This document shows, piece after piece, positions 1 to 64,000 of a stretch of DNA of 64,000 bases. The stretch is from assembly GCA_024228575.1 (NCBI GenBank), contig JAAETH010000542.1, positions 1 to 64,000 of the forward strand, read 5' to 3'. The translations under genes were made by a program, and so were the position numbers. The notes under the pieces are model-generated. The model had not been told where the DNA came from and ran no database searches. It saw only the letters and a program-made list of their open reading frames with translations. Source of the DNA: Actinomycetes bacterium. Lineage in GTDB: Bacteria; Actinomycetota; Acidimicrobiia; Acidimicrobiales; Poriferisodalaceae. How positions within the stretch are numbered: the stretch's first letter is position 1; every line of letters starts with the position of its first letter.

Positions 1-2433
1 CCCCAAATCGATACGGGCCTCGCTGCCGATGGCTCCGCGCTGGGTGTGGGTGAGGACGATCCATACTGGACCAGGTCGGACACCCGTGTCTCGGCGAGGA
101 CCGCCGCAAGGGCCGTGGGAAAGTGCAACCTGAGCTTCCCCACCGAACCCGCCATGGCGATCTGGACGGACAACGGTTGTGACAACGACGACCACCGCTG
201 GTTCCAGCGGGCGTTCACATTGGACTCGTTCGAGAATCCTGGATCGTTGGTGCTGCGCGCCGACGCCGCCCTCGATGGTCAGTTCACGTTCTACGTGAAC
301 AACGTCGAGCAGAATCAGACCGGCTCTGGGCACGACAATCTGATCCGTCTCACCGGACCGTTCGTGGCGGGCCAGAACCTGATCGAGATCGACGCCAATG
401 GCCAGATCGATGATCACGGCCTTGCCATCGACTTCGAGTGGGAACGTCTTGCCGATGCCGGCGATGCGGGCGTCACCCCGATCGACCTGAACGAGTCGGC
501 CACCCACACCCAGTCCTCGACTGGAAACTGGGGCTGGCCGGCCTCCGCCGACCTCGCCGGCGACGGCAACAACGACGGTCGGTACTGGAACGGATCGGTC
601 AGCCACACAGCATCCGGCGGATCCGGTTGGTGGCAGGCAGACCTGCACGCGTTGGCTCCCATCGACAGCATCACCGTCTGGAACCGCACAGACTGCTGCC
701 AGACACGTATCAGCGGCGCATCGCTGTTCTTGTCGCCAGACCCGTTCACCAGCAACACCGCAGCGGGTATGAGGGCACAGCCCGGGGTCGTCGAGATAGA
801 CCTCGACGACAACGCACTGATCAGCGGCAGTGACACGGTGTCGGCAAACGGAGTCGCCGCACGTTATGTGAGGATCGCTGTCAGCAACTACCTGCACCTC
901 GCCGAGGTCGACATCGTCGGACACGTCAACGACGCCGCGGGCTCGTCCCAAATCGACACCGACTGGATGGTGTCGGACACCTTGGACGGTCCGAGACGTC
1001 CTGCGATCCTCGCGACGGGCGCAGGGTGTGTCACCCCGTGGAGCAACCAGCCGGGCAACTCCGAGCCGATCTGGGCAGATTCGTGTGCCATCGAGAACGA
1101 ATCGTTCTACTTCCACCGCGAGATCGACATCGATGGTGCAGACGATCCTGCCTCGCTTGTCGCAGTGATGCAGTACACGGCAGACAACACCGTGTCCGAT
1201 GTGTACGTGAACGGTGTTGCCCAGGGTGTTTGGGGCAATGACTGGCAGACCGTTTACGAGGCCGACCTCGAGGGTCCATTCGTGGAGGGCGTGAACACCA
1301 TCACCATCCACGCGGGGAACTCCGACGGACCTGCCGGCCTGTTGGCTTCGGTCGGCTGGAAACGTCTCGCAGAGGGGTGCCCGGACAGCGACGGGTTCAC
1401 CACGCGGCCCTGTATCGCACAGGCCGAATCGCACGACACTGCGGTCATGCGTTTCGACATCGACAACACCGGAAACGTTGCTGCGGGCGGAGTGGTCGTC
1501 TACGGCACCCTGCCGTACTTCGGCGACACCACGTTGATCAGCGGCGAGGACCGCAACTCGGACTTCGCTCTCACCCTGGTCGGTGAGGCGAGGATCGTCA
1601 GCCAGCCGGGTTCGGCGTCGGTGAGCGTTCAGTACTCGATGTCGACCAACCCATGTCGCCCGGAGCTGGGCATGCAGGCTCCAGGAGTCGCATGGCCCTC
1701 GGGCTGCGACATGGACTGGACATCGGTTCCGGAGGACATCTCCGACGTGACAGCGGTTCGGGTAGTCGCCGACATCCCCGACGGCTCTGCCTGGGAGGCT
1801 AGCGAAGGTCTGCGCGTCGAACTCGACGTCAGGACTGCTCAGGGCTCGTTCAACCGTGACGAATATGCCTGGATGTCGTGGGGCTCCCAGCTCCAGTCGG
1901 TGGCCGGGCTCCCGTTGGATGCCGTCGAGACCGTACCGGCCGGCCTGATGATTCCCCGCTCGGTGAACGGCATCGGCGATTGGATCTGGCTCGACCAGAA
2001 CCGTGACGGAATCCAGGACCCTGACGAGGTGGGCGTCAACGGCGTCGAGATCGAGCTGTACGACGTGAACCGCGAGCTGGTTGCCACAACCGTGTCGCAG
2101 AACCTCGACAACAACTCGGGCATGCCCGGCTACTACTGGTTCGGCGACCTCGTACCCGGTCAGTACTACATCCACCTGACGAGGGTGCCGATCTCGTGGA
2201 ACACCATGAGCCCCGACCTCAGCGCCGACGACACCGACAGCGATATCAGCCCGCTGACCCGGGAGAGCCCCCTGGTCACGGTCGAGGAAACAGGTCTGAT
2301 TCGCACCGTGGACGTAGGATTCTTCATCCCGCAGGGCCCGGCAACCTGCGTCGACGACAGGCCCGAATACGACCCGACCGATACCGATCAGGAACGTCGC
2401 GAGGTCGCAGAGGCAAGCCCTTGTCCCGGCTGA
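1..2433 (+). CDS. Secreted multidomain protein with F5/8-type and SdrD B-like domains (5' end outside window)
   Basis: The reading frame is open from base 1, so the start lies upstream; 810 residues are visible. Domains in order: a beta-sandwich-like module (about bases 157-450), an F5/8 type C (discoidin-like) module (about 481-933, ending in ARYVRIAVSNYLHLAEVDI), a second copy of the first module (about 1003-1371; both copies contain IW-D near the start, a GPF-V-G-N-I motif, and end in W-K/E-R-L), a DUF11-like stretch, and one SdrD B-like domain starting GDWIWLDQNRDG (about 1969-2328). F5/8 domains usually bind carbohydrate, and SdrD B domains are structural stalks. The C-terminus has no sorting motif and no membrane helix, so the protein is probably released or held non-covalently. 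Tail cysteines could form a disulfide. Function is otherwise unknown; surface or extracellular location is inferred. Confidence 0.8.
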   Translation, partial: PQIDTGLAADGSALGVGEDDPYWTRSDTRVSARTAARAVGKCNLSFPTEPAMAIWTDNGCDNDDHRWFQRAFTLDSFENPGSLVLRADAALDGQFTFYVNNVEQNQTGSGHDNLIRLTGPFVAGQNLIEIDANGQIDDHGLAIDFEWERLADAGDAGVTPIDLNESATHTQSSTGNWGWPASADLAGDGNNDGRYWNGSVSHTASGGSGWWQADLHALAPIDSITVWNRTDCCQTRISGASLFLSPDPFTSNTAAGMRAQPGVVEIDLDDNALISGSDTVSANGVAARYVRIAVSNYLHLAEVDIVGHVNDAAGSSQIDTDWMVSDTLDGPRRPAILATGAGCVTPWSNQPGNSEPIWADSCAIENESFYFHREIDIDGADDPASLVAVMQYTADNTVSDVYVNGVAQGVWGNDWQTVYEADLEGPFVEGVNTITIHAGNSDGPAGLLASVGWKRLAEGCPDSDGFTTRPCIAQAESHDTAVMRFDIDNTGNVAAGGVVVYGTLPYFGDTTLISGEDRNSDFALTLVGEARIVSQPGSASVSVQYSMSTNPCRPELGMQAPGVAWPSGCDMDWTSVPEDISDVTAVRVVADIPDGSAWEASEGLRVELDVRTAQGSFNRDEYAWMSWGSQLQSVAGLPLDAVETVPAGLMIPRSVNGIGDWIWLDQNRDGIQDPDEVGVNGVEIELYDVNRELVATTVSQNLDNNSGMPGYYWFGDLVPGQYYIHLTRVPISWNTMSPDLSADDTDSDISPLTRESPLVTVEETGLIRTVDVGFFIPQGPATCVDDRPEYDPTDTDQERREVAEASPCPG

Positions 2434-2446
2434 TGTGAACTGTTTG

Positions 2447-2478
2447 AAGGGCCGTCCCGCCATGTTGGGGCGGCCCTT
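2447..2478. terminator. Hairpin terminator between convergent genes
   Basis: A 12-bp inverted repeat (2447-2458 with 2467-2478, one G-T pair, 8-base loop) lies 14 bases after the stop of the upstream plus-strand gene and 28 bases after the stop of the converging minus-strand lipoprotein. Neither side has a long T-run, but the stem is strong and GC-rich, as is usual in actinomycete terminators. It could serve both directions. Confidence 0.7.
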
Positions 2479-2505
2479 CGGAGGACTCCGATCACTGCAC
2501 GACTG

Positions 2506-3213
2506 CTAGCAGCCGTCGTATTCGACCTCGGGGAGCTGTCCGGTGCGAAAACGAACGACGACACCTTCGGCGTTCGTTTCGAACACAATCCTGAGGTTGG
2601 CGTCCTTGTCATCGACGGGCACGTAGGTGAGGTCCTCGCCGCCTGTTGCCCCGTTCGACGACACGACGATCTTGTCGCCGAACAGTCCGATGATGTCCTC
2701 CCTGGTCGAGCCGATACCCGCCCCCGAGCGGGTCGTGATGATGCTCGGTGACTCGATGTCGACCCGTGAGACGCGACCGTACGTGACGACGAAGCTTACC
2801 CCCGGAGGGCCGCCAGGGGCGGTGTGGTAGCGGCAGGTCTCATCTCCGGCGACGTCGGGAATCGCCTCCAGCTCGACGCCGATCTTCTCGGCGACGAGCT
2901 CGATGGTGTCACCCACGTATACGGGTCCAAGCCCGATGGTCGAGACTCGAGCCGAGTCGGTCAGCTCGGCACCTTGCCCGCTCTGGGGGGCTGTTGTGGT
3001 CGACTCGGGAGCCATTGTGGAAGACGTGCTCGACGAGGTGGTCGGAGCGTTCTGGGCAGTGTCGTCTTCTGCCCCGGGGCCGGTGTCGGTCGCCTCGACC
3101 TGGGTGGAGGTGGTGCTCGATGTGTCGAGCACCGTGTTTCCTGAGTCAGATGATCCACACCCCGCCACCAACACGACTGCGACACCGGCGAGAACAATTC
3201 CAATACCCCTCAT
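2506..3213 (-). CDS. Small secreted lipoprotein
   Basis: 235 residues. The N-terminus is a lipoprotein signal: Arg, hydrophobic core, lipobox LVAGC with lipidated Cys at about residue 19. A Ser/Thr/Asp-rich linker (about 20-75) follows, typical of actinobacterial lipoproteins. The folded C-terminal part (about 80-235) contains a GIGSTREDIIGLFG segment, resembling small beta-rich domains in which a G-S-T-x-x-D-V/I helix recurs, as in SmpA-like or PASTA-neighbour folds. The protein ends in Cys, which may pair with an earlier Cys near position 145. No enzymatic motif was recognised. It is transcribed alone, convergent with the gene before it. Confidence 0.75.
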   Translation of the reverse strand: MRGIGIVLAGVAVVLVAGCGSSDSGNTVLDTSSTTSTQVEATDTGPGAEDDTAQNAPTTSSSTSSTMAPESTTTAPQSGQGAELTDSARVSTIGLGPVYVGDTIELVAEKIGVELEAIPDVAGDETCRYHTAPGGPPGVSFVVTYGRVSRVDIESPSIITTRSGAGIGSTREDIIGLFGDKIVVSSNGATGGEDLTYVPVDDKDANLRIVFETNAEGVVVRFRTGQLPEVEYDGC

Positions 3214-3334
3214 GTCTCACGAGAGTACGCAAGGGTTCTGGTCAGGTGTTCGCGGGGTCGATGCCGGACGCCCTCATGTGGGTACCGCGGCTCATACGGG
3301 CGCGAAACGGTCCTGGGTCTGCCACCATGTAGCA

Positions 3335-3811
3335 ATGTCCAAGCCCCCCGAATTCAACATCGACACGAACCTGAACTACCAGGTGACGATCTCGACCTCA
3401 AAAGGTGAGATCGTGATGGATCTCGACCCACAGCTCGCTCCGGCAACCGTCAACAATTTCGTGAACCTCGCACGCGACGGGTACTACAACGGTCTGACCT
3501 TCCACCGTGTTGTTCCTGCGTTTGTCGTCCAGGGGGGCTGCCCCACCGGCGACGGAAGGGGAGGCCCCGGATACCGATTTGCCGACGAGCCCGTTCAGGG
3601 CGAGTACACCCTCGGAGCCGTGGCGATGGCCAACGCTGGACCCAACACCAACGGCAGCCAATTCTTCATCTGCATAGACGACTGCTCCCGCAAACTCGAG
3701 AAGCTCTACAATCTTTTTGGTCATGTGACATCTGGCATGGATGTTGCACTCGCCGTGTCGGTCGGCGACTCGATGGATTCGGTAGTCGTGGTGGAGACAC
3801 AGCGGCAGTGA
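3335..3811 (+). CDS. Peptidyl-prolyl cis-trans isomerase, cyclophilin type
   Basis: 158 residues from ATG at 3335. Cyclophilins isomerise X-Pro bonds during protein folding. The hallmark signatures are present: LTFHRVVPAFVVQGG (catalytic Arg in FHR, Gln in VQGG), GYRFADE, AMANAGPNTNGSQFFI and LYNLFGHV. There is no signal peptide, so it is probably cytoplasmic. The length matches compact single-domain bacterial enzymes. The frame is open further upstream, but that extension overlaps the antisense lipoprotein and lacks coding character, so the ATG was preferred. The antiporter gene starts only 11 bases after the stop. Confidence 0.93.
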   Translation: MSKPPEFNIDTNLNYQVTISTSKGEIVMDLDPQLAPATVNNFVNLARDGYYNGLTFHRVVPAFVVQGGCPTGDGRGGPGYRFADEPVQGEYTLGAVAMANAGPNTNGSQFFICIDDCSRKLEKLYNLFGHVTSGMDVALAVSVGDSMDSVVVVETQRQ

Positions 3812-3821
3812 GGCTGGGGGC

Positions 3822-5444
3822 GTGACCAACGGTCTTGCTGCTTTTGCGCTGCTGGCATGGCTCGCCTATCTGGCGAGCCGTGTCCTCGCGCGCCGCAATC
3901 TGCCCGAACTGCTCGGATTCCTGCTCGTCGGTGCGATCCTCGGCCCGTCGGCGCTGGGGCTCATCGACGAACACGATCTGATCCAACTCAAACCGATCAC
4001 CGAGATCGCACTCGCCGTTCTCATGTTTGTCATCGGTGAGCGTGCATCGGCCCGGGCCCTGCGCGCCGCCCGATGGTCTGTAACCGCGGGCATCGCCCAA
4101 TATGTCATCTCGGCCTTCGGTGTCTTTTTTGCGGCCGAGTGGGCCGGAGCGCAGCGTTCGGTGGCGCTGTTGCTCGCCGCTCTCGCCGGCGCCGGCGCAC
4201 CCTTGACCATCGCCCACGTGGTCGGGTCCGCTCGCATAGCCAGCCCCTACACACGTGGTCTCATATCCACCCACGCTGTATCCGACGCCCTGGCGACCAC
4301 CACCTTTGCCGCCATACTTCCGGTGGCGACACTGCTCTCCAACGAGGACGCCAGCGTCTGGAGCGCCATCGGCGACTTCATGAAGCTCGGCATCGGTGGC
4401 GCCGTCGTCGGTGTCATCCTCGGCTTGTTGATCGCCAGGCTGGGTCACCAGATCGAGACCTCCGGAGAGCTCCTGCTGTTCGTCGGTGTACATCTGCTGC
4501 TGGGCTGGGCGGTCTCCAAACAGGTCGAGATCTCGCTACCGCTGGCAGCTCTCATCGCCGGCGCCGTCGCTGCTTCGGTATCGCCGGTTGCGTTCTCCCA
4601 GCGCCTGTTCCGCACCATCAAGACCATCGAGCAGCCCCTCTACCTGATGTTTTTTGCGCTGGCCGGGGCCTCGATCCACCTCGCCGATATCCCCGATGTC
4701 GGCAAGGTCGGCCTCGCCTACGTCGTCGTTCGTGTGCTTGCCAAGATCGTGGGTGCCCTCATAGGCGGCCCCATCGGCGGCCTCGGCTTTCGTCAGTCGT
4801 TTCGTCTTGGCATCGACCTCACACCCCAGGCGGGTGTTGCGGTTGGTCTGGCCGTTCTTGCGTCGGAGGTCATCCCGGACCAGGGCGTCGATGCCGCCAC
4901 GGTCGTACTGGGGTCGGTGGTGTTGTTCGAGTTGATCGGTCCGCTGCTGGTCATGCGCAACCTCGGCTACGAGAAACGTTCGGCAGCCGACGAGTCGACC
5001 GTTGCGGTTCCTGCGATCAACTTCGATGAGGTACCCGAGCGCGTGCTCATCGCGGCTCCGTCCTCGGTCGATCCACCCGAGTGGCTCCTGAACGCAACCG
5101 CCCGGTGGCATGCCAAGGTCGTCCTCCTCGTGCCCGGCGACGAGGAGAGTGCCCACGTCGAGCGTGTCGGACGTCTCGCCGAGTCGGCGGGATGTGAGTT
5201 CCAGTTTGTTCCGCTCACCTCCGAATCGTTCACGGGGGCGGTGGTCAGAGCCCAAGCTTCTTCGAGGGCCGACTTGGTCGTACTGTTCGGCAACCGGCTG
5301 CTCGGCAGCTCCAGCCGCCTGGCTCTGATGCCTTCGGAGAGGATCGCCCGTCAGCTGTCGTGCCCCGTGTTGACCTTCCCACTGTCGGAGGCCGGTCCGC
5401 CGGCACCCGAACCCGGCGCCGGGCGCTTCTGGCCCTTCACCTAG
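3822..5444 (+). CDS. Cation:proton antiporter (CPA2/Kef type) with C-terminal Usp-like domain
   Basis: 540 residues from GTG. Residues 1-380 carry about twelve hydrophobic helices with the LPELLGFLLVGAILGP signature of the sodium/proton exchanger (PF00999-type) fold. Such proteins exchange monovalent cations for protons across the plasma membrane. A cytoplasmic region of about 400-540 follows, with alternating strands and helices (VLIAAPSS near its start, SCPVL near its end) resembling a universal stress protein domain. This suggests nucleotide or ligand control of transport. There is no TrkA-N domain as in KefB/C. Substrate (Na+ or K+) cannot be told from sequence. Confidence 0.88.
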   Translation: MTNGLAAFALLAWLAYLASRVLARRNLPELLGFLLVGAILGPSALGLIDEHDLIQLKPITEIALAVLMFVIGERASARALRAARWSVTAGIAQYVISAFGVFFAAEWAGAQRSVALLLAALAGAGAPLTIAHVVGSARIASPYTRGLISTHAVSDALATTTFAAILPVATLLSNEDASVWSAIGDFMKLGIGGAVVGVILGLLIARLGHQIETSGELLLFVGVHLLLGWAVSKQVEISLPLAALIAGAVAASVSPVAFSQRLFRTIKTIEQPLYLMFFALAGASIHLADIPDVGKVGLAYVVVRVLAKIVGALIGGPIGGLGFRQSFRLGIDLTPQAGVAVGLAVLASEVIPDQGVDAATVVLGSVVLFELIGPLLVMRNLGYEKRSAADESTVAVPAINFDEVPERVLIAAPSSVDPPEWLLNATARWHAKVVLLVPGDEESAHVERVGRLAESAGCEFQFVPLTSESFTGAVVRAQASSRADLVVLFGNRLLGSSSRLALMPSERIARQLSCPVLTFPLSEAGPPAPEPGAGRFWPFT

Positions 5445-5588
5445 ACGATCGGTTCCCAGGGTTGGGGTCTGAGGTTCCCTTCGTATGGATGAGACGGCAC
5501 CGATAAAGGGCTCGATCGCGGCGACCCGGGGTGGGGCTGTCCGCGGACGCGTCTGGTCGACCGACCGTGACCGAACCACCACCCACCG

Positions 5589-5897
5589 TCACCCAGCCCG
5601 CCCCGGGCTCTCGGTCGGCGATGCCTTCTCGACTCGAACGAGCGTATTGAGGGCGCACGCAACGGCGTAGCCCTTTTCCGACAACTCCCACGAGTCGAAG
5701 TCGTCGTGGTCGACGAGAGACACACCCCTCATCTCGTTGAGTCGTTTCGACAACACGCTCGGCGACATCGAGTCGCAGCGTCGGCGCAGCTCGTTGAAAC
5801 CGAGTGCCCCACCGCCCAGCTCGAAGACGACACGAAGAGCCCAGCGGTGGCCCAGGACATCTAGGAGTCGATGCTGCTCTGAATCGAGGCCCGCCAT
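5589..5897 (-). CDS. HxlR-family winged-helix transcriptional regulator
   Basis: 102 residues. The helix-turn-helix pattern of HxlR/MarR-like regulators is clear: HRWALRVVFEL, then GFNELRRRC, then MSPSVLSKRLNEM, then a wing and a terminal WELSEKGYAV. HxlR proteins are DNA-binding dimers that often sense redox or electrophile stress. This one has a single Cys near residue 40 in the recognition region. Its gene lies 90 bases downstream of the deacylase-like gene on the same strand. The target is unknown. The region between it and the convergent antiporter gene (5445-5588) shows no feature I can name. Confidence 0.8.
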   Translation of the reverse strand: MAGLDSEQHRLLDVLGHRWALRVVFELGGGALGFNELRRRCDSMSPSVLSKRLNEMRGVSLVDHDDFDSWELSEKGYAVACALNTLVRVEKASPTESPGRAG

Positions 5898-5987
5898 GTC
5901 CCAACAATAGCCAGAGCCGCTGTTGTGGCCGTGGAACGCTCGGGCCTGTCGGAGGTTTCGTGTAGCGAACCAGCCACAAACAACAGA

Positions 5988-6431
5988 TCAAGCAGCCGAA
6001 GCCAGGTCCCAGAGGATCGCAGCGCTCGTTCGGGCGAGGGTGTGAGGATCGATCTCGAAGATGGTGTCAGGCCTACCGGCCGCAGCGAAGACGGTGTTGT
6101 GGGCGAGCAGGTCGCGGTCCATGTACACCGGAAGGTCGCTGCCGAAGGGTGCCACACCGCCGATTGCGTAGCCGGTAGCGGAACGAACCTCGTCTGCGCT
6201 GGCCCGTTGCACACGACCTCCGCCCGCAGCAACTGCGAGAGCGCTCTCGTCGAGCTGGCTGACTCCGCTGACCAGAGCGAGGACGGGTTGGCCTCCGATG
6301 AGGAACACAAGGCTTTTGACTATGCGAGACACGTCGACGCCGACCGCTCTCGCAGCGTCGTCGGCGGTACGAGCACTGGTGTCCTGGACAAGGGGGACAA
6401 TCTCGACGCCGCGCGCGGCCGCCGATTTCAC
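5988..6431 (-). CDS. YbaK/aminoacyl-tRNA deacylase-family protein
   Basis: 147 residues from GTG at 6431. The domain is the YbaK/ProX type that hydrolyses misacylated tRNA (Cys-tRNA-Pro or Ala-tRNA-Pro): TADDAARAVG, IVKSLVF (the conserved catalytic-site Lys), LVSG, and GYAIGGVAPFG near the C-terminus. The start is uncertain. The frame stays open to an ATG at 6587, which would overlap the previous gene by 65 bases, and no other ATG, GTG or TTG occurs between. The GTG start trims a few residues that most family members have. Cytoplasmic; specificity unknown. Confidence 0.78.
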   Translation of the reverse strand: MKSAAARGVEIVPLVQDTSARTADDAARAVGVDVSRIVKSLVFLIGGQPVLALVSGVSQLDESALAVAAGGGRVQRASADEVRSATGYAIGGVAPFGSDLPVYMDRDLLAHNTVFAAAGRPDTIFEIDPHTLARTSAAILWDLASAA

Positions 6432-6522
6432 TACGCGCTCGACTGAGGATTCTGCGGGGGGAACGATCTCCGCACGATAAAGGAATGGGCGAGTGACCGT
6501 GGTGATTGGGAGGTGACAAGTG

Positions 6523-7743
6523 TCACATCTCGGTGGAGATCCCCAACTCTGCGTAGTTGCGGGCGTGGGCCTGCACACTTCGCACATAGACGTTGGAGTT
6601 GTTGTAGGTCAGAATCGCCGAGACCTGGTTGGTGTCGACGTCGAGTGGACCCTTCCTGCACAGGTATCGGGCCGCAGCGAGAGCCGCGTCGTGGATGTTC
6701 TGGGGATCGGCGACACCATCGCTGTTTGCGTCGACACCAAAGGCCCGCCAAGTCGACGGAATGAACTGCATGGGTCCTACGGCACGGTCGTGGACGGTGT
6801 CGGCGTCGAGGGCACCACCATCGCTGTCCATGATGACCACGGTGTTGAACTGTCCATCCAGCGCTATCCCGATGATGCCAGGCAATGCCGTACCGTCGGG
6901 CTGAAGTGCAGAACCCCGGTAGGTGCCATGGCGCGATTCGACCCGACCGATGCCCGCCAGCAGGGTCCAGTCGATGTGACACTGCGGTTGTTCGGTCGCC
7001 ATGGACCTAGCAGCCTTCAGGTAGGCGTCGAGTGCCACCAAAGTCAGATCCGACCCGGTCACCCGCGAGACCTGTCGTTCCTCTTCGACCAGTGCCTCCA
7101 TGCCGGGAAGAGCACCCCGCGCCGCTTCCAGAGCCTCGACGTTGAGCGCGAGTTCGGCCTCGAGCGAGCTGATTCGTTCGGCCACGGTGAGGTGGCTGTC
7201 CGCTGCGGTCCTGGCCGCGAACTCCGCATCTTCGAGGATGGTGGCGGTTCTGGTGATCCGGTGACGTCTGCCCGAGGCAACGGTTTCGATGACCAGTTTG
7301 CGTCGGTCGGCCCCTGCTGCCTCTGATGCGGGTGCCGTCATCGCTGCAAGCTCGGGATCGCCGCCCTCGAGGACGTAGCGCAGGACGATCAGATCGGTGA
7401 GGTCGGCTTCGGCCTCGATCAGCGAATCGCGGGCGGCTTCGATGCGTTCCTCGAGAACCGGAAGGCCGTCGGACAATTGTGTCCTCGCCGAACGCAGGTC
7501 GATCAGTTGATGGTCGATCTGGGCGATGCGTGTTTCGGAGCGTTCGATCACTGCCTCCGTCTGCTCCAGATCGGCGACAGCAGCCTTGTAGGCCGGGCTC
7601 TCCAACAAGATGTCGTCGAGATCGCCGACCGTGGAAGAGGTCGGGTCGGTCTGGGCAAGGGCGCGTTCGACGTGTACACCACCAGACACCGTCACGGCGG
7701 CGAGCAGGGCGACAGCGGCAACTCGCATTCGGCGCACGTCCAC
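6523..7743 (-). CDS. Secreted lytic murein transglycosylase with N-terminal coiled coil
   Basis: 406 residues. Signal peptide at 1-30 (cleavage after ALA). A long helical, coiled-coil region (about 45-225) resembles the regulator-type coiled coils of cell-wall hydrolases. It is followed by an SLT-type lysozyme domain (about 253-406): the catalytic Glu269 is in GRVESRHG, followed by AVGPMQFIPSTW, DANSDGVADPQNI and AARYLC. This is the pattern of the MltB-like/Rv1230c-like transglycosylases that cleave peptidoglycan between MurNAc and GlcNAc. Cys255 in the SLT domain may pair with Cys in ARYLC. It is divergent from the crotonase gene across a 108-base gap. Confidence 0.87.
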   Translation of the reverse strand: MDVRRMRVAAVALLAAVTVSGGVHVERALAQTDPTSSTVGDLDDILLESPAYKAAVADLEQTEAVIERSETRIAQIDHQLIDLRSARTQLSDGLPVLEERIEAARDSLIEAEADLTDLIVLRYVLEGGDPELAAMTAPASEAAGADRRKLVIETVASGRRHRITRTATILEDAEFAARTAADSHLTVAERISSLEAELALNVEALEAARGALPGMEALVEEERQVSRVTGSDLTLVALDAYLKAARSMATEQPQCHIDWTLLAGIGRVESRHGTYRGSALQPDGTALPGIIGIALDGQFNTVVIMDSDGGALDADTVHDRAVGPMQFIPSTWRAFGVDANSDGVADPQNIHDAALAAARYLCRKGPLDVDTNQVSAILTYNNSNVYVRSVQAHARNYAELGISTEM

Positions 7744-7851
7744 CCGGTTTCAGTCGACCGCCCGGCCTCTCTATTGCACGGTGGCAGTCGCGATGAGCCA
7801 AACTGCTTTGGGCGTCGGCGAGCAGCGCGGGCGATCCTCGTCGAAAGGGCA

Positions 7852-8724
7852 ATGATGATCGTCATCAAGGATCGAGTCACCATCGAGCTGGGCGACGAAG
7901 GTGTGGCCGATGTCAGGCTCGATCGGCCCGACAAGCTGAACTCCCTCGACAGTGAGATGTTCGGGGCACTCATCGAGGCCGGCGACATGTTGAAAGCAGA
8001 CCACAGTGTCAGGGCGGTGGTGTTGTCTGGCAACGGCAGGTCGTTCTGTGCCGGGCTCGACTTCTCCGTATTCGAGGCGATGGCCGAGACGTCGTCGGGC
8101 TCCGAGGTCGGTGCCGGCTCAGGCACGAGGTTGACCGGGAGGACCACTGCCCCATTGGAGGGCCGAATCACCCATTTGGGTCAGCAGGCGGTCTGGACCT
8201 GGCAGGAGATGGACCAGCCCGTGATCGCCGCTGTGTCGGGGCACGCTCTTGGTGGAGGTTGCCAGCTGGCTTTGGGTGCTGACATTCGCCTCGTTCATCC
8301 AGAGACCGTCATGTCGGTGCTCGAGATCCGCTGGGGCTTGATCCCGGACATGTGTTTGTCGGCGACCCTACCGCGGCTGGTCGGCCTCGACGTCGCCAAG
8401 GAACTGTGCCTCACCGGGCGCATGCTCTCGGGCATCGAGGCCGCCGATCTGGGCCTTGCTACGCGTGTCAGCGAGGACCCTCTCGCCGAAGCCCTGGCTC
8501 TGGCCCACGAGATCGCGTCGAAGAGTCCCGATGCCATCGTCAGGGCGAAGCGGCTGCTGAATCAGGCCGACTTGCTCGAGCCTGCCGCGGCATTTGCTAC
8601 AGAGCGCGAGTACATCGGCGAGCTGATCGGGAGCCCGAACCAGCGTGAGGCGGTCGCCGCCTACTTCGAGAAGCGGGCCGGGAACTTTCTCGATGTCGGG
8701 TCGTCGGGGATCGAGATTCCCTAG
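7852..8724 (+). CDS. Enoyl-CoA hydratase/isomerase family protein (crotonase)
   Basis: 290 residues. ATG at 7852 is preceded by a GAAAGG ribosome site. Crotonase fold: RPDKLNSLD, NGRSFCAGLDF (oxyanion-hole loop), SGHALGGGCQLALGADIRL, then IRWGLIPDM and LCLTGRMLSGIEAADLGLA. The usual Glu pair of enoyl-CoA hydratase is not clearly present, and the GLIPDM segment resembles crotonase-family members of unknown specificity. Acts on an acyl-CoA in the cytoplasm, probably in fatty acid or side-chain degradation. Single gene, converging on the SGNH hydrolase gene. Confidence 0.88.
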   Translation: MMIVIKDRVTIELGDEGVADVRLDRPDKLNSLDSEMFGALIEAGDMLKADHSVRAVVLSGNGRSFCAGLDFSVFEAMAETSSGSEVGAGSGTRLTGRTTAPLEGRITHLGQQAVWTWQEMDQPVIAAVSGHALGGGCQLALGADIRLVHPETVMSVLEIRWGLIPDMCLSATLPRLVGLDVAKELCLTGRMLSGIEAADLGLATRVSEDPLAEALALAHEIASKSPDAIVRAKRLLNQADLLEPAAAFATEREYIGELIGSPNQREAVAAYFEKRAGNFLDVGSSGIEIP

Positions 8725-8812
8725 GTCTTGCGGCCCGGGGCTCGACGTTGCAGGTCCTTCGCCCGAGGGACCGGGTGCCCTGAAGCGAATCCTCTCGCGA
8801 GCCGACCACACG

Positions 8813-9625
8813 TCACAGTTGACAGTTGACGGCCGCGGTGGCGACGACGAGGTCGGCGTACAGGGCCTGCCCGTTCGGAGACAAGTGGTATCCGTCCGAC
8901 AGGTGAAGGTCGGGGGATCCGGCCAGATCGGACCATCGGGCGACGGCGAAGCCGTGGCGCCTCGCTGCGGTGTCTATGGCCTCGTTGACGGTCGTCAACC
9001 CGTCGCGGAACTCCTGGGCGTTGACCCACACGACACAACCTGCGGTCTCGACGCGACCAAGGGCCTTGTCGATTCGGTCCCCGTAGTCGGTGGGGCCGTC
9101 CCAATCGTTTGTTCCCAATCCGATCACGACGAGGTCGGGTTCGCCCCGCCCGGCTTCGGTCAGTGCGGTCATCGAACCATTGAGTGCTCGGCCGGACTCG
9201 GCGTCGACGTGGAGACGCACGTTGAAGGACTCGGATAGTTCGTCTGCGGCAGACAGTGCCAGAGAATCGCCGACGATGCGGATGTCGTTGCCGCTGAAGT
9301 CCGTGACCGGTCCGGCGTCGGTAGCGGTTGTCCCCGGTTGAGCACGGTGTTCGACGACGGTTTCGATCTCGATGTCGATGTCGGAGGTCAGTGTTGCTCC
9401 GGTTGGCACGTCGAGCACGACGCTGTCGGTGGCGGGTTCGCCAGGTGTGGCACCGATTGTTGCTGCTGGGTCTATGGTGAGGATCGTCGCCCAAACCGCC
9501 GCAACCACCACAGATGTTGCGGCCAGGGCGGTCGCCGCGATGGTGCGACCCGAGTCGCGATCCATCGGCTTGTTTCGATCCGCCGGACTGTGCCGGTCGG
9601 TCGCCTCGCTGGTCTGTTCGGTCAT
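8813..9625 (-). CDS. Membrane-anchored SGNH/GDSL hydrolase
   Basis: 270 residues. A cytoplasmic N-terminal stretch of about 28 residues is followed by one transmembrane helix (TIAATALAATSVVVAAVWAT), a Pro/Thr/Ala linker, and an extracytoplasmic SGNH domain. Block I is IVGDSLALS (nucleophile Ser), block III is GLGTNDW, and block V is DGYHLSPNG with the catalytic Asp and His. Such enzymes are esterases or acetyltransferase partners acting on cell-envelope polymers; the actual substrate is unknown. It is divergent from the phosphatase-like gene across 70 bases. Confidence 0.86.
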   Translation of the reverse strand: MTEQTSEATDRHSPADRNKPMDRDSGRTIAATALAATSVVVAAVWATILTIDPAATIGATPGEPATDSVVLDVPTGATLTSDIDIEIETVVEHRAQPGTTATDAGPVTDFSGNDIRIVGDSLALSAADELSESFNVRLHVDAESGRALNGSMTALTEAGRGEPDLVVIGLGTNDWDGPTDYGDRIDKALGRVETAGCVVWVNAQEFRDGLTTVNEAIDTAARRHGFAVARWSDLAGSPDLHLSDGYHLSPNGQALYADLVVATAAVNCQL

Positions 9626-9695
9626 CTGTTCCGGTGTGGCTCGTCCACCTGGCGGTCCTCGGCGCAGTTGCCGAGGGTACTGTCATTGTGTGGAC

Positions 9696-10457
9696 ATGCA
9701 GAGCGCGCTCGAAATCGCCGTCGACATCTCACACGCGGCGGGCGACGTCACCCTGGACTACTGGCGCAGATCCGACCTGATCGTCGAGGGCAAACACGAC
9801 GGCAGCGAGGTGACAGCGGCCGATCGTGGGGCTGAGGCGGTCGCTCGACAGATGATCTCCGAGCGCTTTCCAAACGATGCGGTCCTCGGCGAGGAACATG
9901 GGTTTCAGCCGGGTTCGAGCGACCGCAAATGGTTCATCGATCCCATCGACGGGACATTCGGGTTCGTCAGGGGTGTCCCCCTCTACGCAACCCTTCTGGC
10001 GATGGTCGACGCCGAAGGGCCTGCGGTCGGCGTCATCCATCTTCCTGCGCTGAACAGGACGGTCTTTGCAGCCCGCGGTCTGGGGTGTTTCGACAACGAA
10101 ACACGGGCGAGGGTGAACTCGGTCGACACCTTGACCGGTGCGCTCGTCTGTGCGTCGGACTGGAACGCTGCGAGTTCCGACCAGCTGCTCGCTGTCCACG
10201 GAACCGGTGCCCGCATGCGCACATGGGGCGACGCCTACGGCTACGCGATGGTTGCAGCGGGCGAGGCCGAGGCGATGATCGATCCGATCTGCTCGGCCTG
10301 GGATCTGGCGCCGATGCCCGTCATCTTGTCCGAGGCCGGGGGCAGTTTCACAGATCTCGAAGCAAAACCCGCCTACGATTCGGGGAACGGCGTTGCCTCC
10401 AACGGCAGGATCCACGCCGAATTGCTCTTGGTGCTGAACAGTGGCGCCGGCGAGTGA
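9696..10457 (+). CDS. Inositol monophosphatase-family phosphatase (possibly histidinol-phosphatase)
   Basis: 253 residues from ATG 9696; a GTG at 9690 is an equally possible start. The Mg2+-dependent phosphatase signatures are complete: EEHG (metal Glu), WFIDPIDGTFGFVRG (Asp-Pro-Ile-Asp-Gly-Thr), and SAWDLAPMPVILSEAGG (third metal Asp). The family includes inositol-1-phosphatase, HisN-type histidinol phosphatase and fructose-1,6-bisphosphatase; the DPIDGT-GF version resembles HisN. The AI-2E transporter gene starts nine bases after this stop, so the two are probably cotranscribed. Confidence 0.87.
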   Translation: MQSALEIAVDISHAAGDVTLDYWRRSDLIVEGKHDGSEVTAADRGAEAVARQMISERFPNDAVLGEEHGFQPGSSDRKWFIDPIDGTFGFVRGVPLYATLLAMVDAEGPAVGVIHLPALNRTVFAARGLGCFDNETRARVNSVDTLTGALVCASDWNAASSDQLLAVHGTGARMRTWGDAYGYAMVAAGEAEAMIDPICSAWDLAPMPVILSEAGGSFTDLEAKPAYDSGNGVASNGRIHAELLLVLNSGAGE

Positions 10458-10466
10458 GGGGGCTCC

Positions 10467-11666
10467 GTGAACGTCGACACATCTAGGGGCGGCGACTGGG
10501 ACAACCGATCGTCGTCGATGCCGCCGTGGCTCCCGCGGGCAATAGCCATGGCGGCGGTCGCCCTGGCCGTCGTCTATTCGGCGGCGTGGTTGGTGCAGAG
10601 ACTGAAGGGTCTGCTGATCCTGCTGCTCATGTCGTTGTTCTTCTCGTTCGCCCTCGAGCCGGCGGTCAACTGGTTGCACCGCCGCGGCATGAGGCGGGGG
10701 ATGGCGACGCTGCTCGTGTTTCTCGTCGTCACGATCGGCGCTTCGGCGTTCCTCGTGGCGATGGGATCGGTCCTGGCCGACCAGATCACGATCCTGGTCG
10801 ACGAGGCACCCGACTACATCACCGAGAGCCAGGAATGGCTGTCCGAGCGAGGGATCGACGTGAACGTCGACGACCTGCTCGACGAGTTCCAAGCCGGTGG
10901 TGCGGCTGCCTCGTTCGCTCAAGATGTTGCGGGCAACCTGGTCGACTTCGGCACCCGCCTGGTGTCGGTCCTGTTCCAGATGTTGACGGTGGCACTGTTC
11001 ACCTTCTATTTCACGGCGGACGGCCCCCGCCTACGCAGGGCGATCTGCTCGATATTGCCCCCGCGTCGTCAGCGTGAAGTGCTCCAGGTCTGGGACCTGG
11101 CCGTGTCGAAAACCGGTGGGTACATCTACAGCAGGGTGGTTCTGGCAACCCTGTCGTTCGTGTTCCACTGGATCGTGTTTGCTGTCATAGGTGTGCCTTC
11201 ACCGGTTGCTCTGGCCATGTGGGTGGCGATCGTGTCGCAGTTTGTGCCCGTCATCGGCACCTACATAGCCGGTGTGCTGCCTCTCTTGTTGGCGCTGCTC
11301 GAGGAACCGACCTCGGCGATATGGGTGCTGGTCGCCATCGTGTTGTACCAGCAGATCGAGAACTATCTGTTCGCCCCTCCGATCACCGCCTCGACAATGG
11401 AGATGCACCCTGCGGTCGCGTTCGGAGCCGTCGTTGCGGGCACGAACATCCTCGGCAGCGTCGGAGCTCTTCTGGCCATCCCAGCGGCGGCGGTCATCCA
11501 GGCCTTCGCTGCGAGTTATGTGCAGCGCCACGACCTGATCGAGGACGGCTTGTTGACCGACGATGGCATGGCACATTCGACTCTCGCCCCGGACAGAACC
11601 GGTGAGATCCCAATCATCGACATCAGCCAACCCAAACGGCAAGGTCCCGATCCGGGAGGATCATGA
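10467..11666 (+). CDS. AI-2E family transporter
   Basis: 399 residues from GTG. Multi-pass membrane protein with seven to eight helices: LAVVYSAAWLV near the start, a large extracytoplasmic segment with TESQEWLSERG, and the conserved C-terminal block PVIGTYIAGVLPLLLAL followed by YQQIENYLFAPPITASTMEMHP. This is the AI-2E/PerM family of exporters and sodium antiporters. Stop overlaps the next gene's ATG (ATGA), so the short-chain dehydrogenase is translationally coupled. Substrate unknown. Confidence 0.9.
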   Translation: MNVDTSRGGDWDNRSSSMPPWLPRAIAMAAVALAVVYSAAWLVQRLKGLLILLLMSLFFSFALEPAVNWLHRRGMRRGMATLLVFLVVTIGASAFLVAMGSVLADQITILVDEAPDYITESQEWLSERGIDVNVDDLLDEFQAGGAAASFAQDVAGNLVDFGTRLVSVLFQMLTVALFTFYFTADGPRLRRAICSILPPRRQREVLQVWDLAVSKTGGYIYSRVVLATLSFVFHWIVFAVIGVPSPVALAMWVAIVSQFVPVIGTYIAGVLPLLLALLEEPTSAIWVLVAIVLYQQIENYLFAPPITASTMEMHPAVAFGAVVAGTNILGSVGALLAIPAAAVIQAFAASYVQRHDLIEDGLLTDDGMAHSTLAPDRTGEIPIIDISQPKRQGPDPGGS

Positions 11667-12451
11667 GCTCTCAATTCGAAGAGATCCGGCACGATCGCGA
11701 GCTGACGGGGCGTGTGGCCATCGTGACCGGAGCGGCCAGCGGCATCGGTCGCTCGACGTGCCTGGTTCTGGCTGCCCTCGGAGCCAGGGTCGCAGCATGG
11801 GACCTCGACGCCGAAGCGGTGGCCGAGACGGCCGGCCGCATCGTCGACGCCGGGGGAGAGGCGATATCGGCGTGTGTCGACGTCAGCGATGAGGGTGCCG
11901 TCGCCGAAGCCGTCGAGGTTGCACGGTCTCGATTTGGCCCCATCGACATCCTGATCAACAATGCGGGCGTCTCGATCGGTGGTCCCATCGGTTCCGACCA
12001 GTTCGCGTCGTCCTGGGAACGATCCCTGGCTGTGAATCTCACGGCGCACACAAACACGGTCAGGGCTTGCCTCGACGACTTGAAGCGCAACGGTGATGGT
12101 CGCATCGTCAACATCGCCAGCACCGAAGGGTTGGGCGCCACCGAGGGCATCCCCGCCTACACCGCCTCCAAACACGGGGTCATCGGGCTGACCAAGTCCC
12201 TTGCCGTCGAACTTGGCCGCTTCGGTGTGACGGCCAACGTTGTGTGCCCCGGTCCGATCGATACTGCGATGACGGCAGCGATTCCCAACGAAGCCAAGGT
12301 TGTGTTCGCGAAGAGGCGGGTTCCGCTGCGGCGATACGGGCAGCCGATCGAGCTGGCCCAGGCGATAGCCAGCCTCGTCATGCCAGCGTCGTCGTACATC
12401 AACGGTGCGGTCCTGCGTGTCGACGGTGGCATGCTCGTGCGCAACGCGTGA
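11663..12451 (+). CDS. Short-chain dehydrogenase/reductase
   Basis: 262 residues; ATG overlaps the stop of the upstream transporter gene. Classical SDR fold: TGAASGIGR (NAD(P)-binding), ACVDVSDEG, NNAG, catalytic Ser in NIASTEG, YTASKHG (Tyr-x-x-x-Lys), VCPGPIDT, and a C-terminal SYINGAVLRVDGGML. Catalyses an NAD(P)-dependent keto/hydroxyl oxidoreduction; the Asp after the first beta strand (AWDLD) suggests preference for NAD(H). Substrate unknown. Confidence 0.92.
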   Translation: MSSQFEEIRHDRELTGRVAIVTGAASGIGRSTCLVLAALGARVAAWDLDAEAVAETAGRIVDAGGEAISACVDVSDEGAVAEAVEVARSRFGPIDILINNAGVSIGGPIGSDQFASSWERSLAVNLTAHTNTVRACLDDLKRNGDGRIVNIASTEGLGATEGIPAYTASKHGVIGLTKSLAVELGRFGVTANVVCPGPIDTAMTAAIPNEAKVVFAKRRVPLRRYGQPIELAQAIASLVMPASSYINGAVLRVDGGMLVRNA

Positions 12452-12496
12452 GTGTCCGCACGCGGAAAGCGGCCGATCTCGCCTACCCTTGGCGAG

Positions 12497-13600
12497 ATGC
12501 ACGCTGAAATCGAACGTCACACCAGCTCCGGGCGTCCTCGGATCCTTCGCCTGATCGTTGCCGTATTCGCCACGCTCTTGTTCGTGTCGGCTTGTGGTGG
12601 TGGCGACGATGACGAAAGCTCCGACTCGGCCGACACCGAGGTCTCCGATGGTTCGGATTCCTCGGACGGGGGTTCCGACGACTCGGACGACAGCACCTCC
12701 GACGACGAGGACGACAGCACCTCCGACGACGAGGACTTCACCGGTGCCGATTCGGGCGACTGGTGCGACTGGGCCCGTCAGTTCGGCGAGCAGGAAGACG
12801 CGATCGACGACGAGAACCTCGGCATGAGCGAGGGTTTCGAGCGCATGTTCAACGATCTGCTTCCCCAGTTGCAGAGTGCCGCAGACAAGGCTCCGTCAGA
12901 GATCGACGACGATGTCGACACCGTCATCGAAGGCTTCTTGTTGCTCCGCGACAAGCTCGAATCGGTCGACTACAACCTGTTCGAACTTTCCGAAGAGGAC
13001 ATGGCGATCCTCGACAGACCAGAGTTCGTCGACGCGAACGACCGCGTCGACGAGTACAACAAGACGGTCTGTGGAATCGACGAACCAGACTCCATGGACT
13101 CCGGTTCGTCGGCGGGTATGTCCGAAGCCGATGTCGAGGCCCTGCTCGGTTCCTCAAATCGCGACGTCTATCTCGTTCCGCTGATCGCAATGGGTCTCAC
13201 CGAGGACGAAGCGGAATGTGTCGCTAGGTCGATGCTCCTTTCCAGCGATGCTGCAACGCCGGGATCGCCCGGCTTCGCTGCCTCGCTCGAGTCCTGCGGT
13301 CTGAGCCTCGACGACCTCGCGGATTTGGAGGGGGACGCCAGCTTGGGCGGCCTGCCGCCCGATGCCGAACTCGCAACACTGATGGCGGCTCTGCCGGTGC
13401 TCGCCGGCGACCCCGCACTGGCCGCGTATGTGGTCCAGGCGCTGGTCGAGGGTGGTATCGCTCAGGCCTCGGCCGACTGTATTGGTGAGGTGCTCTCCTC
13501 GCCCGATGCAGCCCAGACACTGTCCGATGAGGCCTCGGTCTTGGCTGCTCTCGACGATTGCGATGTGACCATCGAGCAGCTGATGGCGTTCGCCGGCTGA
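12497..13600 (+). CDS. Acidic secreted lipoprotein
   Basis: 367 residues from ATG 12497. A lipobox FVSAC places the lipidated Cys at about residue 32. A highly acidic Ser/Asp stretch follows, containing the tandem unit DDSTSDDE twice. Later segments show two spaced Cys-x-acidic helices (EAECVARSML, DCIGEVLSS) and a regular pattern of about 60-residue helical units with conserved Cys (SLESCGLSLDDL, LDDCDVTIEQL). This could be a small alpha-helical repeat domain. I do not recognise the family. Acts at the outer face of the membrane. Adjacent genes give no functional clue. Confidence 0.7.
   Translation: MHAEIERHTSSGRPRILRLIVAVFATLLFVSACGGGDDDESSDSADTEVSDGSDSSDGGSDDSDDSTSDDEDDSTSDDEDFTGADSGDWCDWARQFGEQEDAIDDENLGMSEGFERMFNDLLPQLQSAADKAPSEIDDDVDTVIEGFLLLRDKLESVDYNLFELSEEDMAILDRPEFVDANDRVDEYNKTVCGIDEPDSMDSGSSAGMSEADVEALLGSSNRDVYLVPLIAMGLTEDEAECVARSMLLSSDAATPGSPGFAASLESCGLSLDDLADLEGDASLGGLPPDAELATLMAALPVLAGDPALAAYVVQALVEGGIAQASADCIGEVLSSPDAAQTLSDEASVLAALDDCDVTIEQLMAFAG
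12686..12733 (+). repeat. Perfect 24-bp tandem duplication in lipoprotein gene
   Basis: A 24-bp unit at 12686-12709 is repeated exactly at 12710-12733. It stays in frame and encodes DDSTSDDE twice in the acidic linker. Exact identity at all wobble positions suggests a recent duplication, probably by slipped-strand replication. Confidence 0.9.
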
Positions 13601-13802
13601 TCCTGCGCCCGGCTCGTTTCACCACGTCGGCGATCTTCTCTGCATCGACGAACGACAAGAAGGCGATGCCGAGTATCTGGCAGGGGAGAAGAGTCGCCAT
13701 GAGGACCAGCACCATCGTGTGAAACAGCCACGTTGTGGCGGCCCAAACGAAACGAACCCTGCGCAAGCCGAGCCACACCACACCACACCAGGGGGCACGA
13801 TC
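13601..13802. other. Intergenic region with possible remnant of a minus-strand membrane gene
   Basis: About 200 bases without a plus-strand gene. Read on the minus strand, from 13745 to 13601, the frame encodes a hydrophobic helix followed by a charged tail (LFHTMVLVLMATLLP then ILGIAFLSFVDAEKIADV and RAGRRISR). That looks protein-like, but its frame then runs open into the antisense of the upstream gene with no stop until 13224. Either a short fragment of a lost gene or chance; no promoter or ribosome site is obvious. Confidence 0.25.
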
Positions 13803-15128
13803 ATGAGCGAGTTGACCGATCGGTTGTGGGAGCAGTTCGGCTCGTTGAGCCTCGAGGAACTGCCCGCCGATGTGGTGACCGTCGCTCGCCATTGTGTACT
13901 CGACTGGTTCGGGTGTGCAACGGCGGGTAGTCGCGAACCTCTGGCGTCAATCCTGCGCGACGAATTTGTCTCCGAGAGTGGGCCATGTTCGATCGTCGGC
14001 TCACCCCTGCGCGCCGATCCCTACAGGGCCGCTCTCGTCAACGGTGTGGCCGGCCACGCCCTCGACTTCGACGACACCAACATGATCATGGGTGGCCATG
14101 CGACCGTACCGCTGCTGCCGGCCGTTCTTGCTCTCGCGGAGGAGGGCGGTCGCTGCGGCGCCGACGTCATCGTGGCCTACGTCGTGGGCATGGAGGTGCA
14201 GTCGCGAGTCGGCACATCGATCGGTGGCGAGCACTACGCCAGCGGTTGGCACACAACGTCGACGATCGGGGTTTTTGGGGCAGCAGCTGCTGCGGGCTGG
14301 TTGCTGGGGCTCGACAGCGAGCGGTTCGGGGCAGCGATGGGTATCGCCGCCAGCAACGCGGCCGGGGTCAAGGCCAATTTCGGCACCATGACAAAACCCC
14401 TGCACCCAGGGCAGGCGGCAGAACGAGGTCTGATGGCGGCGAGGTTGGCGTCGCGGGGTTTCACGGCCAACAGTGGTGCCGTCGATGGGAATCAGGGCTT
14501 CGCCCAAGCCGCCGGCAGCGGAACACTCGACCGCGCCCGGATCGACTCCCTGGAAGGCGGTTGGGCCACTCCAAAGACCCTGTTCAAGTTCCATGCCGCC
14601 TGCCACCTGACCCACGCGGGCATCGAGGCAACAACGTCGCTGCTGGCCGCGGGCATCGACCTCGCCGAGATCGAAGGCATCAAGGTGATCGTCAACCCCG
14701 CGACTCTTGATGTTTGTGGCATTGCCGACCCGAGGACTGGTCTGGAGGCAAAGTTCAGCCTGCGGGGAACCCAAGCGCTGTTGGTCCACGGCGTCGACAC
14801 CGCCGGCGTTGCCGGTTTCGAAGATGGTCCGATCAACCGTCCCGATATTCAGACGTTCATCGATCGTGTCGTGGTCGAGACCGACGATGCTCTGACGAAC
14901 ATGCAGACCAGGGTCGAGGTGTCGACCGCGTCTGGCCTGCATCTTGGAGCGAGCGACGTCGGGCGACCCAACACCGATCTGGTGGCCCAGGGCATCAGGC
15001 TTCGATCGAAGTTCGAAGCACTCGTCGGTCCGGTGCTGGGTGTCGAGGCCGCAAGGTCCTTGGGGGACGCTTTTTCGCGACTGGACGAATTGGCCTCGGT
15101 CGACGAGGTGTTTGCACTCAGCCGATAA
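13803..15128 (+). CDS. MmgE/PrpD-family protein (2-methylcitrate dehydratase-like)
   Basis: 441 residues from ATG 13803. The family signatures are visible: CVLDWFGCATAGS near the N-terminus, ALVNGVAGHALDFDDTN (the conserved H-A-x-D-F-D-D segment), VVGMEVQSRVG, GWHTTSTIGVFGAAAAAG, and LHPGQAAERGLMAA. The length and order match family members such as PrpD and cis-aconitate decarboxylase. Those dehydrate or decarboxylate tricarboxylic acids. The upstream gap holds no obvious promoter. No other propionate-cycle genes adjoin, so the substrate is open. Confidence 0.85.
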   Translation: MSELTDRLWEQFGSLSLEELPADVVTVARHCVLDWFGCATAGSREPLASILRDEFVSESGPCSIVGSPLRADPYRAALVNGVAGHALDFDDTNMIMGGHATVPLLPAVLALAEEGGRCGADVIVAYVVGMEVQSRVGTSIGGEHYASGWHTTSTIGVFGAAAAAGWLLGLDSERFGAAMGIAASNAAGVKANFGTMTKPLHPGQAAERGLMAARLASRGFTANSGAVDGNQGFAQAAGSGTLDRARIDSLEGGWATPKTLFKFHAACHLTHAGIEATTSLLAAGIDLAEIEGIKVIVNPATLDVCGIADPRTGLEAKFSLRGTQALLVHGVDTAGVAGFEDGPINRPDIQTFIDRVVVETDDALTNMQTRVEVSTASGLHLGASDVGRPNTDLVAQGIRLRSKFEALVGPVLGVEAARSLGDAFSRLDELASVDEVFALSR

Positions 15129-15139
15129 CGTCGGCAGCC

Positions 15140-16348
15140 ATGTCGGGTCTCGACCGCGATCGCGAGGGTGCACCAACACGAAGAAGGGTTCTCGCCCATG
15201 TCGCAGCCTGGGTTCTCGGTGTTGCAGTGTTTCGTGTTGGCCTCATCGCCCCCCAGAGTTGCCCCGGCGTCACCGTCGACGAGCTGGACCACACGATCGA
15301 ACAGACCGTTGGCTGGGCGACCACCAATCTGTTGAGCAACGGCGAGTTCTTGTATCGCTACGACCGCAGTAGCAACACCGATCTCGGCGGATACAACCCG
15401 ACCAGGCACGCGGCGATGACCAACGCCCTCTACCAGGTTGCGGCCGCCGGCGATCTGCGCTGGATTCGCGAGACCGATCGCACTCTCGACTACATGCTTC
15501 GCAACCTGGTGACCACAAGCGACGTGGTCGACGCAGAGGCGGTCGCCTTTGCCGTAGGTGGTGCCAGGCCGAGGATCGGGGCATCGGCGCTGCTGGTGGC
15601 GGCCATGGCGCACCGCCGCACCGCAACCGGCGAGACCACCCACGACGCCCAGATGCGTCTCCTCGGCCAGTTCCTCGTCGGACAGATCGAGTCGAACGGC
15701 GCAGTCGCCGCCGAGTGGGATCCCGGCTCGCGCGAGCCGGTCTGGGGCGAGTACGGCATCTTCGCCACGGGTGAGGTCGCGTGGGCGCTCGCGCTGTTGG
15801 ACGAGACGTTTCCCGGTGAGGGTTGGGCCGGCCATGGGATCACCATCGTCGAGTATGTGATCCACGACCGCCGTGCTCACGAGGGGCTGACCTTGCGAGC
15901 GCCCGATCATTGGGTCTCCTATGCAACAGCGGAGCTGGGCGACAAGTGGGAGCCGACACCGGACGAGAGCGAATACCTCAGGCGTCTGGCGGGCGACTTC
16001 GCTGTGATGATCCGAGTCGAGTCGCAGAGATCGGGAGCCGGTATTCAGAAGTTCCTGCGATTCGGTCAGGCGCTCGGAGCGGGCGTCGGTGCCCTCGGAG
16101 AAGGTCTTGCCGGTCTGTCGCGCACCCCGTCGATCGGTGACGAGCGGGACGAGCTCGAGAAACACCTCGTGTGCACGGCCGGGGTCCTCGTCGATCGTCA
16201 GGTCGACGAATCCGATGTTGTCTCGGACCCAACGAAGGAGGTCGGCGCCTGGTTCAAGGACGACATCACCCAGGTCGACGATCAGCAACACACATTGTCG
16301 ACCCTGCTGTTCGCACGCGAGGTCCTGACCCGAGAGACACGGCCGTGA
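15140..16348 (+). CDS. Conserved membrane-anchored protein, helical toroid-like, function unknown
   Basis: 402 residues from ATG 15140, just 11 bases after the PrpD-like stop. An Arg-rich N-terminus (TRRRVLAHVAAWVLGVAVFRVGLI) looks like one membrane helix or a signal anchor. The rest is alpha-helical with repeated aromatic/acidic motifs (FLYRYDRSS, NPTRHAAMTNALYQVAAAG, WGEYGIFATGEVAWALALLDE), similar to six-hairpin glycosidase or AGE-type toroids. Catalytic residues cannot be assigned. Its stop overlaps the GTG of the MarC-like gene, so the three genes from 15140 to 17591 form a coupled operon. Confidence 0.65.
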   Translation: MSGLDRDREGAPTRRRVLAHVAAWVLGVAVFRVGLIAPQSCPGVTVDELDHTIEQTVGWATTNLLSNGEFLYRYDRSSNTDLGGYNPTRHAAMTNALYQVAAAGDLRWIRETDRTLDYMLRNLVTTSDVVDAEAVAFAVGGARPRIGASALLVAAMAHRRTATGETTHDAQMRLLGQFLVGQIESNGAVAAEWDPGSREPVWGEYGIFATGEVAWALALLDETFPGEGWAGHGITIVEYVIHDRRAHEGLTLRAPDHWVSYATAELGDKWEPTPDESEYLRRLAGDFAVMIRVESQRSGAGIQKFLRFGQALGAGVGALGEGLAGLSRTPSIGDERDELEKHLVCTAGVLVDRQVDESDVVSDPTKEVGAWFKDDITQVDDQQHTLSTLLFAREVLTRETRP

Positions 16349-16887
16349 CACTCAGAGCGTTCCTTCTTGTCACCGTCGCCGTCGGTTGGTGGCGTCTGCC
16401 CGCCGCCTTCGGGCACGGCACCGGACCCGGCAGGCGCAATATCGCCATCCAGTCGGCCATCGTTGCCGCCATAGCAGTGTGTATGGCCTGGGTTTCGGGA
16501 CCAATTCTCGACGGGCTGGCCGTGGACACCGAAACCTTTCGTATCGCCACCGGTCTCACGATCACCGCCCTGGGAATGGCGCGTGTTCTCGGGTGGGGGA
16601 GTCGGCCAGAACCAGTCGATGTCGACGCGGGTGTAGCAGGGTCGTTGTGGCCAGTCGCCTACCCTGTGCTGCTCGGACCAAGCACGGTTCTGGCTGCCGT
16701 GTCGGTCGGCAGCGACCACGGCGTGTTCCTGGTGTTGATCGCCGTCGCGTCGGCGGCGTTGTTTGCCGTCGTCTTCTCATTCCTCAACGGCGGTGGGCGC
16801 TGGTCCGGTTCTCTGGTGCGGCTGGGTGGTGTGGTGCTGATCCTGCTGGCCGTGGCGCTCGTCTTCGACGGACTGCGAGACGTCTGA
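16345..16887 (+). CDS. MarC-like integral membrane protein
   Basis: 180 residues from GTG overlapping the previous stop. Five to six hydrophobic helices. The pattern FRIATGLTITALGMARVL followed by PVAYPVLLGPSTVLA parallels the MarC (NAAT-type) family, where a G-P-G/S motif follows a short linker. MarC members are inner-membrane proteins of uncertain transport function. The helices are fewer and the protein shorter than the usual 200-220 residues. The next gene starts within this stop (TGATG). Confidence 0.6.
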   Translation: MTLRAFLLVTVAVGWWRLPAAFGHGTGPGRRNIAIQSAIVAAIAVCMAWVSGPILDGLAVDTETFRIATGLTITALGMARVLGWGSRPEPVDVDAGVAGSLWPVAYPVLLGPSTVLAAVSVGSDHGVFLVLIAVASAALFAVVFSFLNGGGRWSGSLVRLGGVVLILLAVALVFDGLRDV

Positions 16888-17591
16888 TGCCAGACGTTGG
16901 CGAGACCTGGTTGGTGGAGAAGGGCATCAGCTTGGTAGCGACCTTTCCCCTCTGCGAACTGCCCGAACCGCTCGGCAACTCCCTTCACAGAGAAGGTGTC
17001 GAGTTCGACGGCTATCGCAGTGCCGTGTTGTTGGGAAACGCCGGGACAAACCTCTGGCCGGCGATCGAGAAATCGGGTATCTCCGGGCAAGACCCCATCG
17101 ACGATCACAGCAGGGCGGTTGCGTTCGAGTACGCGGACCGATGGCTCGGTGACGCCGATCCTCTGCTTCTGTACCCGACGGACAGATACCGGCCACAACT
17201 CCAGTTGTGGAGCCAAGCGGCACGGTGGTACCACCGCTCGCCGCTCGGCATGGGTATCCACCCCGAGTTCGGTCTGTGGCAAGCCTGCCGAGCCCTGCTT
17301 CTCGTCGATGTCGATCTGCCCCTGCGGCGTGAACCGCCGAGTGTCCCGCCATGTGTCGACTGTGTTTCACCGTGTGTCGGCGCCTGCCCGGCCGGTGTCT
17401 TGTCGGTAGGTGATTGGCCCGACATGTTCGGGTGCCTGCGGTACCGGGTCGCCGATATCAGCAGGTGCGCAGACCGATGTGTGGCACGTCTGGCATGTCC
17501 GGTGGCGGCGGAGCACCGGTACCCGCTGGCCCAGATCCAGCATCACTATCGAGACCCGCAGGACACCCTCAATCGCCACTTCCCCGGGTAG
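16887..17591 (+). CDS. 4Fe-4S double-cluster ferredoxin-like protein
   Basis: 234 residues. The N-terminal two-thirds lack cysteines (LYPTDRYRPQLQLWSQAARW, GIHPEFGLWQACRALLL). The C-terminal third has eight cysteines at about 156, 159, 163, 167, 183, 194, 198 and 204, in a CxxCxxxCxxxCP pattern then later CxxxCxxxxxCP. This is a double-cluster layout like that of epoxyqueuosine reductase (QueG), but shorter and with no cobalamin-binding N-terminal domain, and it closely resembles a family of uncharacterised bacterial Fe-S proteins. Probably an electron carrier or reductase. Operon partners are a MarC-like protein and a toroid-like protein. Confidence 0.7.
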   Translation: MPDVGETWLVEKGISLVATFPLCELPEPLGNSLHREGVEFDGYRSAVLLGNAGTNLWPAIEKSGISGQDPIDDHSRAVAFEYADRWLGDADPLLLYPTDRYRPQLQLWSQAARWYHRSPLGMGIHPEFGLWQACRALLLVDVDLPLRREPPSVPPCVDCVSPCVGACPAGVLSVGDWPDMFGCLRYRVADISRCADRCVARLACPVAAEHRYPLAQIQHHYRDPQDTLNRHFPG

Positions 17592-17635
17592 CGCTGTCCT
17601 GTAACCGGCACCACATCGGCGATCGGTCGACCGGA

Positions 17636-20600
17636 TCAGCGGCGGAGGAGCTCCGGTTGATCATGGCGCCTGCCGAACACGATGGCTGCACCGAGGGCGA
17701 TCAGGAGAACCGCAGCCACCAGGAGTCCCAGTATGGTCGCCCCGGTCCTGGCGAGGGCTGGAGATGCCGGCTCGACGGTTCCGTTGGCGCCGTCCTGACC
17801 GTCGGGATCACTTTCGGGAGCAATACCCAGCTCGCCGGCGAGGGTGCCGTCACCATCGCGCAGTTCTGCATAGATTTCGTCGAGGACGTCCTGGGGAAGA
17901 ACGGTTTCGGCGATCTCGTTTCCACCCGCGACGGTCGCATTGTTGGTCACCTGCGAACCCGAGCCACCCGACACGTTGACGCTCAGATCGATGGTCCATA
18001 TGGCGCCGACGGCCATCACGTTCGGGTTGGTGCATGTCACCGCGCCGGTTTCGTGTGTACATGTCGCTCCGTCGATGCTGGTCGCGGAGCTCGAGTAGCT
18101 CAGAGCGCTGGGTAGTTCGTCGACGACCACAACATCACCACGGCTCTCGGACGGACCGAGGTTCGTCACGGTCAGCTCATAGGTGGCGTCGCCGCCCACC
18201 TGGAGTGAGTCCTGCAGGGACTTGTCGATGTTGATGATCGACAGCGGTACGGCGACCTCGTCGTCGTCGCTGTTGTCGGTCTCGTCGGGATCTACCGTCG
18301 GCGAGGTGACTGAAGCCGTGTTTGTAACACCGGTCGCCGCGGCCACGTCGACGCTGACGATCATGTCGAAGGTCGAGCCCGAGCCCGACGCCATGTCGAC
18401 GGGATCGCTGGTGCCGGTGGCGACGAAGGTGCAGGTCACGTCCTGGACCACGGCAGCGCAGCTCCAGCTGTCACTGCCCGTTCCGATGAAGGTGACCCCG
18501 TCTGGCAGCACGTCTGAGACCACCACCGGCGATGCCGCAGGTGCGGGACCGTCGTTGACGACGGAGATGGTCCAGATGTTCTCGGATCCGATGGCGAATT
18601 CGCCGGTGCTCGTCTTCAGGATCGCCAGGTCGGCCTCTCGTCTGTATCCGAAATCGACATCGGTTCGGTCCTCGGCCGCCACGAGGGGAGCCGCCGTTTG
18701 GTGGGGTGTTTCAACCCCATCAACATCGTGTGTGGGAACCGAACCCGCAGGCAGGGAAAGATCGTCGATCGTGATCGAGTAGTCACCTTCAGGGAGGTTG
18801 CCCACCTGATAGGTGCCCCCACCAGAAGTGGTCGTCTCATCGGTGAAGGTCAAGCCAGAGATGGGGTCGGAGTAGACGATTGAGACAACCACGCCGTCGA
18901 TGCCGGCCTCGCTCTCGTCGAACACTCCGTCGCCGTCGACATCGGTCCACACGGTGTCGCCGAGCGACCCTGTGCCGGTCACTGCGAAGTCCTGGTCGAG
19001 ATCGTCGGTTGTGACACCATCGAGCGTCGTTCCCGACACGAGGGCGGTGCCAACACCGTCGGCGTCGTAGGTCGCTGTCGTTCCTGCGGGAATGGTCGCT
19101 ACCCCGAGTTGAACCGTGTAGTCGCCGTAGGGCAGACCGGTGAGCAGATAGGCACCATCGCTGTCCGTCGTGACGGCTGTCTCCATGTCGGACCCGCCGG
19201 TCGGGTTGGTCCAGACGATCGTGACGTCGGCGTTCGGGATTGCGACGTCGTCGGCACCGGGCACGCCGTCGTCCTCGGCTCCGTCACGGTCGAAGAACAC
19301 GATGTCGCCGATCGATCCGGCGCCGTTGTACCCGAAGTCCTGCGAGAGATCGTCGCGGACCAGGGTGGTCAGGATGGTCGCTGAGGTGTGCGGCGACACG
19401 ATGCCATCGCCGTCGTACGTCGGTGAGAACCCCGGTGGAATGTCGGTGTCGTCGAGGGAGATCGACATGTTCGTGTCGAGCGGAAGTTGCCCGAACGTGT
19501 ATGCACCATCGAGGTCGCTGACAGCGGCGACCGAGATCGAGACACCGGAGGGTCCGGAGTAGTCGAGCGTCACGTCGATGCCTGCCAAACCGACCTCGTC
19601 ACCGCCGACGGATCCATCCCCGTCGAGGTCGAACCAGACGGTGTCGCCGACGGAGCCGGCACCGGTGTAGGAGAAGTCCTGATCGAGATCGTCCGGTGTG
19701 CCGCCGTCGAGGATCAGAACCGCCGAGTGGGCTGTTGTGGTGCCGTCGGCGTCGAAGGTCGGAACGTCGATCCCGGCGGGAAGAGTGTCGGTGTCGACCA
19801 CGACCGAGAAAGCGCCGTGTGGCAGGTTGGTCACCAGCCACTCACCGTTGTTGTCGGTAGTAGCACCAAACTCGACATCGTCGAGGCTCTCGTCTGTTCC
19901 CGGAGTGCCTGCATCGTCGTCGATGACACCGTCGAGACCACCCCACGTCACGGTCAATTCGACGGACTCGAGGGCCTGATCCTGATCGGTGAAGACCCCC
20001 GAACCGACCGGGTCGGCTGCGCCGTCGTCGTCCTGGTCGAACCAGACGGTGTCGCCGACCGAACCGGCGCCCGTATAGGAGAAGTCCTGGTCGAGATCGT
20101 CGGGTGTGCTGACGTTGAGGACAACGGTCGACCCATGGGGACTGCCCGTACCGTCATCGTCGTATGTGGGCGTCATACCCCCGGGAAGGCTGGTGTCATC
20201 GATCGTGACCGTGAATGTGCCATGGGGCAGATCGGTCACTCCCCACAGGCCGTCGGCATCTGTGGCCACCGTGTATGTGGCATCGTCGCCCTGCGGGTTG
20301 GCCCATACGACGGTTATGTCGATGCCGCCAAGACCCGATTCACCGACGTCGGCAGTCGGAGTCCCCGATCCGTCGATGTCGTACCACACGGTGTCGCCTA
20401 GCGACCCCGCACCGGCGTATCCGAAGTCCTGATCGAGGCTCGATGGGTTGCCGGTGTCCAACACCGTGGCCGAGGTGTGGGCGGTGCCGGTACCGTCGGC
20501 GTCGACCGTGGGAGCCAACCCGGCGGGCAGATCGGTGTCGTCGACGGTGATGGTGAAGTTGCCTTCTGGCAGGTTGTCGAAGACGTAGCCACCATCTGTG

Positions 20601-23600
20601 ACAGTGGTCGTCGTCTGGGTGACGTCGTCGCCGCCACCGGACGAACCGTCCGCTCCGAACCACACGAGTGTGACGGTCACCCCGGAGATACCGACTTCGC
20701 CCGGGTCATCGACTCCGTCGTTGTCCTGATCGAGCCAGACCCTGTCCCCGATCAACCCTGCGACCTCACCCGTATAGGAGAAGTCCTGTGTGAGGTCGTC
20801 GGGTGTGCCACCGCTCAACGTGACGCCGGACGTGTGAGCGGTGCCGGTGCCGTCGGAGTCGTAGGTCGCCGTCGCAAGGCCTGCAGGCAGGTCGGTGTCG
20901 TCGACAACGATCGTGTAGTCGCCATGTGGCAGGCTCGGCACGAGATAGTCGCCCGAAACGTCGGTCGTCACGATGGCTGCGAAGTCGTCGCTGTTCCCCG
21001 GGGTTCCATCGGCACCGGCCCAGGTGACGGTCACGGCGATGTTCGGCACCCCGCTGTCGCCGGCATCGGGAACGCCGTCGGCTTCGGACGCATCGATGTC
21101 GAAGAACACGGTGTCACCGATCGAGCCGGTACCCCGATAGCCGAAGTCCTGATCCGCATCGGATGGAGAGCCACCGCTCAACGTGACGCCGGACGTGTGA
21201 GCGGTGCCGGTGCCGTCGGAGTCGTAGGTCTGGATCATGGCCCCTGGCAACGTCGCGTCGTCGACCGTCACGGTGTAGTCACCATGGGGCAGGTTGGCGA
21301 ACGAATACGTGCCGTCGAGAGCGGTGGCATCGCTCAGCGTGACGTCGTCGATGGTGCTCGGTGTGGCGTCGGCGCCGACCCAGACGAGGGTCACGGTGAC
21401 GGCGCCGAGGCCGGGTTCGCCTGCTCCGATCGAGGTGTCACCGTCGTGGTCGAACCACACCGTGTCGCCGACAGTGCCAGCTCCCGCGTACGAGAAGTCG
21501 ACGTCGTTCTGGATCTCGGCAGGGTCGAGCGTGATGTCGACCACGTTGGGTGTTCCGGTGCCGTCGAGGTCGTAGGTCTGGGTCATCCCCGAGGGAATAT
21601 CCGCGACGTTCACGGCGATCTGATAGTCGCCGGGGGCAACAACATCGAACAGATAGTTGCCGGAAGGATCGGTCGTGTCGGTGAACACGAGGTCGTCACC
21701 ATTGCCGGGAATGTCGTCCCAACCAGCCCACGTCGCGGAGACGTCGATGTTGGGCAGAGCAGGCTCACCGACGCCATCGGTGGGATCGGCCGAGAGGTCG
21801 ACATCCCACCAGACGACGTCGCCGATGGTCTGGGCACCATCGGGAACGTACCCGTAGTCGAATTCGAGGTCGGCGAGAACTCCCCCTGGGGTCGTCGTAT
21901 CGGCGCTCGTGACCTGATCGGTCGACACATGGGGAGTGCCGGTGCCGTCGCGGTCGAAGCTCGGGGTCAGGCCGACGAGGTTCGGCGACAGCCCCGTATT
22001 GATGGTGACGGTGATGTCGGAGTACGAGGGGAGTCCCGCACCGCTCGGAACTGTGAATGAACCGTCGGCAGCGGTCGTGACCGAATAGGACTGGGGTGAA
22101 CTGTCGCCAGGGTCGCTCCATGTGATGTCGACCTGAACGCCGGGAATGCCTGGCTCGCCGACATCCTGAACACCGTCGCCGTTCAGGTCGAGCCAGACGA
22201 AGTCGCCCAGCGTGACCGGGGTTGACGTGATCGAAACGGTGTCCTGATCGTCCTCGGCCGGCTGGCTGTTGGCCGGCACCGAGTCCGAGTCGTATTGATC
22301 GACGGTTTCGGCCTGGGCGATGTTGGCGATAGCGCCAAGGCCAACGATGCGGGTTCTCAAGGTGAGAGTCAACGTGGCGCCGCTGGTCACCGTACCGATC
22401 GTCCAGATGTCGCTTCCATCGTCGTAGGTTCCCTGATCGACAGAAACGACGGAGTCGTACTCGAGCTCGACCGGGTTCAGAACGTCGGACACGGTCACAT
22501 TCGTCGCATCATCGGGTCCGAGGTTGTCGACGGTGACCGTGTACTCGATGTAGGAGCCGAACCAGTAGGGGCCGTTGCTCGGATCGCTGTCGCCCTCGAT
22601 GGGAGAGACGGTCTTGGCGACCTCGATGTCCGCTCGGGCGATGAACACGTCATCGGTGTCGGTGTCCCCATACTGCTCGGGTGGTGTGCCGCCGGCGCCG
22701 TCGGGGTCGCAGCACGTCGCCGATGTGGTGACGTCCTCGCCGTCGGTTGAGGCATTGTTCGTGTGAGCGAATCCGCCGCCACCGTCATAGCTGGTGTAGG
22801 CCTCGCCCGTGATCTGGTCTGGTGTCAGGGCCGCAGATTGTGGGGTAGCGGTGAATGTGATGGTGACCGTCTGACCCGGTGCCAGTGGCTCGGCCGGACC
22901 CGAGACGAGCAGCGCCCAATCGAGAGTTTCGGTGTTGAGGACGGCCGCGTCACCACAACTGCCTGCGTCGGGTGAACAGGCCGGATCGACGGCTGCGGGC
23001 CCACCATTGTGTGGTGTCGTCACCTGGGCACTGGCGGTGTCGTAGGTCCAGCCTGCGGGCAGAACGTCGGAGACGTTCACGTTGTAGGCGGCGGCAACCG
23101 CGTCGGTGTTCGTGACAACCACGGTCCACGAGAAGGGAACGTCGCGGCGGACGTCCGTCGGATCGCCTGACGTCGGTGCCTTCGTGACCGAGAGCTGCGG
23201 GAAGTGAACCTCGACGATGACCGAGTCGGTGGTGACAGGGCCACGTGTTGCCGAGACGTCGTTGCCGTAGGTCACGATGTCGTCGTTCGCCGGGTTGTTC
23301 GTGATGATCGTGCCTCGATCTGCCGCCGAGATGCCGTAGTACGTCGAGAGGTCGACCGTGTTCGTCAGGTCTGCGTCTCTCAGAATCGTGTCGGACGCGT
23401 CGATCTCGACGTCGTAGTCGAGGGTCGCTGCGCCTGCCGGGGCTATCGGTCCGGCGACAGCCCAGGTGATCGTGCGCCCGGTTTCATTCCAGATGCCCGT
23501 CGACCCCGAGTTGCCTGTGATCGTCTGGCCATCGGTCGTGGCGAGAGCGCCACCGGGCGAGAGCAGTGGGGTGACTCCAACCGGGACGGTGTCGACGATC

Positions 23601-26600
23601 GTGAGATCGTGGGCGTCGTTTGTGCCAGACGAGGTGGCGGTGACGGTGTAGCGGAGTTGAGCGCCCGCGGAGGTATCGCAGCCGTTGCCACCCGCTCCAT
23701 CGGCGTCGTCGCCACCACCCGTGTTGTTGCCTGGGGTCGAGTCACACGTCGGGTTGACCAGGATACCGCCCGCCGTTGTGGCCACGTCCTTGTCGATGTC
23801 GATCGCCGGCTCGGTGACGGTGAACGACTGTGTGACGGGCCCGTCGGTGTTCGCCCACGATCCCGAACCCGGCGAGTTGAACCCCGCCTGCAGGGACAGT
23901 GGCGTCTGGTCCGCAACCTGATTGGTGGTGTTCCACGCGATGTTGGCCGAGTTCGTGACCGAATCGGTGTCGAAAGCGGTCGTGTTCAGATGGGCCGAGT
24001 ATCGGACGTTGATCGTGCATATGCCGTTGGCGTAGATGTCGCCCAGGAACCATGCCGCTGTCTGAGCGTCCCCGCCCGCCGGATTGAACGTCTCCACGTC
24101 GGAGTCCGTCAGCGAGATGCCGGTTGTGCTGCCGGTGCCGGAGTCGAAGATCTCGCACTCCGTTCCCGGCGCGATCGACGCGAACTGGTCGAAGTCGAGA
24201 GTTGGTGGCAACACATCGAAGATCGTCGCGTCGTACGCGGCAGTACCGGAGGGGATGTCCACCTCGACCTCGTAGCCGACGGGTTCGCCGATCGTGGCGC
24301 CCGAGATGTCGTCGAGGGCGTCACCGGCGTTGAACGGTTCGATGTCCTTTGTGATCGAGGCCAACGGCAGATTCACGGTGTCGGCTTCGAGCCCCGAGTA
24401 GCCTCTGGCGTCACCGGCGTTGGGGTCAGGGGTCGGAGTTGTGTCCTGGTCGAGGGTCCACAACGTCAACGACGCCGTGTTGGTCAGTATCGACGAGGTG
24501 ACGGCGGGGTCGTCGACCTCGACGTCATAGGTCAGCTGGATGGTTGCGTCGGGGTCGATCGACTCGAGCGCCGACCATTCGGCGTTGCTCCAGGTGATGG
24601 TGCGGTTGGTTTCGGACCAGGTTCCGTCGAAGGAACCGGCTGGAAGCACACCCGTCGAGGGAACTGTGTCGCCGTTGGTGGAGACGGGGACCGCACCGAG
24701 GCCCAGTGGCGTCAGGCCGGCGGGGACGCCGTCGACAATCGTCAAATCGTGACCGACCGACACATTGTTCGCTGAGGTCGGGTTGGTGACCGTCACCCGG
24801 TAGGTGACCGTTTGTCCTGGTGAGACGGTTGCGCCGAGGGGAACGGTGTGGTCCTTGACGAGTATCGGGTTCACCTCGACAACATGGGTGTGAACAGTCG
24901 ACGAGAGCACGTCCGGACGGTTGTTTGCCGAGGAGTCCTCCCAGTCGAATGCACCCTGATTGGCGAGGTCGGTCGCAACCGGATCGGCGACGTTGCCGCC
25001 CACATCGGAAACCTGGGCGTAGAACGCGATCGTGACCAGGTCGTCGCCCGAACCGGCGGCATTTGTGTGAGAAGCGGGCAGGTCATAGCTGACGGTTCCA
25101 GCGTTGTGGACCACGGAGCCAACCGTCAGCGCACCGGTTCCGGAGGGGCTCGAGACCGAGGGCTGCAGATTTGAAACGGAGCCGTCGAACAAGCCGTTGC
25201 CTGCGAAATAGGTGAGGCCGGCGGGCAACACATCGAAGACCGTGCCGTTGTAGACGCTGGTCCCATGCGGGATCACAAGCGTCACCTCGTAGAGGACGAT
25301 TTCGCCGATCGTGGCCTGCTCGTCGGCAGAGCCGGGGAATCCCAGGGATGAGTTGCCGGTCTCGGCGATGCCCGATTGTTGACCCTTGAGCACTATCGGG
25401 GTAGGCGAGACGATGTAGGCGGGGTCGTCGGCCGCGTCGGTGTTCTCGAATGCGGAGTTGGCGGGATCGATGTTCGACGCTGGGTAATAGTCGAAGGTGC
25501 CTGCATTTGTGCTGCCTTGATATGTGGCTACACCGGCGTTGTTGGCCCACGTGTGGGCAGGGTCGACACCGACGGGAACGGTCAGGTCGTAGGTGAGCGT
25601 GACAGGTGCGGTCGTCTCGTCGTCGGGGGTCAGGTCACCTCCGCCGGTCGATGCAGCGACGGTGAGGCCGGTCCAGGTGATGATGCCCGCCGAGCAGGAG
25701 CCTCCGTTCGAGATCGCCGAGATGTCACCACAAACGAACTCGGTGTTGAGGACGTCCTGTACCTCGGTGTTGACAGCGTCGGAGTTGCCGATATTCCACA
25801 CATCGACCCTGTAGGTGACGACGTCGCCGGCCCGGATGATGGCCGCGGTTGAGCCGCCGCTGAGCGAGGTGTCGTAGTCGGGCCCATTTGATGCGCCTGC
25901 ATTGACGGTGTCGACGCCGGTTGCGAGGCGAACCTCTGGCTCGGTCCACTCGGCTTCGGCCTGGTCGCGATACTGGAAGACGAGCCCGGCGTTGTTGTTG
26001 TGGACCATCTTCTCGAGGTTGGCCTCGATGTCGTTGGCCTGGCCGAGCGTGTTGTCGTTCATCTCCGCGGCGACGACCCACAGGAACTCGTGACCGTCCG
26101 CCTCGACTTCGCCGGTCCCGTCGAGGGTGAACGTGACCACCGATGCGGATTCGGTGATGCTGGTGGCTGCGAGGGTGTCGGTCGTTGCGATCCGGGTCGC
26201 CGATCCCGCGACGTAGGTGTACCCGGCTGGCAGGAGATCTTGGAGCTGGACACCTTCGTAGTCGATGGCAGCCGGGAACGTGGCCCCGAGTTCGAAGCAG
26301 ATGATGTCTCCGGGTCCGAACCCGAGCTCCGGGGTCGGGTTGCCCTCGGCCCAGGTGATGGACCCGTACGACACACCACACGTCGATCCGGTGGCGCCGG
26401 AGCCATTGGCGAGGGGGCCCGCCTTGACCGAGATCCGCTTGTTGAGCGAGGGCAGGGTGTTGGTCAGCTCGTCCCATGCGGTGTCGCCGTCGGCCCCGCC
26501 ATCGGGGTCGACGGGGTCGGCGGGCAGGACCACATCGGCGATCGTGTCAGGGCCCTCGACTTCGGCCTCGTTTGTGGCGCGGTCGCCGGCGAGGACCTCC

Positions 26601-28246
26601 TCACCCGGCAGTTGGGCGAGGCTGCCACGGTAGAAGTCGCGCACGACCGCCGTGTACGTGATGGTCAGGCTGTTGTCGGAGTCGAGGTCGGCAAGGGCTG
26701 CGTTCTGAGGGTCGGAGAAGTCCCAGACGATCTCGAAGCGCCCGCTCCCGTAGGGACCCCCAGAAGGAAGTTCGCGAACCTCTGCGACGTCGACGGGCGA
26801 TCCACCGATCGTGGACTGGATGGTCCCGGAGCCAACACAGTCGGTGGTGTTCCAGTCCGACCCACCCGACGTGTTGTCGGTGGTGAACGTGCCCATGAAA
26901 CACATCGACGAGGGCAACAGATCCCGAACGATCAGGTTGGTGAAATCGCGGTACTCAGAGGTCGAGATCGTCAAAGTGGTGACGACGTTGGTGCCCTGGA
27001 CGAGGGCGCCACCCATGGATTTGGTGATGATGATGTCCTCGGATTCGATCACCAGGACGTCGCTGTCAGACCCGCCTGCGGCCGTCGGCACATATGTGCC
27101 GGTGGCGTTTGCCGTCGTCGCTTGGAGCTGCTCGTTCGCCGTCAGCAATTCGGGATCGGCACCGACACTTCGGTCGAGCTCGCCCGTCGATGTTCCCGTG
27201 TTGTTGTCGAGGTTGCGGCCCTGGTCGAGACTCGCTTCGGTCGGGGGTGATCCGCTGAACGGTCGGTTCTCGTACAAGGCGATGCCCGCTCGGTAGTCGA
27301 CGCTGACCGTTGCGCTCGGAGTGAGGTCGCCGAGGTACCAGGTGACGACAGTCTCGCCCCCGGAGCCGGTCGCAACGGTTTCGGGTGTGGTCAGAGCGGT
27401 TGCCCCGCAGCCCGTTCCCGTGGCCACAACACCGGACCCGAGCCACTCCTCGCCCACGGTGGTGTTGTCGGACGCGTAATAGTTGTCGCAGCCCAGGAAC
27501 TCGAGGCCGGGATCGAGGGTGCCGGTCAGGGTGACGGTGTCGACCTCGTAGTCGGGGTTGTTCTCGACGACAATCGTGTAGTCGGCGCCGGTGGTTCCAC
27601 TGGCCGACTCAAATCCGTTCTGGTGTACACCTCTGAGCAATTCGGTTGCGCCGGTCGTGGTGACTCGGAATGGGATCATCTCGACCACGTCTGTGGTAGT
27701 GCCGGAACCATCGAAGTCGCCGGTGAACACGCCGGTTCCGAGGTCGTAGTCGGGGATCAGGAAGGCGTTGAGGCTGGCGACAGCCTCGATCGATGTCGTC
27801 ATGAAATCCCCGACCGGGGCGGTGGTCGATCCGGTGATTCCACCCGTGAAGTCGGGGTTTGTGTCGACCGTCAGCTCCACGTGTGCTTGTGAGTTGGCGG
27901 GAAGATCGGAGACGTTCGACCAGATGATCGTCGTCTCGCCGATCGATGGGACGTCGGTGAGCACTTCGGTCGCTTCGGGGCTGGCCGAGACGTGTTCGAA
28001 CCCGACGGGGACAACGGCCCGAAACGACAGGTTGTAGAGGGGTGAGGCCGACGCGTGGTCACCCGTCGCCGTCAGGGTGAAGGTGACGTTCTCACCGATG
28101 AGCGCCCTGCTGTCGACGTTGTTGTCGGCCACCACCGAGAAGTTGTCGGCGACGCCGGCTGCGGCCGGGGTCGATGGAAGGCCGGGCGCGGCGACAAGGA
28201 CCGCGGACAAGACGAGCACTGCGGCGAAGCAGCGCGTCGAGCGCAT
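17636..28246 (-). CDS. Giant cell-wall-anchored surface protein: DUF11-type modules, ten SdrD B-like repeats, LARTG sorting signal
   Basis: 3536 residues from ATG at 28246 (a GTG at 28282 would add 12). The ATG gives a normal signal peptide (MRSTRCFAAVLVLSAVLVAA, then PAAA-G). The first ~2010 residues hold about eleven DUF11-type modules, each with a YxVxVxN core and an LPxGLT-like turn. Ten SdrD B-like repeats follow (18635-22215), each starting GDTVWFDxDGDG and containing LPHGDYTVTVDD and DQDFxYxG. Two more DUF11-type modules come next (GPSESRGDVVVVDELP), then a linker, LARTG (17741-17755), a membrane helix and RRHDQPELLRR. LAxTG is known as a class E sortase signal in actinomycetes. The DxDGDG loops suggest Ca2+ binding. 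Probably an adhesin or envelope stalk; no ligand can be named. Confidence 0.9.
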   Translation of the reverse strand: MRSTRCFAAVLVLSAVLVAAPGLPSTPAAAGVADNFSVVADNNVDSRALIGENVTFTLTATGDHASASPLYNLSFRAVVPVGFEHVSASPEATEVLTDVPSIGETTIIWSNVSDLPANSQAHVELTVDTNPDFTGGITGSTTAPVGDFMTTSIEAVASLNAFLIPDYDLGTGVFTGDFDGSGTTTDVVEMIPFRVTTTGATELLRGVHQNGFESASGTTGADYTIVVENNPDYEVDTVTLTGTLDPGLEFLGCDNYYASDNTTVGEEWLGSGVVATGTGCGATALTTPETVATGSGGETVVTWYLGDLTPSATVSVDYRAGIALYENRPFSGSPPTEASLDQGRNLDNNTGTSTGELDRSVGADPELLTANEQLQATTANATGTYVPTAAGGSDSDVLVIESEDIIITKSMGGALVQGTNVVTTLTISTSEYRDFTNLIVRDLLPSSMCFMGTFTTDNTSGGSDWNTTDCVGSGTIQSTIGGSPVDVAEVRELPSGGPYGSGRFEIVWDFSDPQNAALADLDSDNSLTITYTAVVRDFYRGSLAQLPGEEVLAGDRATNEAEVEGPDTIADVVLPADPVDPDGGADGDTAWDELTNTLPSLNKRISVKAGPLANGSGATGSTCGVSYGSITWAEGNPTPELGFGPGDIICFELGATFPAAIDYEGVQLQDLLPAGYTYVAGSATRIATTDTLAATSITESASVVTFTLDGTGEVEADGHEFLWVVAAEMNDNTLGQANDIEANLEKMVHNNNAGLVFQYRDQAEAEWTEPEVRLATGVDTVNAGASNGPDYDTSLSGGSTAAIIRAGDVVTYRVDVWNIGNSDAVNTEVQDVLNTEFVCGDISAISNGGSCSAGIITWTGLTVAASTGGGDLTPDDETTAPVTLTYDLTVPVGVDPAHTWANNAGVATYQGSTNAGTFDYYPASNIDPANSAFENTDAADDPAYIVSPTPIVLKGQQSGIAETGNSSLGFPGSADEQATIGEIVLYEVTLVIPHGTSVYNGTVFDVLPAGLTYFAGNGLFDGSVSNLQPSVSSPSGTGALTVGSVVHNAGTVSYDLPASHTNAAGSGDDLVTIAFYAQVSDVGGNVADPVATDLANQGAFDWEDSSANNRPDVLSSTVHTHVVEVNPILVKDHTVPLGATVSPGQTVTYRVTVTNPTSANNVSVGHDLTIVDGVPAGLTPLGLGAVPVSTNGDTVPSTGVLPAGSFDGTWSETNRTITWSNAEWSALESIDPDATIQLTYDVEVDDPAVTSSILTNTASLTLWTLDQDTTPTPDPNAGDARGYSGLEADTVNLPLASITKDIEPFNAGDALDDISGATIGEPVGYEVEVDIPSGTAAYDATIFDVLPPTLDFDQFASIAPGTECEIFDSGTGSTTGISLTDSDVETFNPAGGDAQTAAWFLGDIYANGICTINVRYSAHLNTTAFDTDSVTNSANIAWNTTNQVADQTPLSLQAGFNSPGSGSWANTDGPVTQSFTVTEPAIDIDKDVATTAGGILVNPTCDSTPGNNTGGGDDADGAGGNGCDTSAGAQLRYTVTATSSGTNDAHDLTIVDTVPVGVTPLLSPGGALATTDGQTITGNSGSTGIWNETGRTITWAVAGPIAPAGAATLDYDVEIDASDTILRDADLTNTVDLSTYYGISAADRGTIITNNPANDDIVTYGNDVSATRGPVTTDSVIVEVHFPQLSVTKAPTSGDPTDVRRDVPFSWTVVVTNTDAVAAAYNVNVSDVLPAGWTYDTASAQVTTPHNGGPAAVDPACSPDAGSCGDAAVLNTETLDWALLVSGPAEPLAPGQTVTITFTATPQSAALTPDQITGEAYTSYDGGGGFAHTNNASTDGEDVTTSATCCDPDGAGGTPPEQYGDTDTDDVFIARADIEVAKTVSPIEGDSDPSNGPYWFGSYIEYTVTVDNLGPDDATNVTVSDVLNPVELEYDSVVSVDQGTYDDGSDIWTIGTVTSGATLTLTLRTRIVGLGAIANIAQAETVDQYDSDSVPANSQPAEDDQDTVSITSTPVTLGDFVWLDLNGDGVQDVGEPGIPGVQVDITWSDPGDSSPQSYSVTTAADGSFTVPSGAGLPSYSDITVTINTGLSPNLVGLTPSFDRDGTGTPHVSTDQVTSADTTTPGGVLADLEFDYGYVPDGAQTIGDVVWWDVDLSADPTDGVGEPALPNIDVSATWAGWDDIPGNGDDLVFTDTTDPSGNYLFDVVAPGDYQIAVNVADIPSGMTQTYDLDGTGTPNVVDITLDPAEIQNDVDFSYAGAGTVGDTVWFDHDGDTSIGAGEPGLGAVTVTLVWVGADATPSTIDDVTLSDATALDGTYSFANLPHGDYTVTVDDATLPGAMIQTYDSDGTGTAHTSGVTLSGGSPSDADQDFGYRGTGSIGDTVFFDIDASEADGVPDAGDSGVPNIAVTVTWAGADGTPGNSDDFAAIVTTDVSGDYLVPSLPHGDYTIVVDDTDLPAGLATATYDSDGTGTAHTSGVTLSGGTPDDLTQDFSYTGEVAGLIGDRVWLDQDNDGVDDPGEVGISGVTVTLVWFGADGSSGGGDDVTQTTTTVTDGGYVFDNLPEGNFTITVDDTDLPAGLAPTVDADGTGTAHTSATVLDTGNPSSLDQDFGYAGAGSLGDTVWYDIDGSGTPTADVGESGLGGIDITVVWANPQGDDATYTVATDADGLWGVTDLPHGTFTVTIDDTSLPGGMTPTYDDDGTGSPHGSTVVLNVSTPDDLDQDFSYTGAGSVGDTVWFDQDDDGAADPVGSGVFTDQDQALESVELTVTWGGLDGVIDDDAGTPGTDESLDDVEFGATTDNNGEWLVTNLPHGAFSVVVDTDTLPAGIDVPTFDADGTTTAHSAVLILDGGTPDDLDQDFSYTGAGSVGDTVWFDLDGDGSVGGDEVGLAGIDVTLDYSGPSGVSISVAAVSDLDGAYTFGQLPLDTNMSISLDDTDIPPGFSPTYDGDGIVSPHTSATILTTLVRDDLSQDFGYNGAGSIGDIVFFDRDGAEDDGVPGADDVAIPNADVTIVWTNPTGGSDMETAVTTDSDGAYLLTGLPYGDYTVQLGVATIPAGTTATYDADGVGTALVSGTTLDGVTTDDLDQDFAVTGTGSLGDTVWTDVDGDGVFDESEAGIDGVVVSIVYSDPISGLTFTDETTTSGGGTYQVGNLPEGDYSITIDDLSLPAGSVPTHDVDGVETPHQTAAPLVAAEDRTDVDFGYRREADLAILKTSTGEFAIGSENIWTISVVNDGPAPAASPVVVSDVLPDGVTFIGTGSDSWSCAAVVQDVTCTFVATGTSDPVDMASGSGSTFDMIVSVDVAAATGVTNTASVTSPTVDPDETDNSDDDEVAVPLSIINIDKSLQDSLQVGGDATYELTVTNLGPSESRGDVVVVDELPSALSYSSSATSIDGATCTHETGAVTCTNPNVMAVGAIWTIDLSVNVSGGSGSQVTNNATVAGGNEIAETVLPQDVLDEIYAELRDGDGTLAGELGIAPESDPDGQDGANGTVEPASPALARTGATILGLLVAAVLLIALGAAIVFGRRHDQPELLRR
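20807..20867 (-). repeat. Exact 61-bp repeat, copy 1
   Basis: 61 bases identical to 21170-21230. Both lie at the same point of neighbouring B-like repeats and encode the tail TYDSDGTGTAHTSGVTLSGG. The two copies are 363 bp (121 codons) apart. Exact identity, including wobble bases, points to recent unequal crossover or gene conversion. Confidence 0.95.
21170..21230 (-). repeat. Exact 61-bp repeat, copy 2
   Basis: Identical to 20807-20867; see that entry. Together they bracket one B-like repeat unit, so homologous recombination between them would delete or add exactly 121 codons in frame. Confidence 0.95.
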
Positions 28247-28374
28247 TCGAATAAGCGAGACAAACCATTGAGGATGGTGCACGAAGGCTGTCTCGGCCGA
28301 TCCAGCGCTCGCTCAAGGGGTCGGCAACGGCGAGCGCCGTGCGGCTGGATACGCGGTCTGGAATCTGCCCTTGG

Positions 28375-28965
28375 TCAGGTCGGATTTGTGGGTGGGCTCA
28401 GCAGCTCTGCCACGAACGGTCCGTGGCCGGCGAAGAACCAGCTCGCCGCCTGTGAACCGAGAACCTCATCGGCGAGTCGTCGAGCCCTGATGTGTAGCCC
28501 CTCGTCGTGAACCACGAGCATTGCCGCCGATTCGACCGGGCGTTCGAAGGTCGAGATCTCGATGGGCCCGAACTCGTCGAGGAGCCGGACACCGAGTCGC
28601 TCGACAGGACGACCGAGGGCGGGATCGAGCGATTGGACGATGTCGCGAAGAGCGTCGGAGTGGCCCACGGTCACGCGCTGTGCCAGCCAGCGCCAGGGGT
28701 CGAGATTCTGTCCGGGTCGACGCCTGAGCCCGGCCTCTCGCAATGAGCGAACCAGGTCGCGGGCGTCGACCACTCGAGCACCGGCGGTGATCGCCCTGGT
28801 GCGCTCGACCTCGTCGACGTCGTAGTGGTCGCCCTGGAACGCGACTCGACGTTTGCCGATGCCGACTGCGAAGGCGTGCAACTCGTCGTAGGAGGTGTCC
28901 GACACCAGGTGTGCCCAGTGTCGTCCTCTCCAGTGCCAGATGGCGCTGTCGACCAGAATTGTCAC
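28375..28965 (-). CDS. DUF4031-family protein
   Basis: 196 residues from GTG at 28965, which overlaps the stop of the upstream ligase gene (GTGA). The N-terminus matches the DUF4031 signature: TILVDSAIWHWRGRHWAHL, then SDTSYDELHAFAVGIGKRR and FQGDHYDV. This small domain has unknown biochemistry. A C-terminal region of about 110 residues (IVQSLDPALGRPVERLGVRL, IRARRLADEVLGS) is helical and has no recognised match. It is the last gene of a three-gene operon with the ligase and glycosyltransferase. Only the family, not the role, can be stated. Confidence 0.8.
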   Translation of the reverse strand: MTILVDSAIWHWRGRHWAHLVSDTSYDELHAFAVGIGKRRVAFQGDHYDVDEVERTRAITAGARVVDARDLVRSLREAGLRRRPGQNLDPWRWLAQRVTVGHSDALRDIVQSLDPALGRPVERLGVRLLDEFGPIEISTFERPVESAAMLVVHDEGLHIRARRLADEVLGSQAASWFFAGHGPFVAELLSPPTNPT

Positions 28966-30035
28966 GCCGTCGACCCGAGCACTTCGGAGATGGCGACAGG
29001 GATGGGCACCTCGAGCTGGTCGAGCCGACAGGTCGCGGGTTCTCGGTCGGGCCGCCATCGCACGAACCGCGTGGTGCCGCGGAAACGCCCGTTCAGGGTG
29101 GACTCGTACTTGACCTCAACAACCAGCCTGCAGTCCAGTGGGGTCCACGATTGGTTGCCCCCGGCCCCGCTCCATCTGTGTGGGGTTCCGGGCATGACCT
29201 CTTGTCGATGGGAGGTCACATCCATCCACTCCGACCACGGGTGTTTCGTCGGATCCTTCAAGATGTGTGGCGCCAGGAGCTGGAGCAGCTCGCGCCGGAA
29301 CCCGGCGGCGAAACTGGCTGCGACACCCATGTGCTGTAGGCGGCCGTCGTCGTCGTGTATGCCCACGACCAGAGAGCCGACGCCCTCGCCGTCCTTGTGT
29401 ATGCGATAGCCGGCGACGACGACGTCAGCGGTGCGTGTGTGTTTGATCTTGAACTGGGCCCGTTTGTTCGGTGCATAGACGCCATCGAGGGGTTTTGCGA
29501 TGAGGCCGTCGAGCCCGGCTCCCTCGAAGCGTTTGTACCACCCGGCTGCCGTCGCCGTGTCGCGAGTCGTATCGACGAGATGGACGGGGTACTCGAAGGC
29601 CGGAGAGATCGATTCGAGCGAGGACCGCCTCTCGGCGAACGATCGACCCATCAGGTCGTCGTCGCCAAGTGCCAGCAGGTCGAAGGCCACGAACTGGGCA
29701 GGGGTCGCCACCGACAACATCTCGACACGCGAGTCGGCGGGGTGGATACGTTGCTGGAGGGCGTCGAACGCGAGGTGGTCGTCGAGGACGACGATGATCT
29801 CGCCATCGACCACCACCTTGTCGGGTAGGCATCCGCGCAGCGGCTCGATGAGTTCTGGGAAGTAACGAGTCAGGGGTCGTTCGTTGCGCGACCCAAGGAA
29901 CACCTCGTCGCCGTCGCGGAACACGATGCAACGAAAGCCGTCCCACTTGGGTTCGAACGAGAGGCCGCCCGCTTCGGGAATCGCCGGTATCGCCTTGGCC
30001 AGCATCGGCTTGATCGGCGGGTTGACCGGCAACAT
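28962..30035 (-). CDS. ATP-dependent DNA ligase (LigC type)
   Basis: 357 residues from ATG 30035. Nucleotidyltransferase motifs are complete: EPKWDGFR with adenylated Lys30 (motif I), SRNERPLTRYFPEL (Ia), VVVDGEIIV (III), DGLIAKPLDGVY (IV) and FKIKHTRTADVVVAGY (V), followed by an OB-fold region. The size and lack of extra domains match actinobacterial LigC ligases that seal nicks using ATP and support end joining or base-excision repair. The gene starts four bases after the glycosyltransferase stop, so it is the middle gene of an operon. No LigD polymerase or Ku gene is in view. Confidence 0.92.
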   Translation of the reverse strand: MLPVNPPIKPMLAKAIPAIPEAGGLSFEPKWDGFRCIVFRDGDEVFLGSRNERPLTRYFPELIEPLRGCLPDKVVVDGEIIVVLDDHLAFDALQQRIHPADSRVEMLSVATPAQFVAFDLLALGDDDLMGRSFAERRSSLESISPAFEYPVHLVDTTRDTATAAGWYKRFEGAGLDGLIAKPLDGVYAPNKRAQFKIKHTRTADVVVAGYRIHKDGEGVGSLVVGIHDDDGRLQHMGVAASFAAGFRRELLQLLAPHILKDPTKHPWSEWMDVTSHRQEVMPGTPHRWSGAGGNQSWTPLDCRLVVEVKYESTLNGRFRGTTRFVRWRPDREPATCRLDQLEVPIPVAISEVLGSTA

Positions 30036-30039
30036 CGCT

Positions 30040-31104
30040 CTATCGTGCCAGCTCGGCCAGGGCCGTGTCGTACATGGGAGCGATCCGGGCCCACTCGAAG
30101 CGCCGGACCTCCCGGGCGAGCTCCGCGAGGTCCTGGCTCGGTTCCGAGACGGCCTCGCTGCACAGATCGATCAGGCGTGGGATCAGGTCGTGGGACTCGT
30201 GGAGCAGGTGCGACTTGTCGCCCACCAGCTCTGGGTACGACAGGTCTCTGGGCAGTAGGGGAGTGCAACCAGCCGCCATCGCTTCGACGGCGGCGACGCC
30301 GAAGAACTCGTGTGCCGGATCGCCGACAACAGCGTCGCTGTTGTGCAGCAGGTCGAGGTAGGTGGCCCGGTCGGCGTATCCGGCGTGAATGACCCTCGAA
30401 CCGAGACGTTCGCAGGCCCTGTTGAGGGCACGGAGGTCGTGTGCGGGTTGACCGCCGGCGAGGGCGATCTCGAAATCTGCACCCGCTGCCGCCGCGTTCG
30501 CGAGCGCCGCGACCACACGTTCTGGCCTCTTGTCGGCATCCCAACGCTGATTGAAGATCAGCCTCGTAGGTCCCGGCCGGCGCGGGCTTGGTCGGAGCCA
30601 GAGCCCGATGTTGCTCAGATCGACCCCGACCGGCAGGACCGTGGATCGTTCGGCGAGAATCCGGGTCGGATGAGGGCATGTGGCCAGGTACCGACCCAGG
30701 TGGTACTCACTATTGAACCAAACCCGGTCGGCAGCGGCGAGCGAGCGCCACTCGATCTCGACGAGCGCGTGGTTGTTGTCCCTGTGCGACGGGTGCAGCA
30801 GTTGCGACTCGTGCTGGTACGCCACAACGGCGATATCGCCGATCGAATGCCGACACAACCCCACGAGGGCGGCGACATCGGTGAGGCTGCTGACCACAAG
30901 AACGTCGGGCCGCCCCGCTGTTGCGATCTGTTCTCTCACCATTCCCGCTAGCTCCGCGGTGCCGGCCAGCATGTGATGGCGCCACCGTTCGGGTGGCGTC
31001 GTCACGAGGGTGATCTCGTGCCGGCTGTGAGCCTGCCAGCCGTCGGCCCAGCCACGATGTGAGCCGCCGTACCAGGGAACCACCAGCAAGACATCGACGC
31101 TCAC
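30040..31104 (-). CDS. Glycosyltransferase resembling tRNA-queuosine alpha-mannosyltransferase (DUF3524 plus GT4 domain)
   Basis: 354 residues from GTG 31104. The frame stays open upstream, but only as the antisense of the M23 peptidase gene, so the GTG before the conserved start was chosen. The N-terminus matches DUF3524 (VDVLLVVPWYGGSHRGWADG, then HSRHEITLVTTP), the domain of GTDC1/QTMAN, which mannosylates queuosine in animal tRNA-Asp. The C-terminal half is a GT-B type GT4 domain with the EX7E motif in HEFFGVAAVEAMAAG. If the homology holds, this protein transfers a sugar from a nucleotide donor, possibly to queuosine in tRNA. Cotranscribed with a DNA ligase. Function in bacteria is inference. 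Confidence 0.78.
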   Translation of the reverse strand: MSVDVLLVVPWYGGSHRGWADGWQAHSRHEITLVTTPPERWRHHMLAGTAELAGMVREQIATAGRPDVLVVSSLTDVAALVGLCRHSIGDIAVVAYQHESQLLHPSHRDNNHALVEIEWRSLAAADRVWFNSEYHLGRYLATCPHPTRILAERSTVLPVGVDLSNIGLWLRPSPRRPGPTRLIFNQRWDADKRPERVVAALANAAAAGADFEIALAGGQPAHDLRALNRACERLGSRVIHAGYADRATYLDLLHNSDAVVGDPAHEFFGVAAVEAMAAGCTPLLPRDLSYPELVGDKSHLLHESHDLIPRLIDLCSEAVSEPSQDLAELAREVRRFEWARIAPMYDTALAELAR

Positions 31105-31176
31105 GGCTACATCTTGGGGCGAAAGTGGGGCGAAAGACACCACAACGGGCCCGAGGCCTGTTTGAATTGCCCGCTG

Positions 31177-32511
31177 ATGAGTCTCCTCCGCAACCCGCTG
31201 GCCGTCATGTGCCTGGTGCTGGCCGTCGTTCTTGCCGCCGTGGGCGCGGTCGGAGCTGCCGATGGGCCATCGATCGTCGCAGTCGACGGTTCGACCGATC
31301 ACGGCGATCTCGAAGGAATCCCGCTCATCGACGATGTCGTCGGGATGGCCGAGGTGCCCGGCGGCGGTGGGTACTGGATGGTCGCCTCCGACGGCGGGGT
31401 GTTCGCCTTCGGCGATGCCGGGTTCCACGGATCGACCGGCGACATCGATCTCGATCAGCCGGTCGTGGCCATGGCGCCCACCCCGACCGGCGATGGCTAC
31501 TGGTTGGCCGCCTCGGACGGCGGGGTGTTCGCCTTCGGCGATGCCGGGTTCTTCGGATCGATGGGTGGCATCGAGCTCACCGAACCGGTCGTGGGCATGG
31601 CGTCGACGTCGACGGGCGATGGCTACTGGCTGGTGGCCTCCGATGGCGGCATCTTTGCGTTTGGCGGTGCGGCCTTTCACGGATCGGCAGGAGCGATCGC
31701 CCTCGATGAACCGATCGTGGCCATGGCGTCCGTGCCCGAAGACGGCGGGTACTGGTTGCTCGCCCGCGATGGAGGTGTGTTCACATTCGGCCACGCGGCC
31801 AGTTTCGAGGGATCGGCCGTCGATCCGACCCGCAAGGTCGACGCCCTCTCGATCGGAGCCGACACCGACGGTGGGTATTGGGTTGTCACCGGCGATGGTG
31901 CGGTGCATTCGTTCGGTCCCGTGGAGCGAGAGCCATCGTCTGGACCGGCGTGCCGTTCGGAGGCTGTCAGGGGAGGCAGCATCAGTCCCACGGGTATCTG
32001 GTTGTACACGACTCCCATCGATGTGCCCATGCCCGGCTACACATCGTCTGCGACGGCCATCGATGGCGCGTCCATCGAGGAGCAGCTCGTCTATGCCCAG
32101 GCGTGTCAACCGCTCGGCGAGCCAGGCCCACTGGTGACCCCAGCCTCGGGGCCGGTGTCGTCACGGTTCGGCGTCAGGCTTCACCCGATCTGGGGTGTCA
32201 ACATCCTCCACGCGGGAATTGATATCGCTGCTCCGGGCGGCTCCGATGTCGTCGCGGCCGGTGCCGGAACGGTGATCGCGATCGACGTGCGCAGCGCGTA
32301 TGGCACCACTGTGGCCATCGACCACGGAGATCGTGTCGCAACGGTGTACGCCCACCTCGCGGCGGTGGTCGTCGAGGTCGGCGACGAGGTCGAACAGGGC
32401 CAGGCGATCGGAACCATTGGCTCGACCGGCTTCGTCACCGGTGCACACCTGCACCTCGAACTGAGGGTGAACGGCGAACCCGTCGACCCGTCCGCCCATA
32501 TGGGTTATTGA
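31177..32511 (+). CDS. Secreted M23 metallopeptidase with YWLxASDGGVFAFG repeats
   Basis: 444 residues from ATG 31177. A signal peptide (1-28) is followed by four to five repeats of about 42 residues (from about residue 60), each with GYWLxASDGG(V/I)FAFGxAxFxGS, a likely beta-propeller-type wall- or glycan-binding domain. The C-terminal M23 domain (about 327-444) has the zinc ligands His345 and Asp349 (HAGID) and the HLHLE motif with His424 and His426. M23 enzymes cut peptidoglycan cross-bridges or act as scaffold. The gene is divergent from the glycosyltransferase operon, so a shared regulatory gap is 31105-31176. Confidence 0.9.
   Translation: MSLLRNPLAVMCLVLAVVLAAVGAVGAADGPSIVAVDGSTDHGDLEGIPLIDDVVGMAEVPGGGGYWMVASDGGVFAFGDAGFHGSTGDIDLDQPVVAMAPTPTGDGYWLAASDGGVFAFGDAGFFGSMGGIELTEPVVGMASTSTGDGYWLVASDGGIFAFGGAAFHGSAGAIALDEPIVAMASVPEDGGYWLLARDGGVFTFGHAASFEGSAVDPTRKVDALSIGADTDGGYWVVTGDGAVHSFGPVEREPSSGPACRSEAVRGGSISPTGIWLYTTPIDVPMPGYTSSATAIDGASIEEQLVYAQACQPLGEPGPLVTPASGPVSSRFGVRLHPIWGVNILHAGIDIAAPGGSDVVAAGAGTVIAIDVRSAYGTTVAIDHGDRVATVYAHLAAVVVEVGDEVEQGQAIGTIGSTGFVTGAHLHLELRVNGEPVDPSAHMGY
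31390..31551 (+). repeat. 36-bp exact repeat inside the M23 gene repeats
   Basis: Bases 31390-31425 recur exactly at 31516-31551, 126 bp (42 codons) downstream, encoding DGGVFAFGDAGF in both. Other copies of the 42-residue unit are diverged. This shows recent duplication of a repeat unit. Confidence 0.9.
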
Positions 32512-32544
32512 CACACGATCTGGCCCGCGGTTGGTGCGGATGGG

Positions 32545-33282
32545 CTACTGGCGCAGCGCTTCGCTGGCCGTGGTCTCGTCCTCTGGTGACACTTCGGGCT
32601 GGCCGGCGTAGCGGTGTATGTACTCCTGGCCCGAGAGTTCGCGGATCTCGAAGAGGATCTCGTCGGTGAACTCGCGGTATGTGCGCGCGTCGGCTTGGCG
32701 CTTGGCGTAGCGGCGGGGGCTGATCGGCTCACCGAAGTTGAACTCGCAGCGTTGGAACAACTTGGGGAACGGTGCGTCAGGGGGCTGGATCTTGTCGGTG
32801 CCCACGATGCCTACCGGGATGACGGGTGCTCCCGTGCGCAGCGCCAGACGGGCCACCCCGGTGCGACCCTTGTGCAACTTCCCCGACCGCGAGCGGGTGC
32901 CCTCCGGGTAGATGCCGAACAGGCGTCCCGAGTCGAGAACAGAGGCCGCAGCGTCGAGTGCGGCTGTGCTGGCCTTGCCGCCGCTGCGGTCGATCGGGAT
33001 CATGCCGGTCGCCGGGAAGAGGTACTTGGTCTTCCAGTCGTCGAGGTACTCGGCCTTGCCGACGAACAGGATCTGGCGCGGCAAGATACCCATCAGCAGT
33101 AACGAATCGAGGAACGAGATGTGGTTCGGGGCGATGATGGCCCCGCCATAATCGGGGATGTTTTCGAGACCGGTGATCTTGGTGCGCCACAGACGGCGTG
33201 ACGCCGGCCCGAGCACCGCCTTGACGACGGGGTAGTACTTCCCAGTCCGGTCGTCCAAAGTCACGCACCAATCGTACTTCAC
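32545..33282 (-). CDS. 1-acyl-sn-glycerol-3-phosphate acyltransferase family protein (PlsC-like)
   Basis: 245 residues from GTG 33282; a GTG at 33264 is an alternative, but a GAGG element precedes the first. The acyltransferase blocks are present: NHISFLD (NHxxxxD; His and Asp about residues 54 and 59), GMIPIDRSGG, and YPEGTRSRSG. Enzymes of this family transfer an acyl group to lysophosphatidate to make phosphatidate. It has no clear membrane helix, so membrane association would be peripheral. It lies next to the lipid-storage gene cluster but is divergent from it, with a 155-base gap. Confidence 0.9.
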   Translation of the reverse strand: MKYDWCVTLDDRTGKYYPVVKAVLGPASRRLWRTKITGLENIPDYGGAIIAPNHISFLDSLLLMGILPRQILFVGKAEYLDDWKTKYLFPATGMIPIDRSGGKASTAALDAAASVLDSGRLFGIYPEGTRSRSGKLHKGRTGVARLALRTGAPVIPVGIVGTDKIQPPDAPFPKLFQRCEFNFGEPISPRRYAKRQADARTYREFTDEILFEIRELSGQEYIHRYAGQPEVSPEDETTASEALRQ

Positions 33283-33378
33283 GCGAGGCCTCGAATTGCC
33301 CTTCGATGTGCACTCGGTGTTGTTGGGTCGTGTTCGGCCGTCCACGGATGGCTGCTAGAAAAACTTTGCAGATGCATG

Positions 33379-33406
33379 TTGTGTTCTTGGTCCTCCTCGT
33401 TATGCT
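33379..33406 (+). promoter_or_regulatory. Putative housekeeping promoter upstream of the phasin-like gene
   Basis: A -35-like TTGTGT (33379-33384) and -10-like TATGCT (33401-33406) are separated by 16 bases. They stand out as AT-richer in a GC-rich context and sit 31 bases before the ATG at 33438, with GAGGAG just before it as the ribosome site. The -10 keeps the essential first T-A and final T. Predicted by eye only. Confidence 0.45.
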
Positions 33407-33437
33407 TGGGATAGTTCGCAATACCGAGGAGAACACG

Positions 33438-33878
33438 ATGACCACGAAGACCAAGACCGATACCTCCACCGAGGAAGCCGGCACCGACACCGCCGTGATG
33501 ACCAGGGTCGGCAAGGTGCAGGACAAGATCGTCGACCTCAACGAGAAGGCTGCCGACAGGTTGGCCGAACGTGCCCCGAAGATCTCCGAGTTCACGGGCA
33601 AGGCCGGCGATGCCGCTGCAAAGGCGCACGATCGCTTCGGCGAGGCCTCCGACAAGGGCCGTACCCGGGCCAGCGACATGTTCGAGTCCTTCAGCGAGCG
33701 CGGACGCGAGTTCGCCGAAAAGGCCGTCGAGCTGAACCGCAAGTTCACCCAGGGCGTCATCGATGCATGGTCCTCGAAGCGTCACCCCGCCGACGAAGTT
33801 GTCGACGCCGCTGACGTGGTCGAAGATGTTGCCGACGAGAAGGCCGAGGCCAAGGGTAAGGACAAGACCAAGTCCTGA
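33438..33878 (+). CDS. Phasin-like amphipathic helical protein
   Basis: 146 residues from ATG 33438, preceded by GAGGAG. Entirely helical and charged, with heptad-like regularity (KVQDKIVDLNEKAADRLAER, SEFTGKAGDAAAKAHDRFGE, MFESFSERGREFAEKAVELN, FTQGVIDAW) and a Lys/Glu tail. Such amphipathic proteins coat lipid or PHA granules (phasins, apolipoprotein-like proteins); similar helices occur in mycobacterial heparin-binding hemagglutinin. An N-terminal extension upstream is possible in frame but reads through the promoter. The neighbouring acyltransferases make a granule-associated role likely, though not shown. Confidence 0.6.
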   Translation: MTTKTKTDTSTEEAGTDTAVMTRVGKVQDKIVDLNEKAADRLAERAPKISEFTGKAGDAAAKAHDRFGEASDKGRTRASDMFESFSERGREFAEKAVELNRKFTQGVIDAWSSKRHPADEVVDAADVVEDVADEKAEAKGKDKTKS

Positions 33879-33917
33879 CCTGGTTGGCCGATCAAGGCCA
33901 CCGACCTGGAGACACGA

Positions 33918-34328
33918 ATGGCTGACAAGCCAGAAGACGACGAGGCCGCCCCCGACGAATGGGGGCGGCTCGGCGCGTTCATACGCAGCCAGCGCCGGCT
34001 GAAGGAACTCAGCCAGAGGGAACTGGCGAAGTTGACCGATCTCTCCGATCCCTATGTTTCACAGATCGAGAGAGGTTTGCACCAGCCTTCGGTGAGGGTG
34101 CTCAAGTCGTTGGCCAATGCCTTGAACGTCCAGGTCGAGACGATGCTCGTCGCGGCAGGCCTGATCGACGCCAAACATCGCGACTCGGTTCAACTCGATG
34201 CCGAGACGGCGATTCGGACAGATCCGAAGCTCACCGACGACCAGAAGGAAGCCTTGTTGTCGGTCTACAAGTCCTACGTGTCGACGAATTCAAACAATCT
34301 GTCGACCACCGCCGGGAGCAGGTCATGA
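33918..34328 (+). CDS. XRE-family helix-turn-helix regulator
   Basis: 136 residues. The Cro/C1-type helix-turn-helix is at about 15-75: LGAFIRSQRRLKELSQREL, AKLTDLSDPYVSQIERG, PSVRVLKSLANAL. The C-terminal third is charged and helical. The gene follows the phasin-like gene by 39 bases, and its stop overlaps the ATG of the HAD-PlsC gene (ATGA), so it probably regulates or is autoregulated with this lipid operon, as XRE regulators do beside phasin genes. Its operator is not identifiable by eye. Confidence 0.86.
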   Translation: MADKPEDDEAAPDEWGRLGAFIRSQRRLKELSQRELAKLTDLSDPYVSQIERGLHQPSVRVLKSLANALNVQVETMLVAAGLIDAKHRDSVQLDAETAIRTDPKLTDDQKEALLSVYKSYVSTNSNNLSTTAGSRS

Positions 34329-35788
34329 GCGCACGTCCTTCCACCGCATTCTTCGATCTCGACCGGACCCTCCTCGGGGGGTCATCCGGCGAGATCTTCA
34401 AGAACACCTTGGCAGCCGAAGGCCTCGGACCGTCCGTCGACATTCCCGGCCTGGGCGCCATCAACAAGTTGTTCGGAGTGGTCGGCGAAACCCGCATGTC
34501 GATGCGGCTGGCGAAGGCCACAGCTCGGGCCGCATCCGGCTGGTCCACCGACGCAGTCAAGCGGGCGGCCAAGGCGGCCGTGCCTGAACTCCTGGATCTG
34601 ACCTTCAGCTTTGTGGCGGCCGAGTTCGCCATGCACCGCGCTGAGGGGCGCAGCATCGTCGTGGCTACGTCTAGCCCGAAGCAGCTTGTCAAGCCCTTCG
34701 CAAAAGCGCTTGGCGCCGACGCCGTGATCGGCACCAGGTGGGAGTCAAAAGACGGCGAGTTCACCGGCCACATCGAGGGCCGGTTCGTGTGGGAGCGCGA
34801 CAAGTGGCTTGCGGTACGCGATTGGTGTCGCGAGCGCGATATCGACCCGGCCGACTGCTGGGCGTACTCCGACAGCTATTTCGACGTTCCGATGCTCGAT
34901 GGCGTCGGGAATCCAGTCGCGACCAATCCCGACCCGCGGCTGGCTGCCGTAGCCGCACTGAAGGGGTGGCCGATCCGACACCTCGACAAGCCAGACGGGG
35001 TGGTGACCGTCAGCGGCTTCGAGCTGCAGGACTTCGCTCGGGCACTCGGTAGACCCGAGTTCATCCCCTACGCGAAGTTCGACATCACAGGCGTCGAGAA
35101 CCTACCAGCAGACGGTTCTGCACTCGTTGTGGGCAATCACCGCAGCTATTTCGACTCCACGGCCGTCGCTCTCGTATTGGCGAAATCCGGTAGGGCAGGG
35201 CGCTTCCTCGGCAAGAAGGAGGTGTTCGACGCCCCCGTCGTCGGTCAGCTCGCCGCCGCAGCCGGCGGCATCAGGGTCGATAGGGGGACAGGCGCAGCCG
35301 AACCGCTCCACAGGGCCATCGCCGCACTCAGGTCCGGCGAACTGGTCGCTCTCATGCCCCAAGGGACAATTCCTCGCGGCCCAGCGTTCTTCGAGCCCGA
35401 ACTGAAGGCACGATGGGGCGCCGCGAGGCTTGCCGTCGCCTCGGGGGCTCCAGTTGTTCCGATTGGGTTGTGGGGCACCGAGAAGGTGTGGCCCCGGTCG
35501 TCGCGACTTCCCAAGATGGATGTCACGTCGCCGCCAAAGGTCACCGTCACCGTCGGGAAACCCGTCGATCTGTCCGCCTTCCCGATCGGCGACGAATCCG
35601 CGATCGACGACCCCGAGGTTCTCGACGCCGTCACGAGGGCGATCATGGCCGCAATCGTCGACCTGTTGCCGCCGGAAGCCAGGGAACACCACACCCCGAC
35701 ACAAGATGAACTGCTCGCAACATATCCGCCCGGCTACATCGGCGATCCCAACGCCGAATCCGACCGCCGACCGGGGACCGACACATGA
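34325..35788 (+). CDS. HAD-family phosphatase fused to PlsC-type acyltransferase
   Basis: 487 residues from ATG 34325, overlapping the regulator stop. The N-terminal HAD domain (1-240) has FFDLDRTLL with catalytic Asp11 and Asp13 and AYSDSYFDVPML as motif III, plus FVAAEFAMHRAEG in the cap. The acyltransferase domain (250-455) has NHRSYFD (His272, Asp277) and the box PQGTIPRG where others have PEGTRS. This architecture matches a mycobacterial fusion annotated PlsC, which sits next to a triacylglycerol synthase. The likely path is lysophosphatidate acylation plus dephosphorylation towards diacylglycerol. The ATGA overlaps suggest tight coupling. Confidence 0.88.
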   Translation: MSARPSTAFFDLDRTLLGGSSGEIFKNTLAAEGLGPSVDIPGLGAINKLFGVVGETRMSMRLAKATARAASGWSTDAVKRAAKAAVPELLDLTFSFVAAEFAMHRAEGRSIVVATSSPKQLVKPFAKALGADAVIGTRWESKDGEFTGHIEGRFVWERDKWLAVRDWCRERDIDPADCWAYSDSYFDVPMLDGVGNPVATNPDPRLAAVAALKGWPIRHLDKPDGVVTVSGFELQDFARALGRPEFIPYAKFDITGVENLPADGSALVVGNHRSYFDSTAVALVLAKSGRAGRFLGKKEVFDAPVVGQLAAAAGGIRVDRGTGAAEPLHRAIAALRSGELVALMPQGTIPRGPAFFEPELKARWGAARLAVASGAPVVPIGLWGTEKVWPRSSRLPKMDVTSPPKVTVTVGKPVDLSAFPIGDESAIDDPEVLDAVTRAIMAAIVDLLPPEAREHHTPTQDELLATYPPGYIGDPNAESDRRPGTDT

Positions 35789-37242
35789 CAGACAAGACAC
35801 CACCACAACAGCCCGAAACGTCGACCATGAGCGATACCGAGGCGCTCATGTGGAACATCGAGAAGGACCCCTGGCTGAATCCGAGCGGGGCGATGGTGAC
35901 AGTGCTCGACCGTCCGGTCGACCGTGAACGGTTCACGAGACGAATCGCCTCCGCGATTCTGAGCGTCCCACGCCTCAGGCAGCGCGTCGATGCCCCGCTC
36001 GGCAGGGTGTTGGCGCCGAGGTGGGTGCACGACAACGATTTTGATCTGTCGCACCACCTGCGGTTTGTCGCCTTGCCGTCGCAGGCGGACACAGACAGGG
36101 ATCTCTACGCCCTGGCGGCCCAGATTGCCCAGGTTCCCTACGATCGCACCCGCCCCTTGTGGGAGATGCACGTGGTCGAGGGCCTCTCCGGTGGCAGGGG
36201 GGCTCTGATCTCGAAGATGCACCACGCGATCGCCGACGGCATCGGCGCCATGCGTATGTCTCTGACATATATGGACCTGCGACGTCGGGTCGCAAAGGAC
36301 GATGTGGTCGATCTCAACGCCGAGCTGGCTGCGTTGGCTCCGCCCGAGGACGACGGTTCAACTCTCGACGGTCTGCGTTCGGAGTTCGAGACCGATCTCG
36401 GTCAGTTCTTCGACAAGGTGGCCAAACCCGCCTTCTCCATCGTGCGGTCCGTGGCCGGGGAAGTCGCCACATGGGGGGCCGACCGCGACCGAATCGGAGA
36501 CGCAGCGGGGTCCGCCAAACGCCAGGCCATGGGCATCGTCGAGCAGCTTCCGGTGGGAGAGAACCGCGAGCCGGGGTCGCCGTTGTGGGCCGAACGCAGC
36601 CGCCAACGCCACCTCGAGGTGCACTCGCTGGGTCTCGACGAGGTGAAGCGCGTGTCGGCCGAACTCGGCGGCACCGTCAACGATCTTTTTGTAGCGGGAG
36701 CCGTTCACGGTTCCGTCGAGTACCACCGTCGGCGTGGTGTCGAGCTCGAGCAGCTGCACACGAGTTTTGTTCTGAGCACGCGCACGAAGGGCGATCGGTC
36801 GGCGAATGCGTTCACACCCGTGCCCTTCGATGCTCCGGCGACCACGATGAGCGCTCGCGAACGCTTCGATGCCCTGCACGACATCATGTCGCGAAGCCGC
36901 AGCGACGTCTCTGGTGGTGGCCTGTTGGCGGTTGCGGCGGGAGCCGCGAAGATGCTGCCGACCTCGCTGATGACCAGATTGACACGCCGCGAGGCCGGCT
37001 CGATCGACTTCGCGACCTCAAACCTCCGGGGTTCACCTGTCACGGTCTACATCGGGGGAGCGAGGGCCGAGGCCCTATATGCACTCGGCCCTGTGGCCGG
37101 CACCGCCTTCAACCTCACAACCCTGTCCTACAACGGCAACCTCGACATGGGCCTTCACATCGACCCAATCGCTGTCGAGGACCCCTCCGACCTGCGAGAA
37201 TGCATCGCCGAGGCCTACGCCGACCTACTGGGACTCGCCTGA
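35785..37242 (+). CDS. Wax ester synthase/diacylglycerol acyltransferase (WS/DGAT)
   Basis: 485 residues; the ATG overlaps the previous stop. The catalytic HHxxxDG motif reads HHAIADG at residues 146-152. Other family blocks are TRPLWEMHVVEGL before it and the C-terminal SNLRGSPVTVYIGGARA and NLTTLSYNGNLDMGLH. These enzymes esterify acyl-CoA with diacylglycerol or fatty alcohol, making triacylglycerol or wax esters for storage at the membrane and lipid bodies. It is the key enzyme of this cluster. The acyl-CoA ligase follows in 12 bases. Confidence 0.93.
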   Translation: MTDKTPPQQPETSTMSDTEALMWNIEKDPWLNPSGAMVTVLDRPVDRERFTRRIASAILSVPRLRQRVDAPLGRVLAPRWVHDNDFDLSHHLRFVALPSQADTDRDLYALAAQIAQVPYDRTRPLWEMHVVEGLSGGRGALISKMHHAIADGIGAMRMSLTYMDLRRRVAKDDVVDLNAELAALAPPEDDGSTLDGLRSEFETDLGQFFDKVAKPAFSIVRSVAGEVATWGADRDRIGDAAGSAKRQAMGIVEQLPVGENREPGSPLWAERSRQRHLEVHSLGLDEVKRVSAELGGTVNDLFVAGAVHGSVEYHRRRGVELEQLHTSFVLSTRTKGDRSANAFTPVPFDAPATTMSARERFDALHDIMSRSRSDVSGGGLLAVAAGAAKMLPTSLMTRLTRREAGSIDFATSNLRGSPVTVYIGGARAEALYALGPVAGTAFNLTTLSYNGNLDMGLHIDPIAVEDPSDLRECIAEAYADLLGLA

Positions 37243-37254
37243 TCAGGAGACTCA

Positions 37255-38766
37255 ATGAACGCAGCATCGATCATCGACCTTCACGATGGAGATCTCGTCG
37301 CCCTGATCGACCGCGCCGGACCGGTCACATACCGCGAGCTTCGTGAGAGGGTGGCCGCGACGGCAGCCGGCCTCATCGCCGAGGGACTCGAACCGGGCGA
37401 CAGGGTCGCCATAATCGCGGGAACCGACACCTCGTTTGTTGTCTCGCTGCTCGCCACCTTCGCGGCGGCCTGCGTTGCGGTTCCACTCAACCCAAACAGT
37501 CCGGTCCCCGAGGCGGTGCGTCAGCTACACGCCGTCGACCCCAAGGCGATGATGGTCGGTGTCGGAAAGGGCGATCACGCCCTGGCGATCGCCGAGCGCG
37601 TGCCCTCCATCGAGGTGGTAGGCAAGCCGTGGGGCAGTCGGGCCAAAGACATCGACCGCATCGGGGTCGCCGGTGCAGAGTTCTCTCCCACCGACGTCGC
37701 CCCGGCGATCGAAGCCGCCCTGTTGTTCACCAGTGGAACATCGGGCGAACCGAGGGCAGCGGCGCTGTCGCACGGGAATCTGTTGGCGACACAACAACAG
37801 CTTCGATCACTCCTCGAGACACAGGCATCGGGCGACAACTCCTCGCCGGTTCACCAGGCGGTCGCCTTGCTGGCGTTGCCGCTGTTCCACATCTACGCCC
37901 TGAACCTCGTGCTCAACTCGCTGTTGGCGGTTGCATCGACCATCGTCATGCTCGAGGAGTTTCATGCGGCCGACATGCTGGCCGCCATCGATGAACACCA
38001 GCCCACCGTGTTGCCGGGAGTGCCGCCCATGTGGGCTGCGCTGGCCGCGGCGCGCGACGTGTCACCCGAACGAATGTCCTCCATCCGGTTTGCGACGAGT
38101 GGAGCTTCTCATCTGCCCCTCGCCACCTACGAAGCGGTGCGCGATCGGCTCGGCCTCACGATCTCGGAGGGATACGGGTTGACCGAGACGGGTGGCCTCG
38201 TGACCTCGAGCCTTGGCAATGAGGTGAAGCCGGGTTCGGTCGGTAGACCATTGCCGGGCGTCCAGATGCGCCTCGTCGACGAGGGTGTCGACGTTCCGGT
38301 CGGCGATCGTGGTGAAGTCTGGGTGCGAGGCGACAACGTCACCGGCGGCTATTGGCAGGACCTCGACGCAACCGGTCGGTCGATCACTTCCGATGGTTGG
38401 CTTCGCACCGGCGACATCGGTGTTGTCGACGACGACGGTTATCTCTATCTCGTCGACAGGTCGAAGGACATGATCATCGTGTCGGGGTTCAACGTGTTTC
38501 CAGCCGAGGTCGAGGAGGTGCTCATGTCGATTCCCACGATCGAGCACGCCATCGTCGTCGGCGAGGATGACGATCGCACCGGAGAGACCGTGGTGGCCCA
38601 CGTTCAGCTCGCCGAGGATTCGGACCTGACCGCCGACTACATCAAGGCGTTCTGCCGCGATTATCTGGCGCGCTACAAGACGCCGAGCAGGGTCGAGATC
38701 GTCGATGAACTTCCCGCAACCCTCACCGGCAAACGTTTGAGGAGAATGCTCAAGACCGCCGGCTAG
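37255..38766 (+). CDS. AMP-dependent acyl-CoA synthetase/ligase
   Basis: 503 residues. Adenylate-forming motifs: FTSGTSGEPRAAALSHGN (from about residue 157), ISEGYGLTETGG, GWLRTGDIGVVDDDGYLYLV, DRSKDMIIVSGFNVFPAEVE, and the C-terminal catalytic Lys region LTGKRLRRMLK. Activates a carboxylic acid to acyl-CoA using ATP and CoA. Position directly after the WS/DGAT gene suggests fatty-acid activation for lipid storage. The stop is followed by a 37-base gap before the OPRT-like gene. Confidence 0.92.
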   Translation: MNAASIIDLHDGDLVALIDRAGPVTYRELRERVAATAAGLIAEGLEPGDRVAIIAGTDTSFVVSLLATFAAACVAVPLNPNSPVPEAVRQLHAVDPKAMMVGVGKGDHALAIAERVPSIEVVGKPWGSRAKDIDRIGVAGAEFSPTDVAPAIEAALLFTSGTSGEPRAAALSHGNLLATQQQLRSLLETQASGDNSSPVHQAVALLALPLFHIYALNLVLNSLLAVASTIVMLEEFHAADMLAAIDEHQPTVLPGVPPMWAALAAARDVSPERMSSIRFATSGASHLPLATYEAVRDRLGLTISEGYGLTETGGLVTSSLGNEVKPGSVGRPLPGVQMRLVDEGVDVPVGDRGEVWVRGDNVTGGYWQDLDATGRSITSDGWLRTGDIGVVDDDGYLYLVDRSKDMIIVSGFNVFPAEVEEVLMSIPTIEHAIVVGEDDDRTGETVVAHVQLAEDSDLTADYIKAFCRDYLARYKTPSRVEIVDELPATLTGKRLRRMLKTAG

Positions 38767-38803
38767 GCGGCCTTGTCGATGGCCTCCACCTTGGTACCGG
38801 CTA

Positions 38804-39418
38804 GTGTCGCTGGTCGTGAGCCAACGATCTTGTGACGAGCTGCCCATCGACGAGTTGTCTGTCGACGAGCTGGCAGCCGAGGCCGTCGAGGTCTTGAGGG
38901 CAAAGGCGGTCAGGGAGTTCGACGAGCCGATCCAGTTGGCATCGGGGGCGATGTCGCGCCACTTCGTTGATGGAAAGGCGGGTCTGGCGGCTGCTGCTGA
39001 TCTGAGGTTGGCGTGTGCCGCGATCGCTGCCTTGTGCGCGCGGGCCGGAATCGGGTTCGATGCGGCAGGTGGTCTGACGCTCGGTGCCGATCATCTGGGT
39101 GTCGGTGTCGCGATGGTCACCGATCGGTCTTGGTTCTTCGTGCGCAAGGAGCCAAAGGATCGCGGAACCGGTCGCCAGATCGAGGGTGCCGAGATAGGTC
39201 CAGGTGTCAGGGTGCTGGTCGTCGAGGACGTTGTCTCCACGGGTGGGTCGCTGTTGAGGGCTATCGACATCGTGCAGGCCGCCGGAGCCGAGGTTGTCGC
39301 CGCTGCGACCCTCATGAACAGGGGTGACGTCGCCAACGCCGAGCTCGACCGCCGCGGAATTCCCTTCGTGGTCCTTTCGACCTACGCCGACTTCGGGATG
39401 GACCCGGTCCAGGGGTAG
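38804..39418 (+). CDS. pyrE: Orotate phosphoribosyltransferase-family protein
   Basis: 204 residues from GTG 38804 (alternative GTG at 38816). The PRPP-binding motif VLVVEDVVSTGGS and the flexible loop FVRKEPKDRGTGRQIEG are those of orotate phosphoribosyltransferase, which makes OMP from orotate and PRPP in pyrimidine synthesis. The N-terminal SGAMSRHFVDGKAGL matches the substrate loop seen in the short OPRT form. The symbol rests on this loop match. Neighbours do not add pyrimidine genes, so it could be another phosphoribosyltransferase. Confidence 0.78.
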   Translation: MSLVVSQRSCDELPIDELSVDELAAEAVEVLRAKAVREFDEPIQLASGAMSRHFVDGKAGLAAAADLRLACAAIAALCARAGIGFDAAGGLTLGADHLGVGVAMVTDRSWFFVRKEPKDRGTGRQIEGAEIGPGVRVLVVEDVVSTGGSLLRAIDIVQAAGAEVVAAATLMNRGDVANAELDRRGIPFVVLSTYADFGMDPVQG

Positions 39419-39470
39419 GAGCCACGCGAACCGATCCGCCGCCCACCTGGGTACCGGTACGAGAACAGGT

Positions 39471-40394
39471 TCAGAGAACGGCAGCCAGTCGGCTGTCGAT
39501 TTCGGGGCGTGCACCGGTGTGTTCGATGACCCAGGCAGCGACCTTGGTCGCGTAGGTGGCGGCTTCGACGGCATCGACGCCGACGAGGTAGCGAGCGAGG
39601 AAGGCTCCCGCGAACGAGTCGCCTGCACCGGTGGCGTCGACGAGGTTGTTGGTCGCAGGTGGGATGTGGGCCACCTCGTCGTTTCGATAGACGAGTGCAC
39701 CGTCGGCGTCGAGTTTCAAGATGACCAGTGCGCTCGGGTAGAGCTGGTCGAGTTTGCGGGCGATCGCGGCCGGCTCTGTTTCGCCGGTCAGCATGGCTCC
39801 TTCCTCCTTGTTGGGCAGGAAGATGTCGATACCGATGTCGGTGGTGACGTCGAGGAAGTTGTCGACGCCCATCTCGCCGATCATCTGGAACGATCCGGGA
39901 TCGAACGATATCGTCGCCCCGGATTTCTGGGCCTGGCGCGCGGCCTCACGCGACGCCTCGCGCGGTGGGTCGGTGAAGAACGACCACGCCGTCAGATGTA
40001 GGTGTGTGGTTTGTTTGAGAACGGCTTTGGGCAGTTCTGACGGGAGCAGGAAAAAGTCTGCGCCGTGGCCCGAGACCATCGACCGTTCGCCGGTGTGGTC
40101 GACGAACACGGCCACCGAGCCGGTGAGGTGGGCTTCGGACTCGACAAAGTGGGGCGTGACGCCCTCGTTGTGGAGGTCTTCGTGGGCCATCAGGCCCATT
40201 CGGTCTCGGCCGATCTTCCCGATGAAATGGGTTGGCATTCCACAGCGAGCGGCCCACACAGCCACATTCGCGGCGCTCCCGCCTGGCAAGAGCATGACTT
40301 CACCGAAGGTATCGCCGCCCTGCAGCAGCTCGGTGTTCGTGCGTATGAGCACGTCCCAGGCGAAGTCTCCGATTGCGCACAGTTCGGCGTCCAC
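39471..40394 (-). CDS. PfkB-family carbohydrate kinase
   Basis: 307 residues from GTG 40394, which gives the usual start six residues before the first strand (CAIGDFAWDVLIR). An ATG at 40421 would overlap the divergent gene's start. PfkB signatures: PGGSAANVAVWAARCG and the C-terminal DATGAGDSFAGAFL with the catalytic Asp and anion hole. The ribokinase-like enzymes phosphorylate sugars or nucleosides. Substrate not predictable. It diverges from the class V aminotransferase gene with starts only 25 bases apart. Confidence 0.88.
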   Translation of the reverse strand: MDAELCAIGDFAWDVLIRTNTELLQGGDTFGEVMLLPGGSAANVAVWAARCGMPTHFIGKIGRDRMGLMAHEDLHNEGVTPHFVESEAHLTGSVAVFVDHTGERSMVSGHGADFFLLPSELPKAVLKQTTHLHLTAWSFFTDPPREASREAARQAQKSGATISFDPGSFQMIGEMGVDNFLDVTTDIGIDIFLPNKEEGAMLTGETEPAAIARKLDQLYPSALVILKLDADGALVYRNDEVAHIPPATNNLVDATGAGDSFAGAFLARYLVGVDAVEAATYATKVAAWVIEHTGARPEIDSRLAAVL

Positions 40395-40419
40395 GGACGG
40401 TGACGGTACCGTGCCGAGC

Positions 40420-41670
40420 ATGAACAGCCTCAAATCCATCGACATCGAGTTCGTCAGAGCCCAGTTTCCAGCGTTCTCCGAGCCCAGCCTGGACGGTTGG
40501 ATCCATTTCGAGAATGCCGGAGGCAGTTATGTGCCGTCGCAGGTCGTGGACCTGTTGACCGGGTTCTATCGACGGTCGAAGGTGCAGCCGTATGGCCCCG
40601 GTGGTCCGGCGCTGGCGGCCGGTGATGCGATGGACCGGGGAATGGCCGCCATCACGGCCACTCTGAACGCTCCGGCCGGCAGCGTGCAGCTGGGTCCTTC
40701 GACCACCCAGAACACCTACGTCGCCGCCAGGGCTCTGCGCCCCTTGATGGAGGAAGGCGACCGCGTCGTCGTCACCAATCAGGACCACGAAGCCAACATC
40801 GGGTCGTGGCGTCGCCTGGGCGAAACAGGTGTCGAGATCGTCGAGTGGCAGGTCGATCCGATCACCGGGTTGCTCGATATCGCCGATCTGGCCGAGCTGC
40901 TGAACGACCGCACCCGCCTGGTGTGTGTCACCCATGCTTCGAATCTGGCTGCGACCGTCAACCCGGTTCGTGAGATCGCCGACATGGTTCATGCGGTCGG
41001 TGGGCTGGTGGCCGTCGACGGTGTTTCGTATGCCCCCCATGGCGCGATCGACGTCGAGGCTCTCGATTGTGATCTGTACTTCTACAGCACCTACAAGACG
41101 TGGGGCCCACATCAAGGTGCCGTCTACTGCAGGCCAGAGATCCTCGATCGGCTCGCCAACCAGGGTCACTACTTCAACGCGAAGTACCCGACCAAACGTC
41201 TCTCACCCGCCGGTCCCGACCACGCCCAGGTGGCAGCGGTTGCGGGCATCGTCGACTACTACGACGCTGTCTATGAACATCACTTCCCGCTCGACTCGGC
41301 GGCAGCTGGTTCCTTCGAGCGGATCAGCACCGTCCTCGACCTCTTCGGACATCACGAAGAAGTATTGATGGGCCCGTTGCTCGACTTTCTGGGGGAGAAG
41401 GGCGTTCGTCTGGTCGGGTCGTCGTCGGCCGACCACACCGTTCGTGCCCCGACCATCGCCTTTGTGCCACAAGGTGTCGCCCCGTCGGCCGTGGTCGACC
41501 ACATGGCGCAGCGGTCGATCGGAATCGGACACGGTGACTTCTACGCGGCCCGCTTGATCGATGCGATGGGGATCGACCCGATCGAGGGTGTTGTACGTGT
41601 CTCGATGGTCCACTACAACACGCGCGAGGAGGTCGACCTGGCGATCTCGGCCCTCGATGAGGTCATCTGA
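40420..41670 (+). CDS. Class V aminotransferase, cysteine desulfurase-like
   Basis: 416 residues. PLP-dependent fold type I with HFENAGGSYVP at the N-terminus, QDHEANIGSWRRLG, VTHASNLAATVNPVREIADM, VDGVSYAPHGAIDVEAL, and a Schiff-base Lys in YSTYKTWGPHQG. These resemble SufS/CsdA-like or cysteine desulfurase-like proteins acting on an amino acid substrate, but the active-site Cys loop of true desulfurases is not obvious near the C-terminus. The exact reaction is uncertain. Convergent with the HrpA gene. Confidence 0.82.
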   Translation: MNSLKSIDIEFVRAQFPAFSEPSLDGWIHFENAGGSYVPSQVVDLLTGFYRRSKVQPYGPGGPALAAGDAMDRGMAAITATLNAPAGSVQLGPSTTQNTYVAARALRPLMEEGDRVVVTNQDHEANIGSWRRLGETGVEIVEWQVDPITGLLDIADLAELLNDRTRLVCVTHASNLAATVNPVREIADMVHAVGGLVAVDGVSYAPHGAIDVEALDCDLYFYSTYKTWGPHQGAVYCRPEILDRLANQGHYFNAKYPTKRLSPAGPDHAQVAAVAGIVDYYDAVYEHHFPLDSAAAGSFERISTVLDLFGHHEEVLMGPLLDFLGEKGVRLVGSSSADHTVRAPTIAFVPQGVAPSAVVDHMAQRSIGIGHGDFYAARLIDAMGIDPIEGVVRVSMVHYNTREEVDLAISALDEVI

Positions 41671-41729
41671 CCTCGAGCCCGAGAAGCGGTTTAGTAGCGG
41701 AGATCTTGTGTTGCTCGGCGATGCGACGG

Positions 41730-44700
41730 CTACGCGAGCAGAGCATCGTCGAGCGCCTTGTTGATTCGTTTCTCGCTGATCGGCCCCCTGGCGCCCACGG
41801 TCTGGGCGAATTGGGCGACTCGGAACTCTTGCAGCATCCAGCCGATGTCTTCCATCGCCGGTGTCGTGTCGACGGAAGCGACGATCTCGGACCAACGTCG
41901 CTCGAGTCGCCGACAGGTCACGAGGCTCCGTTGATCGCGGGCGACGTCGTTGCGAACACGGTCGAGGCGTACGCCGATCGCGTCCAGGTACCGCTCGATG
42001 TCGCGCAGCCGGTCCAACCCCACCGAAGTGAGGAAGCCGTCGTATACCAGTCGATCGAGGTGGGCGGCCGCATCGGCAACGGTTGACGTGAAGGTGTCGT
42101 TCGGCGCGAGGTCGGCCAGCCGAGCCAGCAGCGTGCGGTTGGCCCCGAGGATGTGAGCCGATGCCATGACGACCGTCTCGATCGTCTCGGTCGCTTCGTC
42201 GTCGACCTGTGAGGCCAGGTCGACATAGGCAGCCTCGGACCAGGGCAGACCGTGTCGGGCGATCATGTGATCGAGCGCACACGTCACACAGTCGTCAAAC
42301 CAGACGTCGGTCGATCCGTGAGGGCCGACGGCGAGACCCAGCTTCAGCTCGTTTGTGAACAGGTGGCGAACCGATCGGGCGGGTGTCCTCAGGCGCATCC
42401 TCAACAGTCGCCTGACACCGGCCCACGTGGCCTCGATCTGTTCGCCGGCCGTTGCGACCAACCGAACGCCGACAGAGTCGCCCTCGTCGAACAGGGTCGG
42501 GTGGGCCGTCGCGGTACGGTCCGATTCGCCCACCTCGACCGTGCGGGGCAGGTCACCGAAGTTCCAGCCGGTGGAACCCGAACACTCGATCGGGTGTCGC
42601 CGACGTTCGAGCCTTCTTCGGAACCGCCCGGACAGCTCTTCCTTCAGGGACCCCAACTCGAGGCCGGCTGCGAGTTCGTCGCCTCGCCCATCGACGACAC
42701 GAAACCGAATCCGCAGCTGCTGGGGAATCGCGTCCATCAACAGCAGATCGGCCGGAACGGGTTCACCCGCACGGCGACTCAGAGCATCGCGAAGGGCGTC
42801 GACGAGTCGCAGCCCTGGCTCGGGCTGCAGTTCGCCCAACAATCCGTCGACGGTGTCCGGTACGGGCACGAACCGTCGCCTCCACTCCTTTGGCAGCGAC
42901 CGCACCAACAAGGTCACGATCTCGTGGCGTCGGCCGGGAACATGCCACTCGAAATCGGCCGGATCGAGCAGGGCCAGCACGGCCTCGTCGATGACGACGG
43001 TTGCGCCGTCGTCGAGATGTCCGGGCGCGAACACGTACTCGATGGGAAGGTCGAGGTCGCCGTGATGCCACACGGTGGGGAACTCGTCCTGATCGAGGTC
43101 GTCGTCGGCATCGACCAGAACGTCGACGTCCAGGTCGAGAAGGTCGGGGGATTTCTTGCGGCGCCGTCGCCACCAAGCGTCGAAGTGTGCCACCGAGGTG
43201 ATGTGTTCGGGGATGCGCCGGCTGAACCAGTCGACCAGATCCTCGTCACCCGCCAGCAGGTCCCCACGTCGGCTGCGGGCCTCGAGATCGAGGACCTCGC
43301 GGATGCGTTCATGGTTTCGTGCCACGAAGTGATGCCGTTGGTGCCATTCGCCCCCGACCAGGGTGTGCTGGATGAACATCTCGCGGGCGAGATCCGGGTC
43401 GACCGATCCCAGCTGGACCGGCTGGTTGTCGTGGATGGTCAGGCCGAACAGGGTGGCCCGCTCGAGTGCCGATGCGGAGCCGCGCTCGGCGTCCCAGTAC
43501 GGGTCGCCGTAGCTTCGCCTGACCATGTGATCGCCCACCTCGAGCAGCCAGCGTGGATCGATCCGTGCGGCCGAGTGTGCCCAGACCCTTGTGGTCTCGA
43601 CAAGAGCGGAGGCCATCACCCACGAAGGTGTGTTCTTGAACAGAACAGATCCGGGCGAGACCGAGAACCGTGACCCGCGCGCTCCCCGGAAGTCGCGGGT
43701 CTCGGGGTCCTTTTGCCCGATCAGCGACAACACTCCAGTCAGCAGGGCCTTGTGGATGTTGTCGGGATGGGCCTGGTCGAGGGCATCGCCGAGGTCGGGG
43801 GTGTCCAGACCGATCTGGCGCATCGCCCGGCGGAGCTGGCCGTGGACCTCCTGCCACTCACGAATGCGGGGGTAGTTCAGGAATTCAGACCTACACAGAC
43901 GCCGGAACCGGCTCGAGGACCCCTTGGACCGCTCCTCGCGGATATGGCGCCACAATTCGAGCCAGCCGAGCAGGTCGGAACCGGCCACGCGGAAGCGGGC
44001 GTGGGACTGTCCTGCCAGCTGCTCCTTTTCCGCGGGGCGTTCACGTGGGTCCTGAACGGATAACGCAGCGGCGATGACCAGGATTTCTGCGGCACAGTTC
44101 TGATCGAATCCGGCCAACACCATACGTGCGATACGCGGATCGACGGGCAGGCGAGCGATCCGGCGTCCCAAGCCGGTCAGCTCGCCGTCCTCGACCGCAT
44201 CGAGCTCCTCGAGAAGGGCAAGACCGTCGCGGATAGAACGGGTATCGGGTGGATCGACGAACGGGAAGTCGGCGATGTCGCCGAGTTTCGCGTCGAGCAT
44301 GCGGATGATGACCGCTGCGAGGTTTGTGCGCTGGATCTCGGGTTCGGTGAATTCTGGGCGCCCGTCGTAGTCCTCCTCGTCGTAGAGGCGGATGGTTATG
44401 CCGGGTCCGAGGCGGCCACAACGGCCCGAACGCTGGTCGGCCGAGGCCTGGGAGATCGCTTCGATCGGAAGGCGCTGCACCTTGGTGCGGCGATTGAACC
44501 GACTGATGCGGGCGAACCCGGTGTCGACGACGTAGCGGATTCCAGGGACGGTCAGCGAGGTCTCGGCGACGTTGGTGGCCAGCACGATGCGGCGTTGTTT
44601 GTGTGCCGCGAAGACCTTCTGCTGCTCGGCGAGGCTGAGGCGTGCGAACAGGGGCACAATTTCGGTGTTGGACAGTTCGAGCGCCTCGAGCACCTCGGCC

Positions 44701-45461
44701 GCGTCGCGGATGTCTCTCTCGCCGCTGAAGAAGACGAGGATGTCTCCCTCACCCTCGGTGTACAGCTCGGTCACCGCTTCACAGACGGCGGACGGTTGGT
44801 CGACCGCCTGTCCCTGTTCCCCTGGTTCGCCGTAGGGCCGGTAGCGGATCTCGACGGGGTAGTTGCGGCCCGATACCTCGACGATCGGAGCGTCCGCGAA
44901 GTGAGCCGAGAAGCGCTCGGTATCGATGGTGGCCGAGGTGATGATGACCAACAGGTCGGGGCGTTGGTCGATGAGGCGACGCAGATGGCCGAGCAGGAAG
45001 TCGATGTTCAGAGAGCGTTCGTGGGCCTCGTCGACGATGACCGTGTCGTAGGCCCGAAGCCGGGGATCACGTTGGATCTCGTTCAACAAGATGCCGTCGG
45101 TCATCACCTTGATGCGGGTGTCGTCGCCGATCCGGTCGTCGAAACGCACCACAAACCCGACGGTTTCGCCAAGCTCCTCGCCGAGCTCGGTGGCGACACG
45201 TTGGGCCACCGAACGAGCGGCGATGCGGCGAGGTTGTGTGTGGGCGATGCGACGGGGTCTGCCGTTGCGGTCGGGACGCCCCCTACCCAGCTCCAGACAG
45301 AACTTCGGCAGCTGTGTCGATTTGCCAGATCCGGTCTCGCCCGCGACGACCACCACCTGGTTCGACGAGATGGCGTCGAGCAGGTCTTCGCGGCGCTCGG
45401 TGATCGGTAGGTCCGGGTAATCGATCGTGGCGCCATCGGGTGTGGTGACCTTCACGGGCAC
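41730..45461 (-). CDS. hrpA: ATP-dependent RNA helicase HrpA (DEAH box)
   Basis: 1243 residues from GTG 45461; an ATG at 45494 would add 11 residues. DExH helicase motifs: GETGSGKSTQLPK (I), TQPRRIAARSVAQRVA (Ia), VDEAHERSLN (II), ITSATIDTERF (III), LVFFSGERDI-like region (IV), TNVAETSLTVPGIRYVVDTG (V) and QRSGRCGRLGPG (VI). The winged-helix, OB-fold and large C-terminal HrpA-specific extension (DUF3418-type) follow, giving the full family length. HrpA is known to act on stalled ribosomes and mRNA in E. coli. Cytoplasmic. Upstream of its start lies a hairpin element (45558-45603). Confidence 0.92.
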   Translation of the reverse strand: MPVKVTTPDGATIDYPDLPITERREDLLDAISSNQVVVVAGETGSGKSTQLPKFCLELGRGRPDRNGRPRRIAHTQPRRIAARSVAQRVATELGEELGETVGFVVRFDDRIGDDTRIKVMTDGILLNEIQRDPRLRAYDTVIVDEAHERSLNIDFLLGHLRRLIDQRPDLLVIITSATIDTERFSAHFADAPIVEVSGRNYPVEIRYRPYGEPGEQGQAVDQPSAVCEAVTELYTEGEGDILVFFSGERDIRDAAEVLEALELSNTEIVPLFARLSLAEQQKVFAAHKQRRIVLATNVAETSLTVPGIRYVVDTGFARISRFNRRTKVQRLPIEAISQASADQRSGRCGRLGPGITIRLYDEEDYDGRPEFTEPEIQRTNLAAVIIRMLDAKLGDIADFPFVDPPDTRSIRDGLALLEELDAVEDGELTGLGRRIARLPVDPRIARMVLAGFDQNCAAEILVIAAALSVQDPRERPAEKEQLAGQSHARFRVAGSDLLGWLELWRHIREERSKGSSSRFRRLCRSEFLNYPRIREWQEVHGQLRRAMRQIGLDTPDLGDALDQAHPDNIHKALLTGVLSLIGQKDPETRDFRGARGSRFSVSPGSVLFKNTPSWVMASALVETTRVWAHSAARIDPRWLLEVGDHMVRRSYGDPYWDAERGSASALERATLFGLTIHDNQPVQLGSVDPDLAREMFIQHTLVGGEWHQRHHFVARNHERIREVLDLEARSRRGDLLAGDEDLVDWFSRRIPEHITSVAHFDAWWRRRRKKSPDLLDLDVDVLVDADDDLDQDEFPTVWHHGDLDLPIEYVFAPGHLDDGATVVIDEAVLALLDPADFEWHVPGRRHEIVTLLVRSLPKEWRRRFVPVPDTVDGLLGELQPEPGLRLVDALRDALSRRAGEPVPADLLLMDAIPQQLRIRFRVVDGRGDELAAGLELGSLKEELSGRFRRRLERRRHPIECSGSTGWNFGDLPRTVEVGESDRTATAHPTLFDEGDSVGVRLVATAGEQIEATWAGVRRLLRMRLRTPARSVRHLFTNELKLGLAVGPHGSTDVWFDDCVTCALDHMIARHGLPWSEAAYVDLASQVDDEATETIETVVMASAHILGANRTLLARLADLAPNDTFTSTVADAAAHLDRLVYDGFLTSVGLDRLRDIERYLDAIGVRLDRVRNDVARDQRSLVTCRRLERRWSEIVASVDTTPAMEDIGWMLQEFRVAQFAQTVGARGPISEKRINKALDDALLA

Positions 45462-45557
45462 AAGAATCCAGGCTACGGCAGCCGCTCGGACCATCGATAC
45501 CAGATTCGATGAAGGTTCTGTCGCCGGCGATGCCGTTCAGTCTCCAGACAGCACCGA

Positions 45558-45603
45558 TCTGGGTGCCGCTGTTTCTCACAGGTGAGAGTTCTGGGCACCC
45601 AGA
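45558..45603. other. Nested inverted repeat between HrpA and chemoreceptor genes
   Basis: Outer arms of 10 bp (45558-45567 and 45594-45603) enclose an inner 6-bp inverted repeat (45574-45579 and 45582-45587, 2-base loop). The structure lies about 100 bases before the HrpA start and 47 bases after the chemoreceptor stop on the minus strand. No T-run follows. It could be a terminator, an attenuator or a binding site. Confidence 0.55.
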
Positions 45604-45649
45604 ATGGGCTGGCGATGTGCGGGAGGTGCCACCGAAGCGGCCTGTCGAG

Positions 45650-47704
45650 CTAGTGGTACTGGCTGACCAGCTTGTCGAGGCCGTCGGCCATGTCGTGCAT
45701 TCGGTTGGCAGACTCCCTGGCCCCGTCCGTCGATTGCTGAGTGTCCGAGGCGGCCTGGGCAACATCGGTGATGCTCTTGGCGATCGATTGGGTGCTGGAG
45801 GCGACCTGCTCGATGTTCTTGCCGATCTCGGACGTGGTCAACGACTGTTCTTCGACAGCTGCAGCGATGCTCGACGAGATCTCGTTGATGTTGTCGATCG
45901 TCGTGCCGACATTTTGGGTCGCCTCGATGGCACTCTTGGTGTCCTCCTGGATGGCCTGGATCCGACTGGAGATCTCCTCGGTTGCCTCGGCTGTCTGGTT
46001 CGCCAGCTCCTTGACCTCGCTGGCGACCACGGCGAAGCCCTTTCCGGCGGTTCCGGCTCGTGCTGCTTCTATCGTCGCGTTCAACGCCAACAGGTTCGTC
46101 TGTTCGGCAATCGAGGTTATGACCATGATTACCTTGCCGATCTCGTCGCTCGATTCACCGAGTTTGGCGATCGTCTCGGCGGTCGAGCCGGCGGCATCGA
46201 CGGCCTTGGAAGCGACATCGGAGGCTGCTCCTGCATTTGCTGAAACCTCGTGAATCGTCGAGTTCAACTCCTCGATGGCCGATGCGACGACCGCCACGTT
46301 GACCGATACTTCGTCGCCTGCAGCCGCGGCCGTCTCCGCCTCTGTCGAGGTGAGATCGGCACTCTTGCCGACCTGGTCGGCGGCAGTTATCAACTGGCTG
46401 CTCGCCGCCGCCAGCTCGGTCGACGTCGTTCTCATCTCGTTGACCATCGTGGACAGCGAGGACGCCATCGCTTCGAACGATTGGCCGAGTTCGCCGGGGA
46501 TTGCCGTCTTCGAAGACAACTCTCCGTCGGAGATGAGGTTGGCTCGTTCACCGACCGCTGCGAGGACGTCGATCATGTCGTTGAACGACTGCTCGAGATT
46601 CCCGATCTCGTCGTTGCAATGAACCGCGATGTGATCGAGGTTCAGGTTCCCGCCAGAAACGACGGACGCAGTCTTGGCGAGGTATCTGAGCTGGCGGATG
46701 AGACCGATCGTGGTGAGTGCGCCGAGGCCGACGCTTGCTGCGCCCACAGCAATGGCCAGGATCAGTGACTCGAGAAGGGCATCACGTGCGGCCGAGCCGA
46801 CAGCGGTGCTGGCGCTCTGGAGTTCGTGGTCGCTGAAGTCCTCGACATCCTTCAACAGGTTGATCCGTGCGGTCATGGTGTCGAACCAGGCCGTCGGATC
46901 AACACCGAAGCCACCGGCTGGGTTATCAAACGCGATCGCCTCGAAGACTGCCGTCTCGGCGACGATCGGGTCGTCCTGCGCCGAGGCGAAGACCTCACCC
47001 ACCGGGCCATTTGCCGTCCTCTCGAACTGGTGAAGGTAGGCCTCCTGGGCTGCCACCAGTGACGCTATCGTCACGAGCTTCCCGGGGGCGAATTCGTCAA
47101 GGCTGAAGACGGTGGCCAGCTGGGCCCGTTCGATCCCTGCGAGTTCCTTGGCGTTCAACAGAGCAAGGTGGGCGACCGAATCGCCTCGGACCTTGGCGTC
47201 GGAGCTGAATCCGGTAGCCGAAGCAATGGTGTCGAGAAAGGCGCCATTCATCGAGGTGTAGTAGCCGATGGCCGTGGCGGGGTCGGCGTCCAAGGAGCGG
47301 ATTTGAGCTCTGGTCGCCGCCAGCTTGTCCAGGGCGGAAAGCGCCTGCTGAAGCTCGGCCTCCACACCACTCGGAAGGCCCTCTCGGTGGTCGGCCAGAT
47401 AGTCGCTGAACTCGCCGAGAGCCACATCGGTGCTTGCGTGCTGAACGGGTAGTTCGGCCACGAACTGTTGTCCGCCAGAGGACAGGAACAGGGCGGTTGC
47501 CCCACGCTCCTTCTGAGTCTCGTGTAGGAGGTTCCCGGTCTTGGCGTTCAGGTTCAGGAGCACATCCAGCTCGCTGGCTTCGGAGACGTCTGCTCGTTTA
47601 TCGAGGACCGTTGTGAGCGTGAGAAACGCCATTCCCAGCAGCGGAACAGCCGTCAGAGCGGCGAGCTTCAGCCGCAGGGGTATGGCATTGATCAGCTTGA
47701 GCAT
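45650..47704 (-). CDS. Methyl-accepting chemotaxis protein with NIT sensor
   Basis: 684 residues from ATG 47704; an upstream start at 47734 is possible. Order: transmembrane helix ([19 protein letters not shown]), periplasmic sensor about 35-300 of the nitrate/nitrite-sensing (NIT) type marked by [18 protein letters not shown], a second helix ([20 protein letters not shown]), a HAMP linker ([20 protein letters not shown]), and a signalling hairpin with the tip region [18 protein letters not shown] then [15 protein letters not shown]. It relays a ligand signal to a CheA kinase. No other chemotaxis gene is in this window. Methylation sites are not individually assigned. Confidence 0.92.
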
Positions 47705-47814
47705 TGGACTATGACCGCCTGACTCCGCGACCAACTGTCTGGCCGCACTTGGTGTCCAATCGGCTGTCAGAGCCAGGATTCAAGCCTCACACCGACCGGA
47801 ATCTGTGATGTGCA

Positions 47815-48492
47815 CTACTGGGCCAGATGCCCGAGCACGGCGTCGATGAAGCCGAACTCCTTTGGAGTTGCGAAATGGTCGACGCCACGCAGAGAGTGCA
47901 AGGTGGCGTTCGGCAGTGCGTCGACGAGGGGGTCGGGAGGGCCGGCAAAATCGTCTGTTCCGAGTACCACAGCGGTCGGTGCGGCCACACGGGACAACTC
48001 GTGTGGACCGAGCGGAGCGTGGCTGCGGCGCATGAATGCCGACAACGCCAGTGGGTCCTGCCCTGGTTCGGATGCGTAGCGGCCGAAGGCCTGGGCATGG
48101 GGATCGTCGTCGTCGGCCGAGCCGGCCACACCCGCGGCGATGCGTTCGGCTCGGTCGGGGTCGCTCTGGAACAGATTGTTTCCAACGCCTGCGACGACGA
48201 GTCTGCCCCATCGGGCGGGTTCGAGAGACGCCATCACGAGCAGGATTCGAGCACCGGCGGAGAAGCCGACACCGTCGAGTGGCCCCTCGGGAAGTGCATC
48301 CAGCAAGTCGGCCTCGAGCGAAGCGTAGTCGGTGGGGTCGTGGCTCTTCATCTGGGCCTCGCCGTGGCCCGGCAGGTCGACGGGGATGCACTCGCGACCG
48401 AAGTCGGCCAGCAGATCCATAAGGCCGGTCGGTTTCCATGTCGACCGGACCGAGCCGGTGAAACCGTGCAACAGGACAACGGGGTTCGCCAT
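47815..48492 (-). CDS. Alpha/beta hydrolase
   Basis: 225 residues from ATG 48492; ATGs at 48498 and 48504 are alternatives. The start VVLLHGFTGS gives the oxyanion hole, GFSAGARI the nucleophile elbow with Ser, and GVDHFATPKEFG the catalytic His. LGTDDF holds the acid. It resembles esterases of the MenH-like/haloalkane-dehalogenase-like group; substrate unknown. The gene diverges from the Gfo/Idh/MocA gene, with 47 bases between the starts. Confidence 0.85.
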   Translation of the reverse strand: MANPVVLLHGFTGSVRSTWKPTGLMDLLADFGRECIPVDLPGHGEAQMKSHDPTDYASLEADLLDALPEGPLDGVGFSAGARILLVMASLEPARWGRLVVAGVGNNLFQSDPDRAERIAAGVAGSADDDDPHAQAFGRYASEPGQDPLALSAFMRRSHAPLGPHELSRVAAPTAVVLGTDDFAGPPDPLVDALPNATLHSLRGVDHFATPKEFGFIDAVLGHLAQ

Positions 48493-48539
48493 GGGCATGA
48501 CCATAGCGTTGTGGCGCAAGCCCACTAGCGTGGCCGGCC

Positions 48540-49556
48540 ATGACGATCTCGGTCGGGTTTCTCGGCGCAGGCAATATCGCCACCTACCACTCGAAGAGTC
48601 TGCGCGCCTCTGGTGCCGACGCGAGCTGGGTCGCCGTCCACGATCCCGATGGTGAACGCGCGGCACATTTCGGGGCAGCTACACACGCCACCGTCTTCGA
48701 GACACCCGAAGAGGTCGTCGATCGAAGCGAGGCCGTCTATGTGTGTACGTGGACGAGCGAACACGAACACCTGGTCACGCTCGCTGCCGAGGCTGGCAAG
48801 GCCGTGTTCTGCGAGAAACCCCTCGGCATCGATCTGGCCCAGGCCCAGCGCATCGTAGACACGGTCGAGCGGGCCGGCGTCGTCAACCAGGTTGGCCTGG
48901 TTCTGCGCAGAGCTCCGATATTCCACCTGTTGCGAGACATCACCCTTCGGCCCGAGAGCGGCGAACTGTTGAGCTTCACCTTCCGCGACGACCAGTTCCT
49001 CCCCGTCCAGGGGCGCTACGCATCGACGTGGCGGGCCGATGTCGACAAGGCCGGCGCCGGCGTGCTGATAGAGCACTCGATACACGACATCGATCTGCTC
49101 GAGTGGATGTTCGGACCGATCCGGGCGGTGTCTGCCACGGCCAGGTACGTGCACCGGATCGAGGGGATAGAGGATTCGATCGCCGTCCATCTGAGCTTCG
49201 AATCCGGTCTTCACGGGGTGATGCTGTCGGTCTGGCACGACCTGCTCGACCGCATCTCCAACAGGGACGTCGAGGTGTTCGGAACCACCCTGTGGGCTCG
49301 GCTCCATGGGGAGTGGTTCGGCGACCTGTCATGGAACCACGGCGACGAGAGCCATCACCTCGAGGGCCAGGCCCTGGTGACAGAGGCGGCCCGTGTGTCG
49401 CCGCGAGCGGGCGAGAACCCCGACGGAGCGTTCGTAGGGGCAGTGGCTTCGGGACGTCCGGCCTATCCAGAGCTGCGGGTTGCCCTCCGCGCCCACGAGA
49501 TAGTCGATGCCTGCTATCGGTCGGTGGCGTCGGGCGGTGCCATGGTCGAGATCTGA
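48540..49556 (+). CDS. Gfo/Idh/MocA-family NAD(P)-dependent oxidoreductase
   Basis: 338 residues from ATG 48540. The Rossmann start is VGFLGAGNIATYHSKSL and the hallmark is CEKPLGID (EKP motif). The C-terminal alpha/beta domain includes HSIHDIDLLEWMFG, with the conserved H-x-x-H/D pattern of the family. These enzymes oxidise or reduce sugars, inositols or related alcohols. No substrate can be read from sequence. It is convergent with the DNA glycosylase gene. Confidence 0.9.
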   Translation: MTISVGFLGAGNIATYHSKSLRASGADASWVAVHDPDGERAAHFGAATHATVFETPEEVVDRSEAVYVCTWTSEHEHLVTLAAEAGKAVFCEKPLGIDLAQAQRIVDTVERAGVVNQVGLVLRRAPIFHLLRDITLRPESGELLSFTFRDDQFLPVQGRYASTWRADVDKAGAGVLIEHSIHDIDLLEWMFGPIRAVSATARYVHRIEGIEDSIAVHLSFESGLHGVMLSVWHDLLDRISNRDVEVFGTTLWARLHGEWFGDLSWNHGDESHHLEGQALVTEAARVSPRAGENPDGAFVGAVASGRPAYPELRVALRAHEIVDACYRSVASGGAMVEI

Positions 49557-49618
49557 GCGGCCTTGACTCTCGCTGGGACGCCGAGGTTGCCGTCGTGGTG
49601 TTGGAGCGTCGAACCCGC

Positions 49619-50551
49619 TCAACGATCGGTGAGGTCGATCAGATCCAGGCGGGGGCCGCGCCTCGGGGGTTTTGTGCCGGCGAACTTGACCAGGTTCTGC
49701 ACCCTGGCCCTCTGTCCCCGATAGGGCTCGAGTAGTGCGAGCATACGTTCGTCGTCGGCGGTTCGTTCACCCGCCAACACCCACGCCACCTGGTTAGGAA
49801 GTTTGTAGTCGCCGACGATGACCGAATCTGGGTCGCCCAGGGCCAGCTGGATCACGATCGACGACGTCCATGGGCCGATGCCCGGGAACGCCTCCACTCG
49901 AGCCCTCGCCTCGTCGGGTTCCATGCCGATGGCCTCTTCGAGTCGCACGGCCCGGCGGGCCGCGGCGATGATGGTCTGGGCACGTTTGCGTTCGACGTTG
50001 ACGCGGTGCAGATCGTGGTAGCCGAGGTTTGCCAGATCGGCGGGTGTTGGCCCGAGACGCAGCCGCGTCGGCCCAGGCCCCGGGGGTGTGCGGCCCCACC
50101 TGTGCAGGATGGCTCGCCAGGAATCGCGGGCCGAAGCCGTTGGTACCCTCTGGCCCAAGACCGTCGGGACGATGTGCTCCCACACCGAATTCGTGCGCGT
50201 CATGCGGTCGAACCGGAGTCGCTTGATGAGGTCTGCAACGATCGGATCGTGGACGACAAGAGCGGTCGGGTCGTCCCTGGCTCCGAGCAGGTCGGGCACC
50301 CTGTCCGAAGCGATTTCGGCACCAGGTCCCCAGGCGTGGACGTGGGCGCCCGAAGCGCTCGGGCAGATCCTGACCGTCGCGGGCCCTTCCATCGTGTTGA
50401 CGGCGCGCCAGGTGTGTGACCCGTCGAATTGAACGGGACCGATCGATCCCTTGCCCTTCACCCGTTGCAGCATGCGGGCGGCCACCGGGTTGTAGCCCAG
50501 CTCGTGGTGCTCGACCAGATCGGCCGACGCCGTGATCGCGTCGGAGATCAC
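49619..50551 (-). CDS. HhH-GPD DNA glycosylase (3-methyladenine type)
   Basis: 310 residues from GTG 50551; the start overlaps the FAH-gene stop (GTGA). A longer upstream frame reads only as antisense of that gene and was rejected. The N-terminal half is AlkA-like: NPVAARMLQRV, IVADLIKRLRFDRM, HIVPTVLGQRVPT. The HhH-GPD core has VEAFPGIGPWTSSIVIQLAL and the loop SVIVGDYKLPN, containing the catalytic Asp. It removes alkylated or other damaged purines. No 4Fe-4S cysteine loop is seen, consistent with the AlkA/MagI side of the family. Confidence 0.86.
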   Translation of the reverse strand: MISDAITASADLVEHHELGYNPVAARMLQRVKGKGSIGPVQFDGSHTWRAVNTMEGPATVRICPSASGAHVHAWGPGAEIASDRVPDLLGARDDPTALVVHDPIVADLIKRLRFDRMTRTNSVWEHIVPTVLGQRVPTASARDSWRAILHRWGRTPPGPGPTRLRLGPTPADLANLGYHDLHRVNVERKRAQTIIAAARRAVRLEEAIGMEPDEARARVEAFPGIGPWTSSIVIQLALGDPDSVIVGDYKLPNQVAWVLAGERTADDERMLALLEPYRGQRARVQNLVKFAGTKPPRRGPRLDLIDLTDR

Positions 50552-51447
50552 CCGATGCGACACACCGGGTCGGGTTCCGTGATGACGGGGTTGTCGATGG
50601 CTCCGATGCCGTCGATCTCGACCCGGACCCGTTCGCCGGCGGCCAACATGCGACGGGGGTCGCGGAAGACTCCGACACCCTCGGGTGTGCCGGTGGCGAT
50701 GATGGTGCCCGGCAGCAGTGTGAACGCGGTCGACAGGTAGGCGATGAGTGTCCAGATGTCGAAGATCATGTTGCCGGTGTTCGTCTGCTGAAGAACGTCG
50801 TCTCCGACGATGGTCCTCAGCTCGAGGTTCATGGGATCGTCGATCTCGTCGTCGGTGACGAACCAGGGGCCGATCGGGCCGTGGGTATCCCACGACTTTC
50901 CCATGGTCATCGTCGGGCTGGCCATTTGCCAGTCGCGCACGCTGACGTCGTTGACGATCAGGTATCCGGCGACGACCTCGCGGGCGCGCTCGACGGGCAC
51001 GTGACGGCACACCTTCCCGATGACGACGCCCAGCTCGCCCTCGTAGTCGACCAGGTCGGGAGCGTCGGCCGGGATGTGGACCGGCTGGTGAGGTCCGTTC
51101 ACACAGGTCGCCTGCTTGTTGAACACGACGGGTGAAGTGGGATCGGGACGTCCACCTTCGGCCACATGGGCTCTGTAGTTCAGGCCGATGGCAAGGAATT
51201 CGGGCGGCCTGACGATGGGTGCACGCAGTTGGGCACGATCGATTCTGACCGTTGGTGAACGTTCGGCGAGACTGGCCAGCCCGGCCAGATCGACACCCGA
51301 CGCGAGCAGTTCGCCGACATCGGGGCTGTCGTCGCTGAGCTCGCGCAGGTCGGAGACCGAAGCGGACTTGTCGTCTGAGTCGAGGACCAGCCCCAGCCCA
51401 ACCCGAACGTCGTCTGTGGTGTCATCGCTGAAGCGGCAGATCTTCAT
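50548..51447 (-). CDS. Fumarylacetoacetate hydrolase-family protein
   Basis: 299 residues from ATG 51447. FAH-domain markers: PEFLAIGLNYRAHVAEGG (conserved near the domain start), DYEGELGVVIGK (metal ligands Glu-x-Glu and Asp), NDVSVRDWQ, GKSWDTHGPIGPW, and GTIIATGTPEGVG. The family includes ureidoglycolate lyase, acylpyruvase and homoprotocatechuate pathway hydrolases acting on a C-C bond. Substrate unresolved. The GTG of the DNA glycosylase overlaps its stop, so they are cotranscribed. Confidence 0.9.
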   Translation of the reverse strand: MKICRFSDDTTDDVRVGLGLVLDSDDKSASVSDLRELSDDSPDVGELLASGVDLAGLASLAERSPTVRIDRAQLRAPIVRPPEFLAIGLNYRAHVAEGGRPDPTSPVVFNKQATCVNGPHQPVHIPADAPDLVDYEGELGVVIGKVCRHVPVERAREVVAGYLIVNDVSVRDWQMASPTMTMGKSWDTHGPIGPWFVTDDEIDDPMNLELRTIVGDDVLQQTNTGNMIFDIWTLIAYLSTAFTLLPGTIIATGTPEGVGVFRDPRRMLAAGERVRVEIDGIGAIDNPVITEPDPVCRIG

Positions 51448-51668
51448 AGCTCCCGAAGATACTCGGTGCCCATGCCCCGTCGCGCGCCCGCAGGGGCAGC
51501 GTCGGGGACCCCGTCGTGGGCCGTGTGGAGGGGCGTTTCCTCAGAGCTGTGACGAAGTTGCCGACAGGCATCCTTGAGAATGTGGACGCGCCGTGGCACT
51601 CTGGCCACTCGTTGCGCGAGACCGACGACTGGGCTCGAGACATGGATGAACCTCGACAGGAGCACGAG
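51448..51668. other. Divergent intergenic region
   Basis: About 220 bases between the FAH gene and the GGDEF-like gene. It contains AGGAG at 51657-51661 seven bases before ATG 51669. I see no promoter or hairpin I can defend. The frame of the downstream gene is open back to a GTG at 51516, so up to 51 extra N-terminal residues cannot be excluded. Confidence 0.6.
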
Positions 51669-52181
51669 ATGCCAAACAGCGGCCCATTGCCGGCAAGTAC
51701 CGAGTCGCTCAATGATCCCGTTTCGGGATTGCCCGACCACCGCTTCTTCGAGCTGGCGATCGACCGCAAGGTCGCCCTGGCCCGCCGGACGCTAAAGCCG
51801 CTGGCCATCGCCGTCGTCGAGATCGACGATTTCGGAGGTTTCGCTCCATACCTGCGAGATCACGCTGTTCGGGTCCTGACCCGGGTGATGCAGAACACCC
51901 TGCGCGACTCCGACACCGTTTGCCAGATGCGCGACGGTGTGTTGGCCGCCGTCCTCGACGACACCTCCGAGACCGGAGCGGTTTGGGCAGCCGACCGTAT
52001 CCGCCGGTCGTTGCTCGAAACACCGGCCCGTGAGGTTGTTACCGTCTCTGCGGGTTTGGCTTGTTATCCCAGCCATGCCATGAGCGCAGGCGACCTGCTC
52101 GGTGAAGCAGAGCGCGCTCTCAAGACGGCCCGCGACCTCGGACCCGGCCGCATCGAGGTTGCCGCCATCGACCCTCAATAG
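51669..52181 (+). CDS. Degenerate GGDEF-domain protein
   Basis: 170 residues from ATG 51669, preceded by AGGAG. The GGDEF (diguanylate cyclase) fold aligns from about residue 20: DPVSGLPDHRFFELAIDRKV, then IAVVEIDDFGG, then VLTRVMQNTLRDSDTV, then VSAGLACYPSHAMSAGDLL and ERALKTARDLGPGRIEV. In place of the R-G-G-D-E-F active site it has MRDGVLAAVL, so catalysis of c-di-GMP from GTP is not expected. It may bind c-di-GMP or GTP as a receptor, or be a structural relic. No EAL domain is attached, and no signal peptide is visible. Confidence 0.8.
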   Translation: MPNSGPLPASTESLNDPVSGLPDHRFFELAIDRKVALARRTLKPLAIAVVEIDDFGGFAPYLRDHAVRVLTRVMQNTLRDSDTVCQMRDGVLAAVLDDTSETGAVWAADRIRRSLLETPAREVVTVSAGLACYPSHAMSAGDLLGEAERALKTARDLGPGRIEVAAIDPQ

Positions 52182-52223
52182 GTGTGAACCTTTCGGGCAC
52201 CGGCGGAGCGTATGGCTTGGGGA

Positions 52224-53816
52224 CTAGAGGCCTTGAGCGGCCCCGGTCATGGCCCTCGGGTCGGCGCACCCGGCCAGCACATCACCCCGAACGTCGATGA
52301 GGTGGGCGTGTCCGAACGCGGTGTCGTGACGCTCGAGCGTCACGGTTCTGTGTCCCTTGTTCTCGAGATCTGACGCCCACGCTGGGGCATGGCCCTCGAT
52401 CTGGACGACCAGCCTCGACGGATCGGCCCATGTGTGGAATCCCGTCGGTGTGTCGCCATACAACCGCCACCGTCCCGACGCCACGGTGCGCGAAGGCGAC
52501 TGGCCGCAATGCAGCAGGCGGGCCAACATCTGGAGCACCACCTGGGGTTGGCTGTCGCCTCCCATGGTGCCGAGGACCGTTCGAAGCGAGCCGTCGGGGT
52601 TGGTCACCAGGGCCGGCGAGAGTGTGTGAGGGGGGCGTCGCCGCGACCGATATTCAGCCCCGTGTCCGGGAATGAGGTTGAAGCCGAGTCCCCTGTTGTG
52701 CAGGAAGATCCTCGTCGAGGGTTCGGCCAGCCCGCTGCCCCAGCCACCCGCGTTCGATTGGATGAGCGACACGCCCATGCGATTCTCATCTACGGCGCAC
52801 AGGTAGATCGTGTCCCCGGCCGCACCCGGAACGCGAAGATCGCCGGCCCTCCCCTCGGAGATGGCGTCCCGTCGTGGTGTGAGGTGGTGTGGGGACACGA
52901 GGGCCTGGCCATCGGCGTCCTGGTGCAAGACGTCGGGTCTGTCGTAGCCGGCCTGGCGCGACGATTCGATCAGCAGATGAGCCCACATCGGGTCGTCGGG
53001 GTCGGTGGGTAGATCGAGACCGTCGGCGATCCAGGCGCTTGCGAGCGACAGATATCCCTGCGAATTGGGCGGTGTGGTCCAAAGGGTGTGCCCGAATGCC
53101 TCGACGGCTACGGGATCGACCCAGTCGGCATGTTTGTGTTCGAGGTCTGACCTCGTGTACTCGCCACGGCCCATCTCGAGCAGTCCGTCTCCGAATTCGC
53201 CGAGGTAGAAGGCATCGCGTCCATCGTCTGCGATCGCCTCCAGCGTGCGCGCAACACCGGGGCGTTTGATGATGGATCCGATCCGGGGGGCACCACCGGC
53301 GGTGTAGTCGGTGGCCCAAGGGTGTCGGGCGACGTGTGGGATGCTGGCGACGGTGTGGGGCGAAGCGGGGAAGCCACCCGCCGCGGCGTCTATGGCCGGA
53401 GCGAGCACCTGAGCCATGCTGAGGCGCCCGTGGCGGCCGTGCAGTGTCATCCACCCATCGACACATCCCGGCACGGGAGAGGCCCGTATGTCGCCGTAGA
53501 GGGGAATCTCTGAGAGTCCCTCGGCGCGGGCGGCATCGGGATCTGCCCCCGAGCCGGCCCAGCCCGATGCGTTCAGCGTGTCCGGCTGGGCAGCGCCGCC
53601 GTCGTGGTGGATCAGGGCCCACAGGTCGCCACCCATGCCGCACATGTGCTGGGTCGTGACCGCCAGCATCGCCGAAGTCGCCACGGCCGCATCGGCGGCC
53701 GACCCGCCCGCCCTCAGCATCGCTACTCCGGCGTTCGATGCCAGATGATCGACGCTCGAGACCATGCCGCGGCGCGAGTGGACGGTGACGCTGGGTACCT
53801 CGACCGGTGATGCCAT
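52224..53816 (-). CDS. Gamma-glutamyltransferase family protein
   Basis: 530 residues from ATG 53816. Family signatures: GGSAADAAVATSAMLAV, TTQHMCGMGGDLW, GCVDGWMTLHGRHGRL, and the autoprocessing nucleophile site AAGDTIYLCAVDENRMG with Thr336, followed by SLIQSNAGGWGSG and HTLSPALV. The precursor is expected to cleave itself before Thr336 into large and small subunits. Most GGTs have TTH at the cleavage site; here it is DTIYL. No signal peptide is seen, so cytoplasmic, as in cephalosporin acylase-like members. Hydrolyses or transfers gamma-glutamyl amides; substrate uncertain. Confidence 0.88.
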   Translation of the reverse strand: MASPVEVPSVTVHSRRGMVSSVDHLASNAGVAMLRAGGSAADAAVATSAMLAVTTQHMCGMGGDLWALIHHDGGAAQPDTLNASGWAGSGADPDAARAEGLSEIPLYGDIRASPVPGCVDGWMTLHGRHGRLSMAQVLAPAIDAAAGGFPASPHTVASIPHVARHPWATDYTAGGAPRIGSIIKRPGVARTLEAIADDGRDAFYLGEFGDGLLEMGRGEYTRSDLEHKHADWVDPVAVEAFGHTLWTTPPNSQGYLSLASAWIADGLDLPTDPDDPMWAHLLIESSRQAGYDRPDVLHQDADGQALVSPHHLTPRRDAISEGRAGDLRVPGAAGDTIYLCAVDENRMGVSLIQSNAGGWGSGLAEPSTRIFLHNRGLGFNLIPGHGAEYRSRRRPPHTLSPALVTNPDGSLRTVLGTMGGDSQPQVVLQMLARLLHCGQSPSRTVASGRWRLYGDTPTGFHTWADPSRLVVQIEGHAPAWASDLENKGHRTVTLERHDTAFGHAHLIDVRGDVLAGCADPRAMTGAAQGL

Positions 53817-53871
53817 CGAAGCAGGCTAACCCTTCCCGCAGTCGGGATTTGCCAGGCCGCCGTGAGCGGTG

Positions 53872-54573
53872 TCAGCCCGCGCAGCCGCCGGACGCGACGT
53901 CGACCACGTGGGCCGCAGCGGAGTCGATCTGTGCTTCGTCGGTGTCTCCCAGGCGGATGGTGTTCAGCGACTCGAGCAGACCGATCGCGGCGGTGGGATC
54001 GGCGCTGTAGAGGACGGTCAGGGAGAGGGCGGCGGCGAACCGTTCCGGCTCGTTGCCCTGGATCATGGTGGCTGCGGTGCAACGGAGCAGCACCTGGTCG
54101 GTGTCGCTCATTTCCTCGAGGTCGGCCAGACGCTCGCCCAGTTGCCCACATGCGGCGGCGGTGCCGTCGGTGCCACACAGAGCCATCACCTCGTCTATCG
54201 GGGTCTCGGCGTAGATACCGTCAGGGTCGGCCAAGACTGCACCGTCGTCGGTGGGAACTGTGTCGTCGGCCATGGCTGCACCGTCGTCGGTGGGAACTGT
54301 GTCGTCGGTGGGAACTGTGTCGTCGGTGGGAACTGTGTCGTCGTCATCGGAGCCGTCGTCGACACGCGGCGCACCTTGGGGAGATCCGTCACCGTCGGTG
54401 GTTTCGCTCGATGAGATATCGAGCGATGAGCCGTCGGTCACCTCGATCTCGGCACCGTCGGAGAGTTCGGGCAGGTCACCCGATTCGGTCGGTGACGAAC
54501 ACGCGGCCGCACCAACGGATACAACGAGTAGGAGGCCGACGATTCCACGGCGCGAGCTGCCAAGAGACTTCAT
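53872..54573 (-). CDS. Small secreted lipoprotein with TVPTDD repeats
   Basis: 233 residues from ATG 54573 (the frame is open to an ATG at 54621, but a lipobox 25 residues after the second ATG decides). The lipobox GAAAC is followed by an acidic Ser/Thr/Asp linker with TVPTDD repeated at least four times. The folded domain (about 120-233) has Cys in a pattern (ALCGTDG, AACGQLGERLADL, LLRCTAATMI, SGGCAG). I do not recognise the domain. A hairpin terminator lies just upstream at 54623-54650. Confidence 0.75.
   Translation of the reverse strand: MKSLGSSRRGIVGLLLVVSVGAAACSSPTESGDLPELSDGAEIEVTDGSSLDISSSETTDGDGSPQGAPRVDDGSDDDDTVPTDDTVPTDDTVPTDDGAAMADDTVPTDDGAVLADPDGIYAETPIDEVMALCGTDGTAAACGQLGERLADLEEMSDTDQVLLRCTAATMIQGNEPERFAAALSLTVLYSADPTAAIGLLESLNTIRLGDTDEAQIDSAAAHVVDVASGGCAG
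54244..54336 (-). repeat. 18-bp in-frame repeat encoding TVPTDD
   Basis: The 18-bp unit occurs exactly at 54244-54261, 54283-54300, 54301-54318 and 54319-54336, the last three in tandem; the first is separated by 21 bases. Because the unit is a multiple of three, gain or loss changes linker length without a frameshift. Confidence 0.93.
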
Positions 54574-54622
54574 GCAGTACCTGTCGGCAGCGACACAACA
54601 GTTCTTGATTCGATGGTACAAG

Positions 54623-54650
54623 AAAGCCCCGGATCAGTATCCGGGGCTTT
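54623..54650 (-). terminator. Intrinsic-type terminator of the HU gene
   Basis: Perfect 12-bp stem (54623-54634 and 54639-54650) with a 4-base loop, about 75 bases downstream of the HU stop and just before the next gene's start on the same strand. The tail after the stem on the minus strand contains TTTCTTG. The stem is strongly stable. Confidence 0.82.
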
Positions 54651-54725
54651 CATGCGATAGGAGATCAACTCGGCGTCACGCCAGAAGCGAAGCACCAAAC
54701 GAGGGCTCTCGGGCCCGAGGTGCGG

Positions 54726-55022
54726 TCAGCCGCGCCTCTTGCGCGCGGTGAGGAGCCATGCCTTCATCGGAGCGGCCGTCGAGAGCTTCAACGAACGGCT
54801 CCGCTTGATCTTGATGGTCTCGCCGGTCTGGGGGTTGCGACCCTTGCGAGCGGCGCGTTCGCCCATCGAGAAGGCGCCAAAACCGGGCCAGGCGATCTTC
54901 TCGCCCTGCTTCACCTGCTCTGCGGTGTGGTCGAAGAAGGCAGCAAGAACTGCCTCGGTGGTCTTCTTGTCACTGCCGGCGCGGTCGGCGACGGCCTGAA
55001 TCAGCTCAGCCTTGGTGGCCAT
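54726..55022 (-). CDS. HU-family DNA-binding protein
   Basis: 98 residues from ATG 55022, with GGGAG as ribosome site. HU/IHF signature: MATKAELIQAVADRAG, then IAWPGFGAFSMGERAARKGR, and RNPQTGETIKIKRSRSLKLS with the DNA-binding arm. Shapes and compacts DNA as a dimer. The short Lys/Arg-rich C-terminus (LLTARKRRG) is modest compared with mycobacterial HupB tails. A hairpin in the leader (55057-55071) and a strong terminator after it suggest a monocistronic, well-expressed gene. Confidence 0.95.
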   Translation of the reverse strand: MATKAELIQAVADRAGSDKKTTEAVLAAFFDHTAEQVKQGEKIAWPGFGAFSMGERAARKGRNPQTGETIKIKRSRSLKLSTAAPMKAWLLTARKRRG

Positions 55023-55056
55023 GGGGTCTCCCTGCTTTCTGCAAAGGTCGGGGTCT

Positions 55057-55071
55057 GCCGGACTTTCCGGC
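55057..55071 (-). other. Small hairpin in the HU leader
   Basis: A 6-bp inverted repeat with a 3-base loop lies 35 bases before the HU start. It may affect translation or be chance. Confidence 0.3.
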
Positions 55072-55139
55072 TGGTCGAATCAACGAGGACACCAGCTTTC
55101 GGCCCACAAGTGGTGGATCTCCCGGGTATTTGTGACAGA

Positions 55140-55161
55140 AACCCCACCGTTTCCTGGGGTT
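55140..55161 (-). terminator. Likely terminator of the glycerophosphodiesterase gene
   Basis: A 7-bp stem (55140-55146 and 55155-55161) with an 8-base loop begins 6 bases after the GDPD stop; on the minus strand a TTTCTGT tail follows. The stem is short but GC-rich. Confidence 0.5.
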
Positions 55162-55166
55162 CGCCA

Positions 55167-55955
55167 CTATCCGTGCCAGATACCCCGCTCCATGAACACT
55201 TCGCGTAGCACGCGAGGGCGGTCGGTCATGACTCCGTCTACGCCCAGGTCGAGAAGTCGATGCATCTGTTCGGGGTCGTCGATGGTCCAGACGTGCACTT
55301 CGAGTTCGGCCGAATGGGCTGCCTCCACGAAACGTTTGTCGACGATGGGGATGCCCCTGCTGGAGGGAGGGACCTGTGCGATGTGACCGGGATAGGAGCC
55401 AGAGCGGTTCACCAACGATGTGAACCTCAGCCTCGCGATGCTGCGAGGGCCGAGTCCCAGGCAGATCGAATTGCCGAAGCGTTCGGCGAATCTTCTCAAG
55501 CGGCCGTCGCTGAACGAGCCCACACAGACACGTTCGAGGCAATCTCTGTCCGCGAGCAGTTGCATGAGCGGCTCGGTCGAGGTCTCCTCCTTCGGGTCGA
55601 TGTTGAACCGGACGTCGGGAAAGGTGTCGAGCAATTCGTCGAAACGAGGAATGGATGCGTTTGTGCCGTCGATGCCGACGACCCTCGCCTGCGCGACCTG
55701 CGTCCAGGTCAGATCGTTGATGCGCCCGGTCTTGTCGGTGACACGGTCGAGAGTCGAGTCGTGGAATGCGACGAGCACGCCGTCCGCGGTGACGTGAACA
55801 TCGGTCTCGATGTAGCCATAACCCAACGCCACCGCGTTCTCGAATGCGGGCATGGTGTTCTCGGGCTGATCTGTCGCCCCTCCCCGGTGGGCGAACGCGA
55901 TGGGTGACGGATGGTCGAGGAAGGGGTGGGTTCTGTTGCGCCGACGGCCGGTCAT
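55167..55955 (-). CDS. Glycerophosphodiester phosphodiesterase
   Basis: 262 residues from ATG 55955. GDPD signature: IAFAHRGGATDQPENTMPAF (His-Arg, Glu-Asn-Thr), IETDVHVTADGVLVAFHDST (metal Glu and Asp, catalytic His), and the C-terminal HVWTIDDPEQMHRLLDLGVDG then MTDRP. Cleaves glycerophosphodiesters to glycerol-3-phosphate and an alcohol. No signal peptide, so cytoplasmic. Divergent from the acyl-CoA synthetase by 89 bases. Confidence 0.93.
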   Translation of the reverse strand: MTGRRRNRTHPFLDHPSPIAFAHRGGATDQPENTMPAFENAVALGYGYIETDVHVTADGVLVAFHDSTLDRVTDKTGRINDLTWTQVAQARVVGIDGTNASIPRFDELLDTFPDVRFNIDPKEETSTEPLMQLLADRDCLERVCVGSFSDGRLRRFAERFGNSICLGLGPRSIARLRFTSLVNRSGSYPGHIAQVPPSSRGIPIVDKRFVEAAHSAELEVHVWTIDDPEQMHRLLDLGVDGVMTDRPRVLREVFMERGIWHG

Positions 55956-56044
55956 CGAGAGCGCCCCGATGCGGCCGGATCGACCGGTCTGATGGTGCCA
56001 GGGGTTTTCACATCGTCAGTATTGCCGCTGTAGCTTCGGCCGTC

Positions 56045-57634
56045 ATGAGCGACAGCGAAACCGTCGAAACACCCGAGCCCCCCTCACTGCTCCACCCCGG
56101 CGTCACCGCGAGGCAGACCCCGGACAAGGTGGCCTATGTCCTCGAACCCTCTGGCATCGAGGTGACCTATGGCGAGCTCGAGGCCAAGTCGAACCAGCTC
56201 GCACACCTGTTTCGAGATCTGGGTCTGCAACGTGGTGACCACATCAGCTTTGTTGCCGAGAACCATCCGCTCTATTTTGTGCTCTGCTTTGGCGCACACC
56301 GGGCCGGGCTGTACTACACCGCCATCTCGAGCCGCCTGCACGAGGACGAAACCGCCTACATCGTCAACAATTCCGGTTCGAAGGTCTTCATAGCGTCCAA
56401 TCAAAAACGCGACGTAGCGGAGGCAATAGTTTCCGAAACGCCGAACGTCCAGCTGCGTTTGATGATGGACGGCGTCTGCGAGGGGCACGAGTCACTCGAT
56501 GACCGGATGGCCGGGTACCCGACGACGCCGATCGCCGACGAGTCCGAAGGTGCCGACATGCTCTATTCGTCGGGCACTACCGGTCGTCCCAAGGGAGTGC
56601 TGGGCGAACTGCCCGAGGGACCATACGGTACCGCTCCGGCCGTAGCGGCCCTTGTCCAGGGTCTGTTCGGGGCTTCGCCCGATTCGGTCTACCTTTCGCC
56701 GGCGCCGCTCTACCACGCCGCACCACTGCGCTTCTGCCTGGCCATGCTGCGTTTCGGCGCCAAGGTTGTGGTCATGGAACACTTCGACGCCGTGTTCGCC
56801 CTCGAGCTGATCGAGAAACACAAGGTGACCCACAGCCAGTGGGTTCCCACGATGTTTGTCCGCATGTTCAAGCTCCCGGCCGAGGTCAGGACGCGATACG
56901 ACCTCTCGTCACACCAGGTCGCCATCCACGCCGCGGCACCATGCCCCGTTCAGGTCAAGAAGGAGCTGATCGAATGGTGGGGCCCGATCGTTCACGAGTA
57001 CTACGCAGGCTCCGAGGGCAACGGCTTCGTCTACTGCAACAGCGACATGTGGATGAGGTTCCCAGGAACCGTCGGAATGCCCTTGGTGGCAGAGGTGCGC
57101 ATATGTGATGAGGACGGGTCGGTGCTCTCGGCCGGTCAGTCCGGAACCATCTACTTCGCAGGGGGCAGCACGTTCGAGTACCACGACGACAATGAGAAGA
57201 CCAAGGGATCTCGACACCCCGACAACCCCACGTGGTCGACCCTCGGCGACGTGGGCTACATGAACGAAGAGGGTTTCCTGTTCCTGACCGACCGCAAGGC
57301 GTTCATGATCATCAGCGGTGGTGTGAACGTCTATCCACAGGAGGCCGAGAACCAGCTGATCCTGCACCCAAAGATCATGGATGCGGCCGTGTTCGGGATT
57401 CCCAACGACGACTTCGGAGAAGAGGTGAAGGCCGTGGTCCAGCCTCGCGACATGGCCGAGGGCGGGCCCGAACTCGAGCGTGAACTGATCGCCTACTGCC
57501 GCGAACACCTCGCCGACGTGAAATGTCCTCGCAGCATCGACTTTCGCGAGGAACTGCCACGTCATCCGACCGGGAAACTCTACAAACGCCTGCTCAAGGA
57601 CGAGTACTGGGAAGCTGCCGGGCGCAACATCTGA
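56045..57634 (+). CDS. Acyl-CoA synthetase (AMP-binding)
   Basis: 529 residues from ATG 56045. Motifs: YSSGTTGRPKGV (P-loop), EYYAGSEG, GDVGYMNEEGFLFLTDRKAF, MIISGGVNVYPQEAEN, and PTGKLYKRLLKDEYW at the C-terminus. Long-chain or bile-acid-type acyl-CoA ligases share this layout. It activates a fatty or steroid side-chain acid. The carboxylate substrate cannot be read. Single gene in this stretch, divergent from the phosphodiesterase gene. Confidence 0.92.
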   Translation: MSDSETVETPEPPSLLHPGVTARQTPDKVAYVLEPSGIEVTYGELEAKSNQLAHLFRDLGLQRGDHISFVAENHPLYFVLCFGAHRAGLYYTAISSRLHEDETAYIVNNSGSKVFIASNQKRDVAEAIVSETPNVQLRLMMDGVCEGHESLDDRMAGYPTTPIADESEGADMLYSSGTTGRPKGVLGELPEGPYGTAPAVAALVQGLFGASPDSVYLSPAPLYHAAPLRFCLAMLRFGAKVVVMEHFDAVFALELIEKHKVTHSQWVPTMFVRMFKLPAEVRTRYDLSSHQVAIHAAAPCPVQVKKELIEWWGPIVHEYYAGSEGNGFVYCNSDMWMRFPGTVGMPLVAEVRICDEDGSVLSAGQSGTIYFAGGSTFEYHDDNEKTKGSRHPDNPTWSTLGDVGYMNEEGFLFLTDRKAFMIISGGVNVYPQEAENQLILHPKIMDAAVFGIPNDDFGEEVKAVVQPRDMAEGGPELERELIAYCREHLADVKCPRSIDFREELPRHPTGKLYKRLLKDEYWEAAGRNI

Positions 57635-57753
57635 CCTCGAGCCCCTGCCGTTGGGGCACCCTTTGGCCTCGCCGATGGGTTCGGGCGAATCGCTTTGGGC
57701 TCGAGTCAGCCTGTCGACGGTCAACCAAGACCGAGACGCGACACGGCGGCAGA

Positions 57754-59907
57754 ATGGTGCACCTGGTGGGATTGAACAGACTTCGGGCGATCGCGCTGGT
57801 CGTGATCGTCGCGGCGTTGTCGGCGGCCTGTGCCTCCGATTCCGTCGATTCGGCCCCGACTACACAAGCGTCGACGACAAGCGCTCCGGCAACCGACGCT
57901 GACGACGAACGGTCCGCGACGGTTGCGGAGACATCGTCGACGGTGGCGGCACAGCAGGCCTCAGAGTCCACCGACGAAAGTGTCCCCTGGCCCGACGGGG
58001 CGTTTGAATCTGTGTCGCCTGGTCACTTCGCGACGTGGAGCGAAGGATCGTGTCTGGTCGACACACCCGACGAAGGGGCCGACACCACGTGCGGGACGCT
58101 CGATGTCCCGCTGGTTCGCTCCGATCCGTCAAGTCTCACCCGCGTAGAGATTCCGGTCATGGTCGTGCACGCCATCGAGCCGACAGGTCCACCGGTGCTG
58201 TTCATCGACGGTGGTCCTGGCTCGCCGACGCTAGAGAGTCTCGACGACTACTGGGACGTTTCGGCGTTGTGGGACCTGCACGGCGACAGAGACGTCGTGC
58301 TGTTCGACACCAGGGGATCGGGCTTCACCGACAGTCCGGTGTTGTGTTCGCGCGCCCCTGGGCTGTTGTCACCCTCGCTGGCGGTACCGGGACACGCGGA
58401 TATGGACGATGCCGCGGCCGCAGAAGAATTCGACAGGTGGGTGTCGTTGTGCCGGCTGGCTCTCAAGACCCGATTCGATGATGGTGAGATCAGCTCGTTC
58501 TCGGTGTCGAACTCGGTGGGCGACATCGAGGACATCAGGAGGGCACTCGGCATCGACGAATGGCACCTCTTCGGCGTCTCCTACGGCACCCGTGTCGCTC
58601 TCCACACATACCGAGCTCACCCCGAAAGTGTGGTTTCGCTGATTCTCGACTCTGTGATTCCTCCCGACGAGATCGCTCCGGTGTCGGGGCCCAGCGAGAT
58701 CGAGAGATCTCTTGGGCACCTCGACGAGGCCTGTGAGCGCTCCGACGGTTGTCGAAGCCACTACCTCGACATCGTCGGGCTCTACGGCGATGCGCTGGAA
58801 CGAATCGGGATGGGCGACCTGACGATCCACAAGGCGGGTGAAGAGGTTCGGGCAACCGAGTTGGATCTCCAGTCGGTCGTCGCTGCGTTGCTCTACCAGT
58901 CGTTCAACGCACGCGAGATCCCGGCCCTGTTGACCGGCATCGTCGAAGCCGATGCCGACTATGTGAGCTTGCTCGGCGCCGTGCAAACCTACGCCGACGA
59001 GGATGAATCGCTCCTACAGCTGGTCCAGTTGTGTCTCGACGAGGTGCTGAACAGGGAGGAGAGCGGTGGCGATACCTCGGTCTTCGACGCACATCTGGTC
59101 GTGGACTCCTCGGGCGCTGTCGAGACCTGTGGGGCACTCGGTCTCGAACGCGGCGATCCCGCTCCGACCGATCCCATCGTTCCCGCGATCCCCGTTCTGA
59201 CCCTTGGCGGAACCTTCGATCCTGTCGCTCGCATCGAATGGAGCAGGGACCTGGCGGCGGCGGCCCCACGAGGGAGATTTGTGCGATTGCTCGATCGTGG
59301 ACACGCCGAAGGGGACGCATGTTCGGACAGACTGGTCGCGGCTTTTGCTCGTCGACCGGACCAGCCCTTCGACACAACATGTGAGACCGTTCCACTCGAG
59401 TTCGTCTCGCCGACGGGTGGGCTGGGCCCCGACGAACCCCTCGATTCGTTCCTCGGGCACCAGTCCTTCGTGCTGAGACCGATGTGGCTCGGAACGGACC
59501 CTGGTTTGATCAATGTCGAGTTTGATCTTCCGTGGGAGTACACGCCGAACATCATCGAAGAAGAGGTGCCCTGGGACCTCCTCATTCTCCAGGGAGCTGG
59601 CCTGACCGATCCGGCCTTCATCATCCAATTCGCGGCGGTACGACCAGAGGAACTGGGCGAGTTCACCGATGGGCTGCTGCAGGATTCCGAGACCCCAGCC
59701 GACCCGTGGACCGAGCTTGGTGGAATTCCTGTCCTAGCACACGCCGAGCACGTGACCGGCGGTGAGACGATGACGATGGTAGCCGTCGAGATCGACGGCT
59801 ACGTCGTCGTGTTCGGCCTCGTCCACACGGGTGGGCTGGACCCGGGGGCCAGGGAGCTGCTCGACCAGATCGTGCCAACGTTCCTCCTGGCGGAGATCGA
59901 GTCATGA
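57754..59907 (+). CDS. Lipoprotein alpha/beta hydrolase (peptidase S33-like)
   Basis: 717 residues from ATG 57754. Lipobox LSAAC (lipidated Cys about residue 26) and a Ser/Thr-rich linker, then an alpha/beta-hydrolase domain typical of tripeptidyl aminopeptidase-like enzymes: FIDGGPGSP, VVLFDTRGSGFTDSP, nucleophile Ser276 in FGVSYGTRVAL, IPVLTLGGTFDPVARIEW (acid), and LDRGHAEGDACSDRL (His). A C-terminal region (about 590-717) lies outside the hydrolase. Surface-bound peptidase or esterase. Its stop overlaps the next gene's start. Confidence 0.86.
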   Translation: MVHLVGLNRLRAIALVVIVAALSAACASDSVDSAPTTQASTTSAPATDADDERSATVAETSSTVAAQQASESTDESVPWPDGAFESVSPGHFATWSEGSCLVDTPDEGADTTCGTLDVPLVRSDPSSLTRVEIPVMVVHAIEPTGPPVLFIDGGPGSPTLESLDDYWDVSALWDLHGDRDVVLFDTRGSGFTDSPVLCSRAPGLLSPSLAVPGHADMDDAAAAEEFDRWVSLCRLALKTRFDDGEISSFSVSNSVGDIEDIRRALGIDEWHLFGVSYGTRVALHTYRAHPESVVSLILDSVIPPDEIAPVSGPSEIERSLGHLDEACERSDGCRSHYLDIVGLYGDALERIGMGDLTIHKAGEEVRATELDLQSVVAALLYQSFNAREIPALLTGIVEADADYVSLLGAVQTYADEDESLLQLVQLCLDEVLNREESGGDTSVFDAHLVVDSSGAVETCGALGLERGDPAPTDPIVPAIPVLTLGGTFDPVARIEWSRDLAAAAPRGRFVRLLDRGHAEGDACSDRLVAAFARRPDQPFDTTCETVPLEFVSPTGGLGPDEPLDSFLGHQSFVLRPMWLGTDPGLINVEFDLPWEYTPNIIEEEVPWDLLILQGAGLTDPAFIIQFAAVRPEELGEFTDGLLQDSETPADPWTELGGIPVLAHAEHVTGGETMTMVAVEIDGYVVVFGLVHTGGLDPGARELLDQIVPTFLLAEIES

Positions 59908-61703
59908 AGCGGTGGATTCGAGTTGTCGTTCTACTCGGTGGGGTCGTCATTTTGGCGGCCGGGTGCACTTCTGGAGATCCGGATCAAGCTGCTCTCCCAT
60001 CCGACGCCGCTGAATCGGCCGGCACCGACGAGATATCGAACGACGGTGTGACCACCGAACAAGCCGAAGGAGGCGGTGAGCCCGCAGAGAGTGAATCCGA
60101 GGCGACCGCCAGACCGGTGACGGGGACGCGGGACCGGCTGATCTCGCTCGAGCAGGAGCGGTGTTCACGTTCCTGGATCGAGGAGGATTCGACGTGCCAC
60201 GTCGCCGTGATCCCAGAGATCGCTTCGGAGCCCGACGGAGACCGGCTTTACTTCGACATCACCGAGACCGGCGATCCCACGAACCCGACCGTTGTGATTC
60301 TCGGTTGGTCGCCGCTCCCCGTCAACGATCAACTGCACGTGCTCGAGATCTGGCCGGCAGGGTCGACCGGCGGACCGGGTGGATTCTACTGCGACGGTGA
60401 CGCCGACTATTGCACCGAAGTTGCAGCCGGGGGTGGCATCGACATCTCCCAGTATTCGCTGGAACGTCGGGCCACCGACATCGAGAGCATCATCGATGCG
60501 ATGCTCCCCGATTCGCCCTACAACATCTTGGCGCTGGGATATCGGGTTCCGGTGGCCGAGGAGATCGCACGGCGGTCGCCGCCGTCACTTTCGCGAACCG
60601 TGCTCGTGGCCGATGCAGGATCGGGCAGCCCGGCAGCTGCCAACAGCCCAGAGGAGCTGGTGGCAGCGGTTGTGGATCTGGGCCGCGACTGTGCATCCGC
60701 GGGCTGGTGCGAGGCTGCTCCCACGGCCGGGCAGATCTCGGAGTTTGCTACCACAATCATGCCAGAACCTCTCGATGCCGGCGCAGGCGCTGATGCAGGT
60801 GCACGGCCCGAGATCGGGGCACTCCTGGCCTATATGCGAGGTGACGACCTGGCGGTTGCGACCCTTCGCCATGTTCCATCACCTCCCCCCGATTCGAGCG
60901 GCTGGTGGATGAGCTACTCCCCGTCGGCGACATACGTCGAGAGGTGTGACCAGCACAGATGGGGGGACACGTCGGCTCCACCGATCCTGTCGGACCCGAT
61001 GGCCTACTTCGCCGCCTTCGATTGTGAAACGCTTGGAAGCTCGCCGTCACGGTGGGAACCTCTCGGGGAACTACATTTTGTGCGTTCGTACGGCGACGTC
61101 GAGTTTCGCGACCATCCCGTTGCGAACAATGTCGTGATCCCGCGGCTCGGTTCAGATCTGCACTTCGACCAATGTCGTGGCGCTGCCATCGTCGATCTGA
61201 TCCTCGGACGCGAACTCGACCGGTGTGTCGACGACGACACATGGGAACGCGTGCTCCTTCGATCCGAGGTTCCCGGATGGTCCGAAGTTGTGATCGAAAC
61301 ATGGACCGAGGCCGAGGTCGCGGTCGACCTGCCCTCCAACTGGACCGTCGATCTCGGCTGGGCTTCAGGTGGTCCCGATGCCCTGACGATCGCCGAGTTC
61401 TCGGTCGATGTCATCGACTCGATCACCGTGGATGACTACTTGGACGGCGGCTATCGGTGGGACATCCTCTACGCCGACGAGGCAACCTTCATCGACGACG
61501 AGACGGGCGAGATCGACCGCTCCAGCGGGTTCGAACGTGATGGTTGGCTGGTCTTCAGCAGCGAACTAGCGGACGAGACGATCGTTCTGGCCCTCGAGGA
61601 GACCGACGGGGGAGTTGTGGCCTGGACGGTCACCTCTGCCATCGAGGACCTGCCCGCCCAGGAGATCGCTGATCACGTGTTCGCTTCGCTGCGAGTCCTG
61701 TGA
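59904..61703 (+). CDS. Lipoprotein, probable catalytically inactive paralogue of the preceding hydrolase
   Basis: 599 residues from ATG 59904, overlapping the previous stop. Lipobox LAAGC. The layout matches the preceding protein but shorter: a Cys-bounded start (ERCSRSWIEEDSTCHVAVIP), VVILGWSPLPV at the oxyanion position, RRATDIESIIDAM where the other has the DIEDIRRALG helix, and ILALGYRVPVAEEIARR in place of LFGVSYGTRVAL. The nucleophile Ser and its Gly pattern are missing. The C-terminal domain (about 470-599, VEVAVDLPSNWTVDLG-type) may be the shared second domain. Probably a partner or regulator of the active enzyme. Confidence 0.72.
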   Translation: MKRWIRVVVLLGGVVILAAGCTSGDPDQAALPSDAAESAGTDEISNDGVTTEQAEGGGEPAESESEATARPVTGTRDRLISLEQERCSRSWIEEDSTCHVAVIPEIASEPDGDRLYFDITETGDPTNPTVVILGWSPLPVNDQLHVLEIWPAGSTGGPGGFYCDGDADYCTEVAAGGGIDISQYSLERRATDIESIIDAMLPDSPYNILALGYRVPVAEEIARRSPPSLSRTVLVADAGSGSPAAANSPEELVAAVVDLGRDCASAGWCEAAPTAGQISEFATTIMPEPLDAGAGADAGARPEIGALLAYMRGDDLAVATLRHVPSPPPDSSGWWMSYSPSATYVERCDQHRWGDTSAPPILSDPMAYFAAFDCETLGSSPSRWEPLGELHFVRSYGDVEFRDHPVANNVVIPRLGSDLHFDQCRGAAIVDLILGRELDRCVDDDTWERVLLRSEVPGWSEVVIETWTEAEVAVDLPSNWTVDLGWASGGPDALTIAEFSVDVIDSITVDDYLDGGYRWDILYADEATFIDDETGEIDRSSGFERDGWLVFSSELADETIVLALEETDGGVVAWTVTSAIEDLPAQEIADHVFASLRVL

Positions 61704-61777
61704 CATGCATTGCAGCCCGCTCAGGGTTTCATTCGCCATACTGAACTGCTGAGCTCGAATCCACGAGGACGGCGTCG

Positions 61778-63919
61778 ATGACCCACAGAGACATTCCCAC
61801 CGAGCCGCTGAGCGCCCTTCCGGGTCCGCTCGGCGATCTCAAGCGACTGGCCCACAACATGTACTGGGCCTGGAACCCCAAGGCTCGCGAGGTCCTGCGT
61901 TCCATCGACCCGGCCAAGTTCGACTCTGGCATGAGCCCGGTCCGCATGATTGTCGAATCCGACCGGCTCGACGAACTTGCCGCCGATGCCAGGTTTGTTG
62001 CGTCGCTAGACAAGGCTGTTGCCGGTCTCGACTCATACCTGGGGGCAAAACCGGCCCGCCACAAGGGTATGTCGCACGACAATCCGGTCGCCTACTTCTG
62101 CGCCGAGTACGGAATCCACGAGAGTTACGCCCAGTACTCGGGTGGCCTCGGGATCCTCGCAGGCGACCACTGCAAGGAAGCCAGCGACATGCGCATGCCG
62201 TTCGTCGCTGTTGGCTTGTTCTACCAGCTCGGATTTTTTCGACAGCTTCTCGATCCCGCCGGCGTGCAGATCGAGGCCTACCCCTCGGCCGACCCTAATC
62301 TGCTTCCATTGCGCAAGGTGCAAGACCCCGCCACCGGCGAGCCGCTGCTCGTCAGCGTCGAGTTCCCCGGGCGCCAGGTTCACGCGTGTGTCTGGTTGAT
62401 GGAGATCGGCAGGGTTCCCCTGCTGTTGCTCGACGCCAACGTGCCCGAGAACGATCCGGCCGACCGGGCGATCACCGCTCAGCTGTACAACGCCGGACGT
62501 TCGATCCGTTTCCACCAAGAGGTCGTACTCGGCGTCGGGGGCATGAAGGTGCTGAGGGCGCTCGACATCGAGCCGTCGCTGTTCCACATGAACGAGGGGC
62601 ATTCGGCGATGTTGCTCGTCGAGCGTCTGACCGAGGCCATGGCCGCTGGAGCGAGCTTCGACGAGGCCGCTGCCGGGCTCGTCGATTCGTCGATCGTCAC
62701 AATCCACACGCCGGTCCCTGGAGGAAACGAGCGCTTCGACGCCTCGCTCGTGTCCGACGTCTTGACCCCGATGCTGAGCGGCGCTGGTGCCGACGTCGAC
62801 ACCGTGGTGAAGCTCGGACGAGACTCCGAGGACAACCCCGATGTGTTCGACATGACGGCATTTGCGCTGCGCCTGTCGCGACAGGCAAACGGGGTCAGCC
62901 TTCTGCATGGCGAAACCGCGGACAAGACGTGGCGCCGCGTCGTGGGAATGCCCGTCGGTGCCGTCACCAACGGCGTGCACATGCCGACCTGGCTCGGACC
63001 CGAGATGAGGGAGGTGTTCGGCAAGGCCGGTGCTCGCTTCGACAGGGCCACCGGCTTGAAGACCGTCGATCACGACGACGCGCGCAGCACGTGGGAGGCC
63101 GTGTCGGAGATCTCGGACGAGGTTCTGTGGAACGCCCATCTGGCCCAGAAGCAGCGGTTGTGCGACCTGGTCTCCGAGCGGCTGATGCGCCAGCACACGA
63201 GATATGGCGATAGCCCGGACGGGCTGCGGCGGATCGAGGGAATTCTCGACCCCGACGCGATGATCATCGGTTTCGCACGCCGATTCACCGGCTACAAGCG
63301 GCCCGACCTGGTGTTGTCGGACCTGCGCAAGCTCTCGAAGATCGTCGACGACCCCAAGCGGCCGGTTCAGATCGTGTTCGCCGGCAAGGCCCACCCCCTC
63401 GACATCGAGGGCAAGGACATCATCGCAAAGGTCTACGAGGCATCACAAAGTGATGAGTTGTGCGGCAAGATCATCTACCTCGAGGACTACGACATCGCCG
63501 TCGGGCGCGCCCTGGTGCAGGGTGTCGACCTCTGGATCAACAATCCGTTGCGACCCCTCGAAGCCAGCGGCACCAGTGGCATGAAGGCAGCCGCAAACGG
63601 CGTGCCGAACGCTTCCATCCTCGACGGTTGGTGGGACGAGGCGTGTATCTCGTCTGGAAAGGGACAGAACGGGTTCGAGATCGGCGCCCGCAAACCCCGC
63701 CGCACCCGCTCTGCCCAGGACCGCTTCGACGCCAACGAGATCTACCGAGTTCTCAGCGAAGAGGTAGTTCCCCTGTACTGGAAGCGACGCAACCGCCGTT
63801 CTGCGGGTTGGATCAGGGTCATGCGACGATCGATCGCCACCAGCGTCGACGCGTTCTCGACGAGACGGATGCTCGAGGACTATCGCGACACGATGTATCA
63901 CGACGGCGCGACCTTCTAG
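61778..63919 (+). CDS. glgP: Alpha-glucan (glycogen/maltodextrin) phosphorylase
   Basis: 713 residues from ATG 61778, with GAGGA as ribosome site. Glycosyltransferase family 35: the N-terminal AHNMYWAWNPKAREVLRSID, active-site region AVTNGVHMPTWLGPEM, and PLP-binding SGTSGMKAAANGVPNAS followed by ILDGWWDEA. It matches the shorter actinobacterial family of alpha-glucan phosphorylases that use phosphate to release glucose-1-phosphate. No signal peptide. It is followed by 81 bases with nothing recognised before the window ends. Confidence 0.92.
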   Translation: MTHRDIPTEPLSALPGPLGDLKRLAHNMYWAWNPKAREVLRSIDPAKFDSGMSPVRMIVESDRLDELAADARFVASLDKAVAGLDSYLGAKPARHKGMSHDNPVAYFCAEYGIHESYAQYSGGLGILAGDHCKEASDMRMPFVAVGLFYQLGFFRQLLDPAGVQIEAYPSADPNLLPLRKVQDPATGEPLLVSVEFPGRQVHACVWLMEIGRVPLLLLDANVPENDPADRAITAQLYNAGRSIRFHQEVVLGVGGMKVLRALDIEPSLFHMNEGHSAMLLVERLTEAMAAGASFDEAAAGLVDSSIVTIHTPVPGGNERFDASLVSDVLTPMLSGAGADVDTVVKLGRDSEDNPDVFDMTAFALRLSRQANGVSLLHGETADKTWRRVVGMPVGAVTNGVHMPTWLGPEMREVFGKAGARFDRATGLKTVDHDDARSTWEAVSEISDEVLWNAHLAQKQRLCDLVSERLMRQHTRYGDSPDGLRRIEGILDPDAMIIGFARRFTGYKRPDLVLSDLRKLSKIVDDPKRPVQIVFAGKAHPLDIEGKDIIAKVYEASQSDELCGKIIYLEDYDIAVGRALVQGVDLWINNPLRPLEASGTSGMKAAANGVPNASILDGWWDEACISSGKGQNGFEIGARKPRRTRSAQDRFDANEIYRVLSEEVVPLYWKRRNRRSAGWIRVMRRSIATSVDAFSTRRMLEDYRDTMYHDGATF

Positions 63920-64000
63920 CTCTTCGACACCAAACGGTGCCAGCACCCGAGTGACGCGAGCACGGTCTGGGCGGGTTCGGGAGGGATCGGCAACCGGACG

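Follow-up and report, generated by a model that had tools for sequence, protein, structure and literature searches.

The window analyzed here, the whole 64,000-nucleotide stretch of contig JAAETH010000542.1, carries on its minus strand a long ORF whose product combines 13 numbered DUF11/CLIPPER-type domains (D1–D13) with an array of SdrD_B repeats, framed by a putative signal peptide and a C-terminal sorting signal (Table 1). Residues are numbered throughout from the GTG at 28282; the ATG at 28246, located just before the signal peptide, is likely the preferred start and would give a protein of 3,536 aa. Translation of positions 17636–28282 yielded only 12 Lys in the 3,548 aa of the entire protein, and residues 1891–3222 (22612–18617) form an uninterrupted Lys-free run of 1,332 aa. 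No ligand-binding domain was identified in the ORF product, and the D1–D2 region possibly represents the tip of a fiber. Neighboring genes with Pfam matches encode DUF4031, an ATP-dependent DNA ligase, a glycosyltransferase and MmgE/PrpD, with no pilus operon found among them. A second Lys-poor protein (2 Lys in 795 aa), encoded at positions 46–2433 of the plus strand, carries a single SdrD_B domain together with an F5/8-type C domain. Among named relatives, the Acidimicrobiales metagenome bin HKST-UBA10 is the nearest, and a scan of genome contigs yielded no more than two relatives already known and one weak match.

Table 1 Features of the ORF and their positions in the window
Feature	Positions	Strand	Details	Basis
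Whole ORF	17636..28282	minus	3,548 aa from GTG at 28282	translation, ortholog alignment
Putative signal peptide	28157..28246	minus	MRSTRCFAAVLVLSAVLVAAPGLPSTPAAAG	read from translation
N-terminal beta domains D1–D2	27044..28150	minus	residues 45–413, without Lys	domain alignments
D3, CLIPPER-type	26468..27043	minus	triad K421-D454-N571	domain alignments
D4, CLIPPER/RrgB-D2-like	25913..26461	minus	triad K615-D682-N763, plus K620 and family-invariant K758	alignments, model
D5	25409..25930	minus	isopeptide Lys replaced by Thr	ortholog comparison
D6, CLIPPER	24878..25408	minus	triad K966-D1017-N1108	alignments
D7, CLIPPER	24371..24877	minus	triad K1143-D1184-N1268; best TIGR04226 stretch	profile and alignments
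D8, CLIPPER	23813..24370	minus	triad K1312-D1356-N1444	alignments
D9, CLIPPER	23204..23812	minus	triad K1498-D1564-N1641	alignments
D10, CLIPPER	22637..23203	minus	triad K1701-D1739-N1842 (or N1843)	alignments
D11, CLIPPER	22217..22636	minus	triad K1890-D1933-N1987; protein's best Pfam DUF11 stretch	profile and alignments
Ten SdrD_B repeats	18635..22216	minus	residues 2023–3216	Pfam match, alignment, Lys count
D12, CLIPPER	18242..18634	minus	triad K3223-D3257-N3321	alignments
D13, CLIPPER	17903..18241	minus	triad K3354-D3388-N3447; aligns to solved CLIPPER 9IFR	alignments
C-terminal sorting signal	17639..17755	minus	LARTG, hydrophobic stretch, basic tail	translation, ortholog alignment

At residues 3510–3514, the LARTG motif precedes a hydrophobic segment and basic residues, in agreement with the LAXTG-type signals on which class E sortases act. 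The sole sortase found in the genome belongs to class E and is encoded on a different contig (NF033747, 175.7 bits against a cut-off of 160), suggesting that the ORF product is anchored by this enzyme. The architecture of the ORF product points to a function as a long adhesin-like stalk.

The SdrD_B array is supported by a Pfam match (PF17210) of 307 bits against a curated cut-off of 29.7 (E 4.6e-93); Pfam gives 9 significant stretches, while the repeat number of ten was set by alignment. Translation and recount bear out the report of the first-pass annotation that Lys is missing through the tenth repeat: the ten repeats (~1,191 residues) contain no Lys, no Cys, 8 Arg and 191 Asp. As none of the repeats contains Lys, including the first-strand Lys of Cna_B-type domains, the annotation was also right that a Lys-Asn isopeptide bond cannot form in them, and a check of the ten repeats for Cys and Lys as partners of an alternative covalent pair found neither residue. 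For comparison, 246 ORFs of the same genome, taken from the window and from sampled contigs with a crude GC3 criterion, contain 1.61% Lys overall, 1.9% when likely cytoplasmic and 0.88% (~0.9%) when likely secreted. With the genome mean as the expected rate, a stretch of 1,191 residues would lack Lys with a probability of 4e-9; the secreted-protein mean gives 3e-5, but the 0.30% Lys averaged by SdrD_B domains of related genomes gives 0.028. The Lys-free array is therefore not due to chance relative to the genome, yet it is ordinary for SdrD_B domains in this order. Because relatives contain so little Lys in these domains and longer Lys-free arrays exist, the Lys-free array is a trait of the order and not of a single protein. 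A 5,235-aa ORF in genome G155 (L129:173-15877, minus strand) encodes 38 SdrD_B domains, whose 4,006 residues include no Lys.

A structural model of two SdrD_B repeats (pLDDT 96.4) finds its best match in S. aureus SdrD B1 (Z 14.6, rmsd 2.7 Å over 106 residues) and also matches the tandem SdrD B1-B2 (Z 13.7). An EF-hand-like DxDxDG...E calcium loop is present in most of the ten repeats, and across 304 SdrD_B domains of related genomes the loop columns hold Asp in 295/297, Asp or Asn in 286/297 and 283/297, and Glu or Asp in 294/300 cases. SdrG B-type domains bind three calcium ions (PMC6232131). Staphylococcal B domains are stabilized by calcium without an isopeptide bond, and SdrD_B folds are calcium-stabilized in solved structures. 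Based on loop conservation and the modeled fold, calcium is likely the stabilizer of the ten repeats, as the first-pass annotation had proposed. The repeats would then be calcium-stabilized beta-sandwiches in which Lys is not needed, and since the calcium loops are kept here, the loss of Lys would cost no cross-link. The annotation had treated the absence of Lys as a surprise calling for a substitute; this part is not supported, because staphylococcal B domains lack the bond and no Lys-enriched column was found among the 304 domains, so that an absent bond is what would be expected. The repeats share with S. aureus SdrD B1-B2 (PF17210; 4JDZ, 8VDK, 10PS) and SdrG their fold, tandem arrangement and calcium-loop residues as well as the lack of need for a Lys bond. 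They differ in being more acidic and in containing no Lys at all, whereas the aligned S. aureus B domains contain several. Lys-Glu-Asn bonds have been predicted for a few SdrD_B members elsewhere (PMC12617251), unlike here, where there are none.

The first-pass annotation, partly supported for the repeats themselves, missed that isopeptide-site Lys are kept in ten DUF11/CLIPPER domains of the same protein, which flank the SdrD_B array. The name CLIPPER was recently given to the DUF11 family, following a crystal structure that revealed a Lys-Asp-Asn isopeptide triad (Lys715-Asp748-Asn806; PMC12617251). The protein matches Pfam DUF11/CLIPPER (PF01345) with 236.9 bits against a curated cut-off of 24.6 and the isopeptide-forming domain family TIGR04226 with an E-value of 9e-48, and when D13 is aligned to the solved CLIPPER domain 9IFR, all three triad residues (Lys, Asp and Asn) coincide. 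Ten of the 12 Lys of the protein occupy triad sites, one per domain, and the Asp and Asn partners are present in all ten Lys-bearing domains, while 3 of the 13 domains lack the triad Lys. The Lys is located at the domain start, the Asp before LP or an equivalent, and the Asn typically in TNTA. The chance of 10 of 12 Lys falling on 13 such sites is ~2e-25, a post hoc figure. Automatic counts placed 7 of the 10 in the Lys column, three domain matches being partial or gapped; seed and ortholog alignments gave all 10. The protein resembles known DUF11/CLIPPER proteins (PF01345; 9IFR; PMC12617251) in its in-register triad, in the tandem repetition of the domain along a long secreted stalk and in its sorting signal, but differs in that triad Lys are nearly its only Lys and in the three domains without one. 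The flanking domains are probably CnaA-like sandwiches, of which the ten with a complete triad are expected to lock themselves by an intramolecular Lys-Asn isopeptide bond.

The two remaining Lys, K620 and K758, are located outside the standard triad site in D4. A D4–D5 model (pLDDT 79.7) matches isopeptide domains of the pilins EbpB, RrgB and BcpA, with Z-scores of 13–14 for D4 against EbpB and RrgB. The start of the alignment places K615 close to residue 193 of RrgB, taken to be the isopeptide Lys of RrgB D2. K620 is kept in close orthologs only; K758 (26009–26011, minus strand) lies close to the triad Asn within an NLxK motif and is invariant in 12 of 12 D4 relatives. D4 shares its fold and the isopeptide-forming family profile (TIGR04226) with RrgB D2 and EbpB pilin domains. 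In contrast to RrgB and EbpB pili, however, the stalk is a single long polypeptide, and no pilin-specific sortase was seen in the genome, which contains one class E sortase.

Triad residues are well conserved in relatives. The orthologs of genomes G001 (69% identity) and G160 (57%) match the protein at every one of its 12 Lys and 30 triad residues, and that of G030 (38%) keeps most of them where aligned. Natural losses can be found as well. In D2, Thr and Gly replace the triad Lys and Asp, which three relatives both keep, and the Thr at the D5 isopeptide site is shared with G001, while G160 and G030 retain Lys. A paralog on contig C431 of the same genome (L034:5184-7577, minus strand), consisting of SdrD_B repeats and two CLIPPER domains, has lost the triad Lys in both and all three triad residues in one. 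Its single Lys follows the membrane segment. Large ORFs cut by contig ends on two further contigs of this genome, C545 (L036:6122-14086, plus strand) and C458 (L037:3-7157, minus strand), show repeated PSIDIEKATNGEDA-type domain starts and possibly encode CLIPPER_2-like domains. In genome G155, an ORF with 37 CLIPPER domains (L128:2006-16999, plus strand) has 40 Lys, 36 of them triad Lys.

In 22 Lys-poor related proteins, 165 of 195 domain Lys are triad Lys and 30 are not, with a triad-site occupancy of 165/168, and across 299 CLIPPER domains, which are not independent, the presence of Lys goes along with intact partners (Fisher P 6e-5). The CLIPPER profile was seeded on Lys-containing domains, which biases the occupancy upward and also qualifies the association. 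CLIPPER domains without Lys do exist. The high triad share in the Lys-poor proteins would also fit a purge of free Lys that would otherwise mis-react with self-cross-linking domains or sortase intermediates: stray amines would be wrongly cross-linked, free Lys selected against, and the position of the remaining single-purpose Lys would read out the covalently locked domains. As proteins with SdrD_B arrays but no detected CLIPPER domain can lack Lys just as completely, like the 38-repeat protein of G155, we regard such a purge as highly unlikely. The favored explanation is a general bias to acidic surface proteins, with Lys retained where it is chemically used.

This bias extends beyond Lys. 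Arg makes up 0.67% of the repeats and 1.5% of the whole protein compared with 6.85% in the genome's other genes, and this loss shows that the general bias is against positive charge, not against Lys alone. Scarce Arg would also be expected if Lys had been removed to evade trypsin-like proteases, the few remaining ones being safely buried in isopeptide bonds, and the bond of the solved CLIPPER domain does confer proteolytic resistance (PMC12617251). However, across 45 related proteins Lys content is not significantly correlated with Arg content (rho 0.23, P 0.13), non-triad Lys decreases with increasing Asp+Glu (Spearman rho -0.49), and the gene has no link to any trypsin-like protease; we consider protease avoidance unlikely. 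The same negative correlation fits acidity as a factor, which the first-pass annotation had suggested. Nitrogen economy, meaning avoidance of nitrogen-rich side chains in surface proteins, agrees with the nitrogen content, which averages 1.10 atoms per residue for the repeats and 1.15 for the entire protein, compared with 1.34 for other genes, but an acidic bias would yield the same numbers and the protein is overall enriched in Asn, leaving nitrogen economy rather improbable. Lys loss as a mere by-product of high genomic GC disfavoring AAA/AAG codons is extremely improbable: although window GC is 64% and genome-wide Lys only 1.6%, Asn, whose codons also start with AA, rises from 2.40% in other genes to 4.1%, and GC-favored Arg drops. 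As sole cause, GC bias is rejected on these Asn and Arg contents.

We favor acidic bias as the probable cause of general Lys loss. The protein is best explained, with a probability of roughly 0.8, as a secreted, sortase-anchored fibrillar stalk that combines calcium-stabilized SdrD_B and covalently locked CLIPPER segments in an acidic lineage keeping Lys mainly for chemistry. Surface proteins of this lineage would have shed nearly all other Lys and much Arg, so that most surviving Lys would be the cross-linking ones.

Both the SdrD_B and DUF11/CLIPPER families are known; it is the pattern of retained Lys that is informative here, and a literature search of open-access papers found no published report of such a pattern. 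The single-domain Lys losses in D2, D5 and the C431 paralog represent natural before/after pairs, and one molecule allows calcium-held segments to be compared with covalently held ones. In Lys-poor stalks, Lys count may serve as a sequence-only marker of covalent locking, with retained sites marking likely bonds.
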